Below are positions 1 to 64,000 of a DNA stretch of 64,000 nucleotides, one piece after another. Positions within the stretch are counted from its first letter, which is position 1, and each line of letters opens with the position of its first letter. The DNA is taken from positions 1,736,001 to 1,800,000 of the forward strand of contig NZ_JACIBU010000001.1 of assembly GCF_014195485.1 (NCBI RefSeq). Reading direction: 5' to 3'. Origin of the DNA: Modestobacter versicolor. GTDB taxonomy: Bacteria; Actinomycetota; Actinomycetes; Mycobacteriales; Geodermatophilaceae. A program made the translations under genes and the position numbers. A model generated the notes under the pieces. The model saw only the letters and a list, made by a program, of their open reading frames with translations, was not told the origin of the DNA and made no database searches.

Positions 1-2
1 AC

Positions 3-1373
3 ATCCGCAACGGCGGCCGGGACGCCGACCTGCGCGAGGCGCTGCTGGCGCGCGGCCGGGAGATCCAGTGGGTGCCCGAGCACATGCGGCACCGCTACGA
101 GAACTGGGTCGAGGGGCTCAACGGCGACTGGCTGATCAGCCGCCAGCGGTTCTTCGGCGTCCCGTTCCCGGTCTGGTACCGGCTGGACGACGAGGGCGAG
201 CCGGACTACACCTCGCCGCTGCTGGCGCCCGAGTCGGCGCTGCCGGTCGACCCCTCCTCCGAGGTGCCCGAGGGGTTCGACGAGTCGCAGCGCGGCGTGC
301 CCGGCGGGTTCATGGCCGACCCCGACGTGATGGACACCTGGGCCACCTCCTCGCTGTCACCGCAGGTGGCCTCGGGCTGGGACACCGACCCGGAGCTGTT
401 CGCGCACGTCTTCCCGATGGACCAGCGGCCGCAGGCGCACGACATCATCCGCACCTGGCTGTTCTCCACCGTCGTCCGGGCGCACTTCGAGCACGGCGCG
501 GTGCCGTGGACGCACGCCACCATCTCCGGCTTCGTGGTCGACCCGGACCGCAAGAAGATGTCGAAGTCCAAGGGCAACGCGACCACGCCGATCGACGTGC
601 TGGAGCGCTACGGCACGGACGCGGTGCGCTGGCGGGCGGCCGGCGCGCGGCCGGGTGCCGACTCGCCGTTCGACGAGGCCCAGATGAAGGTCGGCCGCCG
701 GCTGGCCATGAAGATCCTCAACGTCGGCAAGTTCGTGCTCGGGCTGGGCGCCTCCACCTCGCTCACCTCGGCGCAGGTCACCGAGCCGATCGACCTCGGG
801 CTGCTCAGCCAGCTGGCCCAGGTCGTCGACGAGGCGACGGCGGCGATGGACGCCTACAACTACACCCGCGCGCTCGAGCTCGCCGAGACGTTCTTCTGGT
901 CGTTCTGCGACGACTACGTGGAGCTGGTGAAGACCCGGGCCTACGCCGACGACGCCGGTGCGGAGTCCGCCCAGGCGACGCTGGCGCTGGCGCTCTCGGT
1001 GCAGCTGCGGCTGCTCGCCCCGGTGCTGCCGTTCGTCACCGAGGAGGTCTGGTCCTGGTGGCAGAGCGGCTCGGTGCACCGGGCGCCGTGGCCGACCGCG
1101 ACCGAGCTGCCCACCGGTGGTGACCGCGCCGTGCCGGCGGTGGCCGCCGAGGCGCTGGCCGCGGTGCGCAAGGCGAAGTCGGAGGCCAAGCAGTCGATGC
1201 GGGCCGACGTCGCCACCGCCACGGTGACCGCACCGGCCGCGCAGGTGGCGCTCGTCGAGGCCGCGCGCCGCGACCTGACCTCCGCCGGGCGGATCCAGGA
1301 GCTGACCGTCGTCGCCGGCGAGGGCCCGCTGACCGTGGACGTGGTGCTCGCCGAGCTCCCCGCCGAGGGGTGA
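3..1373 (+). CDS. valS: Valyl-tRNA synthetase, C-terminal part (5' truncated by window)
   Basis: Charges tRNA-Val with valine in the cytoplasm. The window opens inside the gene, so the amino half with the HIGH motif is not visible. What remains shows the end of the class I Rossmann core, with NWVEGLNGDWLISRQRFFG near the left edge, which is typical of ValRS. The KMSKS loop (KKMSKSKGN) follows at about 552-578, then the all-helical anticodon-binding domain. The reading frame is open to the left edge. The TGA stop overlaps the GTG of the next gene (GTGA), so the membrane protein downstream is probably co-translated. I see nothing abnormal in the visible part. Confidence 0.96.
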   Translation: MRNGGRDADLREALLARGREIQWVPEHMRHRYENWVEGLNGDWLISRQRFFGVPFPVWYRLDDEGEPDYTSPLLAPESALPVDPSSEVPEGFDESQRGVPGGFMADPDVMDTWATSSLSPQVASGWDTDPELFAHVFPMDQRPQAHDIIRTWLFSTVVRAHFEHGAVPWTHATISGFVVDPDRKKMSKSKGNATTPIDVLERYGTDAVRWRAAGARPGADSPFDEAQMKVGRRLAMKILNVGKFVLGLGASTSLTSAQVTEPIDLGLLSQLAQVVDEATAAMDAYNYTRALELAETFFWSFCDDYVELVKTRAYADDAGAESAQATLALALSVQLRLLAPVLPFVTEEVWSWWQSGSVHRAPWPTATELPTGGDRAVPAVAAEALAAVRKAKSEAKQSMRADVATATVTAPAAQVALVEAARRDLTSAGRIQELTVVAGEGPLTVDVVLAELPAEG

Positions 1374-2236
1374 GCGCAGCGCTCCCCCGGCCCGAGGGCT
1401 GGGGTCCGCGTCCGGGTCTGGGCACCGGCCGGCGTGCCGTGCTGCTGGTGCTGGTCGTGCTCGGCCTGGCCGCCGCGGCGTGGGCGCGCACGGCGTCGCG
1501 CGGCTGGGGGCTGGCCGCGCTGGGGGTCGTCGTCGTGCTCGCGGCGATCGTGCTCACCGTGCGGCCGCGGCCGGCGACCCGGCTGCCGGAGACCGGCGAG
1601 CTGGAGGTCGGCGGGCGGCGGGTGACCGGGCTGGTGCTGCCGCTGCGCCGGCCGTCGGGGGCGCAGGCGCTCGGGGTGGCGGTGCTGGCGGTGCTGTTCC
1701 TTGGCGCCGCCGTCGTCACGTTCGTGACCCAGCGCCCCGCACCGCCCGACGCGGTGTTCGGGATGGTGCTGCTGGCGGTGTTCGGGGTGCTGTTCGCGGT
1801 GGCCGCGCTGGCGCTGTGGGCGGCTTCGGGCCGGGTGCCCTACGTCGGGCTCACGCCGACCCACCTGCTGGTCTTCCAGGAGACGGCGCAGGTCGAGGTG
1901 CCGTGGTCGGACCTGGCCGGTGTGGCGCCGGTGGTGGCGCGCACGGGTGCGAGCCCGCTGCCCGACGCGGTGGGCAGCTGGGTGGCGGTGCGGGTGCGGA
2001 CCGGCTCGCCCGCGGCGTCCGGGGTGAAGCTGCGGGGGCCGGCGTCCCGCGTGGTGACGCAGGTGCCCGGGCCCACGGGGACGACCACCGCCGCGCTGAT
2101 CGGCGACGTGCACTGGGCCGTCGACCCGGTGCTCGCCTGGTGGACGTTGTCGTACTACGCCGAGCACCCGGCGGAGCGGCGTGAGCTGTCCGGCCCGGCC
2201 GCCGTCGAGCGCGTCACCGCCGGAGACCTCCGCTAG
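1370..2236 (+). CDS. Hypothetical membrane protein, four predicted TM helices
   Basis: A 288-residue protein of unknown function, translationally coupled to valS through a 4-base overlap. Two hydrophobic helices lie near residues 23-39 and 45-64, and two more near 100-120 and 127-152. The last ~130 residues are soluble, with a beta-rich stretch (GLTPTHLLVFQETAQVEVPW) resembling the PH-like domains that follow such helices in many actinobacterial membrane proteins. That resemblance is an impression, not an assignment. No enzyme motif is visible. Confidence 0.75.
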   Translation: MSAALPRPEGWGPRPGLGTGRRAVLLVLVVLGLAAAAWARTASRGWGLAALGVVVVLAAIVLTVRPRPATRLPETGELEVGGRRVTGLVLPLRRPSGAQALGVAVLAVLFLGAAVVTFVTQRPAPPDAVFGMVLLAVFGVLFAVAALALWAASGRVPYVGLTPTHLLVFQETAQVEVPWSDLAGVAPVVARTGASPLPDAVGSWVAVRVRTGSPAASGVKLRGPASRVVTQVPGPTGTTTAALIGDVHWAVDPVLAWWTLSYYAEHPAERRELSGPAAVERVTAGDLR

Positions 2237-2487
2237 CTCGCTCGTCCGCGCACCGTCGGCCCGGTACCCGCCGATCCAGCCCGTGCCCTGGCGGCTAAGG
2301 GGACAACGCCCGACCGCTGTCCACAGATGTCCTCCGCTCGGGCCCGACGCCATCCGCGTCGCCCCAGGCTGGGCCCGTACACGACCTCCGCCGCCTCCTC
2401 GGCCCGACCGGCACGGCGAGCACCCGCACCCTGGCCGCGGCCTCCAGCACCCGCAGCGTCGAACGCTGGACCGCCGAGGGCCGGCTG

Positions 2488-3291
2488 GTGCGGCTGCACC
2501 CCGGCTGGGTCACCGTGCCGGAGCTCGAGCAGGACTGGACGGTGCGCGCCCACGCCGCCACCGGCTACAGCGGCGGGCCGTTGAGCCACCTGAGCGCCCT
2601 GGCCGTGCACCGGCTCGTCGACGTCGAGGTGACCCGCCTGGACGTCACCGTGCCGACCGGACGGCGGGTGCGCACCTCCCGGTGGCTGCGGGTCCACCGC
2701 ACGGAGAGCCGGCTGGGGGTGGTCTCGGCCCGTGGCCTCCCTGCCACGACCATCCCCCGGGCGCTCGTCGACAGCTGGGGCGACGCGCACCGCCCTGGCG
2801 CCGGCCGGCGGCACACCGAGATGGTGCGCGCTGCGCTGATCAGGGCCGTCCGCGAGCGGCGGACCACCACGACGGCGGTGGAGGCCGCCCTCGCCGACCG
2901 ACCCGAGCTCCCCGGGCGCGGCCAGCTCCTCGACCTTCTCGGCCTGCTGGCCGGTGGCTGCCAGAGCGAGCTGGAGGTCTTCGGCGTGCTGCACGTCCTG
3001 TCGGTGCCGGGCCTGCCGCCGTGCGAGCAGCAGCACCGCCTGCTGCTGCCCGACGGCCCCATCCGGCTGGACGCGGCCTGGCCGGAAGTGAGGCTGGCCG
3101 TCGAGCTCGACGGTGCGGCCTTCCACGGCAGCCAGGAGGCGCGAGAGCGGGACCTCCAGCGGGACGCCGCACTCGCCGCCCGTGGGTGGCTGGTCCTCCG
3201 GTTCAGCCACCGCCGGCTGACCCGGCACCCCGCGGCCTGCCAGGCGCAGATCGCCGCGGTCTACCGGGCCCGCCTGACCGCTGGCCACTGA
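2488..3291 (+). CDS. DUF559-type protein (AbiEi-like HTH plus Vsr-like nuclease fold)
   Basis: The C-terminal half (about residues 165-260) has the DUF559/Vsr-like pattern: LDAAWPEVRLAVELDG, then AFHGSQEARERDLQRDAAL and GWLVLRFSH, the fold of very-short-patch-repair endonucleases. Family members usually begin with a winged helix like that of AbiEi antitoxins. Such a helix is encoded in frame upstream (about 2380-2487, RTLAAASSTRSVERWTAEG), but that stretch contains no ATG, GTG or TTG after the in-frame TAA at 2296. The first canonical start is the GTG at 2488, inside the HTH. Either translation begins at a rare codon upstream or the gene has lost its start. Substrate unknown; these proteins are common and single-copy in actinobacteria. 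Confidence 0.7.
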   Translation: MRLHPGWVTVPELEQDWTVRAHAATGYSGGPLSHLSALAVHRLVDVEVTRLDVTVPTGRRVRTSRWLRVHRTESRLGVVSARGLPATTIPRALVDSWGDAHRPGAGRRHTEMVRAALIRAVRERRTTTTAVEAALADRPELPGRGQLLDLLGLLAGGCQSELEVFGVLHVLSVPGLPPCEQQHRLLLPDGPIRLDAAWPEVRLAVELDGAAFHGSQEARERDLQRDAALAARGWLVLRFSHRRLTRHPAACQAQIAAVYRARLTAGH

Positions 3292-3343
3292 CCCGCCACC
3301 CGGCGAGCGCCCCTGGCGGCTGGGAGGTCGACGCCCGGAACGG

Positions 3344-3379
3344 CGACGGCCCGCTCCCCAGCAGGGGAACGGGCCGTCG
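3344..3379. terminator. Bidirectional hairpin between DUF559 gene and clpX
   Basis: An inverted repeat of 15 matches in 16 positions with an AGCA loop lies between two convergent stop codons (3291 and 3402). There is no T-run, as is usual in high-GC actinobacteria. Confidence 0.75.
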
Positions 3380-3401
3380 GTCGTTCGGAGCTGCGTGCGA
3401 C

Positions 3402-4676
<1,275 letters not shown>

Positions 4677-4810
4677 CTGGCTGACCTCCACCTCGAGTGG
4701 GACGGCTCTGCCGCTGCCCCTGGTACGTGCGTTTCGTTGCCCTTGCCGACGCCTTCGCATCTGGCGTCCGTCGTCCCTGCGGTGCTGACCGGGGAATCGG
4801 GCGTTCGCCG

Positions 4811-4836
4811 AACCTACCCGGCTGCACCGACGTTCC
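4811..4836 (-). promoter_or_regulatory. Candidate SigR/SigH-type promoter of clpX
   Basis: On the minus strand GGAAC (4836-4832) is followed after exactly 18 bases by GTT (4813-4811), the GGAAY-N18-GTT layout of thiol-oxidative-stress sigma factors. In Streptomyces clp genes belong to the SigR regulon, which makes the match plausible. It is a pattern match only. A short perfect palindrome, GTTCGCCGAAC, overlaps the downstream side (4803-4813). Confidence 0.4.
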
Positions 4837-4941
4837 GGAGCAGTGACGCACCCCGGTCGTCCGGCCCGCAACACCCGCCTCGCCGCTCCCCCGTGACCCG
4901 GTGGAGTGGCTGGGACCGACCCCGGCGGAGATGCGGCAAAC

Positions 4942-4984
4942 GGTACGGGCCGAGAGCGCGACACGCGCGGCCTCGGCCCGTACC
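4942..4984 (-). terminator. clpP2 terminator hairpin
   Basis: A 13-bp perfect stem (GGTACGGGCCGAG paired with its complement), extended by a second GC stem, begins ten bases past the clpP2 stop. It separates clpP1P2 from clpX. Confidence 0.7.
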
Positions 4985-4993
4985 GCCACCGGA

Positions 4994-5623
4994 TCAGGCG
5001 GGGAGGGCGTTGAGCTTCCGGCTGGCGATGACCTGGTCGACGATCCCGTAGTCCTTGGCCTGCTGGGCCGTGAGGATCTTGTCGCGGTCGATGTCGGCCC
5101 GGACCTGCTCGGGGGTCTGGCCGGTGTGCCGCGCCAGGATGTTCTCCATCTGCGTGCGCACCCGCTCGATCTCCGCGGCGTGGATCTCCAGGTCGGTGAC
5201 CTGGCCGCCGGCCTCGCCGGAGGGCTGGTGGATCAGCACCCGGGAGAACGGCAGCGCCAGGCGCTTGCCCGGCGTGCCGGCCGCGAGCAGGACGGCGGCC
5301 GCGGAGGCGGCCTGGCCCATGCAGACGGTCTGGATGTCGGGCCGGACGAACATCATCGTGTCGTAGATGGCCGTCAGCGCGGTGAACGAGCCACCGGGGC
5401 TGTTGATGTACATCGTGATGTCGCGGTCGGGGTCGTTGGACTCCAGCGTGATCAGCTGGGCCATGACGTCGTTCGCCGACGCGTCGTCGATCTGCACCCC
5501 GAGGAAGATGATGCGCTCCTCGAAGAGCTTGTTGTAGGGGTTCGACTCCTTCATGCCGTAGCTCGTGCGCTCCACGAAGGAGGGCAGGATGTACCGGCTG
5601 GAGGGCATCTCGAAGTTGCTCAT
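4994..5623 (-). CDS. clpP2: ATP-dependent Clp protease proteolytic subunit 2
   Basis: Serine peptidase subunit of the actinobacterial ClpP1P2 hetero-tetradecamer. The 209 residues carry S107 (in MGQAAS), H132 (in IHQPSG) and D181 (in DRDKILTA) as the catalytic triad. The ATG at 5623 is preferred: GGAG lies eight bases upstream, inside the clpP1 end. An in-frame GTG at 5629 would overlap the clpP1 stop but has poor SD spacing. It forms an operon with clpP1, which ends at 5626, so the two are tightly coupled, as expected for subunits of one complex. Confidence 0.97.
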
Positions 5624-5625
5624 GG

Positions 5626-6276
5626 TCACTTCTCCGGTCCGTCGGTGACCGGGTTGTCGGTCGCGGTCATGGTGTCTGCGCGGGTGACGACGTGGTCGAC
5701 GAAGCCGTACTCCAGCGCCTCCTTGGCGGTGAACCAGCGGTCGCGGTCGGAGTCCTTGGCGATCTGCTCGACCGGCTGGCCGGTGTGCAGCGCCTGGAGC
5801 TCGTTGAGCTCGACCTTGGTGCGCCGGAACAGGTCGGCCTGGATCGCGATGTCGGAGGCGGTGCCGCCGACGCCGGCCGAGGGCTGGTGCATCATGATCC
5901 GCGCGTGCGGCAGGGCGTAGCGCTTGCCCTTGGCACCGGCGGTGAGCAGGAACTGGCCCATCGAGGCGGCCAGGCCCATGCCGTAGGTCGCGACGTCGCA
6001 GTCGATGAACTGCATCGTGTCGTAGATCGCCATGCCCGCGGTGACCGAGCCACCGGGCGAGTTGATGTACAGGTGGATGTCGCGCTTGGGGTCCTCGGCG
6101 GACAGCAGCAGCATCTGGGCGGCCAGCTGGTTGGCGATCACGTCGTCGACCTGGCTGCCGAGGAAGATGATCCGCTCGCGCAGCAGGCGCTCGTAGACGG
6201 AGTCGCCGAGGTTCATCATCGAGCCGCCCGCGCGCATCAGCGGCGCGCTGGCGGTGATCAGGTCTGAGTTGCTCAC
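5626..6276 (-). CDS. clpP1: ATP-dependent Clp protease proteolytic subunit 1
   Basis: Partner subunit of ClpP2 in the mixed ClpP1P2 ring. Triad S105 (GLAASMG), H130 (MMHQPS) and D179 (SDRDRWF) is complete in 216 residues. The start is GTG at 6276, with GGAGGT about ten bases upstream. First gene of the clpP1-clpP2 operon. A sequence identical to the published ClgR operator pattern lies about 195 bases upstream, just before a plausible -10 hexamer. Confidence 0.97.
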
Positions 6277-6425
6277 GGGTGCGGTGACCTCCGTAGGACT
6301 GCGGTGCAGTCGGTCTCGTGGAACGGGTTGGCCGGTGGTCGGGGGGCGACCGACGACGCCGCGGACGGCCTCTCGGTGCCGGTCGTCGTCAGTGCGGCCT
6401 CGGGGATCGCCTCGGTGTCACGTCG

Positions 6426-6431
6426 ACCCTA
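6426..6431 (-). promoter_or_regulatory. Candidate -10 hexamer of clpP1
   Basis: TAGGGT on the minus strand, a TANNNT-type -10 box with no good -35, as expected of an activator-dependent promoter. The ClgR-like site centred at 6478 would sit near position -58. Confidence 0.35.
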
Positions 6432-6470
6432 ACGCGCACCCCTGACCGCTTCCTCCCGGTCGGGGCCGGT

Positions 6471-6484
6471 GTTCGCCGTGGGCG
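6471..6484. promoter_or_regulatory. Candidate ClgR operator upstream of clpP1P2
   Basis: GTTCGC-CGTGG-GCG matches the GTTCGC-N5-GCG operator reported for ClgR, the activator of clp and lon genes in Streptomyces. Its position upstream of the clpP1 -10 box fits activation. Pattern match only. Confidence 0.45.
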
Positions 6485-6512
6485 CAGCGGGGCGTGGGCG
6501 GGGCCGGGAACG

Positions 6513-6553
6513 ACCGCGCCGCCCGCACCCGGGGAGGGTGCGGGCGGCGCGGT
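6513..6553 (-). terminator. tig terminator hairpin
   Basis: An 18-bp perfect stem with a GGGGA loop lies 14 bases after the tig stop and separates it from clpP1. Confidence 0.8.
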
Positions 6554-6566
6554 GTGCCGGTGGGGC

Positions 6567-8018
6567 TCAGGGCTTGTCGGTGCTGCCCTCGGCGTCGTCG
6601 ACCGCCGCCTCGGCGTCAGTGACGACCTCGTCGGTGCCCTCGGCGTCGGCGTCGGCCTCATCAGCGGCCGCGTCGTCGGACGGGGCGGCGACGGTGCGCG
6701 GGCGCAGCGCCTCCAGGTCGACGACGTTGCCCGACTCGTCGGTGATCGTCGTCTCCTCGAGCAGCTGGGCCAGCGCCTTGGTGCGGCGGACGTCCGCGAC
6801 GAAGTCGGCGATGTTGTTGCCCTGCTGCAGCTGCTGGGCGTACTGCTCCGGGCTCACCCGGTTGCGCTGGGCCTGCGCCATGATCTGCGCGGAGAGGTCC
6901 TCGTTGTCGACGGTGACCTCACGGGCGTCGGCGATCGAGTCCAGGATGAACTGGGTCTTGACGGCCTTCTCCACGTTCTCGCGCAGCTCGGCGTCGTACT
7001 CCTCGCGGCCGCCCTCGATGCCGGCGGCGGAGAAGTAGGCGTCCCAGTCCATGCCGGCCTGCTGGAGCTCGCGCTCCATGGCCTGGCTCCGCCAGGCGAG
7101 CTCCTGGGTGACCATGTTCTCCGGCACCGGGACCTCGATGGTCTCGAGCAGGTGCTCGACCAGCTTGTCGCGGGCCTGCGCCCCCTGCTGGAGCACCTTG
7201 GTGCGGGAGAGCCGGGTGCGGACGTCGTCGCGCAGCTCGGCGAGGGTGTCGAACTCGCTGGCGATCGAGGCGAACTCGTCGTCCAGCTCGGGCAGCTCCT
7301 TGGCCTTGACCGAGCGCACCGTCACGGTGACCTCGGCCTCCCGGCCGGCGTCCTCGCCCGACAGCAGCGCGGTGCTGAAGGTGGCGCTCTCGTCGGCGGA
7401 CAGCCCGCGGACGGCCTCGTCGAGGCCGGCCATCAGGCCGCCCGAGCCGACCTCGTAGGACATGCCGGTGGTGCTGCCGTCCTCGAGGACCTGGCCGTCG
7501 AGGGTGGCCTCCAGGTCGATGGAGACGAAGTCGCCGTCCTCGGCCGCGCGCTCGACGCCGGACAGGGTGGCGAAGCGCTCGCGCATGACCGACACCTGCG
7601 CGTCGATCTCCTCGTCGCTGACCTCGACGTCGTCGACGGTCACCGCCAGGGAGTCCAGCGAGGGGAGCTCGAGGGTGGGGGCGACGTCGACCTCGGCGGT
7701 GAACGCCAGGGCCTCGCCGTCGTCGAGGCGGGTGACCTCGACGTCGGGCTGGCTGATCACGCGGACCTGGTTCTCGCGGACGGCCTCGGAGTAGACCTCG
7801 GGGACGGCGTGCTGGACGACCTGCTCCAGGACGACGGGGCGGCCGATCCGCTGGTCGAGCACGCGGTTCGGGACCTTGCCGGGGCGGAAGCCGGGAACGC
7901 GCACCTGGCGGCCGAGCTCCTTGTAGACCTCACCGAAGGCGTGGTCCAGGTCGCTCCACGGCACCTCGATCGCGAGCCGGACCCGGGTCGGGCCCAGGTT
8001 CTCGATGGTGCTCTTCAC
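6567..8018 (-). CDS. tig: Trigger factor, ribosome-associated chaperone
   Basis: Binds nascent chains at the ribosome exit tunnel and assists folding. The ribosome-binding tail carries the signature GFRPGKVPNRVLDQRIG near residue 45, followed by the FKBP-type PPIase domain and the long helical C-terminal domain. The protein is 483 residues with an acidic, Ala/Asp/Glu-rich tail of about 40 residues, longer than most. I chose GTG 8018 because the protein then starts MKSTIENLGPTRV, and GAGGAG lies nine bases upstream. The upstream open frame runs over the tRNA and is not coding. Next to clpP1P2, as in mycobacteria. Confidence 0.96.
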   Translation of the reverse strand: MKSTIENLGPTRVRLAIEVPWSDLDHAFGEVYKELGRQVRVPGFRPGKVPNRVLDQRIGRPVVLEQVVQHAVPEVYSEAVRENQVRVISQPDVEVTRLDDGEALAFTAEVDVAPTLELPSLDSLAVTVDDVEVSDEEIDAQVSVMRERFATLSGVERAAEDGDFVSIDLEATLDGQVLEDGSTTGMSYEVGSGGLMAGLDEAVRGLSADESATFSTALLSGEDAGREAEVTVTVRSVKAKELPELDDEFASIASEFDTLAELRDDVRTRLSRTKVLQQGAQARDKLVEHLLETIEVPVPENMVTQELAWRSQAMERELQQAGMDWDAYFSAAGIEGGREEYDAELRENVEKAVKTQFILDSIADAREVTVDNEDLSAQIMAQAQRNRVSPEQYAQQLQQGNNIADFVADVRRTKALAQLLEETTITDESGNVVDLEALRPRTVAAPSDDAAADEADADAEGTDEVVTDAEAAVDDAEGSTDKP

Positions 8019-8109
8019 GGTACAGCGCTCCTCTGGAAGGGGGACGGACGGTGGGCGCGACGCTGTCCGCGTCGCAGCACCCCACGAGTCTAGAGACGTC
8101 GTCGGACTG

Positions 8110-8183
8110 TCGGGGTGGCGGGATTTGAACCCACGGCCCCCCGCTCCCAAAGCGGGTGCGCTACCAAGCTGCGCCACACCCCG
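8110..8183 (-). tRNA. tRNA-Pro (UGG)
   Basis: Full cloverleaf on the minus strand: acceptor CGGGGTG pairs with CACCCCG (7 bp), anticodon stem CCCGC/GCGGG encloses the loop TTTGGGA with anticodon TGG, and the T loop is GTTCAAATC. Discriminator A; CCA is not encoded. It lies just upstream of tig on the same strand and may be co-transcribed with it. Confidence 0.95.
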
Positions 8184-8247
8184 TGGCGGCCTGAGTCTAG
8201 GCACGTCGGCGCCCGGTACCCTGTGCAGGCACCTCAGCGGTGCGCTC

Positions 8248-8321
8248 GCGGGTGTAGCTCAATGGTAGAGCCCCAGCCTTCCAAGCTGGCCATGCCGGTT
8301 CGATCCCGGTCACCCGCTCCA
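8248..8321 (+). tRNA. tRNA-Gly (UCC), 3' CCA encoded
   Basis: Acceptor GCGGGTG pairs with CACCCGC, anticodon stem CCAGC/GCTGG encloses CTTCCAA with anticodon TCC, and the T loop is TTCGATC. The mature 3' end is at 8318 and CCA is encoded at 8319-8321. The 3' half is repeated, degenerate, at 14941-14992, so this gene looks like the attachment site of an integrated element. As I recall, mycobacteriophage L5 uses the tRNA-Gly next to tig in mycobacteria. Confidence 0.95.
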
Positions 8322-8322
8322 C
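8271..8322 (+). repeat. Left attachment-site repeat (tRNA-Gly 3' half)
   Basis: These 52 bases, from the anticodon arm to just past CCA, match 14941-14992 in 47 positions, including an identical 27-base core (8285-8311 and 14955-14981). Confidence 0.8.
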
Positions 8323-8856
8323 ACATCGGTGTCGCCGGACACCCGTGAACGGTGTCCTGCGACGTCCTTCTCACGGCCGCCCGTCATCAGATCGGTGGTA
8401 TCGCCACGGACGCGTCGGGCTTCGAGCTTCGTCCCGACGGTGCCCGACCTCGGACAACGCCGGGAGCGGGCGCTCCGGCCGCCCGTGGTGTGGAGCGGCA
8501 GGACCTGACCGCAGCAGCCCCCCGCGGAGGGTTTGCGGCTCGTCCAGGAGTCGTTCCGGGGACTCCGGGTCCGGGCGACGTCGGGGGCGGTGGGACCTGG
8601 TCAGGTTCCACCGGCACAACCCCTCTGGTGGCCGGACGCGTCACAGCACCTCTGGGCACCGCGCTGCTCGCGACTCTTCGCCGCTGACCCGCCGCACTTC
8701 CGGGTGGCGAGGGAAACGCTCGGGGGCCCTGTCGCACCCCGGGACCACCGGGGACCTGCCTCGGGTCACCGACCACTCATAACGTCGACCTGGCTCGCGT
8801 GAGCCACCGCGAAAGACCACCACAGTCCCGTGGGGACAGCAGAGATGGGGACAGCC
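8322..8856. other. Non-coding stretch right of tRNA-Gly
   Basis: About 530 bases in which I find no convincing gene on either strand; open frames here look like GC-driven shadows. A small hairpin (GGTGTC-GCC-GGACACC) lies directly after the tRNA. A TAACGT hexamer near 8781 could be the -10 box of the SnoaL gene. The stretch may hold decayed island sequence. Confidence 0.5.
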
Positions 8857-9252
8857 ATGGCCGACTTCGACATCCACGCCTTCTACACCGACTACATCGC
8901 AGCCCTCAACGACCGCCGGTTCGAGGACATGGACGAGTTCGTCGCCGACGAGGTGACCCTGAACGGCCAGCGCGGCACCCGTAGTGCCGTCGTCGCGGAT
9001 CAGCGGGGCATCGTCGACGCCGTTCCGGACTTCCACTGGGAGGTGCAGGAGATCCTCGTCGACGGCGACCGGGCCGGGGTGCGCCTGGTCAACACCGGCA
9101 CGCCGGTCAAGGAGTGGCACGGCGCGCCCGCGAGCGGCGCGTCCTTCCGGATCGTCGAGATGGCGATCTACCGCATCGAGAACGGCCGGTTCGTCGACAT
9201 GACCTTCATCCACGACACCGCGGACGCCGACCGCCAGCTCCGCGCAGCCTGA
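8857..9252 (+). CDS. SnoaL-like / ester-cyclase family protein
   Basis: A 131-residue NTF2-fold protein of the SnoaL polyketide cyclase-like or 'ester cyclase' family: YTDYIAALNDRRFEDMDEFV at the N terminus, then DFHWEVQEILVDGDRAGVRL and FVDMTFIHDTADADRQL at the end. Family members are small cyclases, isomerases or ligand binders, and the substrate cannot be told. I chose ATG 8857, preceded by GGGGA. An in-frame ATG at 8845 and GTG at 8830 exist, and the ten-base TGGGGACAGC is duplicated there (8831-8840 and 8846-8855), giving two tandem SD-like sites. First gene of the putative island, followed by a strong hairpin. Confidence 0.8.
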   Translation: MADFDIHAFYTDYIAALNDRRFEDMDEFVADEVTLNGQRGTRSAVVADQRGIVDAVPDFHWEVQEILVDGDRAGVRLVNTGTPVKEWHGAPASGASFRIVEMAIYRIENGRFVDMTFIHDTADADRQLRAA

Positions 9253-9288
9253 CCTCTCGAGGCACTGCCTCGCGGTCTGCCGCCAGGT

Positions 9289-9325
9289 CCGGGATCCCGC
9301 GCAGCGTCGCTGCGCGGGATCCCGG
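9289..9325. terminator. Near-perfect 37-base palindrome, terminator-like
   Basis: Two 18-base arms are exact inverted repeats around a single central base, 36 bases after the SnoaL stop. It would form a very stable hairpin and likely ends that transcript. Confidence 0.7.
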
Positions 9326-9439
9326 CTGCTGGGGCGGTCGGTGGCGCGTCCGCCGTCCGAGGGGCCTCAGCCGTCGACAGGACCGGACGACGACGGGGCA
9401 CGACGTCCGAGACCTGCGTTCCACGAGAGGATCAGTGAG

Positions 9440-10594
9440 ATGGCGAGCAGCGACGCGATGGAAGGCACTCCCGAGCAGGGGCGACCGTCCGCGCCGACGG
9501 GCGACCCGAGCCGGCGTCGTCCGATCGGCGTGGGCGTCGTCGGGCTGAGCGCGTCGGGAGGCTGGGGCGCCGCGGCACACCTCCCGGCGATGTCAGCGGT
9601 CGGCGGATTCGAGCTGCGGGGATTGGTGGCGAGCTCGTCCGAGTCGGCCCGGGCAGCGAGTGACGTCCACGGCGCGCCCGCGTACGGATCCACCGAGGAG
9701 CTCGCCCGAGCCGACGGCATCGACCTCGTCGTCGTCACGGTCAAGACGCCTCGGCACCGGGAGCTCGTGCTGCCCGCGCTGGCGGCCGGGAAGCCGGTGT
9801 TCTGCGAGTGGCCTCTGGCCGTCGACCTCGGCGAGGCGGAGGAGATGGCCCACGCCGCGCTGGGGATCTCGACCTTCGTGGGGCTGCAGGGCCGGTCCTC
9901 GCCCACGTTCCGCTGGCTGGCCGACCTCGTGGCCGACGGTCACCTGGGGGACGTGCTCTCGGTGACCGTCTCCGCGGCGACGTCGGAGTGGGGCACGCCG
10001 GTCGACCCCGGCAAGCTCTACACCCTCGACCGCGACCTCGGGGCGACCATGATGTCCATCGCCCTCGGTCACGCCATCGACTCCGTGTCGATGGTGGTCG
10101 GGGAGCTCCAGGACGTCGTGGCGACGACCGCGACCCGGCACCCGAACGTCGCGCTGGCTCGCAGCGGGCAGCACGTCCCGATGACCGCGGAGGACCAGAT
10201 CGCCATCTCCGGCAACCTGCCGGGGGGTGCCGTGCTCTCCGCGCACCAGCGGGGCGGCGTCGTCTCCGGGGTCGGGTTCTCGATGACCATCGACGGTTCG
10301 GAGGGAACACTCCAGGTCACTGCACCAGACCACCCGCACATCGCACCGGTCACCGTGCACGCCGCGCGGAGTGGTGGTCGGCGCGTGGAGCTGACCGTTC
10401 CCGACGGCTACGACCGGTTCCCCCGGCTCGCCCGATCGCCCATCCACACGCTGACCCACGCGTACGCGGGCATCCGTGACCAGCTCCTCGGCGGCCGCGC
10501 CGGCGTCCCCGACTTCCGCGACGCCGTCATCCGTCACCGGCTCATGGACGCGATCAGGCGATCAGCCGCGACCGGGCGGCGCGTTCAGCCCTGA
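9440..10594 (+). CDS. Gfo/Idh/MocA family NAD(P)-dependent oxidoreductase
   Basis: A 384-residue member of the glucose-fructose oxidoreductase / inositol dehydrogenase family. The Rossmann dinucleotide site is GVGVVGLSASGGWGAAAHLP near residues 29-48. The conserved loop with catalytic Lys is usually EKP; here it reads CEWPL (near 135-139), as in galactose-6-oxidoreductase (Gal80)-like members, so dehydrogenase activity on a sugar is uncertain. The Gal80-like pattern FVGLQGRSSP follows. ATG 9440 is preceded by AGAGG nine bases upstream; the frame is open further 5' but without similarity. No sugar transport or catabolic genes adjoin it in the island. Confidence 0.85.
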   Translation: MASSDAMEGTPEQGRPSAPTGDPSRRRPIGVGVVGLSASGGWGAAAHLPAMSAVGGFELRGLVASSSESARAASDVHGAPAYGSTEELARADGIDLVVVTVKTPRHRELVLPALAAGKPVFCEWPLAVDLGEAEEMAHAALGISTFVGLQGRSSPTFRWLADLVADGHLGDVLSVTVSAATSEWGTPVDPGKLYTLDRDLGATMMSIALGHAIDSVSMVVGELQDVVATTATRHPNVALARSGQHVPMTAEDQIAISGNLPGGAVLSAHQRGGVVSGVGFSMTIDGSEGTLQVTAPDHPHIAPVTVHAARSGGRRVELTVPDGYDRFPRLARSPIHTLTHAYAGIRDQLLGGRAGVPDFRDAVIRHRLMDAIRRSAATGRRVQP

Positions 10595-10626
10595 CTGATC
10601 TGCTGCCCTCCCGCGTGCCGCTGACG

Positions 10627-10815
10627 TCACACCCACGTGAGCTCGGCCCGCGCGGCGGGCTCGTCCGGGTGGGGCGTCGTCCACGCCTCCCCCACGCACC
10701 CAGGGCACCGAGGACGCCGGGCAGTGCCGCTCCCGGCTCGGTCAGGACGTACTCCGACCGCGGAGGGCGGTGGCTGTACCGACGCCCAGTGAAGACGCCG
10801 CTCTCGGGCCGAACC
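10627..10815 (-). pseudogene. Relic of an HxlR-family transcription regulator (C-terminal half)
   Basis: Read on the minus strand from about 10805, one frame gives ESGVFTGRRYSHRPPRSEYV followed by LTEPG and LGALGAWG. This is the wing and C-terminal helix of HxlR winged-helix regulators (typically ..RRYSxRPPRxEYxLTxxG..). An in-frame stop lies just upstream and the first ~60 residues, the recognition helices, are absent. The tail PHPDEPAARAELTWV before a stop at 10627 lies in another frame, indicating a frameshift. The missing part would fall where terC ends (10866), so the gene was truncated at that junction. Confidence 0.6.
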
Positions 10816-10865
10816 TGACGTCAAGGGTGGCCACCGAACCTCCCGACGACGGCGGACGCGTGGTC

Positions 10866-11888
10866 CTATCCGGTCGGAAAGCGCTCACCGTCCGGGCCGT
10901 GGCCCGCCAGGCGCGCGCCGGCACGGTTCCGGCGGTCCTTGACGAGGCTGGCCACGGTGGTCACGAGCAGCGTGAGCAGGATGACCGCGAGCGAGATGCT
11001 GGTGGGTACCTCCGGGATCACGGTGACGTGCTCGCCGCCGTTGACGAAGGGCAGCTCGTTGGCGTGCAGCGCGTGGATCAGCAGCCTGGCCCCGATGAAG
11101 CCGAGGATCGCCGCCAGCCCGTAGTGCAGGTAGACCAGCCGGTCGAGCAGGCCGTCGACGAGGAAGTACAGCTGGCGCAGTCCCAGCAGCGAGAACGCGT
11201 TCGCGGCGAACACGAGGAACGTCTCCTGGGTGAGCCCGAAGATCGCCGGTATCGAGTCCACGGCGAACAGGAGGTCGGCGCTGCCTATGGCGACCAGCGC
11301 GACGGCCAGCGGGGTGACCAGGTGCCTGCCGTCGACCCCGACCATCAGCCTGTCGCCGTGGTAGTCGTCGGTGGTCGGTAGGAACCGGCGGACGAACCGC
11401 AGGACTCCGTTCTCGGTGTACTCGTCCTGCCCCTGGTGTCCACCCCGCGCCTGCGCGACAGCCGTCCAGACGAGGAAGGCACCGAACAGGTAGAACACCC
11501 AGCTGAACTGCTCGATCGCGGCGGCGCCGACGAAGATGAAGACGGTCCGCAGCGCGAGCGCGAACACGATGCCGTAGAGCAGCACCTTCTGCTGCAGCGC
11601 CCGGGGCACCGCGAAGCCGGACATGATCAGCACGAAGACGAAGAGGTTGTCGACCGACAAGCTCTTCTCGGTGATGTAGCCGGCGAAGTACTCCCCGCCG
11701 TACCTGCCTCCGTAGAGGGCCCACACCAGCACCCCGAAGGCGACGCCGACGCTGACGTAGGCGATCGACCAGATCGCTGACTCGCGAAGGCGCGGCTCGT
11801 GCGGACGGCGATGGCCCAGCAGGTCGAACCCGATCATCGCGACCACGGCGCCGACCGTGACGGCCCACGCCCAGAAGGGGACATCCAT
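10866..11888 (-). CDS. TerC/Alx family integral membrane protein
   Basis: A 340-residue polytopic membrane protein of the TerC/Alx family, related to manganese exporters (Alx, MeeF/MeeY) and to tellurite-resistance TerC. It shows the two hallmark acidic motifs, SVDNLFVFVLIMSGFAVP near residue 78 and FAVDSIPAIFGLTQETFLVF near 206, and eight or nine hydrophobic helices. The ATG at 11888 has GGAGGTGG seven bases upstream. I looked for the yybP-ykoY manganese riboswitch often found before such genes and do not see it in the short leader. It lies downstream of, but separated by a hairpin from, the SDR pair. Confidence 0.88.
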   Translation of the reverse strand: MDVPFWAWAVTVGAVVAMIGFDLLGHRRPHEPRLRESAIWSIAYVSVGVAFGVLVWALYGGRYGGEYFAGYITEKSLSVDNLFVFVLIMSGFAVPRALQQKVLLYGIVFALALRTVFIFVGAAAIEQFSWVFYLFGAFLVWTAVAQARGGHQGQDEYTENGVLRFVRRFLPTTDDYHGDRLMVGVDGRHLVTPLAVALVAIGSADLLFAVDSIPAIFGLTQETFLVFAANAFSLLGLRQLYFLVDGLLDRLVYLHYGLAAILGFIGARLLIHALHANELPFVNGGEHVTVIPEVPTSISLAVILLTLLVTTVASLVKDRRNRAGARLAGHGPDGERFPTG

Positions 11889-12037
11889 GCGACTACCACC
11901 TCCAGTGACTGGCGTGCATCAGTTGCCCGTCGCCGGGACGGTCTCGTGCCGACCTCCGGCTGAGAGCGCGAGGACCTTCCCGGCGGGATCGTCCGGAGCA
12001 CCGGGCCCCGGGCGCCACGGCCCGCCATGCACGACGA

Positions 12038-12075
12038 CGGCGCGGCTCGGGCACCGTGCGGCTCGAGCCGCGCCG
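12038..12075. terminator. Hairpin after the SDR pair
   Basis: A 12-bp perfect stem (CGGCGCGGCTCG and its complement) with a 14-base loop lies 21 bases after the SDR stop at 12096, ahead of terC. Confidence 0.65.
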
Positions 12076-12095
12076 CCCCGTCCGATCCCGGGGGA

Positions 12096-12989
12096 TCAGT
12101 GCGCCGTTGGGCGGAGGGTGTCCTCCAGGCGCATCCGGCGGAGGAGCCGTTCCCGCTGCACCGTGGCCACCGCGGTGACCGGCACGTCCCCGAAGTCGGA
12201 GAAGTCGACGCTGGAGCGGTAGGGGCGCGACCCGGCCGGGAGGCCGACGACCCGCGCGATCTCGTCGGCGACCGCCTGGACGTCCTGCTGGACGCCCGGG
12301 GCGAACAGCGACTCGGTGGCGGCCTCGTTGCCGGCCAGGGCGGCGCCGTACTCGGCGTCGTAGGCGGAGGCCACCTCCGTGTCCGCCGGGAACCCGGCGT
12401 CGGGGAAGTGCGCCGTGCCCTGGGTGAACGGGCCCGGCATGACGATGGACGTCTCGATCCCGAACCGTGCCACCTCGATGGCGACGGAGTCGGCGAAGGA
12501 GTCCATCGCGGCCTTGGCCGCGGTGTAGGGGGCGAGGAACGGCGGAACGACCCTGCTCGTCCCGCTGCCCACCCACAGCAGCAGCCCCGACCGCTGCCGG
12601 CGCATGACCGGCAGGGCCGCGCGGTTGACCCGCAGCGCCCCCACGGTGTTGGTGTCGTACGCGGCGAGGACCTGTTCAGGGGTGAAGGCCTCCGTGATGC
12701 CGAACAGGAGGTGCGCGGCGTTGTGGACGACCACGTCCAGGCGACCTTGCTCGGCCTGGATGCGCTCGACCGCCGCGCGGGCCGAGGGCTCGCTGAGCAC
12801 GTCGAGCTCCACCACGCGCAGGTCCAGGTTCTCCTGGGCGGCGAAGGTGAGCAGGTCCCCGGCCCTGTCCTCGTTGCGACTCTCGGGGTCGCGCATGGTG
12901 GCATAGACCGTGTGGCCGTCCGCGGCCACGGTTCGGGCCGCAAGACGGCCGATGCCGGTGCCTGCGCCGGTGATCAGGACGACGGACAT
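12096..12989 (-). CDS. Short-chain dehydrogenase/reductase (island SDR 1)
   Basis: A 297-residue classical SDR: nucleotide-binding TGAGTGIG at residues 7-14, NAA at 90-92, and the catalytic pair Y155/K159 in YTAAKAA with a serine near 142-145. The C-terminal region is longer than in FabG-type enzymes and resembles SDRs acting on bulky hydroxy- or keto-compounds; the substrate is unknown. The ATG at 12989 follows GAGAGGAAA. It is second in a two-gene operon after the SDR at 13034, 44 bases apart. A TetR regulator divergent from that gene probably controls both. Confidence 0.87.
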   Translation of the reverse strand: MSVVLITGAGTGIGRLAARTVAADGHTVYATMRDPESRNEDRAGDLLTFAAQENLDLRVVELDVLSEPSARAAVERIQAEQGRLDVVVHNAAHLLFGITEAFTPEQVLAAYDTNTVGALRVNRAALPVMRRQRSGLLLWVGSGTSRVVPPFLAPYTAAKAAMDSFADSVAIEVARFGIETSIVMPGPFTQGTAHFPDAGFPADTEVASAYDAEYGAALAGNEAATESLFAPGVQQDVQAVADEIARVVGLPAGSRPYRSSVDFSDFGDVPVTAVATVQRERLLRRMRLEDTLRPTAH

Positions 12990-13033
12990 GGTGACGTTTC
13001 CTCTCGTGCAGCGTGACGTTGGCGAGGGTCGGG

Positions 13034-13807
13034 TCAGGCCATGCCGCCGTTGACGTAGATCGTCTGACCGTTGATCCAGCGGGCGGCGCCGGCGAGGGCC
13101 GAGACCACCTCGGCGATGTCCTCGGGCGTGCCCAGCCGCTGCATGGGGTTCATGCCGGCCATCCGCTCGATGGTCGTCTCGTCCTTGTCGGACAGGAACA
13201 GTGCGGTGGCGGTGGGCCCGGGCGCCACGGCGTTGACGGTGACGTCGCGGCCACGCAGCTCCTTGGCGAGCACGCCGCTGACCGCGTCGACGGCGCCCTT
13301 GGTCGCCGCGTAAGGCCCGTAGCCGGGCAGGCCGAGCTTCACCACCGAGGTGGAGAAGTTGATGATCGCGCCACCGTCGCGGACCCGGCGCGCGGCCTGC
13401 TGAGCCACGACGAACGTGCCGCGGACGTTGGTGCGGTGCATGGCGTCGAGCACGTCGAGGTCGAAGTCGGCGATCGGCCCCAGGTGCATGACGCCCGCGG
13501 AGTTCACCACGACGTCGACACCGCCGAACTCGGCCTCGGCACGGTCGAAGACGGCGGCCACCGCCTCGGCATCGGCGACGTCGGCCTGCGCGGCGAAGGC
13601 GCGGGCACCGTGCTGCTCGGCAGCCGAGACGGCCTCCTTCGCCGCACCCTCGTCACCGGCGTAGACGATCACGACGTCCTGACCGTCCGCGGCGAGCCGC
13701 TCGACGACGGCCCGGCCGATGCCGCGCGACCCACCGGTCACGACGGCCACCCGCCGCCGACCGCCACCGGCCGAGGGCGTGCCGTCGGTGTTGTCAGTGA
13801 TGGACAT
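13034..13807 (-). CDS. FabG-like short-chain dehydrogenase (island SDR 2)
   Basis: A 257-residue SDR with TGGSRGIG at residues 24-31, NSAG at 102-105, and Y166/K170 in YAATKGA with serines at 152/154. Its end, GQTIYVNGGMA, is typical of FabG-like 3-oxoacyl or xenobiotic reductases. The ATG at 13807 has GGAGGT seven bases upstream. It is the first gene of the operon and divergent from the TetR gene at 13911, across a 103-base relatively AT-rich gap holding inverted repeats, the usual layout of a TetR-repressed detoxification operon. Confidence 0.9.
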   Translation of the reverse strand: MSITDNTDGTPSAGGGRRRVAVVTGGSRGIGRAVVERLAADGQDVVIVYAGDEGAAKEAVSAAEQHGARAFAAQADVADAEAVAAVFDRAEAEFGGVDVVVNSAGVMHLGPIADFDLDVLDAMHRTNVRGTFVVAQQAARRVRDGGAIINFSTSVVKLGLPGYGPYAATKGAVDAVSGVLAKELRGRDVTVNAVAPGPTATALFLSDKDETTIERMAGMNPMQRLGTPEDIAEVVSALAGAARWINGQTIYVNGGMA

Positions 13808-13836
13808 GATTGCTACCTCCGATGTCGTTCAGATGT

Positions 13837-13856
13837 TGGCGATGACTACATTGCCA
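13837..13856. promoter_or_regulatory. Candidate operator in the SDR-tetR divergent region
   Basis: TGGCGATG-ACTA-CATTGCCA is an inverted repeat with 7 of 8 arm positions matching. A related half site, TGGCGCATTG, follows within 20 bases. It lies between the divergent SDR and TetR genes, where an autoregulated TetR protein would bind. Confidence 0.4.
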
Positions 13857-13910
13857 CGGGTGGCGCATTGTTGCAAGCGTTGACACCAGAGAACTGTTAT
13901 CTTCGATCTC

Positions 13911-14669
13911 ATGAGCGAGGAGATGGCCGCCACGCGTGGGGGCAGAGCGCACCGCGACACCATCGAGCGGGCGGCCCTGGAGCTGCTGGAGGCCGGCGGG
14001 CCGAGCGCGGTGACCACACGCGCCGTCGCTGCGGCCGCCGAGGTCCAGTCGGTGACCATCTACCGGGCCTACGGCGACATGGAGAGGCTGCTCGACGCCG
14101 CAGTGCAACGAGGCTTCCGCCAGTACATCGAGCTCAAGACCGGTCGCGCGCGCGTCGGCGATCCGGTCGACGACCTGCGTGAGGGCTGGGACCTGCACGT
14201 CGGCTTCGGGCTCGAGCACCCCCACCTCTACGCCCTGATGTACGGCCGGCCCAACGTCAGCCCTCCGGGTGCAGCCGCCGTCCAGGCCGACACGGTCCTG
14301 CTGGGACTGGTCCAGGCCGTCGCCCGTGCCGGCCGACTCCGCACTGACGTGGCCTCCGCTGCACGGGCCGTGCACGCGGCGGGATGCGGCGTGACGCTCT
14401 CGCTGATCGGAGTTCCGGTGGACGAGCGGGACCCGCAGCTCTCCCATCGGGTGCGGGAAGCCGTCCTCGGCTCGCTGACCACCGATGTCTGCACCGGGTC
14501 GGGCGAGGTCACCGACGCACCCGCAGGGAGTGTCCACGCCGTCGCGCTCGCCGCGACGCTGCGCGACGGGGACCCTTCGCCGCTCACCGAGGCGGAGACG
14601 AACCTGCTGGTCGAGTGGCTGGACAGGCTGGCGCGCGGGCCCGGAACGGGCCTCGTTGCGCCGTCATAG
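13911..14669 (+). CDS. TetR/AcrR family transcriptional regulator (island)
   Basis: A 252-residue regulator. The N-terminal HTH (about residues 15-60) reads TIERAALELLEAGGPSAVTT, then RAVAAAAEVQSVTIYRAYGD, the canonical TetR pattern with the Y of helix 3. The C-terminal ligand domain is unassigned. The ATG at 13911 has no SD, but TATCTT lies seven bases upstream, so the mRNA may be leaderless. Divergent from the two-SDR operon, which it probably represses. It is the last gene before the right attachment-site copy. Confidence 0.88.
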   Translation: MSEEMAATRGGRAHRDTIERAALELLEAGGPSAVTTRAVAAAAEVQSVTIYRAYGDMERLLDAAVQRGFRQYIELKTGRARVGDPVDDLREGWDLHVGFGLEHPHLYALMYGRPNVSPPGAAAVQADTVLLGLVQAVARAGRLRTDVASAARAVHAAGCGVTLSLIGVPVDERDPQLSHRVREAVLGSLTTDVCTGSGEVTDAPAGSVHAVALAATLRDGDPSPLTEAETNLLVEWLDRLARGPGTGLVAPS

Positions 14670-15019
14670 GCACGACTCTCGGCGGCGCCCGCAGAAGCGC
14701 CCAGGTCGTGCCCCGTATCAGCTCTGACTGAGATGGGCGAGTACCGACTGCGGCGAGGGCAGCCACACGTCCGCCCGCCCAGGCGAGGCCGCAGCTCCAT
14801 ACGCGAACAGCAGAGAGCAATGGGCAGCGGACCGGGCAACGCCGAGGAACTGCCTTCCCTGCCGCCCTGTGAGCTCAAGGCACGTGGGAGGCACGGCACC
14901 CGCCTGGCTTCGCGTTGACCAGCGATGATGCGCTTGGAGCCTGCAGCCTTCCGCGCTGGCCATGCCGGTTCGATCCCGGTCCCCCGCTCCACGCACGCCC
15001 GGCCTTCGGACGCCGGCCC
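14670..15019. other. Gap at the right end of the island
   Basis: 350 bases between the TetR gene and the epoxide hydrolase. Apart from the tRNA-Gly 3'-half copy (14941-14992) I see no gene or promoter. A minus-strand open frame crossing it is an artefact of reading through the tRNA copy. Confidence 0.6.
14941..14992 (+). repeat. Right attachment-site copy: degenerate tRNA-Gly 3' half
   Basis: It aligns without gaps to the 3' half of tRNA-Gly (8271-8322) with five mismatches and keeps the anticodon TCC, the T arm and the CCA end, but there is no 5' half or D arm. It is therefore not a tRNA gene. Same strand as the intact tRNA, marking the right boundary of the inserted segment. Confidence 0.8.
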
Positions 15020-16192
15020 TCAGCGGACCGGGCGGAAGAACGCGCGGATGTCCTCCACGACGACGTCCGGCACCTCCAGCGAGGCGAAGTGGCCCCCGCG
15101 GTCGAACTCGCTCCAGTGCACGATGTGGTCGTTGTCCCGGTCGGCGAAGGCGCGGATGGACCGGAAGTCGTCCTGGAACACCGCGACGCCCATCCGGCCG
15201 TGGTTGACCTGCGGCTCCCGCACGGCCCGGCCCTCCTCGAAGTGGTAGCGACCCGCGCTCGCCGAGGTGTTGGTGAGCCACTCGAGCGACACCGACCCGA
15301 CGATCTTCTCCAGCGGTACGAGGCTCGTGCCGTTGCCGAAGTTGACGAACAGCTCGTTCCAGGCGAGCTGGCCGATCGGCGAGTCGGAGATGCCGACCGC
15401 CACGGTCTGCGGGCGGGACGCGTTGATCGCGTTGTAGCCGCCCACCGACTGGAACCAGCTCATGTGCTCCAGCGCCGCGTGGTCCCGCGGCGTCAGCGCC
15501 TCGAACTCCGCGGGGTCGCCCGAGGGGAAGGAGAACGCCTGGAGCACGTGCGACCCGAGGTACCCGGCCGGCTGGAGGAGACCCAGCTCCCGGCCGACGA
15601 GCGCCCCGGCGTCGCTGCCGTGAGCCCCGTAGCTGTCGTACCCCAGGCGGCGCATGAGGGTGTCGAACGTGCGCGCGACGCGCTGCATCGTCCACCCGCG
15701 GTCGACCAGCGGCGTGCTGAAGCCGAAGCCGGGGATCGACGGCACGACGACGGAGAAGGCGTCCTCGGCCCGTCCACCGTGTGCGACGGGATCGACCAGC
15801 GGGTCGATCACGTCCAGGAAGTCGGTGACGTTGCCGGGATAGGTGTGCACGAGCAGCAGCGGTACCGCGGCCTCGTGCGCCGACCGAACGTGCAGGAAGT
15901 GGACGGGCTGGCCGTCGATGTCGGTGGTGGCCTGCGGGTACGCGTTCAGCTGCGCCTCGAGCGCCCGCCAGTCGAAGGTCCGCCACGCCTCCAGGGCCTC
16001 GGTGAGCCAGGAGTTGGGCGTGCCGTACGTCCAGTCGTCGCCGGGCGCCGGCTGCGGGAGCCGGGTGCGGGCGAGCCGCTCGCGCAGGTCGTCCAGGTCG
16101 GCCTGCGGCACCTCGATCCGGAAGGGCCGGATCTCGTCGGGGCTGCCGGAGGACGGGGTCGGGTGCGGGCCGGAGGAGGAGGTCGTGGTCAT
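15020..16192 (-). CDS. Epoxide hydrolase (EHN domain, alpha/beta-hydrolase)
   Basis: 390 residues. The N-terminal EHN domain (PFRIEVPQADLDDLRERLAR, about residues 21-40, continuing to GTPNSWL) is followed by the alpha/beta-hydrolase core with HTYPGN as the oxyanion region. The nucleophile elbow HGSDAG carries the aspartate expected of epoxide hydrolases, though the usual Trp after it (SDWG) is Ala here. The C-terminal HFASLEVPDVVVEDIRAFF supplies the catalytic His. It hydrolyses an unidentified epoxide to a diol in the cytoplasm. ATG 16192 is only 60 bases from the divergent WYL regulator, which likely controls it. Confidence 0.87.
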   Translation of the reverse strand: MTTTSSSGPHPTPSSGSPDEIRPFRIEVPQADLDDLRERLARTRLPQPAPGDDWTYGTPNSWLTEALEAWRTFDWRALEAQLNAYPQATTDIDGQPVHFLHVRSAHEAAVPLLLVHTYPGNVTDFLDVIDPLVDPVAHGGRAEDAFSVVVPSIPGFGFSTPLVDRGWTMQRVARTFDTLMRRLGYDSYGAHGSDAGALVGRELGLLQPAGYLGSHVLQAFSFPSGDPAEFEALTPRDHAALEHMSWFQSVGGYNAINASRPQTVAVGISDSPIGQLAWNELFVNFGNGTSLVPLEKIVGSVSLEWLTNTSASAGRYHFEEGRAVREPQVNHGRMGVAVFQDDFRSIRAFADRDNDHIVHWSEFDRGGHFASLEVPDVVVEDIRAFFRPVR

Positions 16193-16252
16193 GGCCCGCA
16201 CGCTAGGGAGCAAAGAGGCACAGACCTTTCCTGTTCTGCCAGGCTGCGTTCG

Positions 16253-17218
16253 ATGACCACGTCGGCCCGGCTGCTCGCCCTCCTGGGGCTGCTGCAGGCC
16301 CGCGCGAGCTGGACCGGTCCGGAGCTCGCGGCGCGGCTGGACGTCACCGTCCGCACCGTGCGCAACGACGTCGACCGGCTGCGCGAGCTCGGGTACCCGG
16401 TGACGGCGGTGCGCGGCGCAGCCGGGCACTACCGGCTGGGGCCGGGCGCCTCGCTGCCACCGCTGCTGCTCGACGACGAGGAGGCCGTCGCCCTCGCGGT
16501 CGGGCTCCGGTCCGCCTCGGGGGTGGCCGGCACCGCGGAGTCCAGTGCCCGCGCTCTGGCCAAGCTCGAGCAGGTGCTGCCCTCCCGGCTCCGCTCCCGC
16601 GTCGACGCGATCGCGCGCACGGTCGACCGCGGCCCGGACAACACCGGGAGCAACGCCCCCGACCCGGAGGTCGACCCGGCCGTGCTCGCCCAGGTGGCCC
16701 AGGCCATCGCCCGCGTGGAGTGGCTGCGGTTCGACCACCACCACCAGCCGCACCTGGTGGAGCCCTACCGCCTCGTGTCGTGGCAGCGGCGCTGGTACCT
16801 GGTGGCCCGCGACGTCGCCACCAGGGAGTGGGGCACGTTCCGCCTGGACTGGCTGACCCTCCGGACGCCGACCGGGCGCCGCTTCGAGCCCGAGCCGCTG
16901 GCGGAGGCCGACTACGACGCCTTCGTCCTGCGCGAGGTCGCGTCCAGCGGGTGGGCGGTGCACGCGCGGATCACGGTGGCCGCGCCGGCACCCGAGGTGC
17001 TGGGCCGGATCAACCCCGCGGTCGGCGTGGTGGAGCCGGTCGACGACCACACGTGCGTCCTGGTCACCGGCGCCGACAGCGTGGAGACCATCGCCGCCTA
17101 CATCGGGATGCTCGGCCTGGACTTCCGGCTCACCGGCCCGCCGGACCTGGTCGAGGCGCTCCGCGTGATGAGCCGCCGCTACGCCGCCGCCGTCGACCAC
17201 CCCGACGCGGGGACCTGA
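16253..17218 (+). CDS. DeoR-type HTH, WYL-domain transcriptional regulator
   Basis: A 321-residue YafY/WYL-family regulator: N-terminal HTH_11 (LLALLGLLQARASWTGPELA and TVRTVRNDVDRLRELGYPV), then a WYL domain around residues 150-215 (EPYRLVSWQRRWYLVARD) and a WCX C-terminal domain. WYL proteins sense nucleic-acid or small ligands. This one is divergent from the epoxide hydrolase with a 60-base shared gap, so that gene is its most likely target. I chose ATG 16253 because the protein then begins MTTSARLLALLGLLQ; the longer open frame upstream runs through the hydrolase. Confidence 0.9.
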   Translation: MTTSARLLALLGLLQARASWTGPELAARLDVTVRTVRNDVDRLRELGYPVTAVRGAAGHYRLGPGASLPPLLLDDEEAVALAVGLRSASGVAGTAESSARALAKLEQVLPSRLRSRVDAIARTVDRGPDNTGSNAPDPEVDPAVLAQVAQAIARVEWLRFDHHHQPHLVEPYRLVSWQRRWYLVARDVATREWGTFRLDWLTLRTPTGRRFEPEPLAEADYDAFVLREVASSGWAVHARITVAAPAPEVLGRINPAVGVVEPVDDHTCVLVTGADSVETIAAYIGMLGLDFRLTGPPDLVEALRVMSRRYAAAVDHPDAGT

Positions 17219-17237
17219 GAGCACCAGGTGAGGTCGC

Positions 17238-18215
17238 TCAGCGGCGGCCGAGCGCCGCCAGCTCCTGCACCAGCCAGTCCGCGACCCGGCCGTTCCACTC
17301 CGCGTGCTCGGCGCCGGCGGTCCCCCGCGGCACCGTCTCGACCACCATCAGCAACGCCAGGTGCACCCGGTACAGGTGCAGCCGGGCGCGGATGGCCTCG
17401 TCGAGCACGACCGGTCCCCCGGCCTCGGCGTAGCCGCCCAGGAAGTCGGCGTCGTCGGCGATGTCACCCAGCAGCGCCAGGGAGACGAGGTCCGCGGCCG
17501 GGTCGGCCCACAGCGCCCGCTCGTGGTCGATGAACCCGGTGACCGCCGGCTCGGGCCCGGCCAGGTCGACGAAGACGTTGCCGTCCCACAGGTCGAAGTG
17601 CACCAGCACCGGCGTGGTGACGGCGGGCAGCAGCTCGGCGGCCGCGGCACCCACCCGCCGCCGCAGGTCCTCGGCCGGCACCGGCAAGGGCGCCGCGTAG
17701 CGCTCGGCGTCGGCGAGCAGCGCGTCGATGATCCGCCGGTACGCCCCGGCCCAGGTGGTCGCCGCCAGCGGCCCCGCGGGGTAGCCGAACCGCCCGTCGC
17801 CGGTGACGGCGTGCATCGCCGCGACGTGCCGTCCGACCTGCCGCCGCAGCACCCGGTGCTGGTCCGGGCCGACGGCGGCGGACTGCGACTGCCACGACGC
17901 CCCGGGCAGCAGCGAGGTCAGCACGTACCCGCGCCCGGCCGCCGTCCCCGCCGCGACGAGCTCGGGCACCGGCACCCGCCCGGCGAACCGCCGCAGGCAC
18001 ATCGCCTCGGTGGCCAGCAGGTCGCGCTCGTAGCTGAGCACCGGGGTGCCCGGCGGCGGGGCGACCTTGAGCACCAGCTCCCGCCCGTCGGCGAGGGTCA
18101 GCGCGTACGCCGCGTTGCACGTGCCCTCGGTCAGCTCACGGACGGCGTCGAGCCGCACCCCCACGGCCTCGGCGACGACCCCGTCGAGCTCGGCGCGGGA
18201 GAGCGGCTCCTTCAC
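17238..18215 (-). CDS. Phosphotransferase family protein (APH fold)
   Basis: A 325-residue aminoglycoside-phosphotransferase-fold kinase: a nucleotide loop with Lys in LVLKVAPPPGTP, the catalytic Brenner motif LVHFDLWDGNVFVD and the metal-binding GFIDHERALWADPAADL. Such proteins phosphorylate antibiotics, choline-like molecules or sugars; the substrate is not predictable here. Last gene of a minus-strand operon (VOC, DHFR-like, DUF2255, this gene). Its start overlaps the DUF2255 stop by ATGA. Confidence 0.87.
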   Translation of the reverse strand: MKEPLSRAELDGVVAEAVGVRLDAVRELTEGTCNAAYALTLADGRELVLKVAPPPGTPVLSYERDLLATEAMCLRRFAGRVPVPELVAAGTAAGRGYVLTSLLPGASWQSQSAAVGPDQHRVLRRQVGRHVAAMHAVTGDGRFGYPAGPLAATTWAGAYRRIIDALLADAERYAAPLPVPAEDLRRRVGAAAAELLPAVTTPVLVHFDLWDGNVFVDLAGPEPAVTGFIDHERALWADPAADLVSLALLGDIADDADFLGGYAEAGGPVVLDEAIRARLHLYRVHLALLMVVETVPRGTAGAEHAEWNGRVADWLVQELAALGRR

Positions 18216-18619
18216 GCCGCCCCGTCCACGGGGTGCGGGACGAGCCGCAGCGTCGTGGCCGCGGCCTCCGCCGTCACCATGGACGCGGCGCCGGCGCCGT
18301 AACCGGCGCGGTAGGCGGCATCGACGTCCGCGCGCAGCCCGGCGTCGGAGTCACCGACGTCCTCGACGGTGACCTCCGCCTCCAGACCCGGCACCCGGAC
18401 CCGGGCGCGACGCGAGCCCACCGCAGCCCCGAACCACCCGGACTCCCGCCGGTACCAGCTGCGCACGTACACCTGCCCGTCGACGGAGGCGACCCAGATC
18501 GGCGTCCACGCCCGCAGCCCGCCGTCCGGGCGCCGGACGGCGATCTCCAGCTCGACGGCCCCGCCGAGGGCCGCCGCCTCCTCCGCGGTCCAGCTCGGCA
18601 CGCCCATGGCAGCCATCAT
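18212..18619 (-). CDS. DUF2255 family protein
   Basis: A 135-residue protein whose order (WTPIWVASVDGQVYVRSWYR, then an Arg-rich strand) fits DUF2255, a split-barrel FMN-binding-like family with no proven activity. Two starts are possible: ATG 18619 or the ATG at 18607 (MGVPSWTAEE), and neither has a clear SD. It overlaps the phosphotransferase by four bases, suggesting co-translation. Upstream lies a 70-base tandem duplication. Confidence 0.75.
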   Translation of the reverse strand: MMAAMGVPSWTAEEAAALGGAVELEIAVRRPDGGLRAWTPIWVASVDGQVYVRSWYRRESGWFGAAVGSRRARVRVPGLEAEVTVEDVGDSDAGLRADVDAAYRAGYGAGAASMVTAEAAATTLRLVPHPVDGAA

Positions 18620-18630
18620 CCGAGCCCGGC

Positions 18631-18767
18631 CGCCGGTCGGGGCGGCGGGTCACCGCCGCCGGTGGTGCAGGTTCACGACGCCACCGGCGAAGCGGTGACC
18701 CGCCGGTCGGGGCGGCGGGTCACCGCCGCCGGTGGTGCAGGTGCACGACGCCACCGGCGAAGCGGTG
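18631..18767. repeat. 70-bp tandem duplication at the 3' end of the DHFR-like gene
   Basis: Bases 18631-18700 are repeated at 18701-18767 with a single mismatch (18672 against 18742). The right copy contains the last codons and stop of the DHFR-like gene; the left copy is a non-coding duplicate of its last ~16 codons placed after the stop. Confidence 0.9.
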
Positions 18768-19274
18768 CTCGCCGGCCAGCTCCAGGTCCAGCCGGACGCC
18801 GTCGGGCAGCGCCCGGGTGCCACCGCCGACGACCACCGGGTGCACGAGGAGGTGGACGTCGTCGACGAGCCCGGCGCGGAACGCCTGCGCGGCCAGCGCC
18901 GGGCCACCGATGGCCACGTCGGACGTCGAGCCGGCCACCAGCCGCCCGACCGCCGCCGGGTCGAACGCCCGCTCCAGCCGGGTGCGCGGCGTGCTGACCG
19001 CCTCCAGGGTGGTCGAGTAGACGACCTTGTCCGCCGCGCGCCAGATGTCGGCGTACTCGTTCTCGACGGCCGGGTGCTCCGGGCCGCCGATGGTCTGCCA
19101 GACCGCCAGCGTCTCGTACATCCGCCGGCCGTAGAGCGCGGTGCCGACCGGCCGCTCCAGGTCGTTGACGAAGGCGTGCACCTCCTCGTCGGGCGTCGCC
19201 CACTCGAAGGAGCCCGCGGCGTCCTCGGTGTAGCCGTCGAGGGAGCAGATCGCGACGTACTGCAGCCGGCCCAT
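18720..19274 (-). CDS. Dihydrofolate reductase-like (RibD C-terminal domain) protein
   Basis: A 184-residue member of the RibD_C / DHFR-like family: [19 protein letters not shown] at the N terminus, YGRRMYETLAVW, and the C-terminal DVHLLVHPVVVGGGTRAL. These are NADPH-dependent reductases of largely unknown substrate, often next to VOC proteins. The start overlaps the stop of the upstream VOC gene by ATGA, so the two are probably made together. The 3' end has been tandemly duplicated. Confidence 0.85.
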   Translation of the reverse strand: MGRLQYVAICSLDGYTEDAAGSFEWATPDEEVHAFVNDLERPVGTALYGRRMYETLAVWQTIGGPEHPAVENEYADIWRAADKVVYSTTLEAVSTPRTRLERAFDPAAVGRLVAGSTSDVAIGGPALAAQAFRAGLVDDVHLLVHPVVVGGGTRALPDGVRLDLELAGEHRFAGGVVHLHHRRR

Positions 19275-19678
19275 CAGCCCTCCTCGATCACGGAGAAGAC
19301 GTTGCCCGCCGGGTCGGTGAACCAGGCGATCAGCGGCCCACCCGCCCGCATGACCCCGTTCTCGTCGGTCGGCGGGTCGTCGTACTGCTCGAACCGCACA
19401 CCGCGGGCGGTCAGCTCGGCGACCGCCGCGTCGACGTCGGGCACCGGGAAGTTGAGCACCGTGTAGCTGGCCGGGGTGTGGTCGGCGCCCTTGGCGTAGA
19501 CCAGCACGTCGCGCCCGCCCGCCAGGTGCAGGTGCATGATCCCGCGCATCTCCGGCTCCGGGCTGGTGCGCAGCCCGAGCACCCCCTCGTAGAACGCGCG
19601 GGCCGCGTCGAGGTCGTCGACGGAGAAGCCGCTGAACGCAGCGCTGTCGCTGAGCAGTCCTGCCGTGGTCTCGGTCAT
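19274..19678 (-). CDS. VOC / glyoxalase-bleomycin resistance family protein
   Basis: A 134-residue single-unit VOC protein: [20 protein letters not shown] at the N terminus, [20 protein letters not shown] in the middle and [15 protein letters not shown] at the end. VOC proteins bind a divalent metal and act as glyoxalases, epimerases or drug binders; no specific role is visible. ATG 19678 is the first gene of the VOC-DHFR-DUF2255-phosphotransferase operon and lies 94 bases from the divergent amidase. Confidence 0.88.
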
Positions 19679-19772
19679 GGAGTGCAGACCACCTCCGCGC
19701 CGGGAACTCATCGGAACCTGTCGTTCACCTGCGGGGAGCGGCCGCGGAACACGGGCTGCCCAGGCTCGCCGC

Positions 19773-21212
19773 ATGCCGACCGACCTGGACCTGCTGGCCT
19801 CCGGCACCGCGATGCTCGCCGCCCTGGCCGGCGGGCAGGTGGGCGCCGAGGAGCTCACCCGGGCGCACCTGCACCGGATCCGCGGCGCCGGGGCGGCGCT
19901 CAACGCCGTCGTCACCCTGGACGCCGAGGGTGCGCTCGCCGCCGCACGCGCGGTGGACGCCGACCGGGCCGCCGGCCGTCCGCTCGGTCCGCTGGCCGGG
20001 CTGCCGGTCACCGTCAAGGACACGATCGACGCCGCGGGCCTGCGGAGCTCGCACGGCCGGGCCTCCGACGCCCGGCTCGCCGCGGTGGACGCGCCGGTCG
20101 TCCGCCGGCTCCGCGCGGCGGGCTGCGTGGTGCTGGGCAAGACGAACGTGCCGGTCTACCTGGCCAGCCTGCACACCTGGAACGACTGGCTCGGCGCGAC
20201 GTGGAGCCCGTGGGGCCCGCGGCTCTCCTCCGGCGGCTCGTCCGGGGGCGCGTCGGCGGCCGTCGCCGCGGGGCTGGCCGTCGCCGACCTCGGCAGCGAC
20301 CTGGCCGGCTCGCTGCGGATCCCGGCCGCCTGGTGCGGTCTGTTCGGGCACCGGCCGAGCAACGGCGTCGTCTCCAAGCTGGGCAACCTCCCCTGGCCCC
20401 GGGGCGGGCTGCTCGAGCCGATGGTCTCCTCGGTGGGCCCGATGACCCGCAGCGCGGCCGACACCACCAGCTTCTTCGAGGCGATGGCCGGCGCGGAGGG
20501 CGTCGAGGCGGTCGGCTGGCGGCTGGAGCTGCCGCCGCCCCGGGTGCGGTCGCTGCGCGACGTGCGGGTCGCGGTGTGGACCGACGACCCGACCTGCCGG
20601 GTGGACGCCGAGACGCGGTCGGCGGTCCGGTCGTTCGCCGACCGGCTCGCCGACGCCGGAGCCCGGGTGGCCGAGCTGACCGCTCCCCCGGTCGGCGGGG
20701 CGGACGACCTGGCGTTGTTCGCCCGGCTGCAGGCCGGTGAGGTGGTGCACGGGATGGACGCCGAGGCCTGGGCCGACGCGGGTGCCCGGGCCGCCGCCGG
20801 GGACCCGGTGGCCCGGCTGTACCAGCAGGACCTGCGGTCGGCGCTGGACGACCTGGAGGCCCAGCGGGCCGCCACGGTGCGCTGGCAGCAGCTGTTCACC
20901 GGGGTCGACGTGGTGCTCTGCCCGGCCGTGACCCGGGGCGCGATCACCCCCGACGCCGACGGCCGGACGCCGGCGACCGTCGACGTGGACGGCAGCGCGG
21001 AGCCGGTCGACTCCCTGTCGGACTGGAGCCGGCTGTCCAGCCTCGGCCGGCTGCCGGCCACCGTCGTCCCGCTCGGGCCGGGCACGCGCAGCGGCCTCCC
21101 GATCGGCGCCCAGCTGCTCGGCCCCTACCTGGAGGACCGCACCCCGCTGCGGGTGGCCGAGCTGGCCGAGGAGGCCGGGCTGGTGGGCTTCCGCCCGCCG
21201 CCGGGCTGGTGA
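19773..21212 (+). CDS. Amidase signature family protein
   Basis: A 479-residue amidase with the Ser-cisSer-Lys triad: K82 in [11 protein letters not shown], cis-Ser in [12 protein letters not shown] (near 156-157) and nucleophile S180 in [12 protein letters not shown]. It hydrolyses a carboxylic amide; the substrate is unknown. I chose ATG 19773 because the amidase fold begins at [11 protein letters not shown]; the frame is open further 5' without similarity. It faces away from the VOC operon and converges with the sigma factor gene at 21220, eight bases apart. Confidence 0.9.
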
Positions 21213-21219
21213 GCGCCGG

Positions 21220-22227
21220 TCAGGCGGGGGTGGGGTGCCGGGGCAGGCCGAAGAGGTCGAACAGCCGGGTGTCCAGGAAGGCGGTCATCCGGGTGACCCG
21301 CCCGTCGGTGAACTGCAGCGCGTGGACGGCCCACGGCTCGAACTCACCGTTCGGACCGCTGGGCCGCCACTGCGCGAACGCCGGGTTGCCGTTGAGCTCC
21401 AGCGGGACCACGTGCGAGCCGCGGCACTCCGCCCCCGGCCCGACGAACCAGGTGGCGATGTCGGCGGAGCTGCGCAGCCACATGGCGTAGGGCGGCATGT
21501 CCATCACGGCGTCCTCGTGCAGCAGGGCGACCAGCGCGTCGATGTCGTAGCGGGCGAACGCGTCGAGGTAGCGGTCGAGCAGGGCGGCGTGGTCGTCGGC
21601 CACCGTGGGCGCCGCCGGCTCCTCCGCCGCCTGCTGCACGGCGAGGGTGGCCCGGGCCCGCTGCAGCGCGCTGTTCACCGCCGCCACCGAGGTCTCCAGC
21701 AGCACCGCGACCTCGTCGGCCTTCCAGCGCAGCACGTCGCGCAGGATCAGCACCGCCCGCTGCCGCGGCGGCAGGAACTGCAGGGCCGCGACGAAGGCCA
21801 GCCGCACCGACTCCTTCTGCACCGCCAGGTCGGCCGGGTCGCCGCCGACCGGGAGCACCTGCCGGTCGAGGGCCGGCTCGACCCAGGCGCCGTCGGGCAG
21901 CACGCCGTCCAGGGACGCCTCGACCGGGGCGAAGGAGTCCTCGGAGAGGTCGACCGGCAGCGCCCGGCGCTTGCGGCCGTCGAGGGAGTCCAGGCAGACG
22001 TTGGTGGCGATCCGGTACAGCCACGACCGCAGCGCGCCGCTGCCCTGCAACCGGTCCAGCGAGCGCCAGGCCCGGACCATCGTCTCCTGGACGGCGTCCT
22101 CGGCGTCGAAGGCGGACCCGAGCATCCGGTAGCAGTAGCCGGTGAGCTCGCGCCGGTGCTCGGCCAGCCGCGGTTCGAGCTCGCTGGCGGTGGTCGTGCC
22201 GGGCCGTTCGGCGATCAGACCGGTCAT
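21220..22227 (-). CDS. ECF sigma factor with C-terminal SnoaL-like domain
   Basis: 335 residues, SigG/SigJ-like. Region 2 includes RMLGSAFDAEDAVQETMVRA followed by WRSL, region 4 is FLPPRQRAVLILRDVLRWKA and DEVAVLLETS, and a SnoaL_2 NTF2-fold domain covers roughly residues 205-330. In such ECF groups the SnoaL tail modulates activity in place of a separate anti-sigma factor, and no anti-sigma gene is adjacent here. ATG 22227 has AAGGAG six bases upstream. Confidence 0.9.
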   Translation of the reverse strand: MTGLIAERPGTTTASELEPRLAEHRRELTGYCYRMLGSAFDAEDAVQETMVRAWRSLDRLQGSGALRSWLYRIATNVCLDSLDGRKRRALPVDLSEDSFAPVEASLDGVLPDGAWVEPALDRQVLPVGGDPADLAVQKESVRLAFVAALQFLPPRQRAVLILRDVLRWKADEVAVLLETSVAAVNSALQRARATLAVQQAAEEPAAPTVADDHAALLDRYLDAFARYDIDALVALLHEDAVMDMPPYAMWLRSSADIATWFVGPGAECRGSHVVPLELNGNPAFAQWRPSGPNGEFEPWAVHALQFTDGRVTRMTAFLDTRLFDLFGLPRHPTPA

Positions 22228-22451
22228 CGTGGACTCCTTCGTCGACGTCCCCGCCGATCCTGCCGCACACCAGTGACAGGACCAAGGAGTCGCCCGACCC
22301 CGACCCGACCGGGTGGCCGGTGCTGGACACGACCTGCCCCCGCCGGGAGCATCCCGGTCGAGATGGAGAGCACCAGGTCGGGACAACCCGAACCGGCAAC
22401 GGCCAGCCAGCGGGCTGGGTCCGGGCCCCTCCGCCGCGCAGGCTGGGGAGC

Positions 22452-23771
22452 ATGACCACCGCCACCGCCGAGCTCCCCCTCCCCGCGGGGAACCCCGCAC
22501 CCGAGCGGGGGCACCGCAGCTGGTGGCGGCAGCTGGGCGTCGACACGGCCTACGTGTTCGTCGGCTTCCCCCTGTCGATCGTGGCGTTCGTCCTGGTGAT
22601 CGCCTTCCTGGCCGTCGGGGTGGGCACGCTGGTCGTCTGGGTCGGCCTGCCGCTGCTCGTGCTCACCCTGCTCATCGCCCGCGGCTTCGCCGCGCTGGAG
22701 CGGGCGCGCATCCCCGAGGTGCTGCAGCACCCGGTGCCCACGCCGGTCTACCGGCAGGCCGACCCGCAGGCGTCCCTCGTCCGCCGGCTGGTCGAGCCGT
22801 TGCGCGACCCGCAGTGCTGGTTGGACGTGCTGCACGCGCTGCTGCGGATGGCCCTGGCGATCCCGGCGTTCGTCGTCGTCGTCGTCTGGTGGTCGGTGGC
22901 GCTCGCCGGGCTGACCGCGGTGACGTGGGACTGGTCGATCCCCTACGGCTCCGACTCGCAGAACTACACGCTGCCCGAGGCCCTGGGGCTCGACGACACC
23001 GCGACCAACCGGGTGCTCGTGCACACCGCCATCGGCCTGCTGTTCGCCCTGATGCTGCCCGGCGTGGCGCGGGTCAGCGCCCTGCTGGAGGCCCAGTTCG
23101 CCCGGGCCCTGCTCACCCTGCGGGCCGGCACCCAGGCCGAGCTGGGGCGGCTGTCGGAGGGCCGGGACGCCGCCGTCGCGGCCGAGGCGGTCGCCCTGCG
23201 CAGGCTGGAGCGCGACATCCACGACGGCCCGCAGCAGCGGCTGGTGCGGCTGAGCATGGACCTGCACCGCGCGCAGCGGCTGATCGACACCGACCCGGAC
23301 GGCGCCCGGAGCACGCTCGCCGAGGCGGCCACGATGACCCGCGAGACGCTCGAGGAGCTGCGCGCGCTGTCCCGCGGCATCGCGCCGCCGGTGCTCGCCG
23401 ACCGCGGGCTGGCGGCCGCCCTGGCCGCCGTCGCCGCCCGCTCGCCGGTGCCGGTGGAGCTGGCCGTCGGGCTGCCGGCCGGGCAGCGGCTCGCGCCGGC
23501 CGTGGAGAACAGCGCGTACTTCCTGGTCAGCGAGGCGCTGGCCAACATCGCCAAGCACAGCGACGCCACGGTGGCCCGGGTGACCGTGGTCCGCGAGGAC
23601 GGCCGGCTGCGGGTCGAGGTGGAGGACGACGGCCAGGGCGGCGCCGTCCTCGCCCCCGGCCACGGCCTGGCCGGCCTGGCCGACCGGCTCTTCGCCGTCG
23701 ACGGCGTGCTGACCGTCGACAGCCCCCGCGGGGGCCCCACCCGACTGATCGGAGAACTCCCGTGTCCGTGA
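22452..23771 (+). CDS. NarL-family sensor histidine kinase
   Basis: A 439-residue membrane kinase. The N-terminal putative-sensor domain has four hydrophobic helices (about residues 35-80 and 130-210), followed by a HisKA_3 dimerization domain with H257 in ERDIHDGPQQRL and a HATPase domain with N-box NSAYFLVSEALANI and G-box GHGLAGLADRL. It phosphorylates the response regulator encoded directly downstream, whose start it overlaps by ten bases. The ATG lies eight bases after GGGGAG. The stimulus is unknown. Confidence 0.92.
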   Translation: MTTATAELPLPAGNPAPERGHRSWWRQLGVDTAYVFVGFPLSIVAFVLVIAFLAVGVGTLVVWVGLPLLVLTLLIARGFAALERARIPEVLQHPVPTPVYRQADPQASLVRRLVEPLRDPQCWLDVLHALLRMALAIPAFVVVVVWWSVALAGLTAVTWDWSIPYGSDSQNYTLPEALGLDDTATNRVLVHTAIGLLFALMLPGVARVSALLEAQFARALLTLRAGTQAELGRLSEGRDAAVAAEAVALRRLERDIHDGPQQRLVRLSMDLHRAQRLIDTDPDGARSTLAEAATMTRETLEELRALSRGIAPPVLADRGLAAALAAVAARSPVPVELAVGLPAGQRLAPAVENSAYFLVSEALANIAKHSDATVARVTVVREDGRLRVEVEDDGQGGAVLAPGHGLAGLADRLFAVDGVLTVDSPRGGPTRLIGELPCP

Positions 23772-24436
23772 CCCCCGAGGCGGTCCCCCGCCGCCGCGTC
23801 GTGCTGGCCGAGGACTCGGTCCTGCTGCGCGAGGGCCTGATCCGGCTGCTCGGCGAGGCCGGCACCGAGGTCGTCGCCGCCGTCGCCGACGGGCCGAGCC
23901 TGGTCCGCGCGGTCGTCGAGCACCGCCCCGACGTGGCCGTCGTCGACGTCCGGATGCCCCCGACGCACACCGACGAGGGCCTGCGGGCCGCCGTCGAGGC
24001 GCGCCGCGCCGTCCCGACCACCGCGGTGCTGGTGCTGAGCCAGTACGTCGAGGTCGCCTACGCCGACGAGCTGCTCGCCGACGGCGCCGGCGGGGTCGGC
24101 TACCTGCTCAAGGACCGGGTCGCCCAGGTCGACCAGTTCCTCACCGCGCTGGACGACGTGGTGGCCGGCGGCACCGTGCTCGACCCGCAGGTGGTGGCCC
24201 AGCTGTTCGCCCGCCGCCGCCGCGACGACCCGGTGCGCTCGCTGTCGCCCCGCGAGCGCGAGGTGCTCGGGCTGATCGCCGAGGGGCACTCCAACGCCGC
24301 GATCGCCCGCCAGCTGGTGGTCACGCCGGGCGCGGTCGAGAAGCACACCCAGCACATCTTCGCCAAGCTCGGCCTCGCCCAGGACGACGACCAGCACCGC
24401 CGGGTGATGGCGACGCTGGCCTACCTGCGGAGCTGA
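23762..24436 (+). CDS. NarL/LuxR-type response regulator
   Basis: A 224-residue response regulator: receiver domain with phosphoacceptor D62 in VVDVRMPP and conserved K116 in YLLKDRV, then a LuxR-type HTH (LSPREREVLGLIAEGHSNAA, then IARQLVVTPGAVEKH). GTG 23762 is chosen because GGAGA lies six bases upstream; a second GTG at 23768 overlaps the kinase stop by GTGA. Partner of the preceding kinase. Confidence 0.92.
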   Translation: MSVTPEAVPRRRVVLAEDSVLLREGLIRLLGEAGTEVVAAVADGPSLVRAVVEHRPDVAVVDVRMPPTHTDEGLRAAVEARRAVPTTAVLVLSQYVEVAYADELLADGAGGVGYLLKDRVAQVDQFLTALDDVVAGGTVLDPQVVAQLFARRRRDDPVRSLSPREREVLGLIAEGHSNAAIARQLVVTPGAVEKHTQHIFAKLGLAQDDDQHRRVMATLAYLRS

Positions 24437-24589
24437 CCGGTGGTGCAGCTCGACGGCCCGCGGGCCACCAACGGCGCCAGCCGGACCACCGAGGGCGCGA
24501 CCGCCGCGCAGGTCGAGGCGGCCCACCAGGTCACCTGCGGCGACCTGACCCTGGCGGCCGACGGGGTCACCTCGGGGCCGTGAGGCCGG

Positions 24590-25367
24590 TCAGCCGGCGG
24601 TGCGCACCGTGATGTCCCCGGCGTCGCTCTCCAGGTCGACCACCCGGGGCGACGACGGGTCCTCGGGCACCCCGATCGAGACGTCACCGGCGTCGGTGCC
24701 GGCCCGGACGGCGTAGGCGGACCCGTCGGCCGGGAGCTCGACGAGCACCTCACCGGCGTCGGTGCGCACGGTCAGCTCGCCGACCGGCTCGGTCGCCGAG
24801 ACCGAGACGTCGCCGGCACCGGTGTCGACCGCGACCTGCCCGGCGCGCGCCCCGCTGACCCGTACGTCGCCGGCGCCGCTGCTCAGCGTCAGCCGCCCGG
24901 TGACCTGCTGGACGTCGACCTCCCCGGCACCGGTTGCGCACCTCGAGGTCGCCGGAGGTGCCCTCGGCCCGGACGTCGCCGGCGCCGGAGTCGACGGTCA
25001 CCGGCACCCCGGCCGGCACGCCGACGGTCAGCGCGCTCGTCGAGCCCCACACCAGCTGCACGCCCGGGCACCGGACCGAGACGACGAGCCGGCCGTCGGT
25101 GAGCTCGGCGTCGTGCTCGGGCTGGCTCGCCGACCAGCGGTCCGACCAGCGCACGTCCACGGCCGTCGCGGTCTCCGCAGGCACCAGGGTGACGTCGCCG
25201 CCGCAGTCCTGCCGGACGTCGACCGCGCTGACCCCCTCGTGCACCTCACCGCCCTGCGACGTCTGCCGGTCGCCGAGGGAGACCGCGACGACGACGCCGG
25301 CCCCCGCGAGCAGCCCGACCAGCCCGACGGTGAACAGCAGCACCCGGTTCCGGGAGGTCCTGGACAC
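24590..25367 (-). pseudogene. DUF4097 (adhesin-like beta-repeat) membrane protein, frameshifted
   Basis: The 5' part encodes one TM helix (VLLFTVGLVGLLAGAGVVVA) and the start of a DUF4097 domain ending VTVDSGAGDVRAEGTSGDLE. The frame then breaks. Removing one base near 24935 (GGTT on the plus strand where GGT is expected) restores a perfect continuation with repeated GAGEVDV, GAGDVRV, GAGDVSV, DAGEVLV, DAGDVSI and DAGDITV strands to the TGA at 24590. GTG 25367 has GGAG five bases upstream. The repeat periodicity continues exactly in the other frame, so this is either a recent single-base insertion or a sequencing error. Function of the family unknown. Confidence 0.8.
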
Positions 25368-25590
25368 GTCGGCTCCGTTGCACTCGGCGGGCAGGCGCGG
25401 CGGTCGCCGGCGCACCCCCTGACCCTGGCAGCAGCCGGGCCGCCGCGGCAGCCAGGTGACCCCCCGGGCGCAGTCGGGTCAGCCCGACCCCGGCTGGGGT
25501 GGCAGCCGCAACGACAAGATCAGCAGCACCCGAGAACCTCGGTGCAGCGACGCCGCGACCGCGGCGCCCGAGCCCCGAGAGGCCACTGCC

Positions 25591-27801
25591 GTGAGCGTTC
25601 CCGTGATGACCGCGTTGCCCGAGACACCACCGCGCCGACCGCGCGACGGGGCGGTGGTCCGCATCGCCCGCTGGAGCGCCACCCACCGCTGGACCGTCGT
25701 GGGGCTGTGGCTGCTCGCCGTCGTCCTCGCCGTCGTCGTGGGCAGCGCGACCGGCACCAACACCCTCAGCGGGGCGGAGAGCGGGAGCGGTGAGTCCGGT
25801 CGCGCCGACGTCGTGCTCGACGACGCCGGCTTCCCCGACCCGCCGACCGAGCAGGTGCTGGTGCAGACCCGCGACGGGTCGGCGATCGGGCCGGAGGGCA
25901 CGTCGGCGGCCAACGCCGTCGCCGCCGCCGTCCGCAGCCTGGACGAGGTCGCGGAGGTGGGCGACCCGGTGCCGTCGCTGGACGGGACGGCGCTGCTGGT
26001 GCCCGTCACCCTCGACGTCGGTGACCTGACCGGCGGCGACGCCTGGGAGGCCGGCGAGGACGCGGTCGGGCCAGTGCTCGACGCGGTCGCCGGCGTGCAG
26101 GCCGACCACCCGGACCTGTGGGTCACCGAGTCCGGTGGGAGCTCCATCGGCTCGGTCGTCGGCGAGCAGCTGGACGACGACTTCCAGCGCGCGGAGTTCC
26201 TCAGCCTGCCGGTGACCCTGGCCGTGCTGCTGGTCGCCTTCGGCGCGCTGCTCGCCGCCGGCGTGCCGCTGCTGCTGGGCATCACCGCCGTCGGCGGCGC
26301 GCTGGGCCTGGTCTCGCTGGTCTCCCAGCTCCGCCCGATCGACGAGAGCACCTCCAGCGTCGTCCTGCTGATCGGCATGGCCGTCGGGGTCGACTACGCG
26401 CTGTTCTACGTGCGCCGGGTCCGCGAGGAACGGCGGCACGGCGCGGGCACCGGGCTGGCCGTCGAGCTGGCCGCAGCCACCTCCGGTCGCGCGGTGCTCA
26501 CCTCCGGGATCGCCGTCGCGGTCGCGATGTCGGGCATGTACCTGGCCGGCAACGCCGTCTTCACCTCCTTCGCGACCGGCACCATCCTGGTCGTCGCCGT
26601 GTCGGTGATCGGGTCGCTGACCGTGCTGCCGGCGACGCTGGCGCTGCTCGGCCGGGGCATCGAACGCCCCCGGGTGCCGCTGATCGGCCGGCTGGTCGGC
26701 CGGACCGACGACAGCCGGGTCTGGGGAGCGGTGGTCCGCCGCGTGGTGGCCCGCCCGGGCATCTCGCTCGCCGTGGGCGCCGGCGTGCTGCTCGCGGTGG
26801 CCGTGCCGGCGATCGGGATGAAGACGGCCATGCCCGGCATCGACGCGCTGTCCCGGGACAGCGAGGTGGTGCGTGCCTACGACGCGATCGCCGTCGCCTA
26901 CCCGCAGGAGGGCACCACCGACGAGGTCGTCCTCTGGCGCGCCGACGGCGACGAGCTCGACGCACCCGCCGTGCGGGCCGCCGTGGCGGAGCTGACCGCG
27001 GCCCTGCCCGACCCGACCGCCGCCGGTGAGGTGGAGTTCAACCCGGCCGGCACCGTGGCCCGGGTCAGCATCGCCGGCGCCGGGGAGGCCGACAGCGCCG
27101 ACGCGGTCGCCGGCCTGGAGCGGCTGCGCGAGGACCTGGTGCCCGGCACCGTCGGCGACCTGCCCGGTGTCACCACCGCCGTCACCGGGGACACCGCGGG
27201 GAGCCTCGACTTCGGCAGCACCATGTCCGACCGGCTGCCGGTGGTCATCGGCTTCGTGCTGGCGCTCACCATCGTCGTGCTCACCGTCGCGTTCCGGTCG
27301 CTGGCCGTCGCGCTCATCGCCGCCGTGCTGACGCTGCTGTCGGTGGGCGCTGCCTACGGCGTCCTGGTGCTGGTGTTCCAGTCGACCTGGGCCGAGGGGC
27401 TGCTCGGCTTCACCTCCACCGGGTCGATCGTGTCCTGGCTGCCGCTGTTCCTCTTCGTGGTGCTCTTCGGGCTGTCGATGGACTACCACGTGTTCGTGGT
27501 GTCCCGGGTCCGGGAGGCTGCCCAGGCCGGCATCCCGATGCAGCAGGCGATCACCACCGGGGTCACCCGGTCGGCGGGCGTGGTCACCAGCGCGGCGGTC
27601 GTGATGGTCGCGGTGTTCAGCATCTTCGCGACGCTGTCGATGCTGGAGTTCAAGCAGCTGGGGGTCGGGCTGGCGGTCGCGGTGCTCATCGACGCCACCC
27701 TGGTCCGCGGGGTGCTGCTGCCGGCGACCATGGCGCTGCTGGGCGAGCGCACCTGGTGGCTGCCGCGCTGGCTGCACCGGCTGCCGGCGGCCAGCCACTG
27801 A
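25591..27801 (+). CDS. MMPL-family RND transporter
   Basis: A 736-residue MMPL/RND exporter with two repeats, each a periplasmic loop followed by a bundle of six or so helices (first bundle about residues 205-375, second about 545-720). Conserved acidic-tyrosine motifs are GMAVGVDYALFYVRRVREER and FGLSMDYHVFVVSRVREA, which relay protons in MmpL proteins. It probably exports a lipid or drug; no lipid synthesis genes adjoin. GTG 25591 has AGAGG eight bases upstream; ATG 25606 is an alternative. Confidence 0.93.
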   Translation: MSVPVMTALPETPPRRPRDGAVVRIARWSATHRWTVVGLWLLAVVLAVVVGSATGTNTLSGAESGSGESGRADVVLDDAGFPDPPTEQVLVQTRDGSAIGPEGTSAANAVAAAVRSLDEVAEVGDPVPSLDGTALLVPVTLDVGDLTGGDAWEAGEDAVGPVLDAVAGVQADHPDLWVTESGGSSIGSVVGEQLDDDFQRAEFLSLPVTLAVLLVAFGALLAAGVPLLLGITAVGGALGLVSLVSQLRPIDESTSSVVLLIGMAVGVDYALFYVRRVREERRHGAGTGLAVELAAATSGRAVLTSGIAVAVAMSGMYLAGNAVFTSFATGTILVVAVSVIGSLTVLPATLALLGRGIERPRVPLIGRLVGRTDDSRVWGAVVRRVVARPGISLAVGAGVLLAVAVPAIGMKTAMPGIDALSRDSEVVRAYDAIAVAYPQEGTTDEVVLWRADGDELDAPAVRAAVAELTAALPDPTAAGEVEFNPAGTVARVSIAGAGEADSADAVAGLERLREDLVPGTVGDLPGVTTAVTGDTAGSLDFGSTMSDRLPVVIGFVLALTIVVLTVAFRSLAVALIAAVLTLLSVGAAYGVLVLVFQSTWAEGLLGFTSTGSIVSWLPLFLFVVLFGLSMDYHVFVVSRVREAAQAGIPMQQAITTGVTRSAGVVTSAAVVMVAVFSIFATLSMLEFKQLGVGLAVAVLIDATLVRGVLLPATMALLGERTWWLPRWLHRLPAASH

Positions 27802-27852
27802 CCGGGCGGAACTGGTTGGCGAATCGTCGCACCGGGGCGGTAGACACCCACC

Positions 27853-29094
27853 GTGACCGATCTCGCCGACCAGTTCCGTCCGATCACCGCCGAGGAGTGG
27901 CCGCGGTTCGTCCGCTCGATGGGGACCACCTTCGGCGAGGAGCTCAGCGGCCCCTTCCTCGACGAGCCCTCGCCGATCGCCGAGCTGGACCGCTCGCTCG
28001 CGCTCTTCGACGGCGACCGGGTGGCCGCGACCGCCGGCCTGTACAGCCTGGAGATGACCGTGCCGGGTGCCGTGGTCCCGACCGCGGGCGTCACCTGGAT
28101 CACGGTCGCCCCCACGCACCGCCGTCGCGGTCTGCTCACCGCGATCATGCGGCGGCAGCTGGCCGAGGTGCACGAGGCGGGCCGGGAGCCCGTTGCGGCG
28201 CTGTGGGCGGCGGAGGCGTCGATCTACGGCCGCTTCGGCTACGCCCCGGCCACCTGGCGGGGCGGTTGGACCGGCGAGGCCCACCGGCTGCGGCTCCGGC
28301 CGGACGTCGACTGCGGCACCGGCACCGTCCGGCTGGTCGAACGGGCCGACTTCCAGCCTGCGGCGCAGGCGGTCTACGAGCAGGTGCGCCGGTTCGTGCC
28401 GGGGAACCTCGCGCTCGACGACCGCTGGTGGGACCGGCGGCTCTACGACTCCGCCGAGCGCAGCTCCGGCGGCACGCTCCGCCAGCACGTGCTCCACACC
28501 GAGGCCGACGGCTCCGTCACCGGCTACGCGACCTACCGGCTGCGCGCCGCGTGGAGCGCGACCAACGACCCCGAGGGCACGCTGACCGTCGAGGAGGTCC
28601 GAGGCAGCACCCCGGCGGCCCACGCCGCGCTGTGGCGGTACCTCTTCGACCATGACCTGGTGCGCACCGTCGAGGCGCCGGACGCCTCTGCCGACGACCC
28701 GGTCCGGCACCTGCTGACCGACCCGCGGGCCTGGCACGCCCGCCCGGTGGACGCGCTCTGGGTGCGGCTGGTCGACGTGGGCGCGGCGCTGTCCGCCCGG
28801 CGCTACCCGACCCGGCTGGACTTGGTCATCGAGGTGCGCGATCGGTTCTGCGACTGGAACGACGGGCGCTGGCACCTGTGGGGCCACCCCGCCGGTGCGT
28901 TCTGCGACCGCACCGACCGCGACCCCGACCTGGTCATGGACATCGAGGCGCTGTCGGCGGTCTACCTCGGCGGGGAGTCGCTCGCCGCGCTGCAGGGCGC
29001 CGGCCGGGTCACCGAGATCAGCCCCGGGGCGGTCACCCAGGCCGCGGCGGCGTTCCGCTGGCCGGTCACCCCGTGGTGCCCCGACCACTTCTGA
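27853..29094 (+). CDS. eis: Eis-like GNAT N-acetyltransferase
   Basis: A 413-residue protein with the Eis architecture: an N-terminal GNAT domain with the acetyl-CoA loop VTWITVAPTHRRRGLLTAIM, a second GNAT-like domain and a C-terminal SCP2-like domain (DLVMDIEALSAVYLGGESLA). It ends in ..CPDHF, and a C-terminal Phe carboxylate is the catalytic base in Mycobacterium tuberculosis Eis. Eis enzymes acetylate multiple amines, including aminoglycosides; the native target here is unknown. TAGACA lies six bases before the GTG and there is no SD, so translation may be leaderless. Confidence 0.88.
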   Translation: MTDLADQFRPITAEEWPRFVRSMGTTFGEELSGPFLDEPSPIAELDRSLALFDGDRVAATAGLYSLEMTVPGAVVPTAGVTWITVAPTHRRRGLLTAIMRRQLAEVHEAGREPVAALWAAEASIYGRFGYAPATWRGGWTGEAHRLRLRPDVDCGTGTVRLVERADFQPAAQAVYEQVRRFVPGNLALDDRWWDRRLYDSAERSSGGTLRQHVLHTEADGSVTGYATYRLRAAWSATNDPEGTLTVEEVRGSTPAAHAALWRYLFDHDLVRTVEAPDASADDPVRHLLTDPRAWHARPVDALWVRLVDVGAALSARRYPTRLDLVIEVRDRFCDWNDGRWHLWGHPAGAFCDRTDRDPDLVMDIEALSAVYLGGESLAALQGAGRVTEISPGAVTQAAAAFRWPVTPWCPDHF

Positions 29095-29157
29095 AAGGAC
29101 CTCCCTTCCCCCCACGCCTCGCAAGCTCGGCGCGGGCCCCTGAAGGGCGGCCGCTCC
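29093..29157 (+). repeat. Dispersed hairpin repeat, copy A
   Basis: It begins on the stop codon of the Eis-like gene. It shares GAA-GGAC, a C-tract, CTCGCAAGCTCG and a closing inverted arm with copies at 36068 and 54532. It probably doubles as a terminator. This copy is the most divergent. Confidence 0.6.
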
Positions 29158-29226
29158 AGCACGTCACCACGCTCGGGCCGAGCCTCTGGACGGGGCCGAC
29201 GGCTGGTGACGTCCACATCGACACGC

Positions 29227-29817
29227 TCAGCTGGGTACGGTGCCGTCCCACTCGTCGAGGGGGGCGCAGTGCCAGCGCCAGGAGGTCAGCGGCTCGCGGC
29301 CGGGCAGCTCGCCGCGGCCGGTCGCCCACAGCAGCGCCGCCCACGGGTCGTCGCCGGCCGGTGCCCAGGGGAACAGCCGGGCGAGCACCGCGTCGGCCAG
29401 CTCTGCGGGCGGCGCCCACTCCAGCTGCCGGCCGTCGGCGACGTCCCAGGTGTGCAGCAGCATCTCCGCGCAGCCCATCCCGGCGAACCCCGAGGCGTCG
29501 GCCAGGCCCCAGCTGTGCGCACCGCGCTCGTCGGGCCCGGCGGCGTCCACCACCCGGGCCAGCACCTCCGCCGCCGCACCGAGCTGCTTGCGCATCTCCG
29601 CCAGCTCCACGTCGGGACGGCGGACCAGGTCGAAGGCGCTCACCTCAGCCGGGCCGGCGACCAGGTCGGCGGCGTACCAGGTGAGGCAGGAGGTGATGTG
29701 GTGCGCGACCCCGGTGACGTCGGTGGCCAGCAGCGGCACGGCGGCGCCACCGTCGGGCACCCGGCCGAGCAGCTCCTGGACCGCGGCGTCGGCGGCGCGC
29801 AGGTCGTCGCCGGTCAT
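29227..29817 (-). CDS. DinB-like / mycothiol-dependent maleylpyruvate isomerase-fold protein
   Basis: A 196-residue protein of the MDMPI_N / TIGR03083 type: the first helix bundle carries LATDVTGVAHHITSCLTWYA with a metal-ligand His, and a second His lies in AEMLLHTWDVADG. Actinobacterial members are mycothiol-dependent S-transferases or isomerases; this one lacks an assigned substrate. Five bases from rpiB on the same strand, so possibly its operon partner. Confidence 0.75.
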   Translation of the reverse strand: MTGDDLRAADAAVQELLGRVPDGGAAVPLLATDVTGVAHHITSCLTWYAADLVAGPAEVSAFDLVRRPDVELAEMRKQLGAAAEVLARVVDAAGPDERGAHSWGLADASGFAGMGCAEMLLHTWDVADGRQLEWAPPAELADAVLARLFPWAPAGDDPWAALLWATGRGELPGREPLTSWRWHCAPLDEWDGTVPS

Positions 29818-29821
29818 GCCG

Positions 29822-30307
29822 TCACGGGGTGTCGGTGGGGAGCCCGCCCGCCGGGCGGTGCCGGTCCCGCTCGTAGTCGGTGAGCAGCCCGATCCGCCGG
29901 ACGTGCCGGGCCTCGCCGCTGAACGGCTCGCGCAGGAAGGTCAGCACCAGCGCGGTGGCCTCCTCGACGCTGTGCTGCCGGCCGCCGACCGAGACGACGT
30001 TGGCGTCGTTGTGCTGGCGGGCCAGCCGGGCGGTGTCCTCGTTCCACACCAGGGCGGCGCGGACGCCGGGGACCTTGTTGGCCGCGATCTGCTCGCCGTT
30101 GCCCGAGCCGCCGATGACGACGCCGAGGGTGCCGGGCTCGGTGACCACCCGCTCCCCCACCTCGAAGCAGAACGGCGGGTAGTCGTCCTCGGCGTCGTAG
30201 TCGTACGCGCCGCAGTCGACGGGCTCGAAGCCCTCGTCGGCGAGCACCTGCAGGAGGTGGGACTTCAGTTCGAGACCGGCGTGGTCGGTGCCGAGGAAGA
30301 CGCGCAT
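29822..30307 (-). CDS. rpiB: Ribose-5-phosphate isomerase B
   Basis: Interconverts ribose-5-phosphate and ribulose-5-phosphate in the pentose phosphate pathway. The 161 residues start MRVFLGTDHAG with D8/H9 and carry GGSGNGEQIAANKV with E72, the catalytic base of the actinobacterial (Mtb-type) enzymes, in place of the Cys of other RpiBs. ATG 30307 follows GAGAGG. In Mycobacterium tuberculosis rpiB also lies between tig and Rv2466c-pepN; here about 21 kb of extra DNA separates it from tig. Confidence 0.96.
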   Translation of the reverse strand: MRVFLGTDHAGLELKSHLLQVLADEGFEPVDCGAYDYDAEDDYPPFCFEVGERVVTEPGTLGVVIGGSGNGEQIAANKVPGVRAALVWNEDTARLARQHNDANVVSVGGRQHSVEEATALVLTFLREPFSGEARHVRRIGLLTDYERDRHRPAGGLPTDTP

Positions 30308-30344
30308 GCCCCGATCCTCTCAGGCGGCCTGGCAGGCTGGCCCG

Positions 30345-31016
30345 GTGGCGGTGCTCGGGGTCGACGGCTGGCGGCTGGGGTGGGTGGGCGCCCTGCTGCA
30401 CGGCCGCACGGTGGAGCTGCTCGCCCTCGGAACCGTCGATGACGTGCTCGCCGTCCCGGGCGTGGAGGTGATCGCGATCGACATGCCGATCGGGCTGTCG
30501 GAGGACGGCGTCCGGGTCTGCGACGTCGCGGCGCGGGAGCTGCTGACCGGGGCCGCCAGCTCGGTCTTCCCCACGCCGGTGCGCGGCGTGCTCGCCACCG
30601 ACGACTACGCCGAGGCCCGGGCCATCTCCCGAGCCGCCACCGACCCGCCGCGGGCCCCCTCGGCCCAGGCGTTCCAGCTCGTCCGGTCCATCCGCGCGCT
30701 GGACGACGCCCTCGGCGACCCGCCCACCGACCGGGTCGTGGAGGTGCACCCCGAGCTGGCGTTCCGGCTCGGGCTCGGCGGCGTCACCGACCGCAAGGGC
30801 ACCGCCCGCGGCACGGTGCAGCGGCTGCGGGCACTCCGCGCGGTGATGGACGTCGGGGAGGCGCTGGACGCCGCCCCGGTCGGCGTCCCGGTGGTCGACG
30901 CGCTGGACGCCTGCGCCGCGGCGTGGTCGGCCCAGCGGCTGGCCGACGGCCGCGCGGAGTGCGTCGGCGACGGGACGACGGACTCCCGCGACCGGCCGAT
31001 GCGGATCTGCTGGTGA
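30345..31016 (+). CDS. DUF429 family protein (RNase H-like fold)
   Basis: A 223-residue DUF429 protein: GVDGWRLGWVGALLHGRTVE at the start, IAIDMPIGLSEDG, SVFPTPVRGVL, and VVEVHPELAFRLG with conserved acidic residues like those of RNase H/Holliday-resolvase folds. Activity unproven. GTG 30345 is the first start consistent with the fold. It overlaps the metallo-hydrolase downstream by GTGA and is divergent from rpiB. Confidence 0.85.
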   Translation: MAVLGVDGWRLGWVGALLHGRTVELLALGTVDDVLAVPGVEVIAIDMPIGLSEDGVRVCDVAARELLTGAASSVFPTPVRGVLATDDYAEARAISRAATDPPRAPSAQAFQLVRSIRALDDALGDPPTDRVVEVHPELAFRLGLGGVTDRKGTARGTVQRLRALRAVMDVGEALDAAPVGVPVVDALDACAAAWSAQRLADGRAECVGDGTTDSRDRPMRICW

Positions 31017-31774
31017 CCGCCGGCTGGCGGGAGGTGGGCGACCGGGTGTTCGTCCGCCGGCACCGGGAGCTGGACCTCAACTGCGGGCTGGTCGTCGGCG
31101 ACGGCGCCTGCCTGGTCGTCGACACCCGCTCGCACCTGGGCGAGGGCCGGGCGCTGGCCGAGGCGGTCCGCGCGGTCACCCCGTACCCGTGGTCGGTGGT
31201 CAACACCCACGCCCACTTCGACCACTGCTTCGGCAACGCCGCCTTCCGGCCGGCCGAGGTCTGGGCGCTGCGGGAGTGCGCCGCCGAGCTGGCCGCGACC
31301 GCCGAGCAGCAGCGGGCCGACGTCGTCGGCGCCCTGCTGGCCGACGGCGACCCGGCCGCCGAGCTGGTCGCGACGACGCCGCTGGACCTGCCCGACCGGC
31401 TCGTCGACGAGGCCGCCGTGCTCGACGTCGGCGGCCGTGCGGTGTCGCTGCGGCACCTGGGCCGCGGGCACACCGGCGCTGACCTGGTGGTGGCCGTGGA
31501 CGACGTGGTCTTCGCCGGCGACCTGGTCGAGGAGGGCTCGCCACCGGCGATGGAGGACGCCTTCCCGCTGGACTGGGCCGGCACCCTGACCGCGCTGCTC
31601 GAGCTGGTGCGCGGCCCCGTCGTGCCCGGGCACGGCGCCGTGGTGGACGCGGCGTTCGTCGCCGAGCAGCGCGACGAGCTCGCCGGGCTGGCCCGCTGGC
31701 TCACCCGGCCGGACGGCGCGGCGCCGTTCGACGAGCGGACCCGGGCGATCGCCCGGACCCGGGTCGCCGGCTAG
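31013..31774 (+). CDS. Metallo-beta-lactamase-fold hydrolase
   Basis: A 253-residue MBL-fold protein with the zinc motif THAHFDH (H66, H68, D70, H71), a later His in LGRGHTGAD, the bridging Asp in VVFAGDLVEEG and the last His in VPGHGAVV. Substrate unknown; glyoxalase II-like or lactonase-like. Start GTG 31013 overlaps the DUF429 stop. Its TAG stop shares the palindrome CTAG (31771-31774) with the stop of the convergent SDR gene. Confidence 0.9.
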   Translation: MTAGWREVGDRVFVRRHRELDLNCGLVVGDGACLVVDTRSHLGEGRALAEAVRAVTPYPWSVVNTHAHFDHCFGNAAFRPAEVWALRECAAELAATAEQQRADVVGALLADGDPAAELVATTPLDLPDRLVDEAAVLDVGGRAVSLRHLGRGHTGADLVVAVDDVVFAGDLVEEGSPPAMEDAFPLDWAGTLTALLELVRGPVVPGHGAVVDAAFVAEQRDELAGLARWLTRPDGAAPFDERTRAIARTRVAG

Positions 31775-32538
31775 GACAGCTTCCGGACCACCGGCAGCGG
31801 CAACGCCCGGAGCAGCCCGGCGACCGGGCGCCACGGCCACTCCGGCACGTAGGCGCGGACCGGCTCCCGCTCGATCGCCTCGACCAGGGCGGTGACGCCG
31901 GTCTGCAGGTCGACGGTGAACGGGCCCCGGCGGCCGACGTTGATGTCGGTCTCGATGAACCCGGGGTGCACGGTGGTGACCCGGATCGCCCGGGTCGACC
32001 GGTCGCCGAGCAGGTCGGCGCGGATGCCCTCGGCGAGCACGGCGTCGGCGGCCTTGGAGGTGGCGTACGCCGTCCGGGTGCCGCCCATGCCGCGCACCCC
32101 GGCGACGGAGGAGACCACCACGAGGTGGCCGGCCCGCTGGGCGCGGAAGAGCTCGACCGCGGCCTCGCAGCAGGCGTGCGTGCCGAGCACGTTGGTGACC
32201 AGCACCTGCCGGTTGGGGCGCGGGTCGCCGCTGCCGACCGGGGTGCCCTTGCCCAGGCCCGCGTTGGCGATGAACCGGTCGATGCCGCCGAGCTGCCCGG
32301 CCAGCTGCGGGACGACCGCCGTCACGGCGTCCGGGTCGTCGACGTCGAGCTGCCCGACCACGACCCGGGTGCCCGGGTGCTGCGCCAGCAGCTCGTCGCG
32401 GAGCTCCTCGAGCCGGTCCAGCCGCCGGGCCACCAGCACCAGGTCGCGCCCGCGGGCGGCGAACCGGCGGGCCATGCCCTGGCCGAGGCCGGCGCTCGCG
32501 CCGGTGATGAGGATGCGCTGACGGACGGGGAACGGCAT
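31771..32538 (-). CDS. Short-chain dehydrogenase/reductase
   Basis: A 255-residue classical SDR: LITGASAGLGQGMARRFA at residues 10-27, NAG in FIANAGLG, and YATSKAAD with the Tyr/Lys pair. The C-terminal RPVAGLLRALPLPVVRKLS is an amphipathic or membrane-touching segment typical of the mycobacterial SDR group acting on lipids. ATG 32538. The stop codon overlaps that of the convergent MBL gene. Separated from the nitroreductase upstream by a hairpin. Confidence 0.88.
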   Translation of the reverse strand: MPFPVRQRILITGASAGLGQGMARRFAARGRDLVLVARRLDRLEELRDELLAQHPGTRVVVGQLDVDDPDAVTAVVPQLAGQLGGIDRFIANAGLGKGTPVGSGDPRPNRQVLVTNVLGTHACCEAAVELFRAQRAGHLVVVSSVAGVRGMGGTRTAYATSKAADAVLAEGIRADLLGDRSTRAIRVTTVHPGFIETDINVGRRGPFTVDLQTGVTALVEAIEREPVRAYVPEWPWRPVAGLLRALPLPVVRKLS

Positions 32539-32575
32539 CCCGTCAGGATGCCGCACCCGCCGCCACCCCGAAGAC

Positions 32576-32612
32576 GGCCATCTCCGGGGAACGGGAGACC
32601 CCGGAGATGGCC
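32576..32612 (-). terminator. Terminator after the Rv2466c-like gene
   Basis: A perfect 14-bp stem (GGCCATCTCCGGGG and its complement) with a nine-base loop lies 17 bases downstream of the stop at 32630. Confidence 0.8.
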
Positions 32613-32629
32613 ATGTTCGGGATGCCGGC

Positions 32630-33295
32630 CTACTGGGCGGTGCTGAGCTCCAGGGCGTCGGCCGGGACCGAGGACATGTCCGGGCCGGCGGTGCGGGTGC
32701 GCTTGAGCTCCCAGAAGTCGGGCAGGTTGGCCAGCAGGACGGCGCCGTCGAAGGCCTTGCCGGCGTCCTCGCCGGTGGGCACCTTGCTGATGACCGGGCC
32801 GAAGAACGCCACGCCGTCGATGTGCATGACCGGGGTGCCGACGTCGTCGCCGACCGGGTCCATGCCCTCGTGGTGGCTCTTCTCCAGCGCCTCGTCGTAC
32901 TCGGTGGAGTCGGCGGCCTCGGCCAGCTCGGCGGGCAGGCCGACCCGCTCCAGCGCCGGCGCGATGAGGTCGGGCAGCTCGACGCCCTCGTGGTGCCGCA
33001 GCGTGCCCATCGCGGTGTACAGGTCGCCGAGGACGCCCTCACCGTGCTGCTGCGCGGCGGCGACGGCCACCCGCACCGGGCCGATGGCCTGGGCCATCAT
33101 CTCGCGGTACTCCTCCGGCAGGTCGCGCCCGCGGTTGAGCACCGACAGCGACATGACGTGCCAGTGCAGGTCGATGTCGCGCACCTTCGCCGCCTCCAGC
33201 ACCCAGCGGCTGGTCAGCCAGGCCCAGGGGCACAGCGGGTCGAACCAGAAGTCGACGCGGGCCTTGGTGGGGGCGCTCTGCACTGCCTCGGTCAT
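32630..33295 (-). CDS. Mycothiol-dependent nitroreductase Rv2466c family protein (DsbA fold)
   Basis: A 221-residue DsbA/thioredoxin-fold protein with the CPWA active-site motif (DPLCPWAW, C22) and cis-Pro region GTPVMHIDG. It resembles Rv2466c, a mycothiol-dependent oxidoreductase of the SigH regulon in M. tuberculosis. It reduces oxidants or nitro-compounds using mycothiol in the cytoplasm. ATG 33295 has GAGGAG five bases upstream. Divergent from pepN, as in mycobacteria. Confidence 0.92.
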
Positions 33296-33452
33296 GGGTG
33301 CTCCTCGCGTGTCGTCGGTGCCCCGGACGGTCGGTGGCGTCACGCCCGGGTCGTCTCCGGCCAGCAAGTCCGGCCGCAGTCCGGTTGTTCCCGGGCACCC
33401 CGCGCGGCACACGGGCGGAGGACCGTTGGCCCCGCATGGGAAGCTCCGGTAC

Positions 33453-36002
<2,550 letters not shown>

Positions 36003-36013
36003 ACCCGGCGTGA

Positions 36014-36056
36014 ACGCCAGCGGCCCAGGACTCGGTGAGTCCTGGGCCGCTGGCGT
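36014..36056 (+). terminator. pepN terminator, 20-bp perfect stem
   Basis: Twenty exactly complementary bases (starting ACGCCAGCGGCCC) surround a GGT centre, 12 bases after the pepN stop. No U-tract. Confidence 0.85.
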
Positions 36057-36067
36057 GGTGACGTTCT

Positions 36068-36132
36068 GGAACGGCCCCCTCGCAGGGTCCCGCCGCGAGC
36101 TCGCGAGCGGTGGGGGGCGAGGGGGTCCTTCG
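36068..36132 (-). repeat. Dispersed hairpin repeat, copy B
   Basis: Arms GGCCCCCTCGC and GCGAGGGGGTCC pair around an inner palindrome CGCGAGCTCGCG. It is the reverse complement of the family sequence at 54532 and lies immediately before the DUF5130 stop, so the pepN and DUF5130 transcripts converge on two hairpins. Confidence 0.75.
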
Positions 36133-36594
36133 TCAGTGGGTGCGGCGGGAGGGGTGGCCGGCGGCGTCGGACATCTGGCGCAGGCCGTTGACGATCGCGC
36201 CGACCAGGTCGCCGGAGCCGAGCCGGCTGGTCATCGACAGCACCGCGAGGGCGCAGGCCCGGTCGGGCAGCCGGCGGGCGGCGGTGGCCCCGGTGACGAT
36301 CTCGAGCACCCGCTGCCCGGGCGACAGGGCGACCAGGACGCTGTTGGCGGTGTCGCCGCCGGACCGGGAGTGCAGGTCCTCGGCGGTGCCGCGGGTGTCG
36401 GAGCCCAGGTCGCCCACGTAGACGGTGAACCGCAGGCCGGTCTCCCGGGAGGACATGGTCAGCGCCTCGTCGAGCCGGGCGAGGTCCTGGTAGGAGAACG
36501 GCCCGTTGCCGGACTCGTCGACCACCGAACCGCTGGTGTCCGAGGTCGAGGTGCCGCGGGTGTCGAGCTGCTGGCTCATCGGGGCGGAACTCAT
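36133..36594 (-). CDS. DUF5130 family protein (TPM-like domain)
   Basis: A 153-residue orthologue by pattern and position of Rv2468c: FSYQDLARLDEALTMSSRET near residue 35, TGLRFTVYVGDLGSDTRG, then NSVLVALSPGQRVLEIVTG. The family resembles the TPM fold of phosphatase or repair proteins, with no known activity. ATG 36594 has GGAGG ten bases upstream; ATG 36579 and GTG 36645 are alternatives. It follows the candidate ctaJ gene on the same strand. Confidence 0.82.
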   Translation of the reverse strand: MSSAPMSQQLDTRGTSTSDTSGSVVDESGNGPFSYQDLARLDEALTMSSRETGLRFTVYVGDLGSDTRGTAEDLHSRSGGDTANSVLVALSPGQRVLEIVTGATAARRLPDRACALAVLSMTSRLGSGDLVGAIVNGLRQMSDAAGHPSRRTH

Positions 36595-36652
36595 CGGGGC
36601 GGGGCCTCCGGAGGGTGACGGGGCGGCGGAGGAGGCGGTGCTCACGGCGCGG

Positions 36653-36985
36653 TCACCAGGTCCCGCGGGCGCCGCCGGCGGCGGTGCGCCGGGCGGGCTC
36701 GGGGACGTGCGGACCCTGACCGATGGCCAGCGCCGCGGTGGTCGGGCCCAGGGACGGGCCGTGGTGGCCGTCGGCGTGGGCGTCACCGTGGTCGGAGCCG
36801 TGGGCGGCCCCGGCCGAGGTGTCCGGGTGCGGCTCCCACCAGACCGGCGCCGCCGTCCAGGGCTGGCCGGGGCGGTACCTGGTCTTCTGCTGGCCGCGGC
36901 CGGGGATCAGCGTCGCGAGCGCCAGGAGGAGGAAGACCGCCAGCGGGATGACGCCGTAGATGAGCACGGTCTCGATCACGGGCAT
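36653..36985 (-). CDS. Single-TM small protein, candidate aa3 oxidase subunit CtaJ
   Basis: 110 residues: one TM helix near residues 5-27 (IETVLIYGVIPLAVFLLLAL) followed by a Tyr/Trp-containing hydrophilic stretch and a His/Gly/Asp-rich tail. A protein of this kind next to pepN/DUF5130 matches what I recall of CtaJ, an accessory subunit of the actinobacterial cytochrome bcc-aa3 supercomplex. The assignment rests on position and topology only. TAGATT lies six bases before the ATG and no SD is present, suggesting a leaderless mRNA. Confidence 0.6.
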   Translation of the reverse strand: MPVIETVLIYGVIPLAVFLLLALATLIPGRGQQKTRYRPGQPWTAAPVWWEPHPDTSAGAAHGSDHGDAHADGHHGPSLGPTTAALAIGQGPHVPEPARRTAAGGARGTW

Positions 36986-37026
36986 GGCGGCAATCTACCG
37001 GGACGGCGCTGCCCCGGCCTGGCAGG

Positions 37027-38457
37027 TCACCACGTGCCGGGGTGGCGGTGCGCCCAGGGGCGGGCCTCCTCCAGCTGGGCGGACAGCGCGATCAGCGTCG
37101 CCTCGTCCGCCGGGCGGCCGACCAGCATGGTGCCGATCGGCAGCCCGGACGCCGTCCACCACAGCGGCACGCTGACCGCCGGCTGGCCGGTGACGTTGTA
37201 GACGGCGGGGAAGGCGGCGTAGCGGGTCTGCCGGGCGAAGTCCTCCGCGCCGTCGTCGCCGAACCAGCCGACCGGTCGCGGCGGCATGGTGCAGATCGGC
37301 GACAGCAGCACGTCGTAGCCGCTGGTGGCCTGGAGGAACCGGCGGGCGAACAGCCGCAGGGTGAACATCGCGTCCATCGCGTCCTTGGCCGACAGCGCCA
37401 GCCCGCGCTCGCGCAGGAACCGGGTGAGCGGCCGCAGGTGCGGCACCGCGGCCTCGGGCACCGGCAGCGTGGTGGCCGACAGCGCCCAGACCACCTCGAA
37501 GGAGCCGAAGATGGCCTCCGCGGGCGGCCCGGCCGGCAGGTCCTCGACCTCGTGACCGAGCTCGGCCAGCAGCGACGAGGCGTCCTCGAACGCGGCCACC
37601 ACCTCCGGGTCCAGCTCGGCGTCGGGCATGCCGGAGTCCCGGTAGCGGCCGATCCGCAGCGTGCCGGGGGCCCGGTCGGCGTGCCCGAGGAAGGTCTCCC
37701 CCGCGGGCAGCGGCGCGGCCCAGAACGGGTCACCGAGCACCGGCCCGGCCATCGCGTCGAGCACGGCCGCGGCGTCCCGGACGGTGCGCGCCAGCGGCCC
37801 CTGCACGCCGAGGGAGGTGACCTCGGAGTTGTAGGGCGCGTTGCTGACCCGGCCGCGGCTGGGCTTGATCCCGAAGAGCCCGTTGATGCTGGCCGGGATG
37901 CGGATGGAGCCGCCGCCGTCGGAGCCCTGCGCGAAGGGCAGCATCCCCGCGGCGACCGCGGCGGCCGCGCCACCGCTGGAGCCGCCGGCCAGCAGCGAGG
38001 TGTCCCAGGGGCAGCGGGCCGGGCCCACCACGTCGTTGTCGGTGTAGCAGGGGAAGCCGAACTCGGGGGTGTTCGTCTTGCCCAGGCTGATGGTCCCGGC
38101 GGCGGCCAGCGCGGTGACCACCGCGTCGTCGACGTCCGGCACGAACTCGGCCAGCGCGCGGGAGCCGAACGTCGTCCGCACCCCGGCGGTGTTGTTGAGG
38201 TCCTTGATCGCGGTCGGGACACCGTGCAGCGGCGGGAGCTCGGCGCCGTCGACGACCGCCTGGTCGGCGCGGGCCGCGGCGTCGCGGGCCCGGTCGGCGG
38301 TGACGGTGATGAACGCGCCGATGCCCGGGTCCAGCGCCTCGATCCGGGCCAGCGAGTGCTCGACCAGCTCGGTGGGGCTGACCTCCCGGGCCCGGACGGC
38401 CGCGGCCTGCTCGAGCGCGGTCAGGTCGTGCAGCTGCGTGCCGGTCGAGGAGGTCAC
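37027..38457 (-). CDS. Amidase signature family protein
   Basis: A 476-residue amidase with K85 in PTAIKDLNN, cis-Ser in [11 protein letters not shown] (160-161) and nucleophile S184 in [23 protein letters not shown] 38457 is preceded by TACCGT eight bases upstream and no SD. Close to 6-aminohexanoate/aryl-amidase-like members by eye, but the substrate is unknown. Divergent from kynU with 36 bases between the starts. An amide of a kynurenine-pathway compound (for example formylkynurenine) is a possible but unsupported substrate. Confidence 0.9.
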
Positions 38458-38493
38458 GGCCCGGGACGGTAGCCGCTGGGAGAGCATGACGCC

Positions 38494-39747
38494 GTGGACC
38501 TCTCCCGTGCGGCTGCCGCCGCCCTCGACACCGCCGACCCGCTGGCCGGCTTCCGGGCCCGGTTCGCCGGGGTGGAGGACGACCTGCTGTACCTGGACGG
38601 CAACTCGCTGGGCCGGCTGCCGGTGGAGACGCCGGCCGCGGTGGCGCGGGTGGTCGAGCAGGAGTGGGGCCGCGGTCTCGTCGGGTCGTGGAGCAGCTGG
38701 GTCGAGCAGTCCCGCCGGATCGGCGACGTGCTGGCCGAGGGCGTGCTGGGCGCCCGGCCGGGCGAGGTGCTGGTCGCGGACACCACCAGCGTCGACCTCT
38801 ACAAGCTGCTGGTGGCCGGGGCCGACGCCCGCCCGGGGCGCGACGTGCTGGTCTGCTGCGCCGACGACTTCCCGACCGACCGCTACATCGTGGCCGGGGT
38901 GGCCCGGGCCCGCGGCATGACCGTGCGCGAGGTGGACGCGCACATCGACACGGGCCTCGACCTCGACGTGCTGGCCGCAGCGCTGGACGAGCGGGTCGCC
39001 GCCGTCGTCCTCTCGCAGGTCGCCTACCGCTCCGGCGCGCTGGTCGACATCGCCGAGGTGACCCGGCTGGCCCGGGACGCGGGTGCGCTCGTGGTGTGGG
39101 ACCTGAGCCACGCCGCGGGCGCCGTGCCGGCCGACCTGACCGCAGCCGGTGCCGACCTCGCCGTCGGCTGCACCTACAAGTACCTCAACGGCGGCCCCGG
39201 CGCGCCCGCGTTCCTGTACGTGCGCCGCGAGCTGCAGGAGCAGCTGCGCCAGCCCATCTGGGGTTGGTTCGGGGCTCGCGACCAGTTCGCGATGGGCACG
39301 GCGTACGACCCCGCCGACGGCGTGGACCGGTTCGCCGTCGGCACTCCCCCGGTGCTCGCCATGGCGGCGGTGGAGGTCGGCGCCCGGCTGACCGCGGAGG
39401 CCGGGATCCCACGGCTCGCCGCGAAGGGCCAGGCGCTCACCGACCTGGTGGTCGCCCTGGCCGACGAGTGGCTCGCCGGGCACGGGGTCACCGTCGCCTC
39501 ACCGCGGGAGGCGGCCCGGCGCGGGTCGCACGTCAGCCTGGCGCACCCGCAGGCGTGGCAGTTGACCCAGGCGCTGGTCGACCGCGGCGTCGTCCCGGAC
39601 TTCCGGACACCCGACCGCCTGCGGCTGGGCCCGGCGCCGCTCTACACCCGGTTCGTCGACGTCTGGGACGCGATGGACCGGCTGCGCTCCGTGCTCGCCG
39701 AGGGCGCGCACGCCGGGTACCCCACGGAGCGCAGCCGGGTCACCTGA
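38494..39747 (+). CDS. kynU: Kynureninase
   Basis: PLP enzyme that cleaves kynurenine (or 3-hydroxykynurenine) to anthranilate (or 3-hydroxyanthranilate) and alanine in tryptophan catabolism. The 417 residues show LYLDGNSLGRLP at the N terminus, the Asp of VVWDLSHAAGA, PLP lysine K229 in GCTYKYLNGGPG and WGWFGARDQF. GTG 38494 has GGGAG upstream. No tryptophan 2,3-dioxygenase or formamidase gene lies beside it; only an amidase is divergent. Confidence 0.95.
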   Translation: MDLSRAAAAALDTADPLAGFRARFAGVEDDLLYLDGNSLGRLPVETPAAVARVVEQEWGRGLVGSWSSWVEQSRRIGDVLAEGVLGARPGEVLVADTTSVDLYKLLVAGADARPGRDVLVCCADDFPTDRYIVAGVARARGMTVREVDAHIDTGLDLDVLAAALDERVAAVVLSQVAYRSGALVDIAEVTRLARDAGALVVWDLSHAAGAVPADLTAAGADLAVGCTYKYLNGGPGAPAFLYVRRELQEQLRQPIWGWFGARDQFAMGTAYDPADGVDRFAVGTPPVLAMAAVEVGARLTAEAGIPRLAAKGQALTDLVVALADEWLAGHGVTVASPREAARRGSHVSLAHPQAWQLTQALVDRGVVPDFRTPDRLRLGPAPLYTRFVDVWDAMDRLRSVLAEGAHAGYPTERSRVT

Positions 39748-39748
39748 G

Positions 39749-40600
39749 TCAGGCGGGTTCGGGGACGCCGATGGGGTTGTGCGCCGGCCAGTCGCCGATC
39801 GCCACGATCGCGTGCCGCACCGGGCCGAGCAGCTCGGCGAGCCGGTCGCACCCGGCGTCGCCGAGCGCGGCCCACGGCCCCTGCGCGAGCCGGTCGGTGT
39901 CGTCCTCCACGGCCGCCCGCACCGCACGGCCCTCGGCGGTCAGCTCCTCGCCGGACACCAGCCCCCGGTCGGTCAGCGCGTCACCGGCCGCCGCCCACTC
40001 CTCGGGCGACCAGCCCCGCGCCCGCTGCAGCCACTCCGCCGACGTCGTGCCGGCCGCCGCGGTCAGCACCAGGGCGGGCAGCCCCAGCAGCTCGTGCTGC
40101 AGCAGGCTGGCCAGGTGGCCGTCGCCGCGGTGCTCGCGGAGCGTGGTGAGCGCCTGCCACAGCAGCAGGTGCGGCTGGTCGGGCCAGGGCAGCGCGGCGT
40201 TGGCCGCGGCCAGCGGGCGGCCGGGGACGTCGACCGCGGCGGCCGCCTCCCGCGCCAGCGAGGCCGCCTCCACGCAGTCGGCGGAGCCCGCCCAGCCCGG
40301 CAGCGCCCGCTGCACCGCGGCGTCCACCCCGGCCAGCCGGGCGGCAAGGGCGGCCTCGGGCGGGGTCGTCGTCCACACCTCCGGCACGCGCCGGGCCACG
40401 AACGCCGGTGCGAACGACGCGAAGGTCGCCGTCACGAGCTGCGGCCCGACCGGGCCCAGCGGTGCTGCCCGCCCGGCGAAGTAGCCGGCCCAGAAGCCGT
40501 GCAGGCCGGCGTCCCGGAACGCCACCCGCGCCTCGTCGGCGAAGTAGGTCAGCGCGTGGAACGGCTCGCCCAGTGCCCAGAGCCGCCGCGCGCCGTTCAC
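39749..40600 (-). CDS. SCO6745-family protein
   Basis: 283 residues, conserved in actinobacteria and resembling SCO6745: RRLWALGEPFHALTYFADEA at the start, HGFWAGYFAGRAAPLG, and a C-terminal DALTDRGLVSGEELTAEGRA that resembles a winged helix read-out. Role unknown. GTG 40600 overlaps the stop of the HNH gene by GTGA. The stop lies two bases from the end of the convergent kynU gene. Confidence 0.78.
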   Translation of the reverse strand: MNGARRLWALGEPFHALTYFADEARVAFRDAGLHGFWAGYFAGRAAPLGPVGPQLVTATFASFAPAFVARRVPEVWTTTPPEAALAARLAGVDAAVQRALPGWAGSADCVEAASLAREAAAAVDVPGRPLAAANAALPWPDQPHLLLWQALTTLREHRGDGHLASLLQHELLGLPALVLTAAAGTTSAEWLQRARGWSPEEWAAAGDALTDRGLVSGEELTAEGRAVRAAVEDDTDRLAQGPWAALGDAGCDRLAELLGPVRHAIVAIGDWPAHNPIGVPEPA

Positions 40601-41208
40601 GCGCTGACGGAGTCGGGCATGCCCAGCCACTCCCGCCACCGGGGGTCGACCGTGCGGTGCCCGAGCAACCGCCAGGCCGCGCCGCTGGGTGCGCCCGGTG
40701 GGTGCGGCAGCGACCAGCCCATCTCGGCGAGCGACCGGTCGGCCTTGGTGTGGTTGCAGCGCCGGCACGCGGCCACGACGTTGTCCCAGGTGTGCGTGCC
40801 CCCGCGGCTGCGCGGCACGACGTGGTCGATGCTCGTCGCCGACCCGCCGCAGTACACGCAGGTCGACCCGTCGCGGGTGAACACGGCGCGGCGGGACAGC
40901 GGCACCTGCACCGGGTAGGGCACCCGCACGTAGCGGGTCAGCCGCACCACGATGGGCACGGCCAGGGTGATCCGCTCCGCGTGCACCTCGTCGTCGGTCA
41001 CGTCGACGGCCTCGGCCTTGGCGGCCAGGACGAGCACGATCGCGCGGCGGCTGGAGACCACGCACAACGGCTCGTAGGTGGCGTTGAGCAGGAGCGTCGC
41101 CCCGGTGGTCGACGTCGCCGGGGCAGGCGCGCGCGGAGCGAGGGCGAGGTCGTGGCGGGCGCCTGGCTGACCCGGCGCGGACGACGACCCGAGTGCGGTG
41201 ATCGACAC
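40597..41208 (-). CDS. HNH endonuclease-domain protein (Rv2469c-like)
   Basis: A 203-residue protein. The N-terminal LLLNATYEPLCVVSSRRAIV is the family hallmark, then an HNH nuclease motif with zinc-like CVYCG, SIDHVVPRSRGG and NVVAACRRCNHTKADR. Widespread in actinobacteria as Rv2469c-type HNH proteins of unknown target. GTG 41208 has GGAGGT five bases upstream. Same position relative to pepN and glbO as in M. tuberculosis. Confidence 0.92.
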   Translation of the reverse strand: MSITALGSSSAPGQPGARHDLALAPRAPAPATSTTGATLLLNATYEPLCVVSSRRAIVLVLAAKAEAVDVTDDEVHAERITLAVPIVVRLTRYVRVPYPVQVPLSRRAVFTRDGSTCVYCGGSATSIDHVVPRSRGGTHTWDNVVAACRRCNHTKADRSLAEMGWSLPHPPGAPSGAAWRLLGHRTVDPRWREWLGMPDSVSA

Positions 41209-41318
41209 GGGACACCTCCGAGTGCCCCCGGCCACCGACGGCTTCGACAGCCCACGGGCACCCTCATCCTGCACTGTCGGCCTGTGGTACGGGACGGCGA
41301 CCTGTCGGGGCACCCGGT

Positions 41319-41324
41319 TACCGT
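41319..41324 (+). promoter_or_regulatory. Candidate -10 box of a leaderless prolyl oligopeptidase mRNA
   Basis: TACCGT followed by six bases and then GTG, with no SD. This spacing would place the transcript start on the GTG itself. Confidence 0.4.
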
Positions 41325-41330
41325 CGGCGG

Positions 41331-43409
41331 GTGCGCTACCCCGGAGCCCCCCGCCTGGACCTGGTCGAGGAACTGCACGGCCACTCGGTCGCCGACCCCT
41401 ACCGCTGGCTGGAGGACCCCGCCGACCCACGGACCCAGCAGTGGGCCGCCGAGCAGGACGCGCTGGCCGCCGACCTCCTCGCCGCGCTGCCCGGCCGCCC
41501 GGCCTTCGCCGAGCGGCTCGGCGAGCTGGTGCACGCCGGTGCGGTCGGCGTGCCGGTCTGGCGGCGCGGCCGGGCCTTCTCGACCCGTCGCGACCCCGGC
41601 CAGGAGCACGCGGTCCTGCGGGTCACCGAGCCCGACGGGACGGTGCGGGTGCTGGTCGACCCCACCGCGCTGGACCCCGCCGGCACGACCACGCTGGACG
41701 CCTGGTCCCCCTCGTGGGAGGGCGACCGGCTGGCCTACCAGGTGTCGGTCGGCGGCGACGAGGAGTCGCAGCTGTTCGTGCTGGACGTCGCCACCGGCGA
41801 GCTGCTCGAGGGCCCGATCGACCGCTGCCGCTACTCCCCCGTCGCCTGGCTCCCCGGCGGCGACGAGCTGTTCTACGTGCGCCGGCTCGCCCCCAAGCTG
41901 TTGCCGGCCGGTGAGGAGCAGTTCCACCGCCGGGTGTGGCGGCACCGGGTGGGCGGCGACCCCGGCTCCGACGTCCTCGTCCACGGCGAGGGCAGCGACC
42001 CCTCCACCTACTTCGGCGCCCGCACCAGCGCCGACGGCCGCTGGCTGGTCGTCTCCGCGTCGGTGGGCACCGCCCCGCGGGACGACGTCTGGCTGGCCGA
42101 CCTGGCCGGCGACGGCGTGCTGCGCGAGCTGCAGGTGGGCGTCGACGCCCAGCTGACCGCCTGGGTGCCCCGCGACGGCCGGCTGTGGCTGCACACCGAC
42201 CGGGACGCCCCGCGCAGCCGGCTGGTCGTCGCCGACCCCGCGGACCCGGCCACCTGGACGCCGTCGGCCTGGCGGGACGTCGTGCCGCAGCAGCCCGACG
42301 GCGTGCTCTCCGACCTGGCCCTGGTCGACGGGCCGGACGGCGGGCTCCAGGTGCTGGCCGTGCACGCCGTCGACGCCACCGACCGGTTGTCGCTGTGGGC
42401 GGCCGACGGGTCCGGCCGGCTGGCCGAGGTGACCGACCTCCGGCCGGGCAGCGTGTCCGGGGTCAGCGCTCCTCCCGAGGGCGGCACCACCGCCTGGGTC
42501 GGGTTCACCGACTACTCGACCCCGCCGTCCGTGCTGCGCTGGGACGCCACCGCACCCGGCGCGCTGACCTCCTGGGAGCAGGCACCCGTCGCCGGCGCCG
42601 TCCCGGACGTGCAGGTGCTGGAGACGCACGCGACGTCCGCCGACGGGACGCCGGTGCACCTGTTCGTGCTGTCGGCGACCGGGACGCCGGACACCCCGCG
42701 GCCGACCGTGCTCTACGGCTACGGCGGCTTCAACGTCTCGCTCACCCCGGCCTACAGCGCGCAGGCGCTGGCCTGGGTCGCCGCCGGCGGGGTGTGGGTG
42801 GTCGCCAACCTGCGCGGTGGCTCCGAGCACGGCGAGGAGTGGCACCGGGCCGGCATGCGCGAGCGCAAGCAGAACGTGTTCGACGACTTCACCGCCGCGG
42901 CCGAGCACCTCGTCGCCGGCGGTTGGACGACGCCGGCCCGGCTCGCCGTGATGGGCGGCTCCAACGGCGGGCTGCTCGTCGGCGCGATGACCACCCAGCA
43001 CCCGGACCTGGTGGCCGCCGTGGTCTGCAGCGCCCCGCTGCTGGACATGGTGCGGTACGAGCTGTTCGGGCTGGGCCGCACCTGGAACGACGAGTACGGC
43101 ACGGCCGCCGACCCGGTGGAGCTGGGCTGGCTGCTCGGGTACTCCCCGTACCACCGGGTGGTCGAAGGGACCGCCTACCCGGCGGTGCTGTTCACGACCT
43201 TCGAGTCCGACACCCGGGTCGACCCGCTGCACGCCCGCAAGCTCGCCGCCGCGCTGCAGCACGCGACCACCGCCGAGGCGCCCATCGTGCTGCGCCGGGA
43301 GCTGTCGGTCGGCCACGGCGCCCGGGCGGTGAGCCGCACGGTCGGGCTGGCCGCCGACCAGCTGGCGTTCCTGGCCGCCCACACCGGGCTGTCGCCGGCC
43401 GGGACCTGA
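41331..43409 (+). CDS. Prolyl oligopeptidase family serine peptidase (S9A)
   Basis: A 692-residue prolyl oligopeptidase: seven-bladed beta-propeller region after an N-terminal segment ([19 protein letters not shown]), then the alpha/beta-hydrolase domain with S544 in [10 protein letters not shown]627 in [12 protein letters not shown] and H662 in VGHGAR. It cleaves short peptides after proline in the cytoplasm; no signal peptide. The usual Asp-Asp of the acid motif is Ser-Asp here. Confidence 0.93.
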
Positions 43410-43541
43410 GCCCGGTTGCCCTCCACGTCGCCGACCGGCCGGCCAGCCGTCGACCCGCCGGTACCGGAACGCCCCCGGCGCGCCGTCGGCGGGGCGGTCG
43501 GGTGGTCGACCGGGCTGCGGTCAGGTGCAACACTCCCCGCC

Positions 43542-43640
43542 ATGAATCGCGCACAGGCGGTGATCCCGCGCCCCGTCCCGGGACGCCGGCTGCGTGATCT
43601 GCCGGGCACCGGCCCCGTCGACCGCGCGGGCCCGTCCTGA
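43542..43640 (+). CDS. Possible short leader ORF before the MFS gene
   Basis: An ATG-started 32-codon frame (MNRAQAVIPRPVPGRRLRDL, then [12 protein letters not shown]). Its TGA overlaps a CTG AGC that is the best start for the MFS transporter (bases CTGA at 43637-43640). It could couple translation of the transporter or be a leader peptide. There is no similarity to known leaders that I can name. Low confidence. Confidence 0.3.
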   Translation: MNRAQAVIPRPVPGRRLRDLPGTGPVDRAGPS

Positions 43641-45049
43641 GCGGGCACCGGACCGGGCGGCGCCGTCCGCCCGGTCGCCCGGCCACGTTCGGCGAGGTCT
43701 TCGCCGTCGCGGAGTTCCGCCCGCTGTTCGGCTCCTACCTGCTCTCCACCATCGGCGACGAGCTGGCCCGGGTCGCGCTGACCGTGCTGGTCTACCAGCG
43801 CACCGACTCGGCGCTGCTGTCCGCCGTCACGTTCGCCATCAGCTACCTGCCGTGGTTGCTCGGCGGCCCGGTGCTGGCCTCGCTGGCCGACCGGTTCCCG
43901 CGCCACCGGGTGCTCATCGCCAGCGACGTCACCCGGGCGCTGCTGGTCGCGCTGATGGCGGTGCCGGGCATGCCGCTGCCGCTGCTGCTCGTGCTGCTGC
44001 TGGCGGTCTCGCTGTGCTCACCACCGTTCGAGGCGGCCCGGTCGGCGCTGATGGCCGACGTCCTGCACGGCGACCGGTACGCCGTGGCCACGGCCCTGAC
44101 CGGCATCACCGCGCAGGTCTCCCAGCTCTTCGGGTTCGTGATCGGCGGCGTCCTGCTGGTCAGCTTCTCCCCCTCGGTCGCCCTGCTCATCGACGCGGCC
44201 ACCTTCGCGGTCTCCGCGGTCTGGCTGGCGCTGCGCCTGCAGCGGCGGCCGGCGCCGGTGCCCGAGGCCGCCGACGGGGTCGACCGGTCGCTGTGGGCGG
44301 CCACCGCGAGCGGCGTGCGGCTGATCGCCGCCGCCCCGCGGCTGCGCGCGATCGTGGGCCTCACCTGGGTGGCCGCGCTCTTCGTCAACGCACCGGAGGG
44401 CGTGGCCACCCCGCTGGCCCTGCAGGTGCAGGGGACGATCGCGGCGACCGGGCTGCTGCTGGCCGCCAACCCGGCCGGCACCGCGCTGGGCGGGCTGGTG
44501 GTCGGCCGGTTCTGCCCGCCGGACCTCCGCGACCGGCTGCTCGCCCCGCTGCTGGCGCTGTCCCTCGTCGGGGTGCTGCTGGCCGGCCTGGTGCCGCTGG
44601 TGCTCGACCGCGGCGCCGCCTCCTACGTCGCGGTGCTGGCGCTGCTCTTCCTGGCCGGGGTCGGCGGGGCCTGCAGCATCCCGCTCAACGTCGCCTTCGT
44701 CCAGGCGGTGCCGAGCGCCTACCGGGGCCGGGCCTTCGGCGTCGCCGGGGCCGGGCTGGCCGGTGTCCAGGGACTCGGCGTCGTCCTCGCCGGGCTGGGC
44801 GCGGAGGCGCTGGCCCCGAGCACGGTGGTCGCCCTCTGCGGGGCGGTCGGCCTGCTCGCCGTCGCCGGCCCGCTGCTCGCGCTGCGCCGGGCGCCGCTGC
44901 CCGCCACCGCCACCGCCACCGCCACCGCCACCGCCACCGCCACCGCCACCGCCACCGCCACCGCCACCGCCACCGCCACCGCCACCGCCGGAGGAGACAC
45001 GGCCCACGTGGCCTCGGTGTCCGGTGCTGAGGGACGATCGGGGGCATGA
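43637..45049 (+). CDS. Major facilitator superfamily exporter, probable CTG start
   Basis: A 12-helix MFS drug-exporter-like protein. TM1 is [20 protein letters not shown], and the loop 2-3 motif is [20 protein letters not shown]. The first canonical start (GTG 43784) lies inside TM1 and would remove half of it. The frame stays open to a TGA near 43593 with no ATG, GTG or TTG, and the natural N terminus is CTG AGC GGG CAC at 43637. With it the protein has 470 residues. The C-terminal tail contains 14 Ala-Thr-encoding GCCACC hexamers. The stop overlaps the glbO start by ATGA. Confidence 0.8.
44903..44986 (+). repeat. Hexanucleotide tandem repeat (GCCACC)14
   Basis: Fourteen uninterrupted copies encode 14 Ala-Thr pairs in the cytoplasmic tail of the MFS transporter. 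The repeat is in frame, so slippage changes tail length without disrupting the reading frame or the glbO overlap. Confidence 0.95.
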
Positions 45050-45471
45050 GCCAGTCGCTGCCGTCGGCGCGCACCTTCTACGACGAGATCGGTGGGGAGC
45101 CGACGTTCCGCACCCTCGTCGCGCGCTTCTACGCCGGCGTGCGCGAGGACCCGGTGCTCCGGCCGATGTACCCGGCCGACGACTGGGAGGGCGCGGAGAC
45201 CCGGCTGCGGATGTTCCTGGAGCAGTACTGGGGCGGCCCGCGCACCTACTCGGAGGGCCGCGGCCACCCCCGGCTGCGGATGCGGCACGCGCCGTTCGCG
45301 ATCGACGACAAGGCCCGCGACGCGTGGCTGACGCACATGCGCACCGCGGTGGACTCGCTGGAGCTGCCCGACGAGCAGGACGCCACGTTGTGGGGTTACC
45401 TGGAGATGGCGGCCCGCAGCATGCAGAACCGCTGGCCCGACGAGGCCGGCGGCACGCTCGGGACGCCCTGA
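45046..45471 (+). CDS. glbO: Group II truncated hemoglobin (TrHbO)
   Basis: A 141-residue truncated globin of the GlbO group: [19 protein letters not shown] with Tyr B10, Tyr CD1 in RPMYPADDW, proximal His F8 in [10 protein letters not shown] and Trp G8 in [10 protein letters not shown]. It binds oxygen or scavenges NO and peroxide. ATG 45046 overlaps the MFS stop by four bases, so the two are translationally coupled. glbO is followed by aglA, as in M. tuberculosis. Confidence 0.95.
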
Positions 45472-45502
45472 CCCCGACCCACCCCCGCCCAGGGAGCCCC
45501 CG

Positions 45503-47089
45503 CTGAGCCAGCACCCGACGTCCCTGCCCGGCAGCAGCGCCACCTGGTGGCGGAACGCCGTCTTCTACCAGGTCTACGTGCGCAGCTTCGCCGACGAGAC
45601 CGGCGACGGAGTCGGCGACCTGGCCGGCATCCGGTCCCGGCTGCCCTACCTCGCCGAGCTCGGCGTCGACGCCCTGTGGATCACGCCGTTCTACCCCTCC
45701 CCGATGGCCGACCACGGCTACGACGTCGCCGACCCCCGCGACGTGGAGCCGGTGTTCGGCGACCTGGCCGGCTTCGACGCGCTGCTGGCCGACGCCCACG
45801 CGCTGGGCATCCGGGTGACCATCGACCTGGTCCCCAACCACAGCTCGCACGACCACGAGTGGTTCCAGGAGGCGCTGGGGTCGCCGCCCGGCTCACCGGC
45901 CCGGGCGCGGTACCTGTTCCGGGACGGCCGGGGCCCGGAGGGCAGCGAGCCGCCGAACAACTGGCCCTCGGTCTTCGGCGGCCCGGCGTGGACCCGGGTG
46001 CCCGACGGGCAGTGGTACCTGCACCTGTTCGCCCCCGAGCAGCCCGACCTGGACTACACCAACCCCGAGGTCGTCGCCGACCTGGAGGAGACGCTGCACT
46101 TCTGGCTGGACCGCGGGGTCGACGGGTTCCGGATCGACGTCGCCCACGGCATGGCCAAGCCGGCGGGCCTGCCGGACATGGTCCCGGCCGAGGACACCGG
46201 GCTGTTCGCCGACGACGGCCCCGGCGACCTGCGCTTCGACCAGGACCAGGTGCACCTGCTGCACCGCCGGGTGCGCGCGGTGCTGGACCAGTACCCGGAC
46301 CGGATGGCGGTCGGCGAGGTGTGGGTCTTCGACGACGAGCGGCTGGCCCAGTACCTGCGCCCCGACGAGCTGCACCTGGCCTTCAACTTCCGGCTGCTGA
46401 CCGCCGAGTGGGACCCCACCGAGCTGCGGACGGCGGTGGAGCACTCGCTGGCCACGGTGGCGTCCACCCCCGCGCCGGCGTGCTGGGTGCTGTCCAACCA
46501 CGACCGGCCCCGGCACGTCACCCGCTACGGCGGCGGCGAGGTCGGCACCCGGCGGGCCCGGGCCGCGGCCCTGCTGCAGCTGGCGCTGCCGGGCGTGGCC
46601 TACGTCTACAACGGCGACGAGCTCGGCATGCCCGACGTCGACCTGCCCGACGAGGTGCTGCAGGACCCGATCTGGGAGCGCTCCGGGCACACCGAGCGCG
46701 GCCGCGACGGCTGCCGGGTGCCGGTGCCGTGGTCCGGTGACCAGCCGCCGTACGGCTTCTCCAGCACCGCGAGCACCTGGCTGCCCATGCCGGCCGGCTG
46801 GGGACCGCTCACCGCCGAGGCGCAGGCCGGCGACCCCGACTCGATGCTGTCGCTGTACCGGGTCGCGCTGGCGCTGCGGCGCACCTCCCCCGCCTTCGCC
46901 GGCGACGGGCTGGACTGGCTGCCGGCGCCGGACGGGTGCCTGGCGTTCCGCCGTCCCGGTGGGCTGGTCTGCCTGCTCAACACGTCCGGTGGGCCGGTGC
47001 CGCTGCCGGAGGGTCAGGTGCTGCTGGCCAGCGAGCCGATCGGCGACGGTCAGGTGCCGGCGGACGGCGCCGTCTGGCTGCGCTCCTAG
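45503..47089 (+). CDS. aglA: GH13 alpha-glucosidase, probable CTG start
   Basis: A 528-residue GH13 enzyme with a (beta/alpha)8 barrel: the first strand WWRNAVFYQVYVRSFADETG, nucleophile D212 in GFRIDVAHG, acid/base E272 in VGEVWVFDDE and D334 in SNHDRPRHVTRYGG. It hydrolyses alpha-1,4-glucosides such as maltose. The first canonical start, GTG 45578, would delete strand 1 (FYQVYV). CTG AGC CAG CAC at 45503 has AGGGAG six bases upstream and restores it. This is the second apparent CTG AGC start within 2 kb. Follows glbO. Confidence 0.88.
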   Translation: MSQHPTSLPGSSATWWRNAVFYQVYVRSFADETGDGVGDLAGIRSRLPYLAELGVDALWITPFYPSPMADHGYDVADPRDVEPVFGDLAGFDALLADAHALGIRVTIDLVPNHSSHDHEWFQEALGSPPGSPARARYLFRDGRGPEGSEPPNNWPSVFGGPAWTRVPDGQWYLHLFAPEQPDLDYTNPEVVADLEETLHFWLDRGVDGFRIDVAHGMAKPAGLPDMVPAEDTGLFADDGPGDLRFDQDQVHLLHRRVRAVLDQYPDRMAVGEVWVFDDERLAQYLRPDELHLAFNFRLLTAEWDPTELRTAVEHSLATVASTPAPACWVLSNHDRPRHVTRYGGGEVGTRRARAAALLQLALPGVAYVYNGDELGMPDVDLPDEVLQDPIWERSGHTERGRDGCRVPVPWSGDQPPYGFSSTASTWLPMPAGWGPLTAEAQAGDPDSMLSLYRVALALRRTSPAFAGDGLDWLPAPDGCLAFRRPGGLVCLLNTSGGPVPLPEGQVLLASEPIGDGQVPADGAVWLRS

Positions 47090-47241
47090 GGGCCTCCGCG
47101 CGCCGCCCGCGACCCGCCGTCCCGGGAGGCGCGCCACGGTCCGGCAGGTAGCATCCATGTAGTTACACAGCGTCGCGGGGGGCGCTGCAACCGTCGTCTC
47201 CCGGTCGTTCCGGGGACGTCTCCGGGGGAGGTCCGCCGCTC

Positions 47242-48795
47242 ATGCCGTTGCTGCAGGTCGAGCACCTGACGAAGTCCTTCGGGGCCCGTCGCGTCCTGCG
47301 GGACGTCACGTTCTCCCTCGCCGAGGGGGAGGTCGTCGGGCTGGTCGGCACCAACGGGGCGGGCAAGTCGACCCTCGGCGACATCCTGGCCGGTGGCACC
47401 GCCGCCGACGGCGGCACCATGACGCTGCTGGACCACCCGTACGCCCCGCTGTCGGCGCACGACGCCCGCCACCTGGGCGTCGGGGTCGTCGAGCAGCTGG
47501 TCCGCATCGACCCCGGCCTCACCGTCGCCCAGGCCGTCTTCCGCGGGACGGCGCAGGCCGGCCGCCCGCAGGCCGAGCTGCGCCGGCAGGCCCAGGTGCT
47601 GCTGGCCGAGGTCGCCCTGGAGGTCGACCCGGACACCCTGGTCGGCGAGCTCCCGCACTTCGTCCACGGGGTGGTCGAGATCGCCCGCGTGCTCGCCGAG
47701 GACACCCGGCTGGTGGTGCTGGACGAGGTGTCCGCGGCGCTGCTGCCCGTGGAGGTCGAGGGCCTGCACGCCGTCACCGGCCGGCTCAGCCGCCAGGGCC
47801 GGGGCGTCCTCTACATCAGCCACCGGCTGCCGGAGATGCTGGCGGTGGTCGACCGGGTGCTCGTGCTGCGCGACGGCCGGATCGCCCTGGACAGCCCGGC
47901 CGACGCGCTGGACCCGGTCCGGCTCGCCGCCGAGACCGTGGGCGAGCCGGTGGTGTCGCCCGCGCCGCGGAGGTCCCCGGCTGCCCCCGCTGCCCCGGTG
48001 GTCGCGGTGGAGGCCCCGGTCGTGAGCCCCGCGCCGCGGCCGGCACCGGCCGAGGAGGTGGTCCTGGAGGTGCGCAACCTCCGGGTGCCCGGCGCCGTGT
48101 CCGGTGTCGACCTGCTGGTGCGCCGGGGCGAGGTCATCGGGCTGACCGGTCACCGCGGCTCCGGCGTCGGCGAGATCGCCGAGGCCCTGTCCGGCGAGCT
48201 GCCGGCGATCACCGACGAGCTGCTGCTGCACGGCGAGCACCGGTCGCTGGGCTCTCCGGACGACGACGGCACGCTGCGACTGCCCGCCTACCGCCCCGAC
48301 GAGGACGCCTACGGGGTCGACCCCGGCGAGACCATCGCCCGGACGCTCACCCAGGAGCGCTGGGGTGCGCTGACCGACCTGCGCAAGGAGATCGCCACGC
48401 TGCGCGGGGTGATCCGCACCGTCCACCAGATGGACGTCAAGACGCTGAGCATCCGGACCATGTTCGGGGCGCTCTCCGGCGGTGACCAGCACAAGATCGC
48501 GCTGGCCCGGTGGATGGCCACCTCGGCCCGGGACGTCGTCGTGCTGCACGAGCCCACCCGCGGTCTCGACGTCCGGGCCCGCCAGCAGGTGCGCCGGATG
48601 CTGGACGACGCGACCGCGCAGGGGACGTCGGTCGTCGTCGTCTCCGTGGACCCCGACGAGCTCGCCGAGTGCTGCGACCGGGTGGGCATCGTGTCCGACG
48701 GCCGGGTGGCCCGCTGGATCGACACCGACGGGCTGTCGGTGGACGCGCTCCGCGACCGCATCACCGAGGCCACCGCCACCGCCAGCGCGGCCTGA
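47242..48795 (+). CDS. Sugar-type double-ATPase ABC protein, orphan
   Basis: 517 residues, RbsA/MglA-like with two nucleotide-binding domains. NBD1 has a good Walker A (GTNGAGKST) and Walker B (LVVLDEVSAAL), but its signature motif reads LPHFVHGVVEIARVL where LSxGQQQ is expected. NBD2 has a lysine-less Walker A (GHRGSGVGE), normal for this family, and a proper signature LSGGDQHKIALARW. The linker is rich in Ala and Pro. No permease or binding-protein gene lies nearby. ATG 47242 is preceded by GGGGGAGG. It could energise a distant sugar permease or have another role. Confidence 0.82.
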   Translation: MPLLQVEHLTKSFGARRVLRDVTFSLAEGEVVGLVGTNGAGKSTLGDILAGGTAADGGTMTLLDHPYAPLSAHDARHLGVGVVEQLVRIDPGLTVAQAVFRGTAQAGRPQAELRRQAQVLLAEVALEVDPDTLVGELPHFVHGVVEIARVLAEDTRLVVLDEVSAALLPVEVEGLHAVTGRLSRQGRGVLYISHRLPEMLAVVDRVLVLRDGRIALDSPADALDPVRLAAETVGEPVVSPAPRRSPAAPAAPVVAVEAPVVSPAPRPAPAEEVVLEVRNLRVPGAVSGVDLLVRRGEVIGLTGHRGSGVGEIAEALSGELPAITDELLLHGEHRSLGSPDDDGTLRLPAYRPDEDAYGVDPGETIARTLTQERWGALTDLRKEIATLRGVIRTVHQMDVKTLSIRTMFGALSGGDQHKIALARWMATSARDVVVLHEPTRGLDVRARQQVRRMLDDATAQGTSVVVVSVDPDELAECCDRVGIVSDGRVARWIDTDGLSVDALRDRITEATATASAA

Positions 48796-48893
48796 GGACC
48801 GTCGCCGCCCGAGAGCCGGCGCGGCTCCTGCCGGCGACCGCTGTGCCGGCGCCGCCTGTCGGGCGCCGCTCGTGCTGGTGCCGCGTGCGCGGC

Positions 48894-48940
48894 GGTGCCG
48901 ACGCCCTCCCCGACCCCCGTCCGGGAGGGGCGTCGGCACC
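48894..48940. terminator. Bidirectional terminator between ABC and roadblock genes
   Basis: A 13-bp perfect stem (GGTGCCGACGCCC and complement) extended by a C/G-rich inner stem, between two convergent stops. Confidence 0.75.
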
Positions 48941-48959
48941 GATCGCTCGGGGCCTCGGC

Positions 48960-49328
48960 TCAGACGGCCACGCTGGTGGCGACCGCCCGCAGCTTGTGCC
49001 GGGCCAGCGCCAGGTTCGCCGTCACCCGGTTGAGCACCAGGTAGATGAACAGGCCGCTGTTGCCCTGGCCCTTGAGCACGTTGATCAGGTGGTACTGGCC
49101 CTGCAGCGTGATCAGGACGTCCTCGATCTCGTCCTTGAGCTCGAGGTCGGAGATGGTGCGGAGCTTCGCCCGCACCACGTTGGAGTTCCCGGCGGCGGCG
49201 ACGTTGAGGTCGAAGCCGGGGGTGCCGCCGGCGGCGAGGGCCATGCCGCTGTCGATGTCGACGATCGCAGCGCCGCTGGCGCCTTCGATCGCGAGCAGGT
49301 CGGCGATGACTTGGTCGAGTTGTGCCAC
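48960..49328 (-). CDS. Roadblock/LC7 domain protein
   Basis: A 122-residue roadblock protein: QLDQVIADLLAIEGASGAAI, SGMALAAGGTPGFDLNVAAA, then GQYHLINVLKGQGNSGLFIY. Such proteins regulate small Ras-like GTPases (MglB/MfpA-type modules) or polarity. No partner GTPase or kinase gene adjoins it here, which is unusual. GTG 49328 has AGGAG eight bases upstream. The frame is open upstream to an ATG at 49622, which would add a Trp- and Pro-rich leader of 98 residues; I consider that unlikely. Confidence 0.88.
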   Translation of the reverse strand: MAQLDQVIADLLAIEGASGAAIVDIDSGMALAAGGTPGFDLNVAAAGNSNVVRAKLRTISDLELKDEIEDVLITLQGQYHLINVLKGQGNSGLFIYLVLNRVTANLALARHKLRAVATSVAV

Positions 49329-49873
49329 GGGTGGGGCTCCTGTCGTTCTCGGTGGGGGACGCAGCGGGGTGCTGCGCACCGGGTCAGGTGACCCGGGTCG
49401 ACCGGACGGGCCGGACGTCTGGGTGTGCACGGGGCTCCGGGGCGGCGGCAGTGCCGGCCCGGCGTGCGACGCCCCCTCGGCGGTGGCGGGTGGGCCGGTG
49501 GGCGGCTCCGGCCGGGGACCCTCGTCGGGCCCGTCGTCCGGCTGCCGCGCGGGCTCCGCGGAGGAGCTCTGCGGCAACGGGCGCGTCCACCACCACAGCG
49601 ACGCCCACCACCCGGTTGCCATGCCTTGTTCCGCCTTCGCCGAGGGGCTCAGGACCCCAGACAACACGTCCTCGGGAGGCCCAGCAAACCGGTGGGCGTA
49701 CCTGCAGGTGAGCGACCCGCCACGCGCAGCGATCACCCCGGAGCGCCTCCGAGCAGCGGTCCCGGGACCCACCGTGCCCCGCTGCCCGCCGCCCGGCAGC
49801 CGCGCGCGGCTGCACCTCCGGTACCTTCCGCCGAGGGCGTCCGAGCCCACCCGCCGCCTGTGGAGGAGCCGTC
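49329..49873. other. Gap between roadblock and bioY genes
   Basis: 545 bases. The only notable element is an open frame continuous with the roadblock gene (to ATG 49622, Pro/Ser-rich, beginning MATGWWASLWWW). The bioY SD (GGAGGA) is at the right end. I see no biotin operator or riboswitch and no other gene. Confidence 0.5.
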
Positions 49874-50440
49874 GTGAAGACCCGTGACCTCGCGTACGTC
49901 GCCCTCTTCGCCGCGATCGTGGCCGTGCTCGGGCTCATCCCGCCGATCGCCGTCCCGCTGGTGCCGGTGCCGATCACGGCGCAGACCCTCGGCGTGATGC
50001 TCGCCGGCTCGGTGCTCGGCGCCAAGCGCGGCGGCCTGGCGCTGCTGCTCTTCCTGGCGGTGGTCGCCGTGGGCGCCCCGGTGCTCTCCGGCGGGAACGG
50101 CGGGCTCGGGGTCTTCGTCGGCCCGACCGCCGGGTACCTCTACAGCTGGCCGATCGCCGCGTTCGTCATCGGGCTGCTCACCCAGCTGTTCTGGCGGCGC
50201 TTCAACGCCGCCTACTCGTTCCTCGCCAACGTGATCGGCGGCATCGTCGTCGTCTACGCCATCGGCATCCCGTTCACCAGCGTCTACGCCGACGTCTCGC
50301 TGAGCGCGTCGTTCGTCGGGTCGTTCTCCTTCATCCCCGGCGACCTGGTCAAGGCCTTCATCGCCGCGCTGGTGGCCGACGGCGTCCGGCGCTCGTACCC
50401 GGTGATCGAGCTGCCCGCCCGGCAGCCGGCCCACCACTGA
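49874..50440 (+). CDS. bioY: Biotin ECF transporter S component BioY
   Basis: A 188-residue membrane protein with six hydrophobic helices. Hallmarks are VPITAQTLGVMLAGSVLGAK and FVGPTAGYLYSWPIAAFVIG. Binds biotin and delivers it to the ECF module encoded by the next two genes. GTG 49874 has GGAGGA six bases upstream. First gene of bioY-bioM-bioN. Confidence 0.95.
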   Translation: MKTRDLAYVALFAAIVAVLGLIPPIAVPLVPVPITAQTLGVMLAGSVLGAKRGGLALLLFLAVVAVGAPVLSGGNGGLGVFVGPTAGYLYSWPIAAFVIGLLTQLFWRRFNAAYSFLANVIGGIVVVYAIGIPFTSVYADVSLSASFVGSFSFIPGDLVKAFIAALVADGVRRSYPVIELPARQPAHH

Positions 50441-50451
50441 CCCCCTCCGCC

Positions 50452-51192
50452 GTGGCCCGACCGTGGCGGCGGGCCGCACCGGAGCCGGCCGAGGACCCCG
50501 CCGTCCGCCCCCGGTCGGCGCTCGAGCTGGTCGACGTCGGGCACAGCTACGGCGACCGGGTGGTGCTGCGCGACCTGTCGCTGGTGCTCGCCGAGCACCG
50601 GGTCGGGGTGATCGGCGGCAACGGGTCGGGCAAGAGCACCTTCGCCCGGCTGCTGAACGGGCTGGTGGTGCCCACCTCGGGCCGGGTGCTGGTCGACGGC
50701 CTGGACACCGCCACCGACCTGCGCGCGGTGCGGCGCCGGGTCGGGTTCGTCTTCCAGGACCCCGATGCGCAGATCGTGCACCCGACCGTGGCCGAGGACG
50801 TCGCCTTCGGCCTGCAGAACCAGCGCGTGCCGGCGGCCGAGCGTGAGCAGCGGGTGGCCGAGGTGCTCGACCGCTACGGCCTGTCCGGGCACGCCGACCA
50901 CCCGGCGCACCTGCTCTCCGGCGGTCAGAAGCAGCTGCTGGCGATCGCCGGGGTGCTGGTGATGCGGCCGGCCCGGGTCGTGTTCGACGAGCCGACGACC
51001 CTGCTGGACCTGGCCAACCGGCGGCACGTCGCCCGGGTCGTCGAGCAGCTCGACCAGGACGTCGTCATGGTCACCCACGACCTGGACCTGCTGACCGGGT
51101 TCGACCGGGTGCTCGTCGTGGAGGACGGCCGGGTGGTGGCCGACGGGACGCCGGCCGAGACCGTCCCCTGGTACGTGGCGCGGATGACGTGA
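50452..51192 (+). CDS. bioM: Biotin ECF transporter ATPase BioM
   Basis: A 246-residue CbiO/EcfA-type ATPase: Walker A GGNGSGKST, Q-loop FVFQDPDAQI, signature LLSGGQKQLLAIAGVL, Walker B VVFDEPTTLLD and the H-loop VMVTHD. Powers the biotin transporter. Starts 11 bases after bioY and overlaps bioN by GTGA. Confidence 0.94.
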   Translation: MARPWRRAAPEPAEDPAVRPRSALELVDVGHSYGDRVVLRDLSLVLAEHRVGVIGGNGSGKSTFARLLNGLVVPTSGRVLVDGLDTATDLRAVRRRVGFVFQDPDAQIVHPTVAEDVAFGLQNQRVPAAEREQRVAEVLDRYGLSGHADHPAHLLSGGQKQLLAIAGVLVMRPARVVFDEPTTLLDLANRRHVARVVEQLDQDVVMVTHDLDLLTGFDRVLVVEDGRVVADGTPAETVPWYVARMT

Positions 51193-51827
51193 GCGCGCTC
51201 GCCCTGCACTCCCCCGTGGCCGGCCCGCTGCACCGCACGCCGGCCGGCCTGAAGCTGGCGGTCCTGGCCGCGCTCAGCGTGCTGCTGTTCGTGGTGCCCG
51301 AGCTGCCGGTGGCGGGCACCGCGCTGGCGGTGGTCGTCGTCCTGGCGCTGGCCGGGGCACGGCTGACCGCGCGGCAGCTGCTCGCGCAGCTGCGGCCGGT
51401 GTGGCCGTGGCTGGTCGGCCTGCTGGTGTTCCACGTCGTCGTCACCGACCTGGCGACGGGGGCGCTCGCCGTCGTGCGGCTGGCGACCCTGGTGCTGGCC
51501 GCGGCGGTGGTGACCGCGACGAGCAAGGTGGCCGAGCTGGTCGCGGTGATCGAGTGGCTGTGCGCCCCGCTGCGGCTGCTGGGGGTGCGCCCGGCCCGGA
51601 TCGGCCTGGCGGTGGCGATGACGCTGCGGTTCATCCCGGTGGTCGCCGAGCGGGCCGAGCGCATCCGGGAGGCGCAGGCCGCCCGCGGGTCGGCCCGGCC
51701 GGCGTTCCTCATGCTGGTGCCGCTGCTGGTGCAGGTGCTGCAGATGGCGCACACCACCGCCGAGGCGCTGGACGCCCGTGGCGCGGACGACGAGGCCCCA
51801 CCCCGGCCGATCTGGCGGCGGGCGTGA
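51189..51827 (+). CDS. bioN: Biotin ECF transporter T component BioN
   Basis: A 212-residue EcfT-type transmembrane coupling protein with helices near residues 20-75 and 90-115 and the two cytoplasmic coupling motifs Ala-Arg-Gly (AQAARGSARP and ALDARGADD) that contact the ATPases. Start GTG 51189 overlaps the bioM stop; its own stop overlaps the MOSC gene start. Confidence 0.93.
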   Translation: MSALALHSPVAGPLHRTPAGLKLAVLAALSVLLFVVPELPVAGTALAVVVVLALAGARLTARQLLAQLRPVWPWLVGLLVFHVVVTDLATGALAVVRLATLVLAAAVVTATSKVAELVAVIEWLCAPLRLLGVRPARIGLAVAMTLRFIPVVAERAERIREAQAARGSARPAFLMLVPLLVQVLQMAHTTAEALDARGADDEAPPRPIWRRA

Positions 51828-52363
51828 CCGGCCGGGTGCTGGAGGTCTGGACGGCGCCCGCGGCCGCGGCTCCGATGCAGCGCACCTCCTCGGTGGAGGC
51901 GGTCGCCGGTGTGGGGCTGGCGGGCGACCGGTACGCGCTGGGCGGCGGGACGTGGGCGTCCTACCCGCTGCAGGAGAAGCAGGTGACGCTGATCGACGCC
52001 GACGAGGTCGCCGCGGTGGCCGTCGAGGCCGGCGTCCCGCTCACCCCGGGCCTGACCCGGCGCAACGTCGTCACCCGCGGGATCGCGCTGCCCTCGCTGG
52101 TCGGGCAGTACTTCGCGGTCGGCGACGTGCTGCTGTTCGGCACCAAGCGCTGCCCACCGTGCACCCACCTGGAGCGGCTGACCGGCTGGCGGCTGGTCAA
52201 GGCGCTGGCCGCCCGGGGCGGGGTGAACGCTGCGGTGTTCGTCGGTGGCCCGGTGCGCGAGGGCGACGCCGTCCGGCTGGTGCCCGATGCCGAGGCAGCC
52301 GACCGAGGAGCGCCGGTGGGCGCGGACCGGCCGGTGCCGCGGATCGTCGCCCTGCCCGACTGA
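51824..52363 (+). CDS. MOSC domain protein
   Basis: A 179-residue MOSC (molybdenum cofactor sulfurase C-terminal) domain protein: VEAVAGVGLAGDRYALGGG, TPGLTRRNVVTRGI, and the conserved cysteine in GTKRCPPCTHLERLTG. MOSC proteins bind sulfur or molybdenum cofactor via this Cys; here stand-alone, perhaps in detoxification of N-hydroxylated compounds. GTG 51824 overlaps the bioN stop by GTGA, so it belongs to the biotin transporter transcript; a functional link is not obvious. Confidence 0.88.
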   Translation: MTGRVLEVWTAPAAAAPMQRTSSVEAVAGVGLAGDRYALGGGTWASYPLQEKQVTLIDADEVAAVAVEAGVPLTPGLTRRNVVTRGIALPSLVGQYFAVGDVLLFGTKRCPPCTHLERLTGWRLVKALAARGGVNAAVFVGGPVREGDAVRLVPDAEAADRGAPVGADRPVPRIVALPD

Positions 52364-52367
52364 CTCG

Positions 52368-52415
52368 GGCCGGGTCTCGACGCCGGATGCTGGCCGGGTT
52401 TCGGCGCCGAATGCT
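52368..52415. repeat. 24-bp imperfect tandem repeat
   Basis: Two 24-base units (GGCCGGGTYTCGRCGCCGRA followed by TGCT) with three mismatches, filling the gap between the convergent MOSC and thioesterase genes. Confidence 0.85.
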
Positions 52416-52417
52416 GG

Positions 52418-52831
52418 TCAGTCCTCCAGGTACTTGGCGAGGAAGACCTTCTCCTCCGGGGTGAGCCGGCGCGGCCGGTTCAGCGCGAAGTCGACCGGCA
52501 CGAGCAGGGTGCTGCCGGTGACGGCGAGCTGCCCGTGGTCGAACAGCTCGTAGTGGCAGGTGAAGGCCGCGGCCCGCACGTTCGACACCCAGATCTGCAC
52601 CTCGAGCGGCTCGGCGTCGTAGACCACCGAGCGCTTGTAGGCGATCTCGTGCGAGGCCACCACGATGCCGCGCCGCAGCCCGGTCTTCTCGTCGTGGGTC
52701 GGCTGGTCGAAGAAGAGGTCGACGCGGGCCATCTCGAAGTAGCCGAGGAAGGCCACGTTGTTGATGTGCTGGTAGGCGTCCATGTCCGACCAGCGCATCG
52801 GGACCGCCACGGTGTGCCTCACGGCGGTCAC
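52418..52831 (-). CDS. Hot-dog fold acyl-CoA thioesterase (Rv2475c-like)
   Basis: A 137-residue 4HBT/FabZ-like hot-dog protein: MRWSDMDAYQHINNVAFLGY with the catalytic Asp and the downstream His-Asn motif, then RSVVYDAEPLEVQIWVSNVR. Hydrolyses acyl-CoAs of unknown chain. It is the positional counterpart of Rv2475c near ettA. The start could instead be the ATG 11 codons in (MRWSDMDAY). Confidence 0.9.
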   Translation of the reverse strand: MTAVRHTVAVPMRWSDMDAYQHINNVAFLGYFEMARVDLFFDQPTHDEKTGLRRGIVVASHEIAYKRSVVYDAEPLEVQIWVSNVRAAAFTCHYELFDHGQLAVTGSTLLVPVDFALNRPRRLTPEEKVFLAKYLED

Positions 52832-52996
52832 CTTGCCGTACGCCCACCTTGACGGCCCGGCGGGGGCACGTCGCCGGCCCCGTCAACTCCGCGTTACATC
52901 TGGCGCCGGCGGCTGGCGCGCCACCCGGGTGGCCGACTTGCATGGCGGCAGAGCCGCGACGGGACCGTCGTGCGGCCGCTCGAGAGGTCCACCCCC

Positions 52997-53983
52997 ATGA
53001 CCACCTCCTACTCCCTGACCGAGCTCGACCGCGAGGCGCGGATGGGCGCCGCGGGCAGCGAGAGCTCGGCGCGCGAGATCCGGCAGATCAGCCTCGCCGA
53101 CTTCGCCACCCGCCGGGAGCAGATCGCCGACGAGCTGTGGGCAGCCGCCACGGACATCGGCTTCTTCCAGCTGGTCGACCACGGCATCGACGTGGCGCAG
53201 GTCGACCGCGCCTTCGCCCTGGCGCGGGAGTTCTTCGCCCTGCCGGAGGAGGTCAAGGCCCGCTACCCGCTCAAGAAGGGGCTCAACTCCGGTTGGGAGT
53301 CCAAGTCGCAGGTGCGCCCCTCGACCGGCACCCCGGACCAGAAGGAGTCCTGGCAGCTGACCCGGCCGCACATGGCCGGCCTGTGGCCCAGCGAGGAGGA
53401 GGTGGCGGGCTTCCGGCAGACGATCCTGGACTTCGAGGCCCGCTGCTGGCGGCTGGCGATGGACGTGCTGTCCTGCTTCGCGAGCAGGCTCGGCTTCGAC
53501 CGCGACTTCTTCGCCCGGGCGCACGACCCGTCCTCACCCAGCTACCAGAGCACCCTGCGGCTGATCCACTACTTCCCGTTCCCGCCCGAGCTGGTCGGTG
53601 CGCCGGGCATCTGGCGGGCCGGCGCGCACACCGACTTCGACTGCCTCACCCTGCTCTTCCAGCGGGCCGGGCAGGGCGGGCTGCAGGTGCTGCCCGGCGC
53701 CGAGGCCCACGGGCAGGAGTGGACGCCGGTCGAGCCGTCGGACGAGGCGATCACCTGCAACATCGGTGACATGCTCATGCGGTGGAGCGACGACCTGCTG
53801 CCGTCGAACTTCCACCGGGTGAAGGTCCCGGGCGACGGCGACCACCTGGGCGCGCGCTACAGCATCGCGTTCTTCGCCCAGGCGGACAAGGACGCGCTGA
53901 TCGAGTCACCGCGGGGCACCTACGAGCCGATCAGCGCCGGCGAGTACCTGCTGCAGCGGATCCAGGCCAACTTCGCCCGGTGA
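52997..53983 (+). CDS. Isopenicillin N synthase-like 2OG-Fe(II) oxygenase
   Basis: A 328-residue 2-oxoglutarate/iron oxygenase: N-terminal DIOX_N domain (FFQLVDHGIDVAQVDRAFAL), then the double-stranded beta-helix with H211 and D213 in GAHTDFDCLTLLFQ, H273 in SNFHRVKVPG and the 2OG-binding Arg-Ser in ARYSIAFFAQ. The facial triad is intact, so catalysis is likely; substrate unknown. ATG 52997 has GAGAGG nine bases upstream. No biosynthetic cluster adjoins. Followed by a strong hairpin. Confidence 0.92.
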   Translation: MTTSYSLTELDREARMGAAGSESSAREIRQISLADFATRREQIADELWAAATDIGFFQLVDHGIDVAQVDRAFALAREFFALPEEVKARYPLKKGLNSGWESKSQVRPSTGTPDQKESWQLTRPHMAGLWPSEEEVAGFRQTILDFEARCWRLAMDVLSCFASRLGFDRDFFARAHDPSSPSYQSTLRLIHYFPFPPELVGAPGIWRAGAHTDFDCLTLLFQRAGQGGLQVLPGAEAHGQEWTPVEPSDEAITCNIGDMLMRWSDDLLPSNFHRVKVPGDGDHLGARYSIAFFAQADKDALIESPRGTYEPISAGEYLLQRIQANFAR

Positions 53984-53987
53984 ACAG

Positions 53988-54023
53988 CACCGGGTGGCGT
54001 TCCCGCGGGAACGGCACCCGGTG
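53988..54023 (+). terminator. Terminator hairpin after the oxygenase
   Basis: A 17-base stem with one mismatch (CACCGGGTG arms) and a GC centre starts five bases after the stop. Confidence 0.8.
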
Positions 54024-54065
54024 GGCGTGCGCGGTCCCGGTGGGGCGCAGCCCGGAGGCCCGGCC

Positions 54066-54494
54066 GTGACCTGGGAGCCTCGCGCACCGGGCGTGCTCGC
54101 GCTCCCCTCGGGTCGGCTCGTGCGCGGCCGGGGGCGGCGCGCGCCGTTGCCGCCCGGGCCCGAGCCGGAGCTCGGGGTGTACCTGCTGGGCCGCCGGCCC
54201 GAGCCGGTGCCGTGGGAGGAGCGCTGGGTGCGTTGGCCGGACTTCCGCCTGCCCGCCGACCCCGCGGGACTGCGGTCGGTGCTGCTGGAGGTGTGGGAGC
54301 GGTCGGCCGCCGAGCGGGTGGAGCTCGCCTGCGCCGGCGGGACCGGGCGCACCGGCACGGCGCTGGCCTGCCTCGCCGTGCTGGACGGTGTCCCGCCGGC
54401 GCAGGCGGTGGCGTTCGTCCGGGAGCACTACCGGCCGAAGGCGGTCGAGACCCCGGGGCAGCGGAGGTTCGTCAGCCGGTTCGCCCCCCGCTGA
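54066..54494 (+). CDS. Protein-tyrosine phosphatase-like protein
   Basis: A 142-residue cysteine phosphatase fold with the P-loop CAGGTGRTG (C89, R95), matching CX5R. The general-acid Asp may be the one in WPDFRLPADP near residue 60. Dephosphorylates protein or small-molecule phosphates. GTG 54066 (MTWEPRAPGVLALPSG) is preferred to the upstream ATG at 53994, because the latter falls inside the terminator hairpin. Confidence 0.82.
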   Translation: MTWEPRAPGVLALPSGRLVRGRGRRAPLPPGPEPELGVYLLGRRPEPVPWEERWVRWPDFRLPADPAGLRSVLLEVWERSAAERVELACAGGTGRTGTALACLAVLDGVPPAQAVAFVREHYRPKAVETPGQRRFVSRFAPR

Positions 54495-54531
54495 ACGCCG
54501 ACGGCCGGCCGGAGCGCGAACTCCGACCGAC

Positions 54532-54625
54532 GAAGGACCCCTCCGCCCCCCACCGCTCGCAAGCTCGCGGCCGGCCCCTGCGGAGGGGCCGACCGCCTGC
54601 GAGCGGGGGGCAAGGGGGTCCTTCC
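54532..54625 (+). repeat. Dispersed hairpin repeat, copy C (compound)
   Basis: It contains the family core (GAAGGACCCC, CCCCCCACCGCTCGCAAGCT, and the closing arm GCGGAGGGGCC), followed by a second, inverted partial copy ending GGGGGTCCTTCCTC directly at the ettA stop. It probably terminates both convergent transcripts. Confidence 0.75.
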
Positions 54626-56296
54626 TCAGTCCCGGGACAGCTTCCGGTAGGTGGCGCGGTGCGGGCGGGTGGCGTCGATGCCGAGCCGCTCGACCTTGTT
54701 CTTCTCGTAGTCCTGGAAGTTGCCCTCGAACCAGAACCACTTCGAGTCGCCCTCGTAGGCCAGGATGTGCGTCGCCACCCGGTCCAGGAACCAGCGGTCG
54801 TGGCTGACTACCACGGCGCAGCCTGGGAACTCGAGCAGCGCGCCCTCGAGGCTGGTCAGCGTCTCGACGTCCAGGTCGTTGGTCGGCTCGTCGAGCAGCA
54901 GCAGGTTGCCGCCCTGCTTGAGGGTCAGCGCCAGGTTCAGCCGGTTGCGCTCGCCACCGGAGAGCACGCCGGCCTTCTTCTGCTGGTCCGGGCCCTTGAA
55001 CCCGAACGCGGAGACGTAGGCCCGGGACGGCATCTCGACGTTGCCGACCTTGATGTGGTCCAGCCCGTCGGAGACGACCTCCCACAGGCTCTTGTTCGCG
55101 TCGATGCCGCTGCGGTTCTGCTCGACGTAGCTGATCTTGACCGTCTCGCCGACCTTGACCTCGCCGTCGTCGGGCTTGTCCTGGTCGACCAGCATCTTGA
55201 ACAGCGTCGTCTTGCCGGCGCCGTTCGGGCCGACCACGCCGACGATGCCGTTGCGCGGCAGCGTGAACGACAGGTCGTCGATCAGCACCCGGTCCCCGAA
55301 GCCCTTGGTGAGGTGCTTGGTCTCGATGACGATGCTGCCCAGCCGCGGGCCCGGCGGGATCTGGATCTCCTCGAAGTCCAGCTTGCGGAACTTGTCGGCC
55401 TCGGCGGCCATCTCCTCGTAGCGGGCCAGCCGCGCCTTGCTCTTGGCCTGGCGGGCCTTGGCGCCGGAGCGCACCCACTCGAGCTCCTCGCGGAGCCGCT
55501 TCTGCCGCTTCGCGTCCTTGGCGCCCTCGACCTTGAGCCGGGTCGCCTTGGTCTCCAGGTAGGTGGAGTAGTTGCCCTCGTAGGGGTACGCGCGGCCGCG
55601 GTCGAGCTCGAGGATCCACTCGGCGACGTTGTCCAGGAAGTACCGGTCGTGGGTGACGGCGACGACGGTGCCGGCGTACTTCTCCAGGTGCTGCTCCAGC
55701 CACGCGACGCTCTCCGCGTCCAGGTGGTTGGTGGGCTCGTCGAGGAGCAGCAGGTCGGGGGCCTCGAGCAGCAGCTTGCACAGCGCGACGCGGCGGCGCT
55801 CACCACCGGAGAGCACCGTGACGTCGGCGTCGCCGGGCGGGCAGCGCAGCGCGTCCATGGCCTGCTCGATGCGGGCGTCGAGCTCCCAGCCGTCGGCGTT
55901 CTCGATGACCTCCATGAGCTCGCCCTGCTCGGCCAGCAGCTTGTCGAAGTCGGCGTCGGGCTCGCCCATCGCCGCGCTGACCTCCTCGAAGCGGGTCAGC
56001 GCCGCGCGCAGGTCGGCGACCGCCTCCTCGACGTTGCCGCGCACGTCGAGGGCCTCGTTGAGCGGGGGCTCCTGCTGGAGCATGCCGACGGTGGCGTCGG
56101 GGGCCAGCATCGTCTCGCCGTTGGAGGCGGTCTCCATCCCGGCCATGATCTTCAGGACCGTGGACTTGCCGGCGCCGTTCGGGCCGACGACGCCGATCTT
56201 GGCGCCCGGCAGGAACGCCAGGGTGACGTCGTCGAGGATCACCTTGTCGCCGTGCGCCTTGCGCGCACGGACCATCGAGTAGATGTACTGGGCCAC
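54626..56296 (-). CDS. ettA: Energy-dependent translational throttle protein EttA (ABC-F)
   Basis: A 556-residue ABC-F protein with two ATPase domains (Walker A GPNGAGKST and GPNGAGKTT; signatures LSGGERRRVAL and LSGGERNRLNLAL; Walker B LLLLDEPTN in both) joined by the P-site tRNA-interacting linker. It binds the ribosomal E site and couples elongation to energy state. GTG 56296 starts MAQYIYSMVRARKAHGDKVI, as in Rv2477c. Downstream of ssb on the same strand. Confidence 0.95.
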   Translation of the reverse strand: MAQYIYSMVRARKAHGDKVILDDVTLAFLPGAKIGVVGPNGAGKSTVLKIMAGMETASNGETMLAPDATVGMLQQEPPLNEALDVRGNVEEAVADLRAALTRFEEVSAAMGEPDADFDKLLAEQGELMEVIENADGWELDARIEQAMDALRCPPGDADVTVLSGGERRRVALCKLLLEAPDLLLLDEPTNHLDAESVAWLEQHLEKYAGTVVAVTHDRYFLDNVAEWILELDRGRAYPYEGNYSTYLETKATRLKVEGAKDAKRQKRLREELEWVRSGAKARQAKSKARLARYEEMAAEADKFRKLDFEEIQIPPGPRLGSIVIETKHLTKGFGDRVLIDDLSFTLPRNGIVGVVGPNGAGKTTLFKMLVDQDKPDDGEVKVGETVKISYVEQNRSGIDANKSLWEVVSDGLDHIKVGNVEMPSRAYVSAFGFKGPDQQKKAGVLSGGERNRLNLALTLKQGGNLLLLDEPTNDLDVETLTSLEGALLEFPGCAVVVSHDRWFLDRVATHILAYEGDSKWFWFEGNFQDYEKNKVERLGIDATRPHRATYRKLSRD

Positions 56297-56328
56297 TGTG
56301 GGTTGGAGCCTTCCGTCAGGTCGCGAGC

Positions 56329-56374
56329 GGGGGCGGGGCAGGGCGGCCGTTGCGGCGGCACCGGCCCCGCCCCC
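56329..56374 (-). terminator. Hairpin after ssb
   Basis: An 11-bp perfect stem GGGGGCGGGGC with a 24-base loop lies 36 bases downstream of the ssb stop, before ettA. Confidence 0.55.
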
Positions 56375-56410
56375 TGCGTTCTCGACTCCGATCCTCCCAG
56401 TCCGGGAGGG

Positions 56411-56938
56411 TCACGTCAGTACCGGCACCGCCTCGCGGTCGCCGATCACGTCGGAGTCTGCCTGGTGCAACGTCGACTCCCCGCCGATGTAGTCCGTCGA
56501 CCGGTCGGCGTACGGGTCCTCGGTCGGCGGGACCTCGGCCTGCGCCTCCTCCGCTGCGGGGACGGCCGCCGGTGACCCTGCGCGGGCCGGGCGGGTGAAC
56601 GCAGACCAGCCGCGGGCCAGGTTCAGCCCGACGGCGACGGCCTTGATCCGGTTGGAGCTGCGCCGGCCCGCCTCGGACTCCCAGGACTCGGTCAGCAGGT
56701 TGCCGACCACGAGCACCGGGTCGCCCTTGGTGATGCTGCGGGCGACGTTGCCGCCGAGCTCGCCCCAGCAGGCGACGTCGATCCAGAGCGTGGCGCCGTC
56801 GACGAAGCCGCGGGTCTCCTCGTCCCAGCGCCGGGACGTCGACGCCATCCGGAAGTTGGTGACCGAGCCGTTGGCGGTCCGGTTGTGGCGGGGGACGTCG
56901 ACGACGTTGCCCACGACGTGCAGGCTTGTCTCGTACAC
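56411..56938 (-). CDS. ssb: Single-stranded DNA-binding protein (Rv2478c-like paralogue)
   Basis: A 175-residue OB-fold SSB: TSLHVVGNVVDVPRHNRTAN, NFRMASTSRRWDEETRGFVD, LWIDVACWGELGGNVARSIT, KGDPVLVVGNLLTESW. The tail lacks the acidic DDDIPF-type C terminus of the replicative SSB and ends VPVLT. It is therefore a secondary paralogue, as Rv2478c is in M. tuberculosis. GTG 56938 follows GAGGAG. It sits upstream of ettA in the conserved order. Confidence 0.9.
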   Translation of the reverse strand: MYETSLHVVGNVVDVPRHNRTANGSVTNFRMASTSRRWDEETRGFVDGATLWIDVACWGELGGNVARSITKGDPVLVVGNLLTESWESEAGRRSSNRIKAVAVGLNLARGWSAFTRPARAGSPAAVPAAEEAQAEVPPTEDPYADRSTDYIGGESTLHQADSDVIGDREAVPVLT

Positions 56939-57089
56939 GGTGCTCCTCGGGTGATGGGCCGCGGCGACCTGCCGGGCTGCTCCCACCCTCGGGGCCGGCG
57001 TCGGCGCGGAGAAGGCCGCGAGCGCAGCTGTGGACGAGGGCCCCGGCTGTGGAGAGCGGCGCCCGGGGCGCGGGCGCGACCGCTAGGGC

Positions 57090-57899
57090 TCAGCCGGGCA
57101 CCCGGCCGCGCACGGTCCACGCCCGGGCGGTCAGCGCGATCGAGCCGTCGTCCCGCACCGGGACGTCGGCGCGCAACGCCTCGCGCAGCGCCGTCCGGTC
57201 GTCGCGACCCAGGGTGGCGACGTAGGCCGGCGCGTGACCGGTGCCGCCGAGGAAGGGCGTCCAGTAGTCGTCGAAGTCGGCGAAGACCGTGGGGACGTCG
57301 ATCGAGCCGGTGACGACGTCGGTGAGCCCGGCCCCGCGGAACAGCCCACCCAGCGGCCCCGGGGCGCAGACCGGGAAGCGGGCGCCCTCGTCCAGCGACC
57401 CGGCGGCGAGGGTCACCCGGGTGGCGGCGGCCCAGAACAGCCGCATCAGCTCCATGCCGCCGGCGTAGTCCCAGACGTAGGCGGCGACCAGCCCGCCCGG
57501 CGCGACCACCCGGCGCCACTCGGCGACGGCCGCCGGGTGGCCGGGCAGGAAGTTCAGCACCAGCCCGGAGACGACGACGTCGACCGCGGCGTCCTCGACC
57601 GGCAGCACCAGCGCGTCGGCGGTGCGGAAGGCGACGCGGGGGTCGACCACGTGCGCGGCCGCGTGCGCGACGAACTCCGGCGACCGGTCGACGCCCAGCA
57701 CGCTCGCCGGTGCCGCGTGGTCGAGGACCGTCGACGTGAGCACCCCGGTGCCGCAGCCGACGTCCAGCCAGCGCCGTCCGGCCGGCACACCGAGCTCGGC
57801 GACGAAGCGCTGGGCCACCGGCCGGCTCCACCGGCCGACGTACCTCTCATACCGGTCACCGTCGGTCCAGGACCCGGTCACCGCGGTCGTCTCGTCCAT
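57090..57899 (-). CDS. SAM-dependent class I methyltransferase
   Basis: A 269-residue methyltransferase_11-type protein: motif I WLDVGCGTGVLTSTVL, then ADALVLPVEDAAVDVVVSGL (motifs II-III) and VVAPGGLVAAYVWDY. The substrate is probably a small molecule but not predictable. ATG 57899 is preceded by GGTGGGGTGG. Divergent from tRNA-Arg. Confidence 0.9.
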   Translation of the reverse strand: MDETTAVTGSWTDGDRYERYVGRWSRPVAQRFVAELGVPAGRRWLDVGCGTGVLTSTVLDHAAPASVLGVDRSPEFVAHAAAHVVDPRVAFRTADALVLPVEDAAVDVVVSGLVLNFLPGHPAAVAEWRRVVAPGGLVAAYVWDYAGGMELMRLFWAAATRVTLAAGSLDEGARFPVCAPGPLGGLFRGAGLTDVVTGSIDVPTVFADFDDYWTPFLGGTGHAPAYVATLGRDDRTALREALRADVPVRDDGSIALTARAWTVRGRVPG

Positions 57900-57971
57900 C
57901 GCCACCCCACCTCGACGTGGGGTCATGCTGCCCGGGGACCGGCCGTTGTGGTGCGATGATCTGCGCCGCGA

Positions 57972-58044
57972 GCGCCCGTAGCTCAGTGGATAGAGCAGGT
58001 GCCTTCTAAGCACTTGGTCGCAGGTTCGATCCCTGCCGGGCGCG
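57972..58044 (+). tRNA. tRNA-Arg (UCU)
   Basis: Acceptor GCGCCCG pairs with CGGGCGC, the D arm is GCTC-AGTGGATA-GAGC, the anticodon loop is CTTCTAA with anticodon TCT, and the T loop is TTCGATC. Discriminator G; CCA not encoded. Confidence 0.95.
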
Positions 58045-58067
58045 CTGAGGTGAGGCCGCCGGCGACG

Positions 58068-58628
58068 TCACGCCCCGGGTGCGCCGAAGAGCAGGTCGCT
58101 GGCGCGGGCGAGCACGTCTGCCCGGGTGCGGTCACCGTGGCCGGCGGCGAGGAAGTGCTCGCCGATCGCCAGGCAGAAGGCGAGCAGGCTGCGCGCCTCC
58201 ACCTCGTCGGGGTCGGCGCAGAACGTGCCGATCAGCTCGCGCAGCAGCCCCATCCGCCGGTCGTCGACCCGGCGCAGGCGTCCGGCGACCGCCGGGTCGT
58301 GCCGTGCCCAGTCGCGGACGGCCAGGTCGATCGGCAGCAGGCGCTCGCTGGAGAACGTCAGCGCACCAGCACGGCGGATCCGGGCCGGCGCGTCCCCGCC
58401 GGCACGGTCGACCCGCTCGAGCACCTCGTCGGTGCTCTCCCGCTCCCAGGTCTCGAGCATGGCCTCCAGCAGGGCGTCCCGGTCGGCGAACGCCCCGTAG
58501 AACCCGCCCTTGGTGACGCCGAGCGCCTTGGCCAGCACCTCCACCCGGACAGCGTCCGGGCCGCCGGTCGCCAGCGCCCGCAGCCCGGCCTCGATCCACT
58601 GCTCACGGGTCGTGCGGACCGGGGGCAC
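58068..58628 (-). CDS. TetR family transcriptional regulator
   Basis: A 186-residue regulator: HTH RTTREQWIEAGLRALATGGP, then VEVLAKALGVTKGGFYGAFA with the usual GxFY. Divergent from the gene at 58710; the gap holds two copies of an 18-base imperfect palindrome, which it most likely binds, repressing both genes. Confidence 0.9.
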   Translation of the reverse strand: MPPVRTTREQWIEAGLRALATGGPDAVRVEVLAKALGVTKGGFYGAFADRDALLEAMLETWERESTDEVLERVDRAGGDAPARIRRAGALTFSSERLLPIDLAVRDWARHDPAVAGRLRRVDDRRMGLLRELIGTFCADPDEVEARSLLAFCLAIGEHFLAAGHGDRTRADVLARASDLLFGAPGA

Positions 58629-58642
58629 GGGGTCACCTCATC

Positions 58643-58660
58643 TGTATACGGAGCCGTACA
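58643..58660. promoter_or_regulatory. TetR operator O1
   Basis: TGTATACGGAGCCGTACA, built on the palindrome TACGG-AG-CCGTA. Identical to O2 except one base, 32 bases apart, in the divergent gap. Confidence 0.7.
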
Positions 58661-58674
58661 AAGCCGTTAGCCTT

Positions 58675-58692
58675 TGTATACGGAACCGTACA
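58675..58692. promoter_or_regulatory. TetR operator O2
   Basis: TGTATACGGAACCGTACA. It lies directly upstream of the SD of the divergent gene and includes a TATACG hexamer that could be its -10 box, so binding would block the promoter. Confidence 0.7.
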
Positions 58693-58709
58693 TGGACCGG
58701 AGGCCCACC

Positions 58710-59195
58710 ATGCACCTCGTCCCCACCGCTCGGGTGACCCGCGACGTCCCCGACCGCCTGGGCGCACTCAGCGCGCTGCCCGCCATCGACTACGCCGACC
58801 GGTTCACGCTCACCACGGGAGCGGTCGCGACCCCGGAGGAGTGGGCCCGGGCGATGTTCGGCGACACCCCCAGCCCGGCCGAGGTGCTGATCTGGCGGGG
58901 GGTCCTCGGCTTCCGGCTCATCCGGGGGCGGTCACCGGCCACGGTCGGTGGCTGGCGCATCGGCGGACGCGGACCCGGCTGGATCCGGCTGGAGACCGCG
59001 TCCTGGTTCCTCAGCGCGAACATGCTGGTGCAGACCGGCGGCGGCGAGGTGAGCTGGACGACCTGCCTCCGCTTCGACCGCCCCCTGGGCCGGGTGGTCT
59101 GGATCCCGGCGTCGGCCGTCCACCGCCGCCTGGTGCCCGGCGTGCTCCGCGCCGCCGCCGCGCGTCTCACCGCCGGTGGCCGAGACGCCTCCTGA
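58710..59195 (+). CDS. DUF2867-like protein, TetR-controlled
   Basis: A 161-residue protein of the DUF2867 / SRPBCC-like type: LPAIDYADRFTLTTGAVATP at the N terminus, ETASWFLSANMLVQTGGGEV in the middle and RPLGRVVWIPASAVHRRLVP near the end. No catalytic residues are known. ATG 58710 has GGAGG six bases upstream, which decides it over the ATG at 58692 (inside operator O2). Probably induced when the TetR protein is released by a ligand. Confidence 0.8.
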   Translation: MHLVPTARVTRDVPDRLGALSALPAIDYADRFTLTTGAVATPEEWARAMFGDTPSPAEVLIWRGVLGFRLIRGRSPATVGGWRIGGRGPGWIRLETASWFLSANMLVQTGGGEVSWTTCLRFDRPLGRVVWIPASAVHRRLVPGVLRAAAARLTAGGRDAS

Positions 59196-59227
59196 GCCCG
59201 TCACCCCGGTGGCTAGCCTGCTGCGCC

Positions 59228-59635
59228 ATGGGGATGTTCGGCACGTTCACCTACAGCGCCGGCTCCTGGACCGGCACGGACTCCCCCACCGAGCCCGTCC
59301 TGGTCATCGACGTGCACGACAGCGACATCGCCACCGTCGACTACCGGCCGGCCGTCGACGCCGCCGGGCGCTGCTACCTGGGCTACCAGCCGCGGGTCTA
59401 CTTCGAGGACCCGGCGGCCAGCGACCCGGTCGACAACGACGCCGAGGCCCGCGGGCTCGCGCGGTGGGCCCGGACGGCGACCGGCCGGGACGTCGACCCC
59501 GACGACGTCCTCGCGCTGCTGGCCCCGGACGACGAGGACGCCGACCCGGAGGACCTCTTCGTCGAGGACACCGTGCGCCGGCTGCTGGAGCTGGCCGGGC
59601 TCCCGGTGCCGGAGGAGCTGCTCCCCGAGGAGTGA
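59228..59635 (+). CDS. Hypothetical acidic protein
   Basis: A 135-residue protein (MGMFGTFTYSAGSWTGTDSP at the start) with a strongly acidic C-terminal half (DDEDADPEDLFVEDTVRRLL). I do not recognise it. TAGCCT lies eight bases before the ATG and no SD is seen, suggesting a near-leaderless transcript. Ends four bases before the convergent PNPOx-like gene. Confidence 0.7.
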   Translation: MGMFGTFTYSAGSWTGTDSPTEPVLVIDVHDSDIATVDYRPAVDAAGRCYLGYQPRVYFEDPAASDPVDNDAEARGLARWARTATGRDVDPDDVLALLAPDDEDADPEDLFVEDTVRRLLELAGLPVPEELLPEE

Positions 59636-59639
59636 CCGG

Positions 59640-60134
59640 TCACGGCGGGGAGACGGCCAGCCTCGCGTCGGTGGCGTTGTCGAAACGCTGGTCGCCGCCC
59701 CGGACCAGCACGGAGTGCCGGTGCACGGTCGCCGCGTAGGCCCGCAGCGCAGCGCCCGGTCCGACCTCGTCGGTGCCGAGCTGCTGCCGCTCCGGCAGGC
59801 GGGCGTTGAGGAGCTCCAGCGCCGCCGGCAGCGCACCGTCGTCGACCGCGACGGCGGTCGCCTCCAGGTAGACCGCCTCGGCCCTGCCGATGGGCGCGTG
59901 CGTGTCGAACAGCGTGATCGCCACCGCCGGGCGGGCGACGAGGTTCCCGGAGTGGCGGCTGTCCGGCGAGGACACCCAGACGACGCGGCTGTCGCCGTCC
60001 GGGGCGAAGAAGAGCGGGGTGACCCACGGGCCGCCGTCGTCGTCGACGGTCCCGAGCACGAGGTAGCGGTGCTCGGCGAGCAGTCGCGGGACGGTCTCCC
60101 ACATCGACCCGCTCAGCGGGTGCGCGTCGGGCAT
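59640..60134 (-). CDS. Pyridoxamine 5'-phosphate oxidase-family protein
   Basis: A 164-residue split-barrel flavin-binding protein: LAEHRYLVLGTVDDDGGPWV, TPLFFAPDGDSRVVWVSSPD, then HSGNLVARPAVAITLFD. Probably an F420- or FMN-dependent reductase of unknown substrate. ATG 60134 follows GGAGAGG. Confidence 0.88.
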   Translation of the reverse strand: MPDAHPLSGSMWETVPRLLAEHRYLVLGTVDDDGGPWVTPLFFAPDGDSRVVWVSSPDSRHSGNLVARPAVAITLFDTHAPIGRAEAVYLEATAVAVDDGALPAALELLNARLPERQQLGTDEVGPGAALRAYAATVHRHSVLVRGGDQRFDNATDARLAVSPP

Positions 60135-60195
60135 CGGGACGCCTCTCCTCGGGTGTGCGGCCAGCCTGCCGCAGGTCACCGAGGGGAGACCAGGC

Positions 60196-60339
60196 CTAGC
60201 GGGCCCGGCGTTCCGCGGCCGACCGCCGGCGGAGCACCCAGGCGGCACCGGCCGCGACGACGCCGGCCGCCACGCCGACGTACACGCAGCCCTCCAGCAG
60301 TCCCTGCATCCCGGTGAACGGTCCCTGCCACTCGGTCAT
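60196..60339 (-). CDS. Small single-TM protein, 47 residues
   Basis: A short protein with one hydrophobic helix (GCVYVGVAAGVVAAGAAWVL) followed by a basic tail RRRSAAERRAR, which would place the C terminus inside. ATG 60339 has GAGGA just upstream. Not recognised. Encoded between the PNPOx-like gene and the protease. Confidence 0.55.
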   Translation of the reverse strand: MTEWQGPFTGMQGLLEGCVYVGVAAGVVAAGAAWVLRRRSAAERRAR

Positions 60340-60479
60340 CGCGTCCTCGCCTCTCGCTGCCCTGTGCGGACGACGTCGGCACGTCCCCCCTCGGGCTGGA
60401 GCCCCGGCGCCGGAGTTCATCCGAACGGGGGCACGGGCCGGGGCGTGCAGCCAACTCGCAGACCACGCACAGCGTCACC

Positions 60480-61673
60480 ATGGCCGGGGCGCCTGTACTC
60501 GGCCCCGTGAGCGAGACAGCAGAGGCGCCGGCACCCTCGAACCCCACCCGGCGGAAGCGGACAGCAGCGATCGGCTCCCTGGTGGCGCTGGGCCTCGCGG
60601 CCAGCGCCGTCTTCGGCGTCCAGACGGCCCTCGGCGGCACCGCGACCGCCGCCCGGGCGATCGCCGCCCCGGCGAGCGACCCGGCCGTCGTCTTCGGCGG
60701 CCGCGGCGGCTACGGCTGGGGCCCCGGCACGCTGCCCGGCAGCGGGAGCACGGGCAGCTCCACCGTGGCCGCCGCGACCGAGGCGACGGCCGACCAGCTG
60801 GTCGGCGTCGTCGACGTCACCACGGTGCTCGGCTACGAGAACGGCGAGGCCGCCGGCACCGGCATGGTGCTCACCTCCGACGGCGAGGTGCTGACCAACA
60901 ACCACGTGGTCGAGGGCGCCACCAGCATCACCGTCACGGTGCTGTCCACCGGCGTGAGCTACGAGGCGACCGTCGTCGGCACCGACCCCACCGACGACGT
61001 CGCCGTCCTGCAGCTCAGCGACGCCTCGGGGCTGGACACCGTGCAGGCCGACGACGACGCGGTCGCCGTGGGCGACGCGGTCACCGCGGTCGGCAACGCC
61101 GGAGGCGCGGCGGGCACCAGCGCCGCGGCCGGCACCGTCACCGCCCTGGACCAGTCGATCACCGCGACCGACGAGAGCGGCCAGGACGCCGAGCAGCTGA
61201 CCGGCCTGATCGAGATCGCGGCCGACGTCGAGGCCGGCGACTCCGGCGGCCCGCTCTACGACGCCGAGGGCGAGGTCGTCGGGATGGACACCGCCGCCTC
61301 CAGCACCGGCGGTCAGGCCTACGCCATCCCGATCGCGACCGCGCTGTCCATCGCCGAGCAGATCACCAGCGGGGTGGACGACGAGACGGTCCACCAGGGG
61401 TACCCGGCGTTCCTCGGCGTCTCCGTGCAGAGCGGCGCCACCGGCGGTGCGGCGGTGGCCGGTGTCGTCGCCGGTGGGCCGGCCGACCAGGCGGGCCTCA
61501 CCGCCGGCGACGTGGTCACCGCGGTCGGCGGGTCGACGGTCACCGCCGCGGAGGACGTCAGCGCGGCGCTGGCCGGGCTCGACCCCGGCGACGAGGTCAC
61601 CGTGACCTGGACCGACGCCACCGGCCGGTCGCAGACGGCGACGGTCACGCTGGCCACCGGCCCGGCCGACTGA
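60480..61673 (+). CDS. Trypsin-like serine protease with PDZ domain (S1C, DegP/HtrA-like)
   Basis: A 397-residue HtrA-like protease: N-terminal basic segment (TRRKRTAAIG) and a membrane or signal helix (SLVALGLAASAVFGV), a Gly/Ser linker, then the trypsin fold with H142 (TNNHVVEG), D173 (PTDDVAVLQL) and S255 (AGDSGGPL), and a C-terminal PDZ domain (VAGVVAGGPADQAGLTAGDV). Acts outside the membrane on misfolded or specific proteins. Neither ATG 60480 nor GTG 60507 has a clear SD. Confidence 0.92.
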   Translation: MAGAPVLGPVSETAEAPAPSNPTRRKRTAAIGSLVALGLAASAVFGVQTALGGTATAARAIAAPASDPAVVFGGRGGYGWGPGTLPGSGSTGSSTVAAATEATADQLVGVVDVTTVLGYENGEAAGTGMVLTSDGEVLTNNHVVEGATSITVTVLSTGVSYEATVVGTDPTDDVAVLQLSDASGLDTVQADDDAVAVGDAVTAVGNAGGAAGTSAAAGTVTALDQSITATDESGQDAEQLTGLIEIAADVEAGDSGGPLYDAEGEVVGMDTAASSTGGQAYAIPIATALSIAEQITSGVDDETVHQGYPAFLGVSVQSGATGGAAVAGVVAGGPADQAGLTAGDVVTAVGGSTVTAAEDVSAALAGLDPGDEVTVTWTDATGRSQTATVTLATGPAD

Positions 61674-61694
61674 CCTGCCCATCGGGCCGGACGT

Positions 61695-61752
61695 CGAGAG
61701 GCGGCCGGCTGCGGTGTCCGGGACCCCCGTCACCGCAGCCGGCCGCCTCTCG
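61695..61752. terminator. Bidirectional terminator, 22-bp perfect stem
   Basis: CGAGAGGCGGCCGGCTGCGG plus TG pairs exactly with 61731-61752 around a 14-base loop, between the convergent protease (ends 61673) and amidase (ends 61767) genes. Confidence 0.9.
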
Positions 61753-61766
61753 GCGCAGGCCCCCGT

Positions 61767-63353
61767 TCAGACCGGCGGGGTCAGCCGCCGGTCCCAGCCG
61801 GCGAGCAGCGCGGTCAGCGCCGTGTCGGAGCCGGCGGCCCCGAGCAGCGCGAGCCCGGCCGGCAGCCCGTCGACCAGCGCCGCCGGGGCGACGGCCACCG
61901 GCAGCCCGCCCACCCCGGCCAGGCAGGTGAGCCGCAACGTCGCGGCGCGGTACTCCGCCTTGCGGGCCGGGTCGGCCGCGATCGGCGGCGCGGTGGAGCT
62001 GGCCGCCGGCATGAGGACGGCGGTCCCGGCGGGCAGCCGCGCGGCCAGCGCGGCCCGCCCCTCGGCGACCACCTCGCGGGCCGCCGCCAGCTGCTCGGGT
62101 GCGACCGCGGCGCCGTCGGCGAACCGCTGGGCGACCCCTGGCCCGAGCACGCCGGGGTGCGCGGTGATCCAGTCACCGTGCGCGGCCCAGGCCTCGGCGC
62201 CCTGGACGGCGCGGAAGGCGGTGAACCAGCGTTCCCGCTCCGCCGCCGTCGTGAGCTGCCCGGCCGACAGCGGCAGCCCGGTGGCGGCCGCCAGCCCGGC
62301 CGCGGCGTCGGCCAGTGCGCGGGCCACCGGCGCGTCGGCGAGGGCCAGCAGGTCCTCGGCGAGCACCAGCTCGGTGGTCGCTGCTGCGGCAGCCGGCAGC
62401 AGCAGCGCGGCCACCCGGTGCAGCAGGCCGGCGTCGCGGGTCAGCCAGCCCAGGGTGTCGAAGCTGGGCGCCAGCGGCAGGACCCCGTCGAGCGGCACGA
62501 CGCCGTGGGTGGGCCGCAACCCGTGCAGCCCGCAGTAGGACGCCGGCACCCGGATCGAGCCCGCGGTGTCGGTGCCCACCCCGACGTCGGCCGTGCCCCG
62601 GGCGACCGCGCTGGCCGGCCCGCTGGTCGAGCCGCCGACGACCAGCCCGGGCCCCCACGGGTTCACCGGGCTGCCGGAGTGCACGTTGGTGCCGGACAGG
62701 CTGTAGGCCAGCTCGTCGGTGCGGGCGATGCCGCGCACCTCCGCGCCGGCCGCGAGCAGCCGGGCGAGCACCGGGGCGTGCGCGGGAACGGGCAGCGACT
62801 CGGCGAGCACCACCGGGTTGCCGGCGCCGACCGGGTGCCCGGCCACCGCGACCAGGTCCTTCACCGCCAGCCGCACGCCGTCCAGCGGGCCGCTGCCCGT
62901 CGCGACCACCAGCGGGGTGCCGGTGACCCGCCAGGTGGCGGCGTCCTCCCGGGCCAGCACGTCGACGGCCGGGGGCGGCGGGGTCGAGCTGACGTGCGCC
63001 ACCCGGATCTGCCAGCCCTGCGGGCCCTTCTCCCACACCTGGGTCTGCAGCCCGCGGGTGCCGTCCGGGCGCAGCGTCTCGGCCATCGCCGTCGCCACCC
63101 CGGGGGCGTGCACCCGCACGTGCAGCGAGGTGATCGTGCGGGCCGGGGCACCGCCGCGACCCCGGCGGTACGCGCTGATCGCCGCGTGCGAGACCAGCAC
63201 GCCGGCCGGGTCGGCCCGGATCGTCTCGGCGCCGGGGGCGAACAGTTCGTCGAGCTCGGCGAGGTCGTCGGCGGCCAGCGCGGTCTCGTAGCGGGCGACG
63301 GCCTCCCGCACCTCCTGCTCGACCAGCGCGCTGAGCGGGACGGTCTCCAGCAC
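61767..63353 (-). CDS. AtzH-like domain fused to an amidase (AtzE-like)
   Basis: 528 residues. Residues 1-125 form an NTF2-fold AtzH-like domain (AVARYETALAADDLAELDEL, HVRVHAPGVATAMAETLRPD, QVWEKGPQGWQIRVAHVSST). The rest is an amidase-signature enzyme with K165 (RLAVKDLVAVAG), cis-Ser in GGSTSGPASA (242-244) and S266 in GTDTAGSIRVPASY. In Pseudomonas ADP the separate AtzH and AtzE proteins act in cyanuric acid degradation, AtzE on carboxybiuret-type amides. Here they are one chain. GTG 63353 starts five bases after the cupin stop. Confidence 0.9.
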   Translation of the reverse strand: MLETVPLSALVEQEVREAVARYETALAADDLAELDELFAPGAETIRADPAGVLVSHAAISAYRRGRGGAPARTITSLHVRVHAPGVATAMAETLRPDGTRGLQTQVWEKGPQGWQIRVAHVSSTPPPPAVDVLAREDAATWRVTGTPLVVATGSGPLDGVRLAVKDLVAVAGHPVGAGNPVVLAESLPVPAHAPVLARLLAAGAEVRGIARTDELAYSLSGTNVHSGSPVNPWGPGLVVGGSTSGPASAVARGTADVGVGTDTAGSIRVPASYCGLHGLRPTHGVVPLDGVLPLAPSFDTLGWLTRDAGLLHRVAALLLPAAAAATTELVLAEDLLALADAPVARALADAAAGLAAATGLPLSAGQLTTAAERERWFTAFRAVQGAEAWAAHGDWITAHPGVLGPGVAQRFADGAAVAPEQLAAAREVVAEGRAALAARLPAGTAVLMPAASSTAPPIAADPARKAEYRAATLRLTCLAGVGGLPVAVAPAALVDGLPAGLALLGAAGSDTALTALLAGWDRRLTPPV

Positions 63354-63358
63354 CGGGG

Positions 63359-63796
63359 TCAGGCCCCGACGAGGACGGTGTTCAGCACCGCGGCGTCGTC
63401 CTCGTCCAGGGCGGCTTCCGGGCCGGTGAGGATCAGGTCGGCGAAGCCGCCGTCGTTCTCCATCACGGTGATCGTGTACAGCCGCTCGGTCGCCGAGGAG
63501 TTGACGATGTGGTGCACCGAGGTGGCCGGCAGCACGATGACGTCGCCCGGCCCGAGGTCGGCGACGTGCTGGTCGCTGTGGGCCCGCGCCGTCCCCTTGA
63601 GGACGACGAAGGTCTCGGTCGACTCCTCGTGCGAGTTGTCCGGCTGCGAGCCTCCCGGCTCCCAGATCTCCAGGACGACGGTCGTGCTGGAGCCGTCCGC
63701 CGGGCCGGACAGCACGGCGAGCCGCACCGTGCGGTTGTCGCCGATGTAGTGCGGGGTGATCTGGGCGAGGGACTTGACGACGGGCGCGGCGGCCAC
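63359..63796 (-). CDS. Cupin-domain protein
   Basis: A 145-residue single cupin: PDNSHEESTETFVVLKGTAR (cupin motif 1) and PGDVIVLPATSVHHIVNSSA (motif 2), with the His/Glu metal ligands in place. It could be a sensor, isomerase or dioxygenase. It lies between the cysteine hydrolase and the AtzH-amidase fusion on the same strand, so it probably serves the same pathway. Confidence 0.85.
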   Translation of the reverse strand: MAAAPVVKSLAQITPHYIGDNRTVRLAVLSGPADGSSTTVVLEIWEPGGSQPDNSHEESTETFVVLKGTARAHSDQHVADLGPGDVIVLPATSVHHIVNSSATERLYTITVMENDGGFADLILTGPEAALDEDDAAVLNTVLVGA

Positions 63797-63830
63797 GGGT
63801 TTCTCCTGTCTGCGGGGTTCGGCGGGTGGG

Positions 63831-64000
63831 TCAGGTGAGCCCGGCGAGCAGCTCGGCCGAGGTGGTGGTGAAGCCGAAGCACTGGCGGACGTTGTAGAGC
63901 GTCGCCTGGGTGCAGAACTCCGGTGAGGTGGTGCCGCACAGGTCCTCGACCAGGACGACGTCGTAGCCCAGGCAGGCCGCGTCGACGAGCGTGGCGAGCA
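63831..64000 (-). CDS. Isochorismatase-like cysteine hydrolase, C-terminal part (window edge)
   Basis: The last 56 codons of an isochorismatase-family hydrolase: DAACLGYDVVLVEDLCGTTS, then PEFCTQATLYNVRQCFGFTT. This is the C-terminal pattern of cysteine hydrolases (for example biuret or ureidoacrylate hydrolases, nicotinamidases). The catalytic Asp-Lys-Cys lie outside the window. First visible gene of the cysteine hydrolase-cupin-amidase set. Confidence 0.78.
   Translation of the reverse strand, partial: LATLVDAACLGYDVVLVEDLCGTTSPEFCTQATLYNVRQCFGFTTTSAELLAGLT

Follow-up and report, generated by a model that had tools for sequence, protein, structure and literature searches.

The window analysed here, a 64,000-nucleotide stretch of the Modestobacter versicolor genome, carries an intact tRNA-Gly(UCC) gene, which also lies beside tRNA-Pro and tig in the relatives whose loci we compared, and, further along, a copy of the 3' half of this gene, with six protein-coding genes and a possible gene relic in between (Table 1). 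Alignment by eye agreed with the recurrence described in an earlier note on this DNA, 8271-8322 matching 14941-14992 at 47 of 52 positions with a 27-base identical run, and a BLAST search with 8200-8400 against the whole genome returned the far copy at E 6e-15, so the likeness is not due to chance. Besides the query itself and the far copy, the same search gave a single further match (C1:3575551-3575622, 81%, tRNA-sized), and the far copy was the sole partial tRNA-Gly copy of its kind seen in the genome. The slot (C1 1.744-1.751 Mb) thus runs from an intact tRNA gene to a displaced 3' fragment of it, the arrangement expected of a tRNA-associated genomic island.

Table 1. Features at the tRNA-Gly(UCC) locus, in coordinates of the window
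Feature	Position	Strand	Basis or remark
tRNA-Gly(UCC), intact; 3' half = left attachment core (attL)	8248..8321	+	ARAGORN
Hairpin just right of tRNA-Gly	8328..8367	+	RNA fold -25.3 kcal/mol, z -3.5
SnoaL-like protein, cargo	8857..9252	+	Pfam PF07366, E 8e-22 on 8869-9249
Gfo/Idh/MocA-type oxidoreductase, cargo	9440..10594	+	Pfam PF01408, PF22685
Possible HxlR-like relic	10680..10780	-	visible only as reverse frame
TerC-family membrane protein, cargo	10866..11888	-	Pfam PF03741
Short-chain dehydrogenase (SDR), cargo	12096..12989	-	Pfam PF00106
Short-chain dehydrogenase (SDR), cargo	13034..13807	-	Pfam PF13561
TetR-type regulator, cargo	13911..14669	+	Pfam PF00440
Direct repeat AGGCACG-N4-AGGCACG, putative integrase arm sites	14878..14896	+	the window's only pair of this form; 10 other far copies have it
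TTGACCAGC motif, putative second arm or accessory site	14915..14923	+	alignment of far copies
3'-half copy of tRNA-Gly, attR core, 5 mismatches	14941..14992	+	alignment by eye and BLAST
Epoxide hydrolase	15020-16192	-	outside the att-bounded island; relatives lack it at this slot
WYL regulator	16253-17218	+	outside the att-bounded island; absent from the slot in relatives

The gene content reported earlier (SnoaL, oxidoreductase, TerC, TetR and two SDRs) was borne out by Pfam, which recognized no integration or transfer family in the six cargo proteins scanned. All six belong to metabolic, membrane or regulatory families, with none of the phage structural or replication genes that would mark a prophage of the L5 kind. 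The GC content of 8322-14940 (0.713) lies below that of every same-sized window of 21216-64000 (mean 0.750, sd 0.011, minimum 0.728), whereas codon use is near normal in the cargo save for the oxidoreductase (z -1.8) and TetR (z -2.1) genes. In a tree, the island TerC, on a long branch, groups with genus g4 (support 97/89), apart from the core TerC that the genome also encodes.

To the left of the far copy, the direct repeat, which reads AGGCACG-TGGG-AGGCACGG, ends 45 bases before the copy begins; 0.006 pairs of the form AGGCACG-N3-5-AGGCACG are expected per 64 kb under a first-order model, and one was observed in the window. The arm region to which it belongs could be aligned with 10 far copies, found in 7 other genomes, and recurs at far copies in three other genera of the family, and it is this conservation that marks the AGGCACG repeats as putative integrase-binding (arm) sites. 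With three mismatches allowed, the arm pattern matched somewhere in 17 of 100 shuffled windows; the real match has one mismatch and lies at the expected place. Ordinary duplication, leaving a decayed tandem tRNA-Gly gene at 14941, would account for a tRNA-derived copy on the same strand whose tRNA 3' part carries three changes, but the bases to its left match the arm regions of other genera and not the tRNA 5' half, the likeness to the tRNA begins at the anticodon region, and ARAGORN calls no tRNA around the copy. The far-copy alignment effectively refutes this origin, which the earlier note had itself named as the counter-case, and we consider it extremely improbable. Because the arm region is shared with other genera, and the hairpin to the right of the tRNA with some other islands at the site, we read the far copy as attR.

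Of the 108 family genomes, 50 contain matches to a profile of the arm region trained on 11 sequences, that of the window included. There are 97 such matches, frequently arrayed one after another; 86 lie outside the training sequences, and about 80 reach E 1e-6 or better. A tRNA-Gly core adjoins the match in all 30 loci fetched (one per genome), and some matches elsewhere lie away from tRNA-Gly(UCC) (G054 at 1497761 and 1522645, G070 at 2671531). Across one-per-species genomes, the exact arm pattern occurs in 20 stretches, of which 13 are titled as Geodermatophilaceae genera, one as Bacillus sp. (an unverified record) and six fall elsewhere; since about seven are expected by chance, estimated from 18 fixed bases and 257 Gb of sequence, we make no claim for the pattern beyond the family. 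Judged by these sequence signals, the window's island is one of many with the same ends, sometimes stacked in rows, in many relatives.

Hairpins similar to that beside the window's tRNA adjoin att cores in other genera. A lax pattern located 20 hairpins (40 counts, each being found on both strands) in the 1.1 Mb of fetched loci, 13 adjoining an att core and seven not; a hairpin stands to the right of the core in 4 of the 30 fetched arm-profile loci and at the left end of 8 of 16 islands lying between consecutive core copies. Exact hairpins occur at five places in the 108 genomes, two of them at sites recognized here as tRNA-Gly att. These counts rule out the hairpin as a general or exclusive mark of tRNA-Gly att sites. 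A right-hand arm repeat is absent to the right of the window's tRNA-Gly, though present at that place in nine relatives (L042, L043, L046, L050, L114, L116, L118, L121 and L122), 117-119 bases from the tRNA and in the same orientation; in L044 it is inverted and about 200 bases away. Only G036, G004 and G022 among these genomes have a tyrosine integrase at least 63% identical to that of L114 (gene at 5331-6464 of this G036 locus), and the repeat was rejected as a mark of integrase carriers alone. With no such repeat at attL, the island may be incomplete as a substrate.

Within the genus, everything between the tRNA and about 21216 varies. The slot is empty in four of 20 loci (G098, G101, G103 and G105), where the next conserved gene follows 25-51 bases after the tRNA, and in one of 19 genus loci (G019), where 80 bases separate the two; these five relatives join tRNA-Gly to about 21216-21242, and G010 joins it to 17235. 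We no longer take the next conserved gene to be rpiB, as 21220-22200 reads as a sigma factor (translation, by eye). The exact empty site that had been predicted, with tRNA-Gly joined to the epoxide hydrolase, was seen in no relative examined; given the junction in G010, 14993-17234 was either gained additionally in this genome or lost in that relative. As was also predicted, different cargo and an integrase occupy this slot in G099 and G036, and in G099 these are followed by a core copy with the next conserved gene directly after it. Window DNA 8400-14870 had no match in any of 39 relatives' slots, protein searches gave distant SDR matches only (26-40% identity), and the whole island is absent from the other 111 family genomes searched, contrary to the counter-case of the same genes in the same place in all relatives. 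The slot is thus empty or differently filled in relatives, as expected of a genomic island, with a right boundary that is not base-exact. The variability of this region, and the fact that 14993-17234 is also missing from the relatives' slot, would suit a block acquired by homologous recombination between the flanks of the variable region, the att copy having been carried along from the donor; however, site-specific integration would still have been needed in the donor and both block ends coincide with att features, and we regard such an origin as quite improbable.

The absence of an integrase between tRNA-Gly and the far copy held up: there is no Phage_integrase match inside the slot (the genome's five lie at C1 1.09, 1.61, 1.64 and 2.02 Mb and C2 0.16 Mb), and two integrases from the same site in relatives gave no tblastn match better than E 0.19 in 8322-17234. 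The island is therefore without the integrase of its own that is usual, not universal, in tRNA-associated islands. Integrases of the L114 type (at least 63% identity) occur in 16 of the 108 family genomes, that of M. versicolor not among them, and every one of these 16 also has arm matches, as do 50 genomes in all (Fisher p 1e-6, nominal because the genomes compared are kin). In five genomes, 16 islands between consecutive core copies lack this type, which indicates that integrase-less islands are usual at these sites; a 400-aa Phage_integrase protein in one island of G031, with four equal-scoring places in the genome, was taken as an insertion-sequence type. The island's own integrase might once have lain in cis near attR and been deleted after integration, nothing having moved in trans. 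Immediately ahead of the far copy, G001 and G021 indeed carry an integrase, of an att type related to but distinct from this one; in G004 and G031 an arm-profile match overlaps the gene for the matching integrase, and at the corresponding place the window shows roughly 270 bases with no called gene; a decayed attR and an attL without the right-hand arm repeat fit as well. Yet no integrase remnant was found in 8322-17234, and the 16 islands are also without this integrase type, which makes the deletion rather doubtful.

The suggestion that an L5-type tRNA-Gly hot spot is used here gained support from mycobacteriophage cores with which the window's tRNA 3' half shares 88-90% identity. In TarsusIV, a 49-base stretch (89.8% identical) adjoins the tyrosine integrase gene, and a 49-base stretch at 88-90% identity is also present in Serenity, TipsytheTRex and Jsquared. 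We take these four to be L5-like mycobacteriophages; L5 itself is absent among the phage matches listed. The TarsusIV integrase is among the listed phage matches of the Geodermatophilaceae integrase, although identity to the listed mycobacteriophage integrases is 31-34%, and, unlike L5-like phages, the island holds no phage gene. Neither the 38-base core nor the arm pattern had an exact match in viral contigs. Gordonia phage Whitney is described as integrating at tRNA-Gly-TCC with a 51-bp core (PMC10865867).

The arm region shared with other genera, the empty slots, the other cargo with an integrase and the island's absence elsewhere argue for tyrosine-recombinase integration at tRNA-Gly, as first proposed. 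The best explanation, which we hold with considerable confidence, is that 8322-14992 is a 6.7-kb island inserted by a tyrosine integrase at the tRNA-Gly(UCC) 3' half, most likely moved in trans and now probably fixed. The enzyme would be related to the integrases of L5-like mycobacteriophages; upon integration, the tRNA gene would have received the element's own 3' half, forming attL (8248-8321), and the host's original 3' half would have been pushed to the far end, preceded by the left-hand arm sites of the element, forming attR (14878-14992). We infer that the repeats served as integrase-binding sites, that the integrase was most likely supplied by another element using the same site, and that the island is probably immobile now because attR has decayed. 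The lowered GC, the grouping of the island TerC with genus g4 and the phage cores also speak for this explanation; against it stand the lack of an exact empty site for the boundary at 14992, the mostly normal codon use, the long branch of TerC and an attL without the right-hand arm repeat.

Throughout this desert and soil actinobacterial family, islands of largely metabolic content and without an integrase appear to share the tRNA-Gly gene as their landing place, and conserved end signals allow such islands to be found without an integrase gene, where island finders requiring one would miss them. If movement in trans is correct, a single phage-type integrase would capture genes for many islands. 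A more speculative and on the whole unlikely reading is that integrase-less, one-armed, hairpin-capped islands (core-hairpin-cargo-arms-core), the window's among them, are gathered in rows throughout the family by the single integrase of one resident or visiting element, the tRNA gene acting like a cassette-collecting site; the hairpin would replace the right-hand arm region and either end tRNA transcription or alter integrase use of the site, for example by making capture easier than loss.

A literature search covering titles and the starts of abstracts returned nothing on such islands in Geodermatophilaceae, and the term 'genomic island' occurs once in a report on Modestobacter deserti (PMC8602919). 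Cis-mobilizable elements (CIMEs) are described as cargo between attL and attR whose integration and transfer genes have been lost, with tandem islands at one site (PMC5704250). In the window's island both cores are present and the left arms are kept at attR, but attL has a hairpin and no right-hand arm repeat; we would provisionally class it as a CIME-like tRNA island, short of one arm repeat at attL. The ssrA islands of Dehalococcoides, as described, stand in tandem behind an RNA gene, have repeats of that gene's 3' end at their borders, closely preceded by a conserved motif, and are missing the integration module in 15 of 31 cases (PMC3146451). The present islands are alike in these respects, whereas the Dehalococcoides system uses a serine recombinase at ssrA and the matching recombinase here is a tyrosine integrase, with tRNA-Gly as its site.

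Direct reading of the sequence bore out the earlier claim that the 3' half of tRNA-Gly(UCC) recurs at the far end of the island (8322-14992): positions 8271-8322 and 14941-14992 agree at 47 of 52 bases, including an identical run of 27, and a search of the whole genome (4.59 Mb, two contigs) with 8200-8400 recovered the query itself, this far copy, and a single further site, of tRNA size, at C1:3575551. The GC comparison proposed in the earlier note gave 0.713 for the island vs 0.750 in comparable windows. Putative integrase arm motifs lie left of the far copy (table), and the same layout precedes far copies in G008, G004, G002 (four), G022, G070, G054, and G044, departing slightly in G070, G054, G044, and one G002 copy. 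Across 883 kb of fetched loci, the repeat AGGCACG-N3-5-AGGCACG has 21 occurrences: 11 either left of a far copy or at other places, and 10 right of tRNA-Gly, with nine of the latter 117-119 bases from the tRNA gene in the same orientation. This right-hand repeat is absent from the window beside tRNA-Gly, where there is instead a hairpin at 8328-8367 (z -3.5). Hairpins of similar kind stand right of the att cores in G002, G111, G051, G042, and G031; a lax hairpin pattern had no match in four empty loci of genus g9 (taken as Klenkia).

Features at the two ends of the island (window positions)
Feature	Sequence	Position
tRNA-Pro		8109-8183
tRNA-Gly(tcc)		8248-8321
Putative arm repeat left of far copy	AGGCACGTGGGAGGCACGG	14878-14896
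Putative second arm or accessory motif left of far copy	TTGACCAGC	14915-14923

A sequence profile spanning the arm region and the beginning of the core (R1, built from 11 training sequences that include the window) matched 97 times, across 50 of 108 family genomes and 9 of 12 genera, with 17 of the matches weaker than E 1e-6; the single match in M. versicolor is at the far copy (E 1.8e-16). For 30 of the 97, taken one per genome with the best genomes first, the locus was retrieved, and each carries the tRNA-Gly core at the distance expected. R1 matches far from tRNA-Gly(UCC), at C1:1497761 and 1522645 in G054 and C1:2671531 in G070, perhaps mark a second landing site.

In five genomes picked for having several matches, where island counts are not rates, consecutive core copies bound 16 islands (five in G031, four in G054, three each in G111 and G002, one in G051). 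None of the 16 contains an integrase resembling either of two seeds, and three bounding cores, one each in G031, G054, and G111, failed a lax arm test. A Phage_integrase scan covering G031, G054, G111, and G051 found one match, of a repeated type, in the G031 islands and none in those of the other three. The cargo scanned is mostly metabolic or transport-related (aldehyde dehydrogenases, ABC transporter parts, LuxC-type reductase, mannitol dehydrogenase), with PIN-type and SUKH-type proteins as well, and in G002 one FtsK match under its cut-off. In G031 C1:1301000-1467240 (L161-L166), read outside 1420400-1467000, at least six att-bounded units follow tRNA-Gly one after another, accompanied by a single matching integrase. 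In the 35 kb read of G002 (taken as Modestobacter caceresii), C84 15000-50000 (L060, L061), there are four successive cores and no matching integrase; the lax test assigns a hairpin to two of the cores, a third looks similar, and three have an alternative tRNA 3'-half version.

The description of the island as integrase-less agrees with the genome search, in which the tyrosine integrase at the tRNA-Gly site of G036 (L114) had no match in M. versicolor at E 1e-40 or better. Of 108 genomes, 16 encode this integrase or a relative at least 63% identical to it, and every one of them has arm matches, as do 34 of the 92 genomes that lack such an integrase. The next hit of the integrase search is 51% identical. 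Mycobacteriophage tyrosine integrases are among its listed phage relatives (31-34% identical), and in TarsusIV, a stretch of 49 bases between a tyrosine integrase and the next gene shares 89.8% identity with the tRNA 3' half of the window. In PMC10865867, tRNA-Gly-TCC is given as an attB of Gordonia phages, and the anticodon loop as commonly overlapped by mycobacteriophage cores. The integrase-bearing element at this site in G036 (L114 8544-15435) has a Molybdopterin oxidoreductase match and seems to carry a nitrate-reductase-like cluster. Elsewhere in M. versicolor, C1:2018552-2019079 gives a Phage_integrase match containing a single in-frame TAG, near a tRNA-like match at 2019216.

In the mechanism that seems most likely, an integrase would bind the arm sites and exchange strands near the anticodon-loop sequence; attR bases left of the exchange point would derive from the element, in keeping with their resemblance to other elements, and those to its right would be the displaced host tRNA 3' half. 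Three changes in that half would fit loss of selection. Two of these sit immediately 3' of the anticodon, within or close to the probable site of exchange, and would presumably hinder excision. Because integrase-less islands are common at these sites and no remnant was seen, we favor an integrase supplied in trans over one lost from the island.

The slot right of tRNA-Gly was compared with 19 loci of the genus (Modestobacter) and 20 from other genera. None matches window DNA 8400-14870, and a protein search of these loci with the island proteins, the epoxide hydrolase, and the WYL regulator yielded nothing closer than distant SDR matches (26-40% identity). Empty slots do exist: window position 21216 directly follows tRNA-Gly in G019, and in G098, G101, G103, and G105 the gene at 21229-21242 begins 25-51 bases past it. 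Instead of the expected junction with the epoxide hydrolase region, G010 has window position 17235 directly after tRNA-Gly, and it alone has an in-place counterpart (70%) of the phosphotransferase-like gene at 17238-18215. Judging from the slot comparison, the whole of 8322 to about 21215 is a later gain.

Among 112 family genomes, M. versicolor alone holds the stretch 8326-17234 whole; of its pieces, the oxidoreductase matches separately in G010, G018, and G020, TerC in nearly all, and the SDR stretch in G034, G106, and G068 (68-71%). The epoxide hydrolase/WYL regulator pair (14993-17234), missing from relatives' slots, matches together in G052 (74%); by eye, its right end bears no att remnant. 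In a tree, the island TerC groups with ten proteins of genus g4 (support 97/89), its exact placement being unsure because of its long branch. The tree included seven Modestobacter genomes besides that of M. versicolor, and the core TerC of M. versicolor clusters with the proteins of three of them, G010, G009, and G001 (100/99). In G001, G003, G004, and G009 (L041, L054, L042, L055), tRNA-Pro and tRNA-Gly are ~1.5 kb apart, as against 64 bases, and something therefore lies between both tRNA genes.
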